A DNA stretch of 30,083 bases from a virus. The notes beneath the pieces are model-generated. The model saw only the letters and a list, made by a program, of their open reading frames with translations, searched no databases and was not told where the DNA came from. The position numbers were made by a program, and so were the translations under genes. Positions 1 to 30,083 of this stretch are shown here, piece after piece (positions within the stretch are counted from its first letter, which is position 1; the number at the start of each line of letters is the position of its first letter). The stretch spans positions 1-30,083 of IMG/VR virus record IMGVR_UViG_3300035681_000094. The stretch is one strand, 5' to 3'.

Positions 1-314
1 ACGATCATGACATTCAGCTCCTTCGCCGCCAGCTTCATCGCCGACGCAATGCGCTCGTAGAGCGGCCACGACCAGTCCACCTGCCCGTCGACGTAAGCGC
101 CGAGATCCACGGCGTGTCCGGTAATGTGCCGGCTGTTCATCGTCTTGGACGCGCCCGCCGCCACCAGCGTTTTCTGCCGGTCGGTCGTGCGCAGCCCCTC
201 GAGCACAGTGAAGTCCACCGACGTGAGCTCGATAGCGCGCTCGACGACGCGCACGAGGTCTGGATGCACGCCTTGCAGGCGCTCACGCGAGCGTTGGCCG
301 AGTTGGTAGCGCAT
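1..314 (-). CDS. Endolysin, M15-family peptidoglycan peptidase (3' end outside window)
   Basis: Likely cuts peptide cross-links or stems of peptidoglycan at lysis (D-Ala-D-Ala carboxypeptidase / L-Ala-D-Glu endopeptidase type). The frame is open from an ATG at 314 to the window edge, giving about 104 residues. Seen: an EGLRT segment near residue 39, followed by SRHITGHAVDL, which fits the M15 zinc-site signature SxHxxGxAxD, with H63 and D70 as predicted zinc ligands. The region expected to hold the last zinc histidine lies outside the window. The start overlaps the upstream gene's stop (TGATG), implying translational coupling. Endolysin is therefore the last visible gene of the leftward late cluster, about 14 kb from the holin candidates. 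The family call is firm; the exact bond cut is inferred. Confidence 0.88.
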   Translation of the reverse strand, partial: MRYQLGQRSRERLQGVHPDLVRVVERAIELTSVDFTVLEGLRTTDRQKTLVAAGASKTMNSRHITGHAVDLGAYVDGQVDWSWPLYERIASAMKLAAKELNVMI

Positions 315-778
315 CAGGTCTGCACGTACTCGCAGTCGATGACGTTGCCCGTGGTTGTCGCGAGCACGGTGGCTGTAGCGGAAAGCCGAACCTCGATCGT
401 GAACGTCACCGCCTTGGCGGGCGTCGTGCTGTTAGCCACAACCGTCCAGACGAGCGCCGAGGGCGTGACGGGCAGCCAGGTATTAACCGTGCCCGTCGAA
501 AACGAGCCCGCCGTCGGCGTGATGCGCATCTGATAATTTGCACCGATCAGCGCCGTTGTCGGCGAGTAGTACCCCGGATTCGGCGTAATGGTGCCATCGA
601 TGGTATTGCCGTTGCCGACGACAGTCAGCGTGCCGTTGGTGTTCGCCGTCATAGTAACGGTCGAGGTTCCAGACGCCGCCAGGCGCTCGTTAGTCGAGGT
701 GAAGCGGTTGAGGAAAACGCCCGTACCGCCACCGCCACCGCCAACGGTGGCGCCCACCATTCGTGCCGCAAAGCTCAC
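314..778 (-). CDS. Small beta-rich virion/fibre-associated protein, unrecognised
   Basis: A 154-residue protein with no family I recognise. It begins with a short hydrophobic stretch and a run of glycines (about residues 13-18). The rest is Thr/Ser/Val-rich alternating sequence typical of beta-structured phage surface proteins. It has no signal peptide or convincing membrane segment. Its start overlaps the stop of the preceding head-binding fibre gene by 4 bases (ATGA), and its stop overlaps the endolysin start, so the three are probably co-translated. The position right after a receptor-binding protein suggests a fibre partner, cap or chaperone. That role is inference from context only. Confidence 0.6.
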
Positions 779-1671
779 GAGAAGTCCTTCAGCAGCGTGG
801 CGTACCAGAAACCGGTTGCCGACATATACGTTGCCACCAACAGGTCGACATCGTTAGGCCCGGTCGAGAGTACGCCAGCGCTCGCGCCTGGCCACTTGAA
901 CGTCGCCGGCCACGTCATCGTTCTGCTGCCGGTCGCGTCCTGCGTAATGAACCAGTTGATGGTCTGCCCGTTCTTCAGGTTCGAGAACGTCGGCGCGGTC
1001 GTGACGGTGCCCGACATCGTGACGGTGAAAACGTTCGAGAGAGCGCAATCAATCGCCATCGCCGTTGCGCTGAACGTCACCGCCACCGGGGTTGTCTGGG
1101 CGTTGCCCGTGATGGTCGTGCCGACGATGGTCGGATTCGTCGCGAACACGGCAGAGCCGGTGCCCGTCTCATCCGTCAACGCCGTGCGCAGGTTGGCGCT
1201 CGAGGGCGTTGCAAGGAACGCCGTCACGCCTGCGCCGGTGCCGCTGATGCCCGTTGATACGGGAAGGCCCGTGCAGTTGGTGAGCGTCCCCGAGGCCGGC
1301 GTGCCGAGCACGACCGCCGTCAGCGTTTTGTTGCTCAGCGTCTGCGTCGCGGTTGTCGTCACCACGTCGCCCGAGCCGCTCGCCGCCGTTGCCGCTGAGA
1401 ACACGAGCGAGCCCGTCTTGTCGAGGACGCGGATGCTGTAGTCGCTGTTGGCGAAGAGCCGCGCGGGCGAGCCTTCGTACACCGGATACCCGCCCGACGT
1501 GCGGATCGGCTGCGATGCCAGTAGCGTCAGCGACTGGTTGAAGTAGACGTTAATCGGGTTCGCCACCGGGTCGAGGTTGGCGGTGCCGATGTAGATATAA
1601 CCATCCTCGAGCGCCACGCCGTCGTCGTCGGTGAAGAGCGGGTAGGGCGATTCGACTAGAAGTGCGGGCAT
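775..1671 (-). CDS. Tail fibre/spike with P22 tailspike-like head-binding domain
   Basis: A 298-residue receptor-binding or adaptor protein. Residues 1-95 resemble the P22 gp9 head-binding domain: an NPxPLF-like opening, a GYIYIG strand followed by [10 protein letters not shown], a [14 protein letters not shown] stretch, and a [13 protein letters not shown] ending. Residues 100-185 hold the [10 protein letters not shown] and [15 protein letters not shown] elements common in phage fibres. Residues 190-298 form a beta-rich C-terminal domain with a TGSRTMTWP motif. Unlike P22 gp9 (about 666 residues) there is no beta-helix catalytic body, so it may act as a short fibre or as an adaptor. SD-like TGGAGA lies 8 bases before the ATG. 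It ends in an ATGA overlap with the next gene. Confidence 0.8.
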
Positions 1672-1711
1672 TTATTCGGTCTCCAGATGGAGCTGTTGTC
1701 AAAAAATACAT

Positions 1712-4510
1712 TTACTTTGCAGCTTGAGCTGGCGGATCATCTAAATCAATCACCACCATGGCTGGAAGCGACTTTGCCCCAGAAGCAACCAATGCATCAA
1801 AGCGATGGCCACCTTCCAGAACATACATTCCTTCAGAGTCTTGTACGACAATAAGCGGGTTGATCTCACGCGACTGCTGAATCTCTTGGGCTAATCGTCT
1901 AGTGCGATCATCCAGACGATCCATAGTGATTTTGTTAACGTATTCAGGATCGAAGGCCGATATTGGAACTTCTCGAACACCCGGCAAAACCTCGTAGTTT
2001 TCAAGGCTGGCGGATATAGACCCCGTGTTTGGTATTTCTTCGCGAACGACGCGACCGTCTACCGTGTCCCCTGCTGCGACAGTGCGTAGCGCCATTTGTG
2101 TCGGTAGATTAGCTTCTACAACAGCCTCAATCGCAGGGGTTGTCGTTTGTGGTTGGCGTGTAGCGCCGACGCTGGTTGTTGCAAAATTTTGCCTGCTTGA
2201 TTCGGATAAATTTTTATCTCTTTTGGGGCCAGCAAGCGCGTCCTTGACTCTTGCCCTTGTTTGTCGGTTTCTGACGTACTGGGTCGCCTCAAGCAAGACC
2301 TGTTTGCCAGGGATGGGCAGTCCCGCAAGTCCATACGTCAAAACAGTGTCCAAAGCGTTCATCATCGCGCTGCCGGTGTTCGACATATTGATTGCGCCAG
2401 GCGGCGCCGTATAGATGTCGAGCGCAATTTCGGAAAGATCGCGCAGCGTCTGCGCCTGCTTCTTCCCGTACAACGCCTCGAGCTTACCCGTCTGATCCAT
2501 CGCCTTGATGGTTTTGTGAAGCGCAGAAGGCGAAATCACGAAATTGCCGAGTTCATCTCTCGCGCTCGTTTGTGATGACTCCCTAATGAAGTCGATTCCC
2601 TTCGCCTTGAGATCCGCCCACGCCTGCTTGCCATCTGGTCCCGCAGAAATCAGCGTAGCGCGAACCTTGTTCATTTCTTCGACAGGCGAAAGACGGACGA
2701 CCTTATCGAAAACATTCTCGAGCGCTATTTTGCGCTCAGTGGTCTTGCCTTTCGTCCCCAGCAGCGCAGCCGTGAGACCGACATTCTCGAACTCCTCCGT
2801 ATATTGCCTGCGCAGCTTTCGGGCGCGACGGTAGATTTCTCCGCCCGCGGGTTCGGTTGAATCATCAATCGCCATCACGAGCTGCTTTGCGAACTTAGCC
2901 TCGCGCGAATCTTCCCAAGCGGTGGCTTGATTGACCCATTGACGCAAAATTTCCGCATTGTTAATGCTAAATTTTTGAGGGACAAGCATCCCAGACTCGT
3001 CTGTAACAACAGCGCCTAGCCTTTGCGCCTCTGCTCGTAATCCAGCAATAAGAGGCACGATACCAGACATATTGTTGAGATCTTCCAATTTTGTAGCGAG
3101 CGGAGCCATTAAAACAAGCTCTTCGGTTTCTCCCGCTTCTTCTGCCTTCTGGTACTCTGCGCTGATACGCTTTAAGGCAATATTTGCTTTATTCTCAATT
3201 GCCGTCGTCGTTGCTAAACCTATCTCCGGTTTGCTGAGCGTGATCGGCTGCATGGAATCAACCATAGCGTCGAAGTTCTGAAGCAGCGTGACCGACTGAT
3301 TCTGAACGCGCTCTCGAATCGGGGCTCCAATCTCTTGTAGCTTGGCGGTTTCTTTCTCAAACTGAAGCTGCGCAAAGTCTCTCGACGCTTGCCCGGTTGT
3401 AAGTGCAGACCCGCCAGTAAACGGAACCGGCATCATCTCCGCAGTCGTCACACGTTGCAGTGCCTGCTCTGTGGCGGCGGCACCAACGCTACCAGGCGGG
3501 GCGGTTGGCGCTGGGCGTCTGACGTTTTGCGTCGGGCGCGCTTGTAAAGACTCAATTGCGTTTTTGTCGATAACAACGTACTCGGTACGGCCGCGCGGGT
3601 CTTTTCCAACTACTAGCCCGTAGCCCTCATTAGTTAGTTGCTGAATGTAGCTTTCGGACAACCGCGTGATATCGCCCTCTTTTTGAAGAACCTTTGTTCC
3701 TTCTTTGATGTTGACGTTGTAAATGGTCGGCGTGCCATCTCCCATTCTGGCGTAGCCTTCCGCAGACGCCAAATCGCTTACGGGCGAAAGGTAGAAGCCG
3801 CCGTATTTGCGCCCCTGTTTTCCCTGCTTCTGACCCTCGCGCACGATCTGCACGCTATCAAGCGCGAGTCCAGCAGAAGGAGACCCGTGGATAAGCGGCA
3901 GGCTGCCGCCTTCAACAACGGCGTCGACCCCCTCTTGACGGGTGCGTGCTAACTCACGCATCTGACCTTGAGACCGCCGCATTCCGCCAAACTGTGTCCT
4001 TGCCTGCTGCACGGCGCCCTGCGCCAGCGCTTGCGGGACGGCGGTCACGGGAACGGGCGCGAGCTTTGCGGCTTCTGCGGCTTCGCCGACGGTTTGCAGC
4101 GCTTGCTGCGCAAGCTCCGTGCGCGGCTGGTAGGTGTAGCGTTGCAAGCCTTCCATCGCGCGTTGAGCCATCAAGTTTCCGCCAACCGACGTGCCATAGG
4201 TGCCGTTGCGAATGGATTCGAGAAGTCCTGCCACGCCGCCTGCGCCGTAGCCAAGCACGCCAGTAGTCGCGCCCGTCAAACCCGTAGCGCCCAATTCGAT
4301 GGGCGCGGTAATGGCTTGCGGAATCGACTGCCCGATAAATTGCCGCTGCGGCTGCGCGGGAGCGGGAGCAGGAGCGGCTGGACCTGCGCTGTCCGCGATG
4401 GCGAGAGCCTGTTCGGTGGCGATCATATTCGCAATGCGCTGCGCCGCTTTGGTATCACCAGCGTTGTGAGCGTTGCGAAGTGCTGTTTTAAGTTCTGGTA
4501 AGGTCGCCAT
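1712..4510 (-). CDS. Giant ejection protein in gp16 position with ADP-ribosyltransferase-like and ParB-like domains
   Basis: A 932-residue protein in the position of P22 gp16, so probably packaged in the virion and ejected with the DNA. Residues 1-35 (LxxALRxAxxAGDTxAAQRIAxMI) are an N-terminal helical motif seen in phage internal virion proteins. Residues 60-100 are Gly/Ala-rich and hydrophobic. Residues 205-325 look like an ADP-ribosyltransferase: HGS at 208-210, GGFYLSP with Y240, and RTEYVVID with E310, a plausible H-Y-E triad. Residues 330-830 are mostly helical and unassigned. Residues 845-925 match a ParB/sulfiredoxin-like fold (INPLIVV near 883 and EGGHRFDA from 899). Parts of the gene, for instance 2000-3700, look less GC-rich than the neighbouring tail genes. 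The ejection role is from synteny, the domain calls from motifs; activity is untested. Confidence 0.75.
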   Translation of the reverse strand: MATLPELKTALRNAHNAGDTKAAQRIANMIATEQALAIADSAGPAAPAPAPAQPQRQFIGQSIPQAITAPIELGATGLTGATTGVLGYGAGGVAGLLESIRNGTYGTSVGGNLMAQRAMEGLQRYTYQPRTELAQQALQTVGEAAEAAKLAPVPVTAVPQALAQGAVQQARTQFGGMRRSQGQMRELARTRQEGVDAVVEGGSLPLIHGSPSAGLALDSVQIVREGQKQGKQGRKYGGFYLSPVSDLASAEGYARMGDGTPTIYNVNIKEGTKVLQKEGDITRLSESYIQQLTNEGYGLVVGKDPRGRTEYVVIDKNAIESLQARPTQNVRRPAPTAPPGSVGAAATEQALQRVTTAEMMPVPFTGGSALTTGQASRDFAQLQFEKETAKLQEIGAPIRERVQNQSVTLLQNFDAMVDSMQPITLSKPEIGLATTTAIENKANIALKRISAEYQKAEEAGETEELVLMAPLATKLEDLNNMSGIVPLIAGLRAEAQRLGAVVTDESGMLVPQKFSINNAEILRQWVNQATAWEDSREAKFAKQLVMAIDDSTEPAGGEIYRRARKLRRQYTEEFENVGLTAALLGTKGKTTERKIALENVFDKVVRLSPVEEMNKVRATLISAGPDGKQAWADLKAKGIDFIRESSQTSARDELGNFVISPSALHKTIKAMDQTGKLEALYGKKQAQTLRDLSEIALDIYTAPPGAINMSNTGSAMMNALDTVLTYGLAGLPIPGKQVLLEATQYVRNRQTRARVKDALAGPKRDKNLSESSRQNFATTSVGATRQPQTTTPAIEAVVEANLPTQMALRTVAAGDTVDGRVVREEIPNTGSISASLENYEVLPGVREVPISAFDPEYVNKITMDRLDDRTRRLAQEIQQSREINPLIVVQDSEGMYVLEGGHRFDALVASGAKSLPAMVVIDLDDPPAQAAK

Positions 4511-5824
4511 TTACCGATCGCCAGTTAAATATTTTTGAACCAACTCGTCGTCTGTCATTTCTTGATCTTGCTCCCTCAAAACTCTTCGGCTCGTCTGTTC
4601 CGGCAAGCCGAGAGCCTTTCGGTACCGCTCTAATCCGGACATCATGACGTTTTCGATATCCGTCAGGTTCGAGATGATTTGCTCGGGAGTTTGCCTGAGA
4701 GACAAGCTCGCAATGTTCGTTTCAAGCCTTGCTCCTTCTGGGGCCGTCAGCGCGCCAAGACCGCGCATTTTTGCCACTTGGCTTAAAAACGCCTGCGACT
4801 TCAGCGTGTTGATTTTTTCTTCTAAGTTTGCCTCTTCCCCGCCAAGCGTAGGCGTCAGAGAATCAAGAGTTCCGGTGATGTCTTGAAGAATGTCAGGGTC
4901 TTTTTTGACGGTAGTCAGGATTGAGTTTATGTTTTGCAGAGCAACATCAATGTCCGCATATGCGTTTTCATTGGCGGCCGCCGCCTCTTTTACGGCTTGG
5001 TCACGGTTGAATTTTGCTGTCGAAATTCTTTCTGTCAGCTCCTGCTGGCGCAGAGCATCTGTTGTTTTTTTGCGCTCAGCTTCCATCGCGGCAATCGCTT
5101 GATTTTGCCTCGCAATACCCATGTCTTGCTGAATTTTTGAAATATTCCAGCCTGCTTGCGTTAGATCAGCCACCGCCTGCGATTCTGCGAATCTGGCTTG
5201 GACGGCAGCCTTGTCGGCGTCAGCTTTCATTTTTGCGATTTGAGCGCCGCTCGTCCCCTCTGCCACGCGCGCTTGCTCTAAAGCCAGTTGCGCCTTGCTG
5301 AACTGCTCAAACCTTGTCGGATCAAGCATAGCCAGTTGAAGCTGAAGCTTTGGAATCGCCGCCGCTACTTCTTCCGGAGAGCCTTCGCCCAATTCCTGCC
5401 GCAACAATTTAAGGGTAGAAACGTCTTGACCTGATTCCTCATTCGCTTGAATGATTCTATCGAGCCGATCAATCCCGACCTGCGGCGTTTTGCTTCTGAG
5501 CGCAAAAAGCGTCTGCATTCCTTCCGTGTATTCGGCGTCCTTGAGTTTATCGTCTAGGAACTTCCACTCCGCCCGAATGTTCTCGCCGAACTCTGGGTAT
5601 AGGTTCATCAGCTCGACGATGCGGTCGTCTGTCGGATTCATCCGCCACGCAGACATATCCGCCTGAAACTGGGCGTTCTTCTGCTCCAGCTCCCGCGCCT
5701 GCCTCTGCTGCTTAAACACCGCGCCGATTTTTAGCCCTTCGACCAGCGCTGTGCCGGGATCTGTAGGGGTAAGCCCCATCTGGCCGAGGTAGTCGATGGG
5801 AGCCGACATTGGATTGATGGCCAT
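4511..5824 (-). CDS. Ejection (pilot) protein, P22 gp20 position
   Basis: A 437-residue mostly helical protein. The N-terminus (DYLGQMGLTPTDPGTALVEGLKIG) is followed by long charged and Ala/Gln-rich helices. Likely coiled coils lie at about 30-60 and 155-290. There is no signal peptide or catalytic motif. Proteins of this build between gp7 and gp16 homologues in P22-like phages are internal DNA-transfer proteins thought to help form a conduit across the envelope. Its stop abuts the 932-residue gene start directly, and its start lies 2 bases after the gp7-like stop, so the three form a tight ejection-protein cassette. The role is inferred from order and composition rather than from a diagnostic motif. 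Confidence 0.7.
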   Translation of the reverse strand: MAINPMSAPIDYLGQMGLTPTDPGTALVEGLKIGAVFKQQRQARELEQKNAQFQADMSAWRMNPTDDRIVELMNLYPEFGENIRAEWKFLDDKLKDAEYTEGMQTLFALRSKTPQVGIDRLDRIIQANEESGQDVSTLKLLRQELGEGSPEEVAAAIPKLQLQLAMLDPTRFEQFSKAQLALEQARVAEGTSGAQIAKMKADADKAAVQARFAESQAVADLTQAGWNISKIQQDMGIARQNQAIAAMEAERKKTTDALRQQELTERISTAKFNRDQAVKEAAAANENAYADIDVALQNINSILTTVKKDPDILQDITGTLDSLTPTLGGEEANLEEKINTLKSQAFLSQVAKMRGLGALTAPEGARLETNIASLSLRQTPEQIISNLTDIENVMMSGLERYRKALGLPEQTSRRVLREQDQEMTDDELVQKYLTGDR

Positions 5825-5826
5825 GA

Positions 5827-6489
5827 TTACTTCTCACCCCAGAATGAACTTGCCAGTCCTGTGATTCCGCCAGCGCCGGCGATAGCGGAGCCGAGTTTGA
5901 TGGCGTCATTAAACGCCATGCGTTGCGCCATTCCCTGCGCCATAACGCTGCCAGCTTGCGCTGTGCCCTTGCCGAGCAGCAGGTTTCCGACGTTGACGCC
6001 CGTGTTCAATCCAGCTTCGCCCTGAAACCCAGATGACACCCGTCCGATCTCAGTGAGCCCGCCGAGCTGCTCGTACCGCTGCTCGATAAGCCTCTGGAGC
6101 ATCGCAGGCCGGAACTGCGCCAGCGCCGCCTGCACGTTACCGCCTCGCAGCCCGCCGGTGGCGCTTGCCTGCTGGAGAATCGCCTCCTCGCCCTGGCGCG
6201 CAAGAGCCTCAAGCTGAGGAGAAGCGGCGAGGGCGTCGATAGCTGCCTGCTCGGCTTCGGGTCCGCGCAACCCTGCCATCGCCATCTGCTGCTCGAGCGC
6301 AGGGGCGCCAGCTTGCACATACGGCGACATTAGCTTAATCAGCGCATCAAACTGCCGCCGAGTCTCCTCGATGCCAGCCTGCGCAGCCTTTGCCTGGATC
6401 TTGCCCGCGCGCTTGCCTGCGCTCGCGGCCGCAGACGAGCCGGTGATATCGCCGACAACGCCGCCGATCGCCTTGCTTATCGAGCCCAT
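5827..6489 (-). CDS. DNA transfer/ejection protein, P22 gp7-like
   Basis: A 220-residue internal virion protein. It begins MGSISKAIGGVVGDITGSSAAASAG, a glycine/alanine-rich hydrophobic opening I recognise from phage DNA-transfer proteins of the p32/gp7 group. An amphipathic helical middle contains GGLRGGN and AQFRP segments. A Gly-rich hydrophobic tail ends in WGEK. I chose the ATG at 6489 over an in-frame one 5 codons upstream because GGGAGG sits 7 bases before it, whereas the upstream ATG lacks an obvious SD. It overlaps the gp14-like gene by 13 bases. Presumably it is ejected early in infection with the gp20- and gp16-position proteins. Confidence 0.8.
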   Translation of the reverse strand: MGSISKAIGGVVGDITGSSAAASAGKRAGKIQAKAAQAGIEETRRQFDALIKLMSPYVQAGAPALEQQMAMAGLRGPEAEQAAIDALAASPQLEALARQGEEAILQQASATGGLRGGNVQAALAQFRPAMLQRLIEQRYEQLGGLTEIGRVSSGFQGEAGLNTGVNVGNLLLGKGTAQAGSVMAQGMAQRMAFNDAIKLGSAIAGAGGITGLASSFWGEK

Positions 6490-6950
6490 GATGTCGCCTC
6501 CCATTCGGGCCGGGTAATTCCCAAGACCCAGACGCCCTCTGGAGCGCCGTTGTATGAAAATGCGTCTCGCCGGAATCCCTCGATTCGGAATCCCAGCCGC
6601 AGACAGTAGTTGCGCGCCGTGAGCATCGACTCGAAAACGTAGGCGGTGACGCGCTGGACGATGGGCGAGTCGTTAAACGCCCAGTTGATGCAGGCATGAC
6701 CGAGAGGACGCGACGACTTCAGCGCTCGGCGCAGAAGGAGCGAGTGCAGCTCGGTCTCGGTGTCGGAGTATTCAATCGCCATGAATGCGCCTGCAAAGTC
6801 TCCATCGACCCACGCCGACAAGTATGTCACAAGCGGGTGCGTGATTGGAGCGGCGTCGTAGTAGTCATGGCTCAAGCGTTGAATGTACGGATCTGCGTAG
6901 ACCTCGGCGAGCTGCTCCGGCGTGATGCCTTCGGTGACGCAGCAGATCAA
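6477..6950 (-). CDS. P22 gp14-like head assembly protein (DUF2824, GNAT-like)
   Basis: A 157-residue protein matching the DUF2824/gp14 group by length, position between the gp26 and gp7 positions, and sequence feel. The fold looks like a GNAT acyltransferase: a GDFAGAFMAIEYS strand pair, an LGHACINWAFND helix, a VTAYVFESMLTARNYCLRLGFRIEGFRRDAF segment resembling the GNAT A/B motif end, then a GVWVLGITRPEW strand. In P22, gp14 is needed for infectious particle assembly; its chemistry is not known to me. The start overlaps the upstream 111-residue gene by 4 bases. Whether acetyl-CoA binding is retained cannot be told from this reading. Confidence 0.75.
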   Translation of the reverse strand: MICCVTEGITPEQLAEVYADPYIQRLSHDYYDAAPITHPLVTYLSAWVDGDFAGAFMAIEYSDTETELHSLLLRRALKSSRPLGHACINWAFNDSPIVQRVTAYVFESMLTARNYCLRLGFRIEGFRRDAFSYNGAPEGVWVLGITRPEWEATSWAR

Positions 6951-7282
6951 GACGCCTCCTTCCCCGAGACGCGAATCACGATCGTGCTGGCAATGCTCGC
7001 CACCGCCGAGAGCTTGGCGCCAGGCGACAGCACCTGCCCGACGATCTCGGGACAGGAGTAGCTCTCGCCCTGCGCGAGATAGCGCAAGGAGACGAGTTGG
7101 TTTGCCGCGCTGGCTGTGCCTGCGGAAGGAACAATGTTGAGTGTGACAAACGCGCCTGACGAGCCCGAGTTGTTGAGCGTCACCGACAGAATGGTCGTCT
7201 TGACGCCGTTCGCGATGTACTGATTCGTCTGAATGTTCTCGACGTACTTCGACTCGACGAGGACGGTATTCGTTGTCGCCAT
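6947..7282 (-). CDS. Small beta-rich virion protein, unrecognised
   Basis: A 111-residue protein rich in alternating hydrophobic/Ser-Thr-Val strands (TILSVTLNNSG, AFVTLNIVPSAG, STIVIRVSG), as expected for a small beta-sandwich. It has no signal peptide, membrane segment or catalytic motif. It shares one base with the end of the needle-position gene and overlaps the gp14-like gene by 4 bases, so it is made with the tail-completion proteins. It resembles many small phage structural proteins that contact a fibre, tail knob or capsid surface. I do not assign a function. Confidence 0.6.
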   Translation of the reverse strand: MATTNTVLVESKYVENIQTNQYIANGVKTTILSVTLNNSGSSGAFVTLNIVPSAGTASAANQLVSLRYLAQGESYSCPEIVGQVLSPGAKLSAVASIASTIVIRVSGKEAS

Positions 7283-8361
7283 TACTGTTGCACCTGCAAG
7301 AAGGTCGCGACGGCGCTCGGCGCCGCTGGAAAGTTGGCGGTGGCGGCGATGGGCGAGAGACTGACGTTCAGTCCACCCAGCACGCCGAAGCCGACCTCGA
7401 TGTAATCATTCGCGGCGAGCGAGAAGAACTCGGTGAGCACCAGCGCCGTGTAACCGTTGTTGATGTTGATCGACTGATAGCGCGAGCTGTTGGCAACGTC
7501 CGCGCCGTTCTTCTTGAAGAAACCCACCGCCTCCCGCGCGGCTGCGACCGTGCAGGAGAACTGAAGCGTCACGGCCACCTGGTAGAGCCCCGACGCCGGC
7601 ACGACCAGCCTGCTCGACGGCGAGCCGATGACGACGCCGTTGCTGATCTCGGTATTGTCCCACGTCACGAGGTACTCATCGCCTGCGACGGCGGGCGTCT
7701 GCGTCGTCGTCTTGGTGAACTCGCCGTAGTATTCCTGCAACGATAGGGTCGGACGGACCATAAGTTGCCCGATGGTCGTGCTCGCGTACAGTACCGCCGC
7801 GACCGAGATCACGTTATCCGGCGCGGTGGGTTTTGAGTTGGTGAGCCCGCCCACGTTATCAGGCGACGCCCAAAGAATCTGACCGGTCACCCACGTCTCA
7901 CCGTACGGCGCGCCTGACGTGTTGACGCCGACAACGCGCCCGTAGAGCGTGACGTAGCCCTGCGCGCTTGGCTGGATGTCCTGCGTGGCGAGCCCGACGA
8001 AGTACAAGGTGTCCGTGCCGCCGTCCGCCAGGTAGGGCGCAACCTTGATGCGGTTGCTGCCGTTGGCGCCGGCAAAGCCGACAGCGGTGCCCTTCGGGAT
8101 CAGCGTCGGCGTGCCGTTGAGCACGACCATGCGAATGACCGTGCCTTCCCGGTCGTTAATCATCTGGATCTGCGCCAGCGCCGAGTCGGCGGACGCCTGG
8201 GCGTTGTCGGCGGCGTTTGACACCTCATCAATGGTCGAGGGCGAGGCGACTTCCGCCGCGTCGAAGAGCCCCTCGAACGCCTTGATCTGCTCCTGGTTCT
8301 TCAGGAACGTCGCGAGCTGATCACGCGTCAGCCGCTTGATGAGTTTGCCGGTGATCGCCAT
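7282..8361 (-). CDS. Tail needle-position fibre protein with putative jelly-roll knob
   Basis: A 359-residue protein between the gp10 and gp14 homologues, where P22 encodes the gp26 tail needle that plugs the tail. Residues 1-70 are helical, with an Ala-rich heptad stretch (about 40-67). Residues 72-200 form beta-rich modules (GTAVGFAGANGSNRIKVA, VTLYGRVVGVNTSG). Residues 205-359 resemble a C1q/TNF-like jelly roll (WDNTEISNG, SRLVVPASGLYQVAVTLQFS, GFFKKNGADV, EFFSLAANDYIEVGF). A TNF-like knob is known on the needle of phage Sf6, which makes a needle role attractive. The N-terminus shows no obvious similarity to P22 gp26, so an ordinary tail fibre remains possible. Confidence 0.6.
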   Translation of the reverse strand: MAITGKLIKRLTRDQLATFLKNQEQIKAFEGLFDAAEVASPSTIDEVSNAADNAQASADSALAQIQMINDREGTVIRMVVLNGTPTLIPKGTAVGFAGANGSNRIKVAPYLADGGTDTLYFVGLATQDIQPSAQGYVTLYGRVVGVNTSGAPYGETWVTGQILWASPDNVGGLTNSKPTAPDNVISVAAVLYASTTIGQLMVRPTLSLQEYYGEFTKTTTQTPAVAGDEYLVTWDNTEISNGVVIGSPSSRLVVPASGLYQVAVTLQFSCTVAAAREAVGFFKKNGADVANSSRYQSININNGYTALVLTEFFSLAANDYIEVGFGVLGGLNVSLSPIAATANFPAAPSAVATFLQVQQ

Positions 8362-9761
8362 CAGTACGCCAACGGCTCGAGCGTCGCCTCGAGGCGTGCA
8401 AACGCCAAGTGCGCGTCGCTGTCGCCTTGGAAGCGCTGCACGCGCCAGTTGCGCATGTGGCCCTGCTGGAACCAGACGAGGCGCTTGGTGTAGTTGCCGA
8501 CGGTGCCGGCCTGAACGACGCGATCTTGCGACCAGTTGAGCCCGTCGACGCTGTAACTCGTCGAGATCGGCGGGTTCTTGCCGAGAGCGACGCGGCCGGT
8601 GAGCGAGACGAGCTCCAGCATGTTGAACAGCGCGCCGCGCGAGTCGTTGTAGACAATGCGGGTCGCGAACTCCCAGCGCACCTTCGAGCCCCAGTGCGCG
8701 CTCGCCGCCTGGTCGAGATAGCCCACCGCCGTTGACTGCGGATCAGCCGTCAGCCAGCGGTCGTACGCCCAGACAAAGCTACGCGCCCGGTACTGGGCGT
8801 AGCCCTCGATGGTCGAGGCGAGACAGAACCAGACCGGCACGCCAGCCGCCTGCGAAGCCGCCGCGTCGTAGACCAGCGTGCGGTCGGGGAGATGGATATA
8901 GAGATGCTGGTGGCTGCGATCGTTGCGCGCCTCGAGCTTGACGACCGCAAGCTGCGTCTCGGTGTAGTCGAGCAGCAGGTCGTCGATCTCCTGCGTCGAG
9001 ATCTTGGTAGCGCCCGCGTTGACGCCGAGATAGACGCCTGGCGCTTCATTGCGCCCGCTGCCGAGAAACGCGATCGTTTCGACGTAGACGCAGCAGGCGT
9101 GCGTCCCGACGACGCCTTTCTGGATCTGCGCGCCTTCGATGCGCTGGAACGGGAAAAACTCGCTCCCGACGTTCTCGAACACCTCGATGGTGTTGCGGTT
9201 GAGCGCGTAGATCTCGTTTCGCAGCTTCAGAAGCGCCACCACGGGGTCGGGGTCGATCTCGGAGCTGCCATACTTCAGCGGGTTGACGGCGGTGGGGTCG
9301 GTCAGCTCGGTGACGACCAGGCTGGTGCCGTCTGTCGTCATAAAGTATCCGTCGATCCACGCGACATCGAGCACAACGCCGAGGTCGGGGTCGGTGACCT
9401 GCGTCAGCGTCGAACCGTCCCAGTAAAAGAGGTTGTTGTCGCTTGCGATCGCCAGTCGGTCGAAGCTGTAGTCGAACGTCACGAGGTTCGTGCCGCCCAC
9501 GTCACCGAGCACCGTCACGGTGCCATTCGATGCGATCGAGCAGAGCTTCGTGCCCATCACGCGATAGCAGCCGCCCTGCCAGTTGATCGCCCCACGGTCG
9601 ACACCAGGGCCGGTGCCGTTCTGCACAATGCCATCCGCAGGGCGCAGAAAGCCCTCAGAGATGCCCGAGTTCACCGGCACCGGAACCATGTTGACCGGAT
9701 ACGACGTGCGTATAGCCGGCGACGTGTCCGTGTAGATGCCGGAGGCGATGGGAATCTGCAT
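8361..9761 (-). CDS. Tail hub / packaged-DNA stabilisation protein, P22 gp10-like
   Basis: A 466-residue homologue of P22 gp10 (472 residues), the hexameric tail hub that attaches below gp4, helps close the channel after packaging, and carries needle and spikes. Matching features in order: YPVNMVPVP near residue 21, SEGFLRPADGI, repeated beta-propeller-like strands (LFYWDGSTLTQVTD, DGYFMTTDGT), EIYALNRNTIEVFENVG, QKGVVGTHACC, HLYIHLPDRTLVYD (close to HLPRHVLVYD in P22), and the C-terminal SVDGLNWSQ and KRLVWFQQGHMRN blocks. It starts on a TAATG overlap with the upstream 49-residue gene. The call rests on several matching motifs plus synteny. Confidence 0.92.
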   Translation of the reverse strand: MQIPIASGIYTDTSPAIRTSYPVNMVPVPVNSGISEGFLRPADGIVQNGTGPGVDRGAINWQGGCYRVMGTKLCSIASNGTVTVLGDVGGTNLVTFDYSFDRLAIASDNNLFYWDGSTLTQVTDPDLGVVLDVAWIDGYFMTTDGTSLVVTELTDPTAVNPLKYGSSEIDPDPVVALLKLRNEIYALNRNTIEVFENVGSEFFPFQRIEGAQIQKGVVGTHACCVYVETIAFLGSGRNEAPGVYLGVNAGATKISTQEIDDLLLDYTETQLAVVKLEARNDRSHQHLYIHLPDRTLVYDAAASQAAGVPVWFCLASTIEGYAQYRARSFVWAYDRWLTADPQSTAVGYLDQAASAHWGSKVRWEFATRIVYNDSRGALFNMLELVSLTGRVALGKNPPISTSYSVDGLNWSQDRVVQAGTVGNYTKRLVWFQQGHMRNWRVQRFQGDSDAHLAFARLEATLEPLAY

Positions 9762-9910
9762 TACTTCTTCTTCGTCTTAGCCGCAGCCTTGAACGCCGCA
9801 GCGGTTGGCGCGCCCTTGGTACCGGGTTTGCGCATCTTCTCGCCGCTACCTTCTTCGATCCGCTCGCGCTTGCGGCGGATGTTCTCGTAAAGTCCTGGCT
9901 TCTTCACCAT
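9761..9910 (-). CDS. Small basic conserved phage protein (49 aa)
   Basis: A 49-residue, strongly basic protein. It opens MVKKPGLYENIRRKRERI and contains GSGEKMRKPGTKGAP followed by an Ala/Lys tail ending KTKKK. This arrangement recurs in many podophages beside capsid and tail genes, with no assigned function. The ATG at 9910 lies inside the end of the upstream DUF6321-like gene (7-base overlap), and its TAA shares one base with the gp10 start, so it is translationally sandwiched between the two. Its charge suggests nucleic-acid contact or virion packing, which is inference. The tail resembles sequences seen in many unrelated phages, so the reading frame is almost certainly real. Confidence 0.8.
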   Translation of the reverse strand: MVKKPGLYENIRRKRERIEEGSGEKMRKPGTKGAPTAAAFKAAAKTKKK

Positions 9911-10185
9911 TTCTCCTTGTCCGCCCAGTACGCCGCGCTCATCTTGCCCTTCGCAATATTAGACGCGTGCCTTGCCTTGAACGACGCCCGTCGCGCCTTG
10001 TCCGCCGCGCTCTCGCCCTCACGCTTCGGCGAGCCGCTCACGCCCTGCTGACCGAAACGGATGGTCTTGATCTGATCGCCCGACTTAGCCACGACGACGT
10101 GGCTCTTGGTCGGATGGTTGGGCGTGCGTTTCGGCTTGTTGTAGCCCTCGACGCCCGCTCGTGCAAGGCGGGAGTCCTTCTTCAC
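9904..10185 (-). CDS. DUF6321-like conserved phage protein
   Basis: A 93-residue basic protein starting at a GTG. The pattern LARAGVEGYNKPKRTPNHP, KSHVVVAK, IRFGQQGVSG, then ARRASFKARHASNIAKGKMSAAYWADKEKW is very characteristic of a small conserved phage family, which I match to DUF6321. The function is unknown. The GTG start overlaps the upstream TGA by 4 bases (GTGA) and its end overlaps the 49-residue gene by 7, so the trio just before gp10 is tightly coupled. No membrane segment or catalytic signature is visible. The length is usual for the family. Confidence 0.8.
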   Translation of the reverse strand: MKKDSRLARAGVEGYNKPKRTPNHPTKSHVVVAKSGDQIKTIRFGQQGVSGSPKREGESAADKARRASFKARHASNIAKGKMSAAYWADKEKW

Positions 10186-10478
10186 ACGCCGCCCTCGCCC
10201 GTGGCGATGTTGAGCGTCGTACCCGCCGCGCTGATATGCGCCACCGTCACGTCGCCGCTGCGCTTGCGGACGATGATCTCGCTGCCAGAGCGCACGGGAA
10301 GATCCGCCGTCGTGGCGGTCTGCGTGCCCTCGCCGATGCGAACGTAGCAGATGTTCGCGCCGCTGTTCACCAGCCGAACCGCGCGGTCTTGGCTGTTGAC
10401 GGTGACGCTCGCGCTCGTCGCAGCAGGCGTTACGACCTGGTTGCTTTTGTCGCGTTGGGTGAACTGGATGTTGTACAT
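10182..10478 (-). CDS. Small beta-rich structural protein, unrecognised
   Basis: A 98-residue protein with alternating hydrophobic strands (NIQFTQRDK, SASVTVNSQDRAVRLVNSGANICYVRIGEG, GSEIIVRKRSGDVTVAHISAAGTTLNIATG). Small proteins of this pattern occur next to tail-hub genes in several phage groups and look like single beta-sandwich virion proteins. No enzyme motif is present. The ATG at 10478 follows a usable SD-like stretch (TGGAGT), about 6 bases away. The gene ends by overlapping the DUF6321-like GTG start by 4 bases. Function is unknown. Confidence 0.65.
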   Translation of the reverse strand: MYNIQFTQRDKSNQVVTPAATSASVTVNSQDRAVRLVNSGANICYVRIGEGTQTATTADLPVRSGSEIIVRKRSGDVTVAHISAAGTTLNIATGEGGV

Positions 10479-10555
10479 GTCAGACTCCAGAGAGATGAGG
10501 AAAGTTTAGCATGAGTGCTCGCGAGGGCGGGAGCGGAGGAGGTTTTTGAGAGTCA
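10479..10555 (-). other. Intergenic gap after tailspike 1
   Basis: A 77-bp spacer. On the minus strand it holds a GC-rich stretch with the short palindrome CTCGCGAG. A 16-codon frame (10506-10556) begins on a TGATG overlap with the tailspike stop; it reads MTLKNLLRSRPREHSC and looks fortuitous. No convincing promoter or U-tract terminator is visible. Confidence 0.4.
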
Positions 10556-12514
10556 TCACAAATTGCCCTCGCTACCCCAAGTGCCTGGGGTGCCAGAAAC
10601 GGTGCAGAACCAGCCCTTGGGCTGCCCCACGACAGGTGTGGCCTGCTGCGCGCGGTCACCGATGGCCCAGGTTCCAACAGTCGGAACGGATGCGGCTTGG
10701 AAGTAAATCTTGTCCCCGAACCGCTGGGCGATGTAGACCACATCAGACCCCAGAGCCGCACCGCTGGCCTTGGTAACGCAACTGATAAAGACGTTATCCT
10801 GCACGGGCAGCACGGGCGCAGTCGTCGTGCCGGCCACCATGATGCCGTTCGTGCAAAGGTTGAAGACGTTGCGGTCGATGAACTGCTGCGAGAAGGCGCG
10901 GCCTGTCAGGTAGTTCGACTGATAGACGCCGTGGTAGAAGTTGCGGATCTGATTGTCAAGAACGTAGATTGGCGGGTTGCCGGCCCACTTCACGCCGACG
11001 TTGTTAGCCGAGTTGACCGTGTAGTCCTCTCCGAGCAAGAAGTTATTCGTGACGTACAGCGGAAGCGTTGAGGCTTGGAAATCAAGTTCAATTCCAGGCC
11101 GCGCAGTGGTTGCGCGTTCGATCTTGTTGTTCTTGATCGTGTGGCCGCCAACGGTAGCAACGGCTGCAATGGGAAACCATCCGATGTCCGAGCGCGTCGA
11201 GCCCGTAATAATGTTCCCGTGTACTTCGCAGTTAACCGCGTACCCGCTCAAGACAATACCGTGCCCCGCACTCGCGCGGATCACGTTGTTGCTCACCATC
11301 GTGTGAGCGAAGGCAGAGATTGCGCTCGCGGCGGCCGGGGAAACACGAATCCCGCACGCTGAAAATTCAAGGCTTTCTGAGAAGTCCTCGATAAGATTGT
11401 TGGCGATGATGTCCCCATCGCCTTGCGTGGCAACGTAAATACCGGCCGCCAAAGCAGGCTCAAGCGCGTTAATGCCGTTGCTCGTGCATTGGTTGCCGAT
11501 AATCTGCACACCGTCCCCAGAAGCCACGCCGCCTTGGTAATAGATGCCAGTTTCTCGCGTGTTGCGGCAGATGTTTCCAGACACCACATAGCGACCGCTT
11601 GTGCCGTTATACCCGACGATGACGCCGTGCCGGCGAAGGAGCGATGCAGGCGCAATTTCCACCCAAGTTGACGCATCCAACGTCACACAAATATTGCCCT
11701 CAACTAGCACATCCGAATCGACGCCGATGGCGTCCACATAGATACCCTGCGAGTTGTTTGAAAAGCAGAAGTTCTTCGTGATGTTGATGCGGCGAGAAGC
11801 GCCAGAAGTGCCGTACAGCACAATGTCGGCGCTGCTGGAATTGCTGTATGCGTTGCCCCAGATGTAGTTCCCTGTGATGTCAACGTTGGTGCTGTTGTTG
11901 CAATATACGCCGTTGAACTCAAAGCCGTGCAAGAAGCACTCCTGCACCTTGACGTTGCGCGCCCCGATGATCACAACGCCGTTGTTTTTCGTGAAGTCCA
12001 CGCCCCCGGAAGTCACACCATCTCCGCGCAGGCGAAGATTCTGGATCGTGCAGTTGTTGCCCGCCGCGAAGACGTTGCGTTCGCGCGTTGTCTGCCGAAT
12101 CGCAGACCCATAGCCGTCACCGTACACCATCGTGTCGGCGGGGATCGTCAGGGTGTTGGTGATGCGGTAGAAACTGCTGGACGCAGGGAAATACAGCGCC
12201 TTGCCGGTTGCTGCTACGAGTGCAGCAGCAATCGCCGCCGTATCATCCGTAACCCCATCCCCCACCGCCCCAAAGTCCTTGACGCTCACAACATCGCGCA
12301 GCTTCGCCTGCACGGTGCGAGAGACGGCGCCGGTGCCGGCGGGCGTGTACGTGATCTCGTCCGCGTTGTCGGGCAGATCCATCGTTTGCTCGAGATACGC
12401 CGTCAGCGTCGAGAGCGAGAACTTCCTCGCGTCGCCGTTCTCGACCGAGTACGTCGGCACCTGGTTGCTGGGCTCGAGCGTGTCGAGCGTGGGGAGTTGG
12501 TTTATGGTGGGCAT
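10556..12514 (-). CDS. Tailspike 1, pectate-lyase-like beta-helix
   Basis: A 652-residue spike, probably a trimeric enzyme that binds or cuts host capsule or O-antigen. Residues 1-65 form an adaptor (MPTINQLPTLDTLEPSNQVP) also present in the other two spikes. Residues 70-95 carry the KDFGAVGDGVTDDTAAI motif that opens many right-handed beta-helix glycan-binding or lyase domains. Residues 100-580 show beta-helix turns rich in N/G/I/V (VSGNICRNT, ITGNYIW, VSNNVIR). The last 55 residues (GTWAIGDRAQQ to TPGTWGSEGNL) are a small C-terminal module shared with spike 2. AAGGAG stands 5 bases before the ATG. Catalytic residues cannot be assigned by eye. Confidence 0.85.
   Translation of the reverse strand: MPTINQLPTLDTLEPSNQVPTYSVENGDARKFSLSTLTAYLEQTMDLPDNADEITYTPAGTGAVSRTVQAKLRDVVSVKDFGAVGDGVTDDTAAIAAALVAATGKALYFPASSSFYRITNTLTIPADTMVYGDGYGSAIRQTTRERNVFAAGNNCTIQNLRLRGDGVTSGGVDFTKNNGVVIIGARNVKVQECFLHGFEFNGVYCNNSTNVDITGNYIWGNAYSNSSSADIVLYGTSGASRRINITKNFCFSNNSQGIYVDAIGVDSDVLVEGNICVTLDASTWVEIAPASLLRRHGVIVGYNGTSGRYVVSGNICRNTRETGIYYQGGVASGDGVQIIGNQCTSNGINALEPALAAGIYVATQGDGDIIANNLIEDFSESLEFSACGIRVSPAAASAISAFAHTMVSNNVIRASAGHGIVLSGYAVNCEVHGNIITGSTRSDIGWFPIAAVATVGGHTIKNNKIERATTARPGIELDFQASTLPLYVTNNFLLGEDYTVNSANNVGVKWAGNPPIYVLDNQIRNFYHGVYQSNYLTGRAFSQQFIDRNVFNLCTNGIMVAGTTTAPVLPVQDNVFISCVTKASGAALGSDVVYIAQRFGDKIYFQAASVPTVGTWAIGDRAQQATPVVGQPKGWFCTVSGTPGTWGSEGNL
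12230..12343 (-). repeat. Tailspike N-terminal repeat, copy 1
   Basis: First of three dispersed copies of a roughly 114-bp block encoding the AGTGAVxRTVQ to DDTAAI segment. It is visibly similar at the DNA level to 14114-14227 and 16065-16178, so it could serve as a site for recombination between spike genes. Confidence 0.8.
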
Positions 12515-12523
12515 GGTGGCTCC

Positions 12524-14404
12524 TTACAAGTTACCTTCAGAAACCCACGTTCCAGGCGTTCCTGCAACGGTGCAACGCCAGCGTCGCGGACTTCCCACAG
12601 CCGGAACCGACTGCTCTGTTGTGTCTCCAACCGCCCAAGTCCCAGACGCTGGCGCAGACGCGGCTCTCCAAGTTATTGCAAGCCCTGTTCCTGAGTTTGA
12701 GACACTGCCACCGCCCGTCCCCCAATATACGCTTTGGTCAATAAAAGACCCGGTGCATGTCCCCGTCGTTGAAATGGCGGGGGTCGCCCCGCTCGTGTAA
12801 CTGCCACCGGAAACGCGAACTTGCGTGCAGGCATTTATTTGCAGAGCCTCAAAAGCGGGGGCATAGGCAATATTGTTCGTAAGCGCAGCTCTGGTAACAG
12901 ACGCTAACGAAAATGCGTAGTTGCTTGAGCCGGTGTTGACCGCTCTAACACCAGAAACTATAAGATCAGAAGTCGTGAATCCACCATTTTGTGCGGCCCT
13001 AAACGTAGGCGATGACGCGCTTTGATAGAACCCGCCCGTCACCGAAATGTTTGATGACGCAATGCCGTTTGCGTATTGAAAGAACGCGCTGCCTGTTCCA
13101 TAGACAATTGCGCTGTTTCCCGTCAATTCGACTCCGCTAGAAGCCTCGACGCGAATGCCGCTTCCCAACAGTGTCGCCCCACCGACGCCGGTTCCGTCAT
13201 TGGCGGACGGAATATTGATCACGTTATTGCAGACAACAGCGCCGCCGGCGGAAGAGGAAATGTTGATTCCGTCGCCTTGCAGCATTCCAGAAACAGTGTT
13301 GTTCGATATCAGCGGCTTTGTTACGCCAGATGCAACGCCGTTTATGCCAATGCCCGCGGGCGTCAACGTTCTATCCAAGGTGTGAGAGCAACAATTCACT
13401 ATCGAGTTGCCGGTTATTTGGATGGCGCCGATGTAATTACCAACGGCATAAATTCCAGCTCCGGATGATCGGTTAGTGCTGTACGAGCCTTGGATGTTTT
13501 CGATGTAGTTGTTTGTGACTTGAATATCCGTATCGCCAGTGCCGGCGGTGCCTGGAATGTAGACAGCAACCCCATAGGCTGTGTGCTGCCCGATTCTGTT
13601 GCCAGAAACGAGACACTTTTTAGGAAGCAGCCCGGCGTAAGGATCTTGAACTAGAACACCATGATTGCCACCGCCATAGCAGTAGTTGTTTAACACTTCA
13701 CACAGCGAGCAGTCGTTGTAAATACAAACGTCGGCCGCATCCTGAACCGTGCCAAGCCATCCCGAAAAGTGACTGTCTCTAACGGTGCAGCGAACGCAGC
13801 CGTCTAGCATAACGCCGGCCCATTGCATCCCTTCGAAAATGCAGTTTGAGACTTTGCTGTTAGTACAGCTGACAAACTTCACGCCAGCAACGTAGGCGGA
13901 CGAGCCAGCGGATGTCGCCTTGAATTTAACGCCGTCAATCTGAATGTTCGACTTTGACGTGGCGGAAAACAGAGAGATGTTGATAGTGCTGGTTTGAACA
14001 ACAGCCCCAAACGGTGCAGTTATTGATGTATTGCTGGACAACGTGATCGTCGAGGCGATTTTGTAAACGCCGGGCGGCATTAGCAATATGCCAGTGCTGT
14101 TCGCCCAGTTTTGAATCGCCGCCGTATCGTCCGTAACCCCGTCGCCTACCGCTCCGAAATCCTTCACACTAACGACATCCCGCAGCTTACTCTGCACCGT
14201 TCTTTGAACGGCGCCTGCGCCAGCGGGGTCGTAATCTATATAGGCGGCATTTTCAGGATCTGGAAACACCAGCGTGTCTTGGAAATAATCCACCAAGCTG
14301 TTGATCGACATCCTCCGCGCATCACCCGAATTCGGCGCATAGACGGGAATCTGGTCGCCGCCTGAAGGCGTGCCGAGGAGCGGGAGCTTGTTGATCGTCG
14401 GCAT
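12524..14404 (-). CDS. Tailspike 2, pectate-lyase-like beta-helix
   Basis: A 626-residue paralogue of tailspike 1. It shares the N-terminal adaptor (MPTINKLPLLGTPSGGDQIPVYAPNSGDAR), the SVKDFGAVGDGVTDDTAAI block (about 79-97) and the C-terminal module ending TPGTWVSEGNL. The central 100-570 beta-helix is unrelated in detail, with many N/S/G turns (VSNCIFEGM, VSGNRIGQH, VTNNYIENI, NVINIPSAND), consistent with a different polysaccharide specificity. Its central coding DNA (about 12850-14100) looks poorer in GC than its neighbours, as in recently exchanged receptor-binding domains. Its start lies 2 bases after the upstream coiled-coil/membrane gene. The substrate is unknown. Confidence 0.85.
   Translation of the reverse strand: MPTINKLPLLGTPSGGDQIPVYAPNSGDARRMSINSLVDYFQDTLVFPDPENAAYIDYDPAGAGAVQRTVQSKLRDVVSVKDFGAVGDGVTDDTAAIQNWANSTGILLMPPGVYKIASTITLSSNTSITAPFGAVVQTSTINISLFSATSKSNIQIDGVKFKATSAGSSAYVAGVKFVSCTNSKVSNCIFEGMQWAGVMLDGCVRCTVRDSHFSGWLGTVQDAADVCIYNDCSLCEVLNNYCYGGGNHGVLVQDPYAGLLPKKCLVSGNRIGQHTAYGVAVYIPGTAGTGDTDIQVTNNYIENIQGSYSTNRSSGAGIYAVGNYIGAIQITGNSIVNCCSHTLDRTLTPAGIGINGVASGVTKPLISNNTVSGMLQGDGINISSSAGGAVVCNNVINIPSANDGTGVGGATLLGSGIRVEASSGVELTGNSAIVYGTGSAFFQYANGIASSNISVTGGFYQSASSPTFRAAQNGGFTTSDLIVSGVRAVNTGSSNYAFSLASVTRAALTNNIAYAPAFEALQINACTQVRVSGGSYTSGATPAISTTGTCTGSFIDQSVYWGTGGGSVSNSGTGLAITWRAASAPASGTWAVGDTTEQSVPAVGSPRRWRCTVAGTPGTWVSEGNL
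14114..14227 (-). repeat. Tailspike N-terminal repeat, copy 2
   Basis: Second copy of the conserved block encoding AGAVQRTVQ to DDTAAI. It reads nearly like copy 1 and copy 3 with mostly third-position differences. Confidence 0.8.
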
Positions 14405-14406
14405 CT

Positions 14407-14610
14407 TTACTTCACCAGGTGATTAACGAACCAGGTTCCCAAGCCCCCGAGCGCTGACGCAATCGCCATGCCGGCGAAGATCCCGCCGTGACTGCGATTG
14501 GCGAGCGCGAGGAGCTCCTTCACGTCCTTCTGCAAGTCCTCGACCTGCGCTTCCAGCGTCTTTACCTGCCCGATCAGCAGTCCGAATTTCACGGGGTCGA
14601 CATCCGTCAC
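14407..14610 (-). CDS. Coiled-coil plus single-membrane-segment protein, probable lysis accessory
   Basis: A 67-residue protein. Residues 12-40 are a heptad-like helix (LIGQVKTLEAQVEDLQKDVKELLAL). Residues 43-63 form one Gly/Ala-rich membrane segment (IFAGMAIASALGGLGTWFV) ending in HLVK. This layout resembles XhlA-type haemolysin/holin-partner proteins. It lies 4 bases after a two-membrane-segment holin candidate, which supports a lysis role such as a second holin or an antiholin. Sequence identity to a named family is not certain from reading alone. An alternative is a small virion membrane protein. Confidence 0.6.
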   Translation of the reverse strand: MTDVDPVKFGLLIGQVKTLEAQVEDLQKDVKELLALANRSHGGIFAGMAIASALGGLGTWFVNHLVK

Positions 14611-14614
14611 GATA

Positions 14615-14809
14615 TCAGCGCTCCTTCAGCGGCATCGTCGTGATCGCGCGCAGCAACACGACACTGGTGGCAATCATGCACCCGACGAACGCCTGACCGG
14701 CGGGCGGGAGCGGTAGGTGGAAAACGAAGCCTTGCAAGACAGAGAGCACCGCCAGCGCGATAGAAAACTGGATGGTGCGGGAGTTCAGAAGGTTTTTTAG
14801 CGTGGGCAT
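14615..14809 (-). CDS. Holin candidate, two membrane segments
   Basis: A 64-residue protein with short ends and two hydrophobic helices at about 14-32 (IQFSIALAVLSVLQGFVF) and 37-55 (AGQAFVGCMIATSVVLLRA), closing with the TTMPLKER tail. The SRTIQ opening and the LRxxTTxPL ending are typical of small phage holin-like proteins, which form inner-membrane holes that let endolysin reach the wall. The start ATG at 14809 follows a 64-bp spacer. It is located between two tailspike genes rather than beside the endolysin, which is unusual. A hairpin-type class II topology is expected but untested. Confidence 0.7.
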   Translation of the reverse strand: MPTLKNLLNSRTIQFSIALAVLSVLQGFVFHLPLPPAGQAFVGCMIATSVVLLRAITTMPLKER

Positions 14810-14873
14810 GGGGTTAGGCGCCTTTATTTGTCAAAAAAAAATCAATCGAAAATCAACGCCTCGCGCTCATCAA

Positions 14874-16349
14874 TCAAGTATCAACAACGATTGTCTTGAC
14901 CGTGCCGTCGCCGAATTTGACCTTGAGATCCCCATCGGCTGTGTCAACGTATATCTGCGCCATGCCCGCCACCGTTCCCGGCGCAGTCATGCCATCGGCC
15001 AAATTGATCGCACCCATCCCTTCAAAAGTACCGACAAGGTTTCCGCTTGTGGTGTTGCCTCGGAACACGTTGTTGCTGCCGATGTAAAAGTTGCTCATCA
15101 CAGCGCCGGTGGCGTAGATGCCGGCGTCGTTGTCGTGGATCAAATTTTCGTCAACCCAAACTTCATCAACCGTGCCTGCGGTAGCTACCAGGCGGATACC
15201 GCTGTTGTTGGCATATGTGCGGCAGCCGACAATGCTGGCCGAGTAGTTACCTGCCCGCGTGACCTCCCAGTAGATGCCATTAACGGTTGCCTTGGCGTTG
15301 CCGTTGGTCACGCAATCACGAATATCGAGCGTGCTGACGCAACTAGTGCAAATATTGTAGCCATTGTTGTTACGGGCTTGAACACCGACAAGAAGAACGT
15401 CGTTCATGCTAGACGTGGCGTCGCAGCCGATGACAACGCCTCCGCGCAGGCTTGACGCAGCGACGCCATTGCCTTGATATTGCCCGCCCAAAACGCTAAG
15501 GCGTGCCGCGTTGAACGACGACTGCGCGTAAAAGTGCAGCCCAGCGCCGGAGCAACCCTCGGCTCGGCAGTTGGCAACCTCTATGTCCGTGCAGTTGCCA
15601 ATATAAAAGCCGTGATGCAGGCTTGAAGAGCCGATGCCCGTGCTGTAGCAGTCGCGCATAACGGCCCTCGTGACTTTGTTCAGATGTACGCCCTGCTGGG
15701 TGTTGTCGTCGCTGAACACGTCCTGGATCAATACGTCGTCGCAGTTAATTGAAAGACCGACCGTCACAGTGCTAGCGAGTCGGTAACCCTGTATGTGGCG
15801 TACACGCACGCGTGAGCAGTTGTTGAAAACTATGCCGTCCACCGACGTGTTGTCGGGCCCCTCGATGCGCAGGCGCTCGATCGTCACGTTGTTGCCGGTG
15901 GTAGAAAACACGTCGGCCGTGCCGCTGGTCTTAAGCAGAATGGTGTTTGGGCCATCGCCTCGAACTGTGGTGCCTGCGGGAACAGTGAGCGCGGAATCCG
16001 TACCGATCAGATAGATTCCTGCGGGGGCGTACACAGACGCAGCGCCGCTATTCAGAGCCGCCTGCACTGCGGCGCGATCATCCGTAACCCCGTCGCCTAC
16101 CGCCCCAAAGTCCTTTACGCTCACCGTCTCCCGCAGCTTGCTCTGCACCGTGCGCGTGACAGCGCCCGTGCCCGCCTGCAAGAAGTTAACCTCGTCCGAG
16201 TTGTCGGGCATGTCGAGGTTGTTCTGCATGTAGGTCTGCATCTGCCCCACCGACACCCGCCTCGTATCGCCGTTCGACTCGTCGAAGATCGGCAGACTAT
16301 CGCCTGGGAGAACCTCGCCGATGGGAGACAGGTTAATAATCTGCGGCAT
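14874..16349 (-). CDS. Tailspike 3, pectate-lyase-like beta-helix
   Basis: A 491-residue third spike. Its adaptor (MPQIINLSPIGEVLPGDSLPIFDESNGDTRR, DMPDNSDEVNF) is closest to that of tailspike 1. Then come SVKDFGAVGDGVTDD (about 77-91) and a shorter beta-helix with VTIERLRIEGPDN, VRVRHIQGYR and TDIEVANCRAEG turns. The C-terminus is a different module from spikes 1 and 2: GMAQIYVDTADGDLKVKFGDG then VKTIVVDT, a short beta-hairpin found on many phage spikes. It starts in a TGATG overlap with the gp4-like gene. It probably binds or degrades surface glycan; the substrate is unknown. Confidence 0.85.
   Translation of the reverse strand: MPQIINLSPIGEVLPGDSLPIFDESNGDTRRVSVGQMQTYMQNNLDMPDNSDEVNFLQAGTGAVTRTVQSKLRETVSVKDFGAVGDGVTDDRAAVQAALNSGAASVYAPAGIYLIGTDSALTVPAGTTVRGDGPNTILLKTSGTADVFSTTGNNVTIERLRIEGPDNTSVDGIVFNNCSRVRVRHIQGYRLASTVTVGLSINCDDVLIQDVFSDDNTQQGVHLNKVTRAVMRDCYSTGIGSSSLHHGFYIGNCTDIEVANCRAEGCSGAGLHFYAQSSFNAARLSVLGGQYQGNGVAASSLRGGVVIGCDATSSMNDVLLVGVQARNNNGYNICTSCVSTLDIRDCVTNGNAKATVNGIYWEVTRAGNYSASIVGCRTYANNSGIRLVATAGTVDEVWVDENLIHDNDAGIYATGAVMSNFYIGSNNVFRGNTTSGNLVGTFEGMGAINLADGMTAPGTVAGMAQIYVDTADGDLKVKFGDGTVKTIVVDT
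16065..16178 (-). repeat. Tailspike N-terminal repeat, copy 3
   Basis: Third copy of the conserved spike block (AGTGAVTRTVQ to DDRAAV), lying near the gp4 junction. It has DNA-level similarity to copies 1 and 2. Confidence 0.8.
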
Positions 16350-16831
16350 CAGTTGAACTCCAGAATGCCCTCGGGGCCTGTCTCGACAGGATCAACCGGG
16401 GTTGGCATGAAAGGATCGTCAGCGTCGCGCCAGTACTTGTTACCTGCGCCGGACGGGAGCGTGTCGGGGAATTGCAGTTCAATCGGCGCGGTGGCGCGCT
16501 GCAAGACGGTATCGTAGGCGGTCTTAGCCAGCAGGCGCGTGTCCGGCATGATCTGCTTGCCATACGACGGCGCCAGGCGCACGGCGAGGTTAAGAATAAC
16601 CGCCTCGTTTGCGCTGTCGGGGACGTTGGTTTCTTCTGACAGGCTGCCCTGCTCGGGCGATGCGGGAATAGGATACGACAGTCGGATGCCCTTGCCGTTC
16701 CAGTCCGCCATCATGGCGTCAAGGCGACGCCGTGCGTACTCGAGTTGCTCCGGCTGGATATCGAAAACGTAGGACGCGAGTCCTATCTCGGTGAGCGCCG
16801 CCTCAACGAATTGCCTCTTCGTGTACGCCAT
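16349..16831 (-). CDS. Tail accessory factor, P22 gp4-like head completion protein
   Basis: A 160-residue homologue of P22 gp4 (166 residues), which binds under the portal ring as the first tail factor after packaging. Conserved elements seen: an N-terminal helix with AALTEIGLAS, EYARRRLDAMMADWNGKGIRL (P22 has LEAMMAEWYQDGI), NEAVILNLAVRLAPSYG (P22 HNLACRIAPDYA), and the PDTLPSGAGN motif (P22 PSRMPTGSGN). P22 gp4 also has reported cell-wall hydrolase activity; this cannot be judged here. It overlaps the upstream 128-residue gene by 29 bases and the spike 3 start by one base. Confidence 0.92.
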   Translation of the reverse strand: MAYTKRQFVEAALTEIGLASYVFDIQPEQLEYARRRLDAMMADWNGKGIRLSYPIPASPEQGSLSEETNVPDSANEAVILNLAVRLAPSYGKQIMPDTRLLAKTAYDTVLQRATAPIELQFPDTLPSGAGNKYWRDADDPFMPTPVDPVETGPEGILEFN

Positions 16832-17189
16832 GCATCACCTCGCTGATTCGCGCCAATAATACCTTGTCAGCCGTTCGGGCATTGTAGCGAATCCCGAGCT
16901 TGCGTGCTTGTTGTTCAATCTCCCCACGCGACGGCGGTGCGTCGTCACTGGGCAAAGCATACGTGCGCCGCTTGCGCAGAGCAATCGAGCGCATACGCCC
17001 GCGTAGGCGCGGATAGGCAGCTTCGCCAGCAGCGTCGCACGCCTCCGCAATCGACTCGAACCATTTACCCGACGCCAGCGCCTCTGCCAGCTCTTCCTCG
17101 CTCTCGACCGACTTGCAGCCCCACGTGGGATGGCTTGTCGTTTTCTGATACGGACCCGGCGAGCAGTAAACGTGGCGCGGATACATCAT
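16803..17189 (-). CDS. Conserved phage protein with MYPRHVY motif, unknown function
   Basis: A 128-residue protein. It opens [15 protein letters not shown], followed by a [23 protein letters not shown] segment and a C-terminal [29 protein letters not shown] block that looks like a small LEM/HeH or SAP-type helical domain. Proteins with this opening are common between coat and head-completion genes of phages; the function is unknown. The frame is open much further upstream, but the ATG at 17189 is preferred because it forms an ATGA overlap with the small gene before it, and a purine-rich AGGGG lies just upstream. It overlaps the gp4-like start by 29 bases. Confidence 0.75.
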
Positions 17190-17326
17190 TTCCCCTTTTT
17201 CTTCTTTGCGGTGCGTGCAGTCTCGAGCGCGATTGCGATCGCCTGCTTCTGCGGCTTGCCCGACTTCATCTCCTTGGAGATGTTCGAGCTGATCGACTTT
17301 TTGCTGTAGCCCTTCTTCAACGGCAT
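17186..17326 (-). CDS. Small lysine-rich conserved phage protein (46 aa, DUF6496-like)
   Basis: A 46-residue basic protein. The pattern [35 protein letters not shown] and a lysine-rich end is a well-known small phage family, which I match to DUF6496. The function is unknown. AGGAG lies 7 bases upstream of the ATG, just after the coat-gene hairpin. It ends in an ATGA overlap with the next gene. Its charge suggests DNA contact, which is inference. Confidence 0.8.
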
Positions 17327-17335
17327 AAATGCTCC

Positions 17336-17364
17336 TAAAGAGAAAGGGCGGCATTGCGCCGCCC
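17336..17364 (-). terminator. Hairpin after coat gene, probable partial terminator
   Basis: On the minus strand a perfect 7-bp stem (GGGCGGC/GCCGCCC at 17346-17364) with a 5-base loop is extended by GAGA/TCTC pairing with one bulge. It is followed by the pyrimidine run TTTCTCTTTA. It lies 16 bases beyond the coat stop. The T-tract is interrupted, so leaky termination or mRNA 3' protection of coat message seems likelier than a full stop, as tail genes continue downstream. Confidence 0.6.
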
Positions 17365-17379
17365 CTCTCTATTCAGTCA

Positions 17380-18669
17380 TTACTGACCGAAGATCAGCAC
17401 GCCGGCCATTTCCGGCGCGGTGCAGACGACCCCGTACAGCGTATCCAGACGATACTTAATCGTCATGGTGTCGATGTCGTAGAACTTCTGCATCACCAGC
17501 TCAATGCCCTGATCCGTGCTCGCACGCATGACCGCCGCGCCGCTGTCGGTCGGAACTGCGTATCGGCCAGGGAGGAGCTCGATCGAGTTCTTGAACCAGA
17601 ACGGGTTGACGTTGCAGGCGTTGTCGTTCAAGAAGTTGATCGACGCGGTAGCAGAGGTGCTGGCCACGTTGACGTTCTTGTACTGAAGCTCTGCATCGGT
17701 CGGTGACGAGTTCGCGCCAATGATCGGCGGAGAAATCGTCATCGTCGTGCCGCTATCAATCGAGATCACGCGGAAGGTCTTCGGCTGGCCCGTCGACTGC
17801 TTGGTGATCTGATGCACGGCTTCGATGCCAGCGATCGTGAAGCAGTCGCCTACGTTGATGCCGTCCGTTGCCGTGCCCGAGGCGGCGGCAATGGTCACCG
17901 TCTGGTAGCGGTTGTCCACGTTCAGAACGCCCGCGGTCGCGGTCGTGGTTGCTCGCGGAACGAAACGCACCTGCGCGCCGTTGGTGGCGATGGTTTTTGC
18001 GATCGTAGAAGCAGCCGGCAGACGATTCGCATAGTCCATCTTGTAGGTATCAAAACCTGCCACCATGCCGACGTATGAACGCTCGTACGCGCGGTCAGAC
18101 TTCGCGTTACCGAACGAACGGGTCGCGACCGCAAGGTTGCCAGCCAGTCCGTTGTAATCGCGGGTCGACAGCGCCAGGTAGCGGTCGTAATCCTGCACGC
18201 CCTGCTCGTTCATGATCGCATCGCAGAGTGCCACGTCGTCGTAGTCACCCGCCGCACCAGCGACTGCAACAACGAGCGTGCCCTGGTTCGATGCGACGTT
18301 CAGAACGGAACGGTTGATGTCGGACGCCAGCTTCTGCTTAGCGGCATCGCCGAGGCGGCCTTCTTGCAGCGCGTCGCGCAGTTCCTTCGCGTTCAGCTTC
18401 CAAGCCGAGGTCTTGGAGAAGCCGAGCGTGGACGGCACGGAAAGCTGCGTCATGTCGTCGTAGTTCGACGAGATAGACGAGCCGACAGTGCTATCAAAGC
18501 TCTGCGCGATGTACGGCATCGGACGCCAGATGGTATCGCGTGCGCGCTCCATCGTTGCGCCGTCGGTGGCGTAGACGTTGACGTTACGGCTCAGAACGAG
18601 CGCATCCTGGAAGCCTTCGAGAATGTTCTCGAACGCTACGATTTCCTCTTTCGAAAATGCATTGGGCAT
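17380..18669 (-). CDS. Major capsid (coat) protein, P22 gp5-like
   Basis: A 429-residue coat protein, nearly the same length as P22 gp5 (430). Matching blocks: an N-terminal helix, MERARDTIWRPMPY near residue 40 (P22 MQRSSNTIWMPVEQ), SAWKLNAKELRDAL, YERSYVGMVAGFDTYK, and an insertion-like domain at about 230-335 with LNVDNRYQTVTIAAASGTATDGINVGDCFTIAG (P22 VNVDNRFATVTLS and GDKISFAGV), then FRVISIDSGTTMTISP. It would form the T=7-type HK97-fold shell around the scaffold. It follows the scaffold gene by 12 bases and is itself followed by a hairpin. Confidence 0.93.
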   Translation of the reverse strand: MPNAFSKEEIVAFENILEGFQDALVLSRNVNVYATDGATMERARDTIWRPMPYIAQSFDSTVGSSISSNYDDMTQLSVPSTLGFSKTSAWKLNAKELRDALQEGRLGDAAKQKLASDINRSVLNVASNQGTLVVAVAGAAGDYDDVALCDAIMNEQGVQDYDRYLALSTRDYNGLAGNLAVATRSFGNAKSDRAYERSYVGMVAGFDTYKMDYANRLPAASTIAKTIATNGAQVRFVPRATTTATAGVLNVDNRYQTVTIAAASGTATDGINVGDCFTIAGIEAVHQITKQSTGQPKTFRVISIDSGTTMTISPPIIGANSSPTDAELQYKNVNVASTSATASINFLNDNACNVNPFWFKNSIELLPGRYAVPTDSGAAVMRASTDQGIELVMQKFYDIDTMTIKYRLDTLYGVVCTAPEMAGVLIFGQ

Positions 18670-18681
18670 TTCAGACTCCTA

Positions 18682-19503
18682 CTATTTTTGTTGCCGCGAC
18701 CGCTTGTAGGCCATGACCTTCGACATATCGCCGGTCTTGAGTGCCTCGTTGCGCAGTCGCTCGAGTGTTGAATCTACAGAACTTGCACGCCCGGTGCCTT
18801 TAACAACGGGCTCTGGCGCCGGCGGTGGCTTGCGAGTAGTCACTTTGAGTTCCTTCTCCAGCTTCGCAACCGCAAACGCGAATTTCACGGGATCTTGGAT
18901 CGCAGCCAGATCCTTCGCTCGCCGAGTGTTCTTGCCGAGCGCATACACCACAAGAGCGGGATTGTCCGCGCCTTGGAGCATGATGCCCTGCTGAACCTCG
19001 GAGAAGGTCTCCTGCGCAATCGCCTCGGCGTCCTCGTAGTCCTTCACCTTCAGCGCCGCTTTCGCTTTGCCGTAGGCGTCGAGCTTTGCCTGCCACGACT
19101 TCGCCTGCTCTTCCTCTGCACGCTTCGCCTTTTCGGCTTCTACGTCAGCGGCTCGCTTGCGGTCGTACCAGGATTCGAGTGCCGCCTCGAAAGCCTCGGC
19201 GTCGTAGTCGTGATCCTCGAGCTTGGGCTTCGGACCCACCGCCTGCTTACGTGGCGGCTCGGCGGTCGTCAGCTTCTGCTGAAGTTCGCGATGCTGTCGC
19301 TGTAGCTCTCGATGCGCCTTGCGCAGATCCTTCACCCACTGCGGAGCGGGTTGGTTCTGCTGCACATCCTCTTCTTCGGGGTCCGGCGATTCATCCCCAA
19401 TCGAGACAACCATATCCCCATCGTCTGCTTCGTCCTCGATCACCATCTCGGTATCGAGCGCATCCTCGGGAATTGTCTCAAGCTCTGCCGTATTTTCTGA
19501 CAT
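18682..19503 (-). CDS. Scaffolding protein, P22 gp8 position
   Basis: A 273-residue, highly charged helical protein just upstream of coat, as for P22 gp8 (303 residues). The N-terminal 55 residues are very acidic (DEADDGDMVV, DPEEEDV). A coiled coil with QRQHRELQQKL follows (about 60-85), then a long E/K/A helix (about 110-150). The C-terminus is basic (ERLRNEALKTGDMSKVMAYKRSRQQK), the type of tail that contacts coat protein in P22. GAGAGG precedes the ATG at 19503 by 6 bases, so I prefer it to the in-frame TTG two codons upstream. The call is by position and composition. Confidence 0.82.
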   Translation of the reverse strand: MSENTAELETIPEDALDTEMVIEDEADDGDMVVSIGDESPDPEEEDVQQNQPAPQWVKDLRKAHRELQRQHRELQQKLTTAEPPRKQAVGPKPKLEDHDYDAEAFEAALESWYDRKRAADVEAEKAKRAEEEQAKSWQAKLDAYGKAKAALKVKDYEDAEAIAQETFSEVQQGIMLQGADNPALVVYALGKNTRRAKDLAAIQDPVKFAFAVAKLEKELKVTTRKPPPAPEPVVKGTGRASSVDSTLERLRNEALKTGDMSKVMAYKRSRQQK

Positions 19504-19545
19504 TTTCAACCTCTCGCCCTGTGGTGGGCGGCAACCATGAAATCT

Positions 19546-19575
19546 ATTCTAGATGCTGTCCTGTGAATCGCGCAA
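19546..19575 (-). promoter_or_regulatory. Candidate promoter before scaffold-coat
   Basis: In the 75-bp gap upstream of scaffold, the minus strand shows TAGAAT (5 of 6 to the -10 consensus) preceded at 18 bases by TTGCGC (weak -35). It could boost scaffold and coat, the most abundant products. The -35 is poor, so this is tentative. Confidence 0.3.
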
Positions 19576-19578
19576 TAT

Positions 19579-21042
19579 TCATGCAGCAATCCCGACAGCG
19601 GCAAGCAATGCGCGCGAGTCCATCTCGTCGATGATCTCGAGGATGGCGATGATCTCCTCCTCCTCGCGGGCGAAGATCTCGACGACCTTGGTCGCAACCT
19701 CGACCTCTTCGCGCAGGCGCGACTCGCGCTCAATGCGTGCCACCTGCTCGCGCAGCTCATCAAGCGACGCGCGGGCGGCCTCGTACTCTTCCACCAGCTC
19801 GCCAAGGCGCTGCGCCGATTCAGACTGCGCCTTTTTCAGCACGCGCTGCGCCGCCTTGACCTGCTCGGCCACCTCCTCTGTGCGCAGCGACTCCTCGAAC
19901 CTGGCGCGCTCGTTCGCCCAGCCGCGGCGCTTGGCCGTCTTGCCTGGTCCGCCGCCTGCAAGCGGCGTGATGTTGGCGATCAGCTCAACGGGGAAGCCGG
20001 TGATGTTGTACGCGCCCGGCGTCGTTTGCAGTACGAACTGCCCCGCTGTCGCCTTCTCAAGATCGACGGGCGAGCCGGTGATGTCGTAATCGCCGGGCGT
20101 CGTGTCGAGAGCGCGACCCAGCAAGAGCGAAGGCGAGCTGCCCGTGATGTCATAGTCGCCGGGCGTCGTATCCAGCGCGCGGCCGAGCAGAAGCGACGGT
20201 GAGCTACCAGTGAGGTCGTAAGCACCAGGCGTCGTGCTAACGATGCGAGCAGCCAGCAGCGACGGTGAGCTGCCGGTGATGTTGTAGGTGCCGGGCGTGG
20301 TGTCGAGGGAGTAGGCGTTAGCTGCGGTAGATTGCAGCGGGAAAATGAACCGCTGCGGCTGATAGAGTTGCCACGGGTTCTGCGTCAGCGCGACAAGTTC
20401 CGAGTCGCTAAGGCTCCGGTTCCAAACCCAATACGCCGCAAGATCGCCAAGACCGTCAGTTACCGCGTTCTGACCGCCAATGTTGTTGATGGTGACGCCA
20501 GTAAGCGTTCGCGTATGTGCAGCAGTCCGCTTTTTCTCACCATTCCAAAAAACGGCGGCTTCTGCGCCAGTTCCTGATGACGAGCGGAAAGCAATGTAAA
20601 CCTGTTCTAGGGCAGGGACTTGCGGCCCGACCGTGGACGCAATAACGTCAGTTCCAGTGATTCGGATCTGAGCGTTGCCGTTGATTGTGGAGACGTTAAA
20701 TAGCGTCGTGCCGGTTGATGCTGCGCCGGTACGCCATGTGCCGCCCCAGTTCGAGCGGGTTTTCGGAACGGCCGCCAAAATGGTCAGGCTCCCGTTCGTC
20801 GGAACCGTCCACTCATCACCGGCAGCGTAAGAGAACGGCCAGTTGGTTCCGACGCGGGAAATCAGATTTCCGCTTGTCCCCGGCTCGATAAGCGCCGTGG
20901 TAAGCGGCGCATTAGTGACGAGATCGCGCTTAGAAGTAGCAGCGCCAGCCCTGACGAGCTGGGCCGTCGCGGGGTGAGCCCAGTTGATCCTCGGTGGATA
21001 CTTCGGCTGCGAAGTCCACTGGGCTTTAGGGAGAATGATCAT
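19579..21042 (-). CDS. LamG-like / tandem-repeat / coiled-coil structural protein
   Basis: A 487-residue mosaic protein. Residues 45-225 look like a LamG/concanavalin-A-type jelly roll (GSLTILAAVPKT, TLFNVSTINGNAQIRITG, YIAFRSSSGTGAEAAVFWNG) closing with AAYWVWNRSLSDSELVAL and NPWQLYQPQ, a typical phage LamG ending. Residues 244-352 contain five repeats of about 22 residues around TTPGxYxITGSSPSLL. Residues 375-470 form a long charged coiled coil. There is no signal peptide. It overlaps the preceding 169-residue gene by 4 bases. P22 has no counterpart at this place. It may decorate the head or act as a glycan-binding fibre; both are inference. Confidence 0.75.
   Translation of the reverse strand: MIILPKAQWTSQPKYPPRINWAHPATAQLVRAGAATSKRDLVTNAPLTTALIEPGTSGNLISRVGTNWPFSYAAGDEWTVPTNGSLTILAAVPKTRSNWGGTWRTGAASTGTTLFNVSTINGNAQIRITGTDVIASTVGPQVPALEQVYIAFRSSSGTGAEAAVFWNGEKKRTAAHTRTLTGVTINNIGGQNAVTDGLGDLAAYWVWNRSLSDSELVALTQNPWQLYQPQRFIFPLQSTAANAYSLDTTPGTYNITGSSPSLLAARIVSTTPGAYDLTGSSPSLLLGRALDTTPGDYDITGSSPSLLLGRALDTTPGDYDITGSPVDLEKATAGQFVLQTTPGAYNITGFPVELIANITPLAGGGPGKTAKRRGWANERARFEESLRTEEVAEQVKAAQRVLKKAQSESAQRLGELVEEYEAARASLDELREQVARIERESRLREEVEVATKVVEIFAREEEEIIAILEIIDEMDSRALLAAVGIAA
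19963..20313 (-). repeat. Tandem 66-bp coding repeat (five units)
   Basis: The TTPG cores fall at protein residues 248, 270, 292, 314 and 340, giving a 66-bp period for the first four units and 78 bp for the last. Units three and four are almost identical at the protein level (DTTPGDYDITGS), suggesting recent duplication; copy number may vary. Confidence 0.9.
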
Positions 21043-21548
21043 GCGATGTCGTACTTGATACCAACGTATTCAAAGGAATTGGTATTGACTGCGTTGTTTC
21101 GGAGAGCAACGCCTGTGTTGTGTGACACAAACAAGCCCCAGAACTTAGGCATGACCCCGCCAAAAAGCGAGGCGACCGAGAATGGGAGCACGATGTACTG
21201 AACGTCACTGGTCGTCGCGGGAACGACAATACTGGCCCCTAACCGCAATGCGTTGAGTATGCCCGTGTTGGTCAAGGTCTCTGCGCTGTCAGTTCCGTCC
21301 AAAGTATCAAGGGCGGTGGTGGCAAGAGACGTATCCGCCCCATAGACATAAACTGCGATGGTGGTGTTTGCCGTTGGCGTGGTGCCAACAGAGACAAACC
21401 CGCTCACTAAAGCGTCGATGTATTTGTTCGACGTGTTGTCCACTTGGCTCGATTCTCTTCCTGCAACGAAAGTCGCAGAACTTCCAAGGTTCGCAAGATC
21501 AATGGTGATGGCGGTATTGCTTGAATAATTGACTGTCGACGTTGCCAT
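21039..21548 (-). CDS. Beta-rich structural protein, unrecognised
   Basis: A 169-residue protein starting MATSTVNYSSNTAITIDLANLGSSATFVAGRES, rich in beta-strand patterns and small polar residues, with IAVYVYGADTSL and FWGLFVSHNTGVAL segments. I recognise the general type from phage structural cassettes that accompany LamG-repeat proteins, but not a named family. No membrane segment or active-site motif is seen. It is separated by zero bases from the 158-residue gene upstream and overlaps the LamG protein gene downstream by 4. It is probably a virion surface or tail component, by context. Confidence 0.65.
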   Translation of the reverse strand: MATSTVNYSSNTAITIDLANLGSSATFVAGRESSQVDNTSNKYIDALVSGFVSVGTTPTANTTIAVYVYGADTSLATTALDTLDGTDSAETLTNTGILNALRLGASIVVPATTSDVQYIVLPFSVASLFGGVMPKFWGLFVSHNTGVALRNNAVNTNSFEYVGIKYDIA

Positions 21549-22025
21549 TTAGCTCGCCCTCGCCTGCATAACGTCTTGATAGCTAACGTCCCGCCCGATG
21601 GCGACAACGGAGCGAGAGAGCAGCGCCGCAGCAAGTCCGCTGGTGCCATAGATGGCGTCGTATTCGGCTTGCGTAATGACGCCCGTCACGACCCAGCCGC
21701 TGAACGCCTGCAATATCGCCTGCTCCTCGGTATGAATCAGCGCCTCGGAACCGCTCACGATCAGGTCGAGGAACACTTGGCAGCTCGCCTGCACCGCCTC
21801 TGGCTGCTGGCTGTCGGTCGCCGCCGCCTGAATGCGCACGCGGGGTCCGCCCGCTGCCCAGAGCATCGCAGAGCCCACGGTGATCGGCTTATAGCCCGCC
21901 TCGCTTGGCGTGTTGAGCGCGACCGCGATGGCGTACGCGCCGTCTGATGTCTGCGGCTGAGACGACAGCGCTGGATCTGCGACGATCAGCGCGTTGATGG
22001 CTTGAGCTTCTTGTGGTGTCAGCAT
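21549..22025 (-). CDS. Helical conserved phage protein, unknown function
   Basis: A 158-residue, mainly helical protein (MLTPQEAQAINALIVADPALSS opening, then TPSEAGYKPITVGSAMLWAAGG, QASCQVFLDLIVSGSEALI, TEEQAILQAFSGWVVTGVI and QAEYDAIYG segments). The opening resembles small phage proteins that start TPxQLxALxAxIxADPxL and are found in structural cassettes. No catalytic motif or membrane helix is clear. It is packed between two beta-rich structural genes with 3 and 0 base spacings, so it belongs to the four-gene cassette between portal and scaffold. Function is unknown. Confidence 0.65.
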   Translation of the reverse strand: MLTPQEAQAINALIVADPALSSQPQTSDGAYAIAVALNTPSEAGYKPITVGSAMLWAAGGPRVRIQAAATDSQQPEAVQASCQVFLDLIVSGSEALIHTEEQAILQAFSGWVVTGVITQAEYDAIYGTSGLAAALLSRSVVAIGRDVSYQDVMQARAS

Positions 22026-22028
22026 CGC

Positions 22029-22472
22029 TTAAACCAGCGTGAACATGGTGCCTGGCGAGGCGTTGTTGAACTTCAGCGTGAAGGTCTCGCCTGCGCCGAC
22101 CAGCGTGATGCCGGGGCTGCCGTAATCGAACCAGGCGATCAGCGCATCCGCAGGAGACGTTGCACTGTCGTTGTACAGTACGGCGTAGCGGAACGGGCCG
22201 AAGCCTGCGCCTGAGCCCGTCCATACAATCTCGGTGCCGCTCACCGTCGTGGTGCCCGACACTTCGGCGATCGTGATCGTCGTCGTCTCACCGCCGGTCG
22301 TATACCCACCGCCCGTCGAGAGCTGTGTTGTAATCTGAGATAGTTGAGTATCGGAAGCGCTAGGCGCAGCAGACGCCAATACAACCTTGAACGTATTAGC
22401 GTCAAAGTCGTGAACGCCGCGCACGAGCTGCTCGGAGAAGTCGTTAAATTTGTTCCAGGCGCTTGTTGCCAT
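22029..22472 (-). CDS. Beta-rich structural protein in the portal-scaffold cassette
   Basis: A 147-residue protein. It opens MATSAWNKFNDFSEQLVRGVHDFDANTFKVVLAS and continues with GGYTTGGETTTITIAEVSGTTTVSG, FRYAVLYNDSATSPADALIAWFDYGS and FTLKFNN. This pattern is recognisable from small phage head or tail proteins built of one beta sandwich; the function is not established. It shares one base with the portal stop (start at 22472), so it is translationally coupled to portal. It is the first of four genes that interrupt the P22 portal-scaffold order. Confidence 0.7.
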   Translation of the reverse strand: MATSAWNKFNDFSEQLVRGVHDFDANTFKVVLASAAPSASDTQLSQITTQLSTGGGYTTGGETTTITIAEVSGTTTVSGTEIVWTGSGAGFGPFRYAVLYNDSATSPADALIAWFDYGSPGITLVGAGETFTLKFNNASPGTMFTLV

Positions 22473-24871
22473 CAGCCCACCTCAACGCCGACGATTCGGC
22501 CTTTCTCGCGCACGATGCGCTTCGGTTTGGATATTGCCGCAATGGCGGCCTCTGCGTTCTTCTTGTTCGACTCGACGAGCGACTTGATCGCCGACTGGAT
22601 CTCATCGCTGGCGCTCACGAGCTGCTTAGCGGCGTCGCTAAGGAACTCCTCCGCCGCTTTCAGCTCTCGCATCTGCTCGCTCATCTCGACCATCTCGCCT
22701 GCCGCGCGCTGTGCTGCGTTGAACTTCATGGCGGTGTCGATGCGCAGGTTCTCGAGCTCGAGTAGCCGCTTCTCGCGTTCGATTTCGTCCTCCTCGTCCT
22801 CTTCCTTCTCCATCTCCTCGCCCTCCCCTACCGCAATCATAAGCGCGGGAGGACGCTGGGCGGGCGCAGCAGGAGCAGGGGAGGGCGCTACACCTTGCAG
22901 CTTGGCAAGCTCCGTCGCCGTCTTGGCTTGCGTCAGCTCGGCGTCGGCGATGGTGTTGAGCACGTCCGCGCGCGCCTTCTCTGCCTTGGCAACAGCCTCC
23001 TCGGCTGCGGCTTGCAGGTAGATCGCGTTCGGATCGGTCGGTTGTTCTTGACCTGCGAGCGCCGCCATCTCCTCGAGTTCGGTCTCGGTCGGCTTGACGA
23101 CGCCCATGCTCACCAGTCGCTTGCGGAAGAAGTCGCGCACGTCGGCGATGCCGTCGGCTTCCATGTTCATCATCGAGAGCGCTTGCAAGACCTGCTGCGT
23201 CTCGGGATCGGACGTGATCGACATCATGCCGGTGAGGGCGCGCACGGTCGCCGCCTTCTGGCTGGAGCTGGACGGGCCGACATCCGCCACCACGTCGAAC
23301 TTCGCGCGGGACAAGTCGTTGTCGAGCTCGAGACGCCCCGTCTTTTCGTCCACCCGCGGGCGCATCAAGACGACCTGCTGCATCTCGTTGGCGGAATCGA
23401 CGCCCTTCATGGCGCGGTCCTCCTCGACGTAGACCTCCTGCGCCATCGACAGCCAGATCTCGCCGCAGCGCTTCATCGCCTTGGCGAAGTTCGAGACGTA
23501 GATAAACGTCTGGTTGTCCAGCCGCTGCTGGATCATCTCGATAGCTTTGCCCGAGATGTTCGAGACGATCTTGTCGCCCTCGCCCTGGTTGCCGAGGATG
23601 TCCTGCATGTCCACTTCGGTGAGCTGCAAGAGCGCGGCCATTGCGGGCGGGATTGCCGGACTACGGGTATAAGCGACGGGACCGACTGCCTGCTGGCTGC
23701 CATCGGGCGTCGTGATCGGGTTGATAAGCAGGTAGGGATAGTTCTTGAGGTTATCCTCAGCCCACTGGATCTGATGCCCTGCGACCTGCTCCGGCACCAT
23801 GATCGGCTTCTCGACGCTCGAGAGCGCCGAGATCTCGCCGAGTTTCGAGAGCTGCATGTTCTTGAGCCGCTGGGCGTCCTTCGCCAGGCGCACGTGACCC
23901 ATGCAGCGCTCGACGTTATCAACAAACCAGCGCTTACCGAATACCGGCACGATGGGAATGCACGTGCCTGCGATGTAGCCGCAGTCCTCGAGCACGCGTC
24001 CGCCGGAGAGAATGTACTTGTGAACGCGCCGCTTCTTGATGCGCCGCTGACGTACCTCGGTCGAGCCGATGGCGAGCAGCGTCGCCTCGAGCTCCTCATC
24101 GGCGTCGAAGTCGGCTTGCGTGTACCGCTCCTCGTTGCCGCCGATGTCACGCCACATGCGCAACAGCTCGGACACCTCCTCGACGACGTAGTATTCGGCG
24201 ACGTACACCACGTCGGGCGTATCCCAGTCGAACTCGGTCTGCTGGATCTCCTTCGGCCAGTCGGACGGACTGTCGCCGTACTGCGCCTTATACGCCTTGC
24301 GTGTCATGGATGACACGACGAAGCAGTGCTTGGCGTCCGCCTTGTCCTGGCGCTTGGAGTCGAGGTCGAAAAACACGGACGAGTCCGCGTCATAGATCGG
24401 CTCGATCATAATGCGCTGGTGTTCGTTCTCGGGGTCGTACTCATCCTCGTAGCACGTCCGCAGCCGCCAGGCACCGAAGCCGCCGCCGACCGCCTCCTCG
24501 AAAGCGTTGTCGTACGCCTCGTTTGCGACGCTATCCTGCTCGTCCGCACGGAACAGCATGTCGCAGGTATCGGCGAGGCGATCGTTGATCGCGCCGTCCT
24601 TAGCAACAAAGTCGACGGTGACGCGGCTGTTGCGGTACTCGTTGATGATGCGGATGACCGCGAGATGTACCTTGTTGACCTCAAAGCGCGGCTTGTTCTC
24701 GAACTGATACCCGAGCGGGCCTTCCCACTGCGCGCCGCTGATCGAGTAGAAGCGCCGATCCTGCAAGCATTGCAGCCGCTCGTCCCGCAAAGCCGACTGG
24801 ATGTCGTCAAACTGCGACATTGCATCCTGGTGGAGCTTGTCGAGACGCTCGCTCTTTGTCATTCGGACCAT
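22472..24871 (-). CDS. Portal protein, P22 gp1-like
   Basis: A 799-residue portal, somewhat longer than P22 gp1 (725). It forms the dodecameric ring through which TerL pumps DNA and to which gp4 binds. The N-terminal part has P22-portal-like blocks (QDRRFYSISGAQWEG, KPRFEVNKVHLAVIRIINEYRNSR, FEEAVGGGFGAWRL, DADSSVFFDLDSKRQDKADAKHCF, RVHKYILSGGRVLED, IPIVPVFGKRWFVDNVE). The C-terminal 620-790 is a charged coiled coil including an EEMEKEEDEEDEIEREKR stretch, comparable to the P22 portal barrel. It begins 4 bases after TerL; a second in-frame ATG three codons in (24862) is an alternative start. Confidence 0.92.
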   Translation of the reverse strand: MVRMTKSERLDKLHQDAMSQFDDIQSALRDERLQCLQDRRFYSISGAQWEGPLGYQFENKPRFEVNKVHLAVIRIINEYRNSRVTVDFVAKDGAINDRLADTCDMLFRADEQDSVANEAYDNAFEEAVGGGFGAWRLRTCYEDEYDPENEHQRIMIEPIYDADSSVFFDLDSKRQDKADAKHCFVVSSMTRKAYKAQYGDSPSDWPKEIQQTEFDWDTPDVVYVAEYYVVEEVSELLRMWRDIGGNEERYTQADFDADEELEATLLAIGSTEVRQRRIKKRRVHKYILSGGRVLEDCGYIAGTCIPIVPVFGKRWFVDNVERCMGHVRLAKDAQRLKNMQLSKLGEISALSSVEKPIMVPEQVAGHQIQWAEDNLKNYPYLLINPITTPDGSQQAVGPVAYTRSPAIPPAMAALLQLTEVDMQDILGNQGEGDKIVSNISGKAIEMIQQRLDNQTFIYVSNFAKAMKRCGEIWLSMAQEVYVEEDRAMKGVDSANEMQQVVLMRPRVDEKTGRLELDNDLSRAKFDVVADVGPSSSSQKAATVRALTGMMSITSDPETQQVLQALSMMNMEADGIADVRDFFRKRLVSMGVVKPTETELEEMAALAGQEQPTDPNAIYLQAAAEEAVAKAEKARADVLNTIADAELTQAKTATELAKLQGVAPSPAPAAPAQRPPALMIAVGEGEEMEKEEDEEDEIEREKRLLELENLRIDTAMKFNAAQRAAGEMVEMSEQMRELKAAEEFLSDAAKQLVSASDEIQSAIKSLVESNKKNAEAAIAAISKPKRIVREKGRIVGVEVG

Positions 24872-24875
24872 TCGG

Positions 24876-26090
24876 TCACCATCGGTTGGCTATCGGAATC
24901 GGCGTCACCACGGCGGGCGTGGCTGAGACCTTCGCCCGGCGCACGCCCTCGAGCGCATATCGTAACGCATCAATGCAGTGATTGTCGCGGTCGGCGAGAG
25001 CAGGTAAGACCATGCCTGTCAACGGGTCCGTCTTGTAGCTGTAGAGCGACAGTTCGTCGATCAGATGCTGGCAGCGCGGGTGAACGACGATATCGAAGCT
25101 CTTCAGCCACTCGATGCCTTCCTCGACCGACTTCGGACCCTTCACCGCGGGCAGAATCTTCGGGAAGCCGTGCCGCCGCATGTGGCTGATCGTCTCGGGA
25201 CGCGCCGAGTCCGCGATGATCGGCCAGCGCTCGGCGTCCGGCACCGTCATAAACAGATCGGGCGTCGACGTGATCTCGCAGCCGACCATATATGCCTCGT
25301 AATCGACGTACAACGTCCTCCCAGCGATGTAACAGCGCACAAGCACCGTAGGGTCGACTGCGAAGCCCCAGTCCGCCCCAAGCCGGTGTATCGCGTCTGG
25401 CGGGGCCTCGAACTCCTCGATGCGCCAGTTGCGGAACACGCGCGCCTCGCTGTTGGTCAGATACGACCCCATCCAGACGTGGCTGTACTTCTCGGGGTCG
25501 CGGGAGCGGTCGTATTCCATCTCGGCGCGCAAGACGCTCGGAAACCACGGGTTGCTGTCAAAGTTGACGCGCAGAAACACCGTTTTCGGCGGCGGGTTCT
25601 CGCTCAAGAACATCGCGTCAACCGGATCGTCCGCCCTGTTCGGGTTCCACGTGAAGTAGATCTGGCTGTTCGGCTTTCGGATCGTCGGAATGAGGATATC
25701 CAGGCTCGCCTGGCTGACGGTCTGCGACTCTTCAACCCAGCAGATGTCGATGCCTTCCATCGACTTGATGCTCTCGATGTTCGTCCGCAGACCCGCGAAC
25801 AGAATCAGCGAGCCATTCTTCCCGCGGATCTCGGTGTCTGTTGAGACGAAGAAATCGCGCAACCCCGCGCGCTCGATCGTATCGTCGAGCAGGCGCTTCA
25901 CCGAGTCCTTGATCGACTTCTGGATCTCTCGAGCGCAGAGAATGCGCAGCTTCGTCGACGCCGCGCGCAGGATAAGCACCGACGCGACGGAATAGCTCTT
26001 GCCGCTGCCGCGGCCGCCGACGAGGGCGAAGTACCGCGCGTCCTCATCGAAGAGCTTCTCTGACCATTCTGGGAGGTCGATGTTAGGCAT
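24876..26090 (-). CDS. terL: Terminase large subunit (packaging ATPase-nuclease)
   Basis: A 404-residue packaging motor of the PBSX/Terminase_3 type. ATPase: Walker A GGRGSGKS at 25-32, Walker B IDICWVEE at 114-121 with the catalytic glutamate, coupling motif TWNP at 147-150. Nuclease: GADWGF with D240, IIADSA with D294, and DNHCIDALRYAL with D374, the acidic triad of the RNase H-like domain. It translocates DNA into the prohead through the portal and cuts concatemers. It overlaps TerS by 8 bases and precedes portal by 4. Length and motifs look complete. Confidence 0.95.
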   Translation of the reverse strand: MPNIDLPEWSEKLFDEDARYFALVGGRGSGKSYSVASVLILRAASTKLRILCAREIQKSIKDSVKRLLDDTIERAGLRDFFVSTDTEIRGKNGSLILFAGLRTNIESIKSMEGIDICWVEESQTVSQASLDILIPTIRKPNSQIYFTWNPNRADDPVDAMFLSENPPPKTVFLRVNFDSNPWFPSVLRAEMEYDRSRDPEKYSHVWMGSYLTNSEARVFRNWRIEEFEAPPDAIHRLGADWGFAVDPTVLVRCYIAGRTLYVDYEAYMVGCEITSTPDLFMTVPDAERWPIIADSARPETISHMRRHGFPKILPAVKGPKSVEEGIEWLKSFDIVVHPRCQHLIDELSLYSYKTDPLTGMVLPALADRDNHCIDALRYALEGVRRAKVSATPAVVTPIPIANRW

Positions 26091-26520
26091 CTGCCGCCTT
26101 GACGAATCGAATGCTGATATCCGCCTTTACCGGGTTCTCTTCGTCGCCGGCATGCGTGATCTTGTCGCCGTACTTCTTCGGCGCCAGCTTGGAGAGCAGC
26201 CACTTGCGGCTATCGACCTGCAAACGATGCTTCTGCACCGCCGCCCAGTCCTTCTTGCCGTCCGGCTGCACGCCCACGTCGGCGTCGCTCAGCTCGAGAA
26301 TCTCCTGCGCCATGCGCTCGATCAGATCCTCTCTCGCGCGCGCGTATTCTACAGCAAGTTGCGGATCCTCATCGACCCAAAACCCGAACGTGCTCTGCGC
26401 AACGCCCGCTGCTTGACACGCCTTGAAGGCGCTTTTGCCTTCCCGCATCCCCTGAAGCACCGCATGAATCTTGCGCTGCTTTTCCTCCTCTTGCTCTGGC
26501 GTCTTAGTTCTGCGCGCCAT
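26083..26520 (-). CDS. terS: Terminase small subunit
   Basis: A 145-residue DNA-recognition subunit of the packaging machine. A helix-turn-helix is visible at about 31-50 (AFKACQAAGVAQSTFGFWVDED), a central helical oligomerisation region follows (AVEYARAREDLIERMAQEILEL), and the KHRLQVDSRKWLLSKLAPKKYGDK segment is typical of this TerS group. I start at ATG 26520 because GAGGTGG lies 7 bases upstream; the in-frame TTG five codons earlier would have the SD inside the gene. It overlaps the DUF3310 gene by 17 bases and TerL by 8. Confidence 0.9.
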   Translation of the reverse strand: MARRTKTPEQEEEKQRKIHAVLQGMREGKSAFKACQAAGVAQSTFGFWVDEDPQLAVEYARAREDLIERMAQEILELSDADVGVQPDGKKDWAAVQKHRLQVDSRKWLLSKLAPKKYGDKITHAGDEENPVKADISIRFVKAADA

Positions 26521-26737
26521 CGCCAGCCACCTCAATCAATTTATCAAGATAATGGCGCGCCTTGTGTAAATCCTGCACGCCGCCCTTGTCCTTCCATCTG
26601 GTCACATATTTTACAACATTGCCTTCAAAAAATCCGAGCTCGTTCGCCGCGATGAAGTCCCACGGCTGGACGGTCTTGCCCTTGTAGTGATCCCCGCCGA
26701 CCTGGCGGGAGTTGGGGTCAGCGTCCTTCACGACCAT
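26504..26737 (-). CDS. DUF3310 protein
   Basis: A 77-residue protein matching DUF3310: VGGDHYKGKTVQPWDFIAANELGFFEGNVVKYVTRW, then KGGVQDLHKARHYLDKLIE. The family is widespread in phages and is sometimes labelled a nucleotide kinase on thin evidence; no P-loop is visible here, so I do not adopt that name. Its context between HNH and TerS is common. It overlaps the HNH gene by 20 bases at its start and TerS by 17 at its end, pointing to one co-translated packaging block. Confidence 0.88.
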   Translation of the reverse strand: MVVKDADPNSRQVGGDHYKGKTVQPWDFIAANELGFFEGNVVKYVTRWKDKGGVQDLHKARHYLDKLIEVAGDGAQN

Positions 26738-27137
26738 CCTCCTTCATCTGCGCCATGTTCGGCGTGACCATATTATGCCATCGGGCATGGCATGTTCTGC
26801 ATAGCAGATCCTTCGGCCAACGCTCCGCCTCATCGCCAAAAATATGTTTCGGCGCCCAGTGATGCATTTCAGCACCAACGGAATTACATACCCTGCACAT
26901 TATAGTTATATTCTTCCTTTCATAAAATTGCGCCGTTTTTGTTTTCACGTATTTCATCGGGCCATTATTTATTGCGTACTGAATAGCCGTCCTGCGCTTA
27001 ACGTACTTCGTCATGACGCGCCCGCAGTCGTCGCAGTATTTCGGGTAAACGGTAGCTCCAGAAGATATATTCGTGATTCCTATTTTAATATTCTCTGAAT
27101 TGCAGTCAGAGCACGTGTCCTTGGCTGTCCCACTCAT
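26718..27137 (-). CDS. HNH endonuclease with an extra zinc ribbon
   Basis: A 139-residue metal-dependent nuclease. An N-terminal CxxC pair (C9/C12 and C35/C38) looks like a zinc ribbon. The HNH core follows: CRVC (81-84), MHHW with H92/H93, and CRTCHARWH (C113, C116, H117, H121). HNH proteins near terminases often nick or cut DNA for packaging. The frame extends to an ATG at 27236, but that would place the TGTCCCA array inside the gene, so I choose ATG 27137; its SD (GGAAA) is weak. The coding DNA is clearly AT-richer than its neighbours (about one third GC at 26881-26940), suggesting separate ancestry. Confidence 0.85.
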   Translation of the reverse strand: MSGTAKDTCSDCNSENIKIGITNISSGATVYPKYCDDCGRVMTKYVKRRTAIQYAINNGPMKYVKTKTAQFYERKNITIMCRVCNSVGAEMHHWAPKHIFGDEAERWPKDLLCRTCHARWHNMVTPNMAQMKEDGREGR

Positions 27138-27172
27138 GTTGTCAAATTTCCGCACATCGTGGGTGGGACAAA

Positions 27173-27197
27173 GGACACACCCTATAGGTGTGTGTCC
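27173..27197. promoter_or_regulatory. Inverted repeat GGACACAC-N9-GTGTGTCC
   Basis: Perfect 8-bp arms flank a 9-base centre that itself contains the palindrome CCTATAGG. It sits at the left edge of the TGTCCCA array; the right arm shares bases with the first repeat. It could be an operator or an origin hairpin. Function is unproven. Confidence 0.55.
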
Positions 27198-27273
27198 CAA
27201 TTTGTCCCACTCTGCCTCGTCTTGTCCCGAGGACATTTGTCCCAGTTTGTCCCAATTTGTCCCAGTTGTCCCA
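27193..27273. repeat. TGTCCCA iteron-like array
   Basis: Seven same-direction copies of TGTCCC(A/G) start at 27193, 27203, 27223, 27238, 27248, 27258 and 27267; only the 27223 copy ends in G. Spacings are mostly 9-10 bp, about one helical turn. Most copies are preceded by TT. Two outlying copies lie at 27126 (same direction) and 27164 (opposite direction). The array fills the gap between the helicase stop and the HNH start. The layout is like an iteron cluster for a DNA-binding protein, i.e. a replication origin, packaging site or transcription operator. Confidence 0.8.
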
Positions 27274-27279
27274 CCCCAC

Positions 27280-29181
27280 TTAAATTTTCTTCCGAACGAA
27301 CAAAGTTGATGCCGTTACGTTATCGCAGATAATCCACCCGGTTTGATAAGCGGATATTATCTCAGAGGTTAAAAGGTTATAAATCATTCTCCCTCGCTTG
27401 CTCTCTTGCGCGTAAGTTTTGGCTGTAGATAGCGTCAGTCCCTCACGCTTGACCAGGTAGTCGATGAGGTCGCTTCTCGACAGGAATGGCATTCCATCCT
27501 GCTCATCTGCGCCAGCCCAAACCCAGGCATTATTGAATTTCCGAATATCCTTTTGAATATCTGACTCGGGCTTTTCCTTTTTCTCCGTTTGACCTTCTGG
27601 CGGCGCCTCTTCTTCGACCAGAACCGCGCCCTTGATCTCCTCGCCGTCCTCGTCCACCCAGCCGAGCGGCACGCTCTGCAAGCGCCCGTAGAGCGGCTTT
27701 GGATCTTCTGCGTCCTTCATCTTGGTCGAGCATATTTCTATGCGCTTGTCCTCCTTCTTCGACACCAGAATCGCCGCATCAACCGCCGCCTTCCAGTTGC
27801 TTGAGCCCCGAGCGCGGGCTTTGGCGTCTGCGCTGTGTCCGACGTGGTGAATGATGGCAACGCCCGCAGAGAAGGCGCTGGCTACGATGTTGAGTTGCCC
27901 GAGCAGCTTGTTCGAGTCTCTCGTTAGGTTGTCATCGCCTCCCATGTGAGCCGCAACGGTGTCGAGAATGATGTAGGCGATCCTTTCCCCGTCCGGCACG
28001 ATCTCTCGAATTGCTCGAATGATGGTGACGGCCGCGTTGGGCGCATCCGCCTCGATGGCTTTGTTGGTTATGAGAAGGTCGTCGATCCGATCCACGCCAT
28101 GATGCCGACACCAGGCGGCGACGCGCTGACGCAGGCCGTAGTGACCCTCGCCCGCGAGGTAGACCACGACGCCAGCTTTGGTGCGCAGCCCACGCCACGG
28201 CTTGCCGGTGGCGATATGGCAGGCAACGTCGAGCATCATCATGGTCTTGCCGCCGCCAGACTCACCGAACACCATCGAAACGCCGTTGTCGGGTAGCCAG
28301 CCTTTCACCACCCACTCAAGCGGAGATGGCTGGAGCAGGTAGCTCGTCGCCCGCGTCAGATAGTAGTCAGCGCTCTTGGCTCGCTCGGCCGCGATGATGG
28401 CTTCGGCTGCGTCTGAACCTATCGCCACGCTCGCCGCCACGTCCGCCTCGGGCTCGTAGCGAGCGACGGAGCGAGCAATCTGGCTGACCTCGCTGGTGGG
28501 GAGCGGGATCTCGCAGCGCGTCTCGTTGATGACGGTCAGGGCCGCCAGGATCTCCGCCTCGGCCATGCCGAAGCTGCGCATGGCGCCGCCCAGCGCGGTG
28601 AGTCCGCTGTTCCGATTGCCCTGAATGAGGTTGCCGTTAGCCGCAGGCACGACGCTCTTGCGCTGCGCCTGCATGGCATTGAGCCATCGGGTCTTGAGCG
28701 TCGCAGGCGCAACGCCGTCGAACGGGTCGGACGACGCTTCCCACTCGTAGGTGTTGCCGTTGATCTCGGACGGGAAGGCCAGGAAATAGCGCCCGTCGCT
28801 CAGAAGATCGACGCCCTGCTCGAGCTTGCAGGAGCGCACGCCGTCGACGTAGGCGAAAAGCCAGTGCTGTCCACCGCCTGCGGTGAGCTGGCACGGCCCG
28901 TCGTCGTCATGGTCTCCGTTGGCGTCTAGCCAGTCCCGCCAGCCGTCGTTGCCGCCGTTACGCGGGTCGATGTCGCAGACGATGAGACCGGAGACGGCTC
29001 CCGCTGCGATGCCGACGTTGTAGTCGGGGTTTTCCTGCCACCAGCGTTTGATCTGCTCGGGGTCGGTTGTCGCATCGTTGACGCCATGCCGGGTTGCCGG
29101 CGTCTTGGCGTTGGGGAGCACGGGCAGAACATGCCAGCCCCAGGATGCATATGCGAGCGCGGCGTCAGCCTTCGTTGTCAT
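27280..29181 (-). CDS. Primase-polymerase / RecA-fold helicase fusion
   Basis: A 633-residue replication protein. Residues 1-165 are a Prim-Pol (bifunctional primase/polymerase) domain: WGWHVLPVLPNAKTP, NVGIAAGAVSGLIVCDIDPRNGG with D70/D72 as metal ligands, and GGGQHWLF with H106. Residues 185-245 resemble a PriCT linker. Residues 285-510 are a RepA/AAA_25-type RecA-fold ATPase: GESGGGKT at 306-313, YLAGEGHYGLRQRV, IILDT at 404-408, and IIHHVGHS. The last about 90 residues are charged, then probably a winged helix (FLSRSDLIDYLVKREGLTLSTAKTY). It should prime and unwind phage DNA. It overlaps cro by 17 bases. Confidence 0.9.
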   Translation of the reverse strand: MTTKADAALAYASWGWHVLPVLPNAKTPATRHGVNDATTDPEQIKRWWQENPDYNVGIAAGAVSGLIVCDIDPRNGGNDGWRDWLDANGDHDDDGPCQLTAGGGQHWLFAYVDGVRSCKLEQGVDLLSDGRYFLAFPSEINGNTYEWEASSDPFDGVAPATLKTRWLNAMQAQRKSVVPAANGNLIQGNRNSGLTALGGAMRSFGMAEAEILAALTVINETRCEIPLPTSEVSQIARSVARYEPEADVAASVAIGSDAAEAIIAAERAKSADYYLTRATSYLLQPSPLEWVVKGWLPDNGVSMVFGESGGGKTMMMLDVACHIATGKPWRGLRTKAGVVVYLAGEGHYGLRQRVAAWCRHHGVDRIDDLLITNKAIEADAPNAAVTIIRAIREIVPDGERIAYIILDTVAAHMGGDDNLTRDSNKLLGQLNIVASAFSAGVAIIHHVGHSADAKARARGSSNWKAAVDAAILVSKKEDKRIEICSTKMKDAEDPKPLYGRLQSVPLGWVDEDGEEIKGAVLVEEEAPPEGQTEKKEKPESDIQKDIRKFNNAWVWAGADEQDGMPFLSRSDLIDYLVKREGLTLSTAKTYAQESKRGRMIYNLLTSEIISAYQTGWIICDNVTASTLFVRKKI

Positions 29182-29344
29182 TCGTCTCTGCCTTTAGGTC
29201 TCCCTTAGACTTGACCTCAAGCTCGTACTGCCGAGCCATTGGCGGCTCGTCGCCCCACGTATAAATAACCTGGGGCCAGATCCCCAAGACATCCGCCAGC
29301 CGCTTCACGCTGCCGAAGTATTTAATCGCCTCTTTCGTTTTCAT
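29165..29344 (-). CDS. cro: Cro-like repressor, P22 Cro type
   Basis: A 59-residue DNA-binding protein. The pattern MKTKEAIKYFGSVKRLADVLGIWPQVIYTWGDEPPMARQYELEVKSKGDL fits the P22 Cro family: a helix-turn-helix at about 12-30, then the strand/helix with ARQYELE. The frame is open much further upstream across the promoter region, but the ATG at 29344 has GGAG 6 bases before it and gives the normal length of the family. It is expected to repress early transcription by binding sites in the divergent region. It is the first gene of the leftward cluster and overlaps the replicase. The partner repressor (C2/CI type) is not in the window. Confidence 0.85.
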   Translation of the reverse strand: MKTKEAIKYFGSVKRLADVLGIWPQVIYTWGDEPPMARQYELEVKSKGDLKAETNDNEG

Positions 29345-29379
29345 CCGCTCTCCGTGTCGTTTTTGTTTGTCGCAACGTG

Positions 29380-29409
29380 TTGACATGGTAAGCGGAAAGG
29401 TTGTATTGT
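29380..29409 (+). promoter_or_regulatory. Rightward early promoter
   Basis: A consensus TTGACA (29380-29385) is followed after 18 bp by TATTGT (29404-29409, 4 of 6). It would start transcription near 29416, giving a leader of about 46 bases before the ATG at 29462. The perfect -35 and location between divergent genes make it credible. Confidence 0.6.
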
Positions 29410-29413
29410 TCAA
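29385..29413 (-). promoter_or_regulatory. Leftward promoter for cro and replication genes
   Basis: On the minus strand TTGAAC (29413-29408) and TACCAT (29390-29385, 4 of 6) are 17 bp apart, overlapping the rightward promoter face to face. Transcription would begin near 29378, about 34 bases before the cro ATG. It is probably mutually exclusive with the rightward promoter. Confidence 0.5.
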
Positions 29414-29461
29414 CCCATGCGCGAACGGATTCACCGAAGGCGCAGGAAGGAGATGAAAAAG

Positions 29462-29653
29462 ATGAGATTTATCGACGCAGCAAACTTTGAGATCGCCGCG
29501 ATCATCAAAAACAACGCGCGCGAATACGACGAGGGTCTGATCAACTTTGACGAGTTCAACCGCCGTCAACGCGCGACGTGGGATATGGTGAGCCTAGAGA
29601 ATCGCGACACCGTGCTCGACATTCTGCACGGTCGAATCGAAGTACAAGCATAA
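29462..29653 (+). CDS. Small early protein, unknown function
   Basis: A 63-residue soluble protein (MRFIDAANFEIAAIIKNNAREYD, INFDEFNRRQRATWDMVSLENRD, VLDILHGRIEVQA). No family is recognised. It is helical and acidic, with no membrane segment. AAGGAG is followed by two nearby ATGs; I choose the second (29462), 9 bases from the SD, because the first directly abuts it. It is the first gene of the rightward early transcript, in the place where phages often keep small host-modifying or regulatory proteins. A role is not inferred beyond that. Confidence 0.65.
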   Translation: MRFIDAANFEIAAIIKNNAREYDEGLINFDEFNRRQRATWDMVSLENRDTVLDILHGRIEVQA

Positions 29654-29673
29654 GGTAGGGGGAACAAACCATC

Positions 29674-30083
29674 ATGGCTATCCAGCTCAAACGCTCCTCC
29701 GCCATCGGGCGCTCGGGAGTCAAACTCCTGGTCTACGGCGCTGCTGGCGCGGGCAAAACGTCGCTGATCCCGACGCTTCCGAAGCCAATCGTGCTTAGCG
29801 CCGAAGGCGGCCTGCTCTCGATCGCCGACGCGGATGTTCCGTTCATCGAGATCAAGTCGATTGCCGACCTGCACGAGGCGTACGCCTGGCTCGTCGGCTC
29901 TGCCGAGGCGATGGAGTTCGAGTCGGTCGCGCTCGACAGCATCAGCGAAATCGCCGAGGTCGTTCTTAACGCCGAGAAGAAGGCAACAAAAGACCCCCGC
30001 CAGGCATACGGCGCCATGCAGGAGCAGATGGCCGATCTCATTCGCGCCTTCCGTGACCTGCCTGGGCGGCACGTCTACATGAG
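29674..30083 (+). CDS. AAA_24/Sak4-like ATP-binding recombination protein (truncated by window)
   Basis: The first 136 residues of a RecA-fold ATPase that runs off the right edge. It opens MAIQLKRSSAIGRSGVKLLVYGAAGAGKT with Walker A GAAGAGKT at 22-29, followed by the LPKPIVLSAEGGLLSI segment typical of phage AAA_24 proteins, and Walker B SVALDS at about 84-89. Such proteins (Sak4 group) are RecA-core single-strand annealing/recombination ATPases of phages, usually in early operons with exonuclease or SSB. A purine-rich stretch (TAGGGGGAA) precedes the ATG at 29674. The exact subgroup is not certain from half a protein. Confidence 0.8.
   Translation, partial: MAIQLKRSSAIGRSGVKLLVYGAAGAGKTSLIPTLPKPIVLSAEGGLLSIADADVPFIEIKSIADLHEAYAWLVGSAEAMEFESVALDSISEIAEVVLNAEKKATKDPRQAYGAMQEQMADLIRAFRDLPGRHVYM

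What the first reader, a model, noticed from the sequence alone, without database searches (positions are those of the whole stretch)
1712..4510. Ejection-position protein carrying an ADP-ribosyltransferase-like and a ParB-like domain
The P22 gp16-position gene encodes 932 residues with a plausible ART triad (H208 in HGS, Y240 in GGFYLSP, E310 in RTEYVVID) and a ParB/sulfiredoxin-like C-terminus (INPLIVV then EGGHR at 899-903). ART and ParB domains are known parts of phage polyvalent proteins, and T4 Alt is a virion-delivered ART. Here they sit on what synteny says is a P22-type ejection protein. I infer an enzyme injected with the genome that modifies a host target at once, plus a nuclease/NTPase-like domain that may act on DNA.
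Basis: partly seen in the sequence, partly recalled or inferred. Interest (0 to 1): 0.75.

Follow-up and report, generated by a model that had tools for sequence, protein, structure and literature searches.

The report
Phage injection protein carrying swappable enzymes
A short-tailed phage has spliced two enzyme-like domains (an ADP-ribosyltransferase and a ParB-type domain), shared with giant multi-enzyme proteins of other phages, into a protein that by gene position is injected with its DNA; sister phages carry other domains at the same spot, which suggests a plug-in slot for enzymes delivered at the start of infection.

Summary
Both domains are real. Residues 197-329 model as an H-Y-E ADP-ribosyltransferase (ART); H208, Y240 and E310 are invariant in 18 relatives. 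Residues 808-932 model as a ParB/sulfiredoxin domain.

A close sister phage (L003) lacks it, and its nearest relatives (87% aa; 83% DNA over 448 gap-free bases) lie in giant polyvalent proteins of other phages. Of 119 distinct complete homologues of the core, 7 carry recognisable extra domains: GNAT-like (L110) or ParB-motif (L103, L124) inserts at the same boundary, N-terminal transglycosylase (L054), C-terminal ParB (window, L003), zeta-toxin plus ddrB-ParB (L199). The ART, ParB and GNAT cassettes all recur in one slot (~residue 600) of homologous giant polyvalent proteins.

Best reading: a P22-type ejection protein used as a delivery chassis for swappable effector cassettes. Virion packaging, translocation, enzyme activity and targets are inferred. 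The core has no detectable sequence homology to P22 gp16, so its ejection role rests on synteny.

The parts
1712..4510 (-). Whole gene, 932 aa, in the P22 gene-16 position; its start codon directly follows the stop of the gp20-like gene
   Evidence: N-terminus conserved in L005
3998..4510 (-). N-terminal module, residues 1-171, with a Gly/Ala-rich hydrophobic stretch (~77-97); candidate virion-loading/ejection part. Kept with the ParB tail but without the core in L005
3524..3970 (-). ART cassette, residues 181-329 (ART domain 197-329; H208, Y240, E310); gap-free 83% DNA match to giant polyvalent genes; absent from sister L003
2231..3487 (-). Core of the gp16-position family, residues 342-760; hundreds of viral relatives
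2090..2230 (-). Linker between core and ParB domain, residues 761-807
1715..2089 (-). ParB/sulfiredoxin cassette, residues 808-932 (PF02195 match 867-920; conserved R903)
4511..5824 (-). gp20-like ejection protein; strongly diverged in sisters whose flanks are >90% identical
   Evidence: phrog_2534 6e-27
5827..6504 (-). gp7 ejection protein homologue
   Evidence: PF25688 1.5e-9, above cut-off; phrog_598 2e-33
775..1671 (-). Downstream tailspike/fibre gene with P22-type head-binding domain
   Evidence: PF09008 1.4e-8

Best explanation
The gene encodes the gp16-position ejection protein of a P22-type podovirus, used as a delivery chassis. An N-terminal module and a conserved core make up the ordinary ejection protein. 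An ART cassette has been inserted at a boundary just before the core, and a ParB/sulfiredoxin cassette added at the C-terminus. Both come from a pool of effector cassettes shared with giant polyvalent proteins of other phages. Proposed mechanism: the protein is packaged in the head with the gp7- and gp20-like proteins, leaves with or before the DNA, and brings the two domains to the host interior; the ART uses NAD+ to modify a host macromolecule at time zero, as T4 Alt does, and the ParB-type domain acts as an NTP-regulated DNA-binding or nuclease domain. Shown: domain identities and folds (predicted), conserved catalytic residues, purifying selection, cassette mobility, recurrence of the slot, synteny. 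Inferred: packaging, ejection, cytoplasmic delivery, enzymatic activity, targets.
For: Synteny: terminase, portal, coat, gp10, gp7, gp20, this gene, head-binding tailspike; 97 of 112 core-family loci have a gp20-like gene directly upstream and 92 a gp7-like gene. ART: H208/Y240/E310 invariant in 18 sequences; model pLDDT 83.8; listed PDB fold hits all ARTs; half of the relatives match PF18760 weakly; dN/dS 0.08 against L014. ParB: profile vs PDB ParB 1.4e-6; model pLDDT 80.7, hits ParB/Srx; 6 synonymous and 0 replacement changes among the window, L003 and L005 tails. Mobility: L003 lacks the ART although its core is 87% identical; cassette edges at codons 181-330 match L013/L014 DNA at 83% without gaps. 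Slot: L124 vs L126, L110 vs L117, L103 vs L173 differ by an insert at the same boundary with well-conserved flanks. Donor slot: ART in L013/L014/L020, ParB in L200/L201 and GNAT in L205 all follow the same homologous ~250-aa segment of giant proteins.
Against: No virion proteomics and no assay. The core is not detectably related to P22 gp16. Hydrophobic segments are weak (best 21-residue mean hydropathy about 1.1), so membrane insertion is not shown. Foldseek TM-scores are modest (about 0.5 ART, 0.4 ParB). The ParB-motif insert of L103/L124 has no database support, and the GNAT insert of L110 is below Pfam cut-offs. P22-type ejection proteins must pass the portal channel; whether folded cargo refolds after transit is unknown.
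Confidence: 0.68

Rival explanations
1. The fusion is real and packaged, but the cargo works in the producing cell or inside the virion (late in infection, superinfection exclusion, genome protection) rather than after injection.
For: The gene lies among late structural genes, so the enzyme is made in the producing cell too; the ParB-type domain could act on packaged DNA.
Against: The cassettes are shared with giant polyvalent proteins, the class proposed to be virion-borne and injected (PMC5512222), and they recur on an ejection-position protein, which is hard to explain if only intracellular expression mattered.
Confidence: 0.14
2. The cassettes are passengers of illegitimate recombination with no function in this protein.
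For: They are sporadic: 7 of 119 distinct complete core-family proteins carry recognisable extra domains, and L003 does without the ART.
Against: ART dN/dS 0.08 with 53.5 of 75 changes synonymous; catalytic triad intact; ParB tail 0 replacement changes; N-module plus ParB retained as a separate gene in L005. Much of the ART divergence may have accrued on the polyvalent branch, so selection in this context is less certain.
Confidence: 0.08
3. The core is not an ejection protein but another internal or assembly protein that happens to sit in this position.
For: No hhalign, Pfam or PHROG match of the core to P22 gp16 or any named family.
Against: Conserved position after gp7 and gp20 homologues and before a tailspike in most relatives; gp16 proteins are known to diverge beyond detection between podovirus groups (PMC8954989); L054 adds an N-terminal transglycosylase, as T7 gp16 has.
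Confidence: 0.1

Closest known systems
Phage polyvalent proteins (DarB/PLxRFG-type giants, e.g. Klebsiella phages LASTA and SopranoGao)
   Same: Same ART subfamily (up to 64% aa identity to the Klebsiella proteins, 87-88% to L013/L014); same ParB cassette in L200/L201 (77% and 67%); phage late genes; several effector domains in one polypeptide
   Different: Here on a 932-aa P22-position ejection protein, without helicase, methylase, peptidase or LPD domains; typical polyvalent carriers are 2,300-3,900 aa
P22 gp16 / T7 gp16 ejection proteins
   Same: Gene position after gp7 and gp20 and before the tailspike; domain mosaicism is known for this class (transglycosylase of T7 gp16, PMC8954989)
   Different: No detectable sequence similarity to P22 gp16; carries host-modifying-type domains; the review describes peptidoglycan hydrolase swapping but no ART or ParB cargo
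T4 Alt
   Same: Phage ART predicted to be carried in the head and injected
   Different: Alt is a stand-alone internal protein of another ART clade; this one is fused to an ejection protein and is H-Y-E (PARP/diphtheria-like)
MuF polymorphic toxins and MuF-ART fusions
   Same: A virion-associated module fused to exchangeable effector domains, ARTs included (PMC9503650)
   Different: Delivery module is an ejection-position protein, not MuF; cargo is internal as well as terminal; no immunity gene was looked for or seen

Membership tests
P22-type ejection protein (gp16) | Gene order gp7 - gp20 - gp16 - tailspike | tested here: met
   family-wide
P22-type ejection protein (gp16) | Sequence homology to P22 gp16 (phrog_770) | tested here: not met
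   hhalign probability 1.8% with a shallow profile; no PHROG hit for core-only members
P22-type ejection protein (gp16) | Packaged in the virion and released on infection | not testable with these tools
   needs proteomics
P22-type ejection protein (gp16) | Membrane-spanning hydrophobic segments | tested here: inconclusive
   weak peaks about 1.1 at residues 77-97; P22 gp16 itself peaks at 1.2
ART superfamily (H-Y-E clade) | ART fold | tested here: met
ART superfamily (H-Y-E clade) | H, Y and acidic catalytic residues in order | tested here: met
   invariant in 18 sequences
ART superfamily (H-Y-E clade) | NAD+-dependent transferase activity | not testable with these tools
   needs an assay
ART-PolyVal PF18760 / Tox-ART-HYD2 | Score above Pfam cut-off | tested here: not met
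   17.8 bits against 31.2; L014 carries a separate true PF18760 domain next to this cassette
ART-PolyVal PF18760 / Tox-ART-HYD2 | Aspartate as third catalytic residue (PMC5512222) | tested here: not met
   glutamate E310, invariant
ParB/sulfiredoxin superfamily | Fold and conserved active-site arginine | tested here: met
   R903 invariant in 5 sequences
ParB_N PF02195 | Score above Pfam cut-off | tested here: not met
   21.9 against 26.3 bits; best relative L201 24.7
ddrB-ParB PF18763 | Pfam match | tested here: not met
   none in window; present only in the distant core-family protein L199
Polyvalent proteins | Two or more conflict-type domains in one virion-linked polypeptide | tested here: met
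   ART plus ParB; virion link by synteny only
Polyvalent proteins | Hallmark hub domains (MPTase, LPDs, SNF2, methylase) | tested here: not met
   no such Pfam hits in P0001

The most novel reading that the evidence does not exclude
The gp16-position ejection proteins of these podoviruses are a general injection chassis with a fixed cargo slot just before the core (and free ends), into which ART, ParB-type and GNAT cassettes are swapped in and out of the same pool that fills one homologous slot of giant polyvalent proteins: a 'polymorphic effector' system for DNA-injection machinery. A stripped 359-aa version (N-module plus ParB, L005) would mark the minimal loading signal.
Probability: 0.55. 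Interest if true: 0.82.

Novelty: new variant of a known kind. Interest (0 to 1): 0.7.

Why it matters
Virion-borne effectors are known mainly from T4 Alt, P1 Dar proteins, N4 RNA polymerase, MuF fusions and giant polyvalent proteins. Here the carrier is apparently part of the DNA-delivery apparatus of a P22-type phage, and natural with/without-cargo pairs exist. That makes three questions directly testable: which part of an ejection protein loads cargo into the head, whether folded cargo reaches the cytoplasm through the conduit, and what these early enzymes modify. The cargo slot also gives a simple way to find new injected phage enzymes: look for length outliers of the core family.

Tried and rejected
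Homology of the core to P22 gp16: tested by hhalign and PHROGs, not found. Membership in ART-PolyVal (PF18760) or ddrB-ParB: not met. Stand-alone partition role for ParB: rejected as unlikely, no ParA-like gene was seen in the window's annotated ORFs and the domain sits in a structural gene. Assembly chimera: argued against by L002, an independent contig with the ART-core junction at 99.9% aa identity and 97.6% DNA identity over the shared region. The N-module/ART junction has no second contig. Prophage relatives in bacterial genomes: rare (4 of 399 and 2 of 399 genomes, including the seed genomes). The first genome-contig scan found nothing. PDB search with the L103/L124 insert: no hits. PDB search with the L110 insert: weak, non-specific hits. 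The phage collection holds no relatives of the ParB tail or of those two inserts at tblastn sensitivity. Caution on the donor-slot result: the giant proteins were found by searching with the cassettes; what the search did not force is that carriers of three different cassettes share the same upstream segment. Many other ART carriers (e.g. Klebsiella giants) hold it elsewhere.

Full report
WHAT IS THERE. The window is a 30,083-base virus record. The gene at 1712-4510 lies on the minus strand and encodes 932 aa. Gene order is that of a P22-type head and injection module: small terminase (PF20901), portal (PF16510), coat (PF11651), gp10 (PF11134), gp7 (PF25688), gp20 (phrog_2534), this gene, then a tailspike gene with the P22 head-binding domain (PF09008). 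The start codon directly follows the stop of the gp20-like gene.

FOUR MODULES. Comparison with relatives divides the protein into an N-module (1-171), an ART cassette (181-329), a core (342-760) and a C-terminal ParB cassette (808-932) behind a linker.

THE ART. Eighteen related sequences keep H208, Y240 and E310 without exception. The E sits in an EYVVID stretch, which from general knowledge resembles the PARP catalytic strand. AlphaFold2 with that alignment gives pLDDT 83.8. The 50 listed PDB fold matches are ARTs: diphtheria-toxin-like and exotoxin-A-like catalytic domains, PARPs, MbcT; best E 1.8e-3, probability 1.00, TM about 0.5. Viral matches include proteins named ART-PolyVal. Nine of 18 relatives match PF18760 weakly and none is reported above the cut-off; the clade described for polyvalent proteins uses H-Y-D (PMC5512222), so this is a sister subfamily, not a member.

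THE ParB DOMAIN. PF02195 matches at 1.9e-4, below its cut-off. A five-sequence profile finds PDB ParB proteins at 1.4e-6. The model (pLDDT 80.7) matches ParB, Noc, KorB, SbnI and sulfiredoxin structures. R903 of EGGHR is invariant. Whether it is a nuclease, an NTPase switch or a DNA clamp is open; the polyvalent-protein authors argue for NTP-regulated DNases (PMC5512222).

THE CASSETTES ARE MOBILE. L003, a sister phage (core 87% identical in protein), has 24 residues where the window has the ART cassette. L003 and L005 share the same short linker there, so gain in the window lineage is the simpler reading. The window's cassette matches the giant polyvalent genes of L013 and L014 over 448 gap-free bases at 83% (codons 181-330), 87% in protein, dN/dS 0.08. 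The ParB tail matches giant proteins in L200 and L201 (77% and 67%) and more weakly L036. L005 has replaced the core gene by an unrelated 795-aa protein (phrog_5880) but keeps a 359-aa gene made of only the N-module and the ParB tail. N-module dN/dS between L005 and the others is 0.10-0.16, so this small gene is not obviously decaying. It hints that the N-module is enough for loading; P22 gp7 and gp20 N-terminal fragments are known to assemble into heads (PMC8402733).

A RECURRENT SLOT. Scans found 274 and 407 relatives of the core in viral contigs; the best 80 of each were read. Of 119 distinct complete proteins, the median is 640 aa with 216 aa before and 8 aa after the core. Seven carry recognisable extra domains: the window (ART and ParB), L003 (ParB), L054 (N-terminal SLT transglycosylase, 5.8e-7, above cut-off), L110 (GNAT-like, weak), L103 and L124 (insert with a PIRLDENMRVIDGNHRHAAA motif that looks ParB/sulfiredoxin-like, motif only), and L199 (zeta toxin 1.3e-6 and ddrB-ParB 7e-38, both above cut-off). 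L124 against L126 (96% and 91% flanks), L110 against L117 (98% and 77%) and L103 against L173 (85% and 71%) show clean inserts at the same place as the ART, just before the core. L054, L103, L110 and L124 all have gp20-like and gp7-like genes upstream; L199 does not and is a weaker case.

THE SAME POOL FILLS A SLOT IN GIANT PROTEINS. The giant carriers L013 and L014 (ART), L200 and L201 (ParB) and L205 (GNAT, 61% to the L110 insert) share a homologous segment of about 250 aa ending near residue 600, and each cassette follows directly after it; L020 (ART) shares it too, L031 in part. These carriers were found with the cassettes, but their common flank was not part of the search. Other ART carriers, such as the Klebsiella giants, hold it in a different setting.

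HOW IT MOST LIKELY WORKS. By position the protein is packaged with the gp7 and gp20 homologues and released on infection. P22 ejection proteins leave the virion and build the trans-periplasmic conduit (PMC8402733). The passenger domains would thereby reach the host before any phage gene is expressed. The ART would modify a host macromolecule, in the manner of T4 Alt; the ParB domain would act on DNA or nucleotides. Packaging, delivery, activity and targets are inference.

WHAT IS KNOWN AND NEW. ARTs and ParB domains in polyvalent proteins, ARTs fused to MuF, and transglycosylase swapping among ejection proteins are published (PMC5512222, PMC9503650, PMC8954989). The library searches made here found no report of ART or ParB cargo on a P22-type ejection protein, nor of a shared cassette slot; the library lacks most subscription papers. 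I rate it a new variant of a known kind.

Noticed in passing
window 10556-16349 (-): Three consecutive tailspike/depolymerase-like genes (pectate-lyase and beta-helix domains) with similar N-termini sit between gp10 and gp4, inside the head module.
   Followed up: partly
window 4511-5824 (-): The gp20-like ejection gene is strongly diverged against L003 and L005 (about 43% over ~190 aa) while genes on either side are >90% identical: ejection genes look like a mosaic hot spot.
   Followed up: partly
L005:5613-9080: Core gene replaced by an unrelated 795-aa protein (phrog_5880), followed by a 359-aa N-module plus ParB gene.
   Followed up: partly
window 19579-21042 (-), repeats 20074-20307: Structural protein with 3.5 copies of a 66-base repeat (TTPGAYNITGSSPSLL units) and no Pfam match.
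   Followed up: no
L011:5352-5717: Stand-alone 121-aa relative of the ART (34% identity) among small genes near the left end of Pseudomonas phage PspYZU01.
   Followed up: no
CP061693.1 26162-27490 (Acinetobacter seifertii, 39.7 kb): A plasmid record of phage-like size encodes a core-family relative (32% identity), possibly a phage-plasmid.
   Followed up: no
window 27235-27273: Short TTTGTCCCAG tandem repeat just upstream of the HNH-like gene and downstream of a Prim-Pol/AAA replication gene.
   Followed up: no
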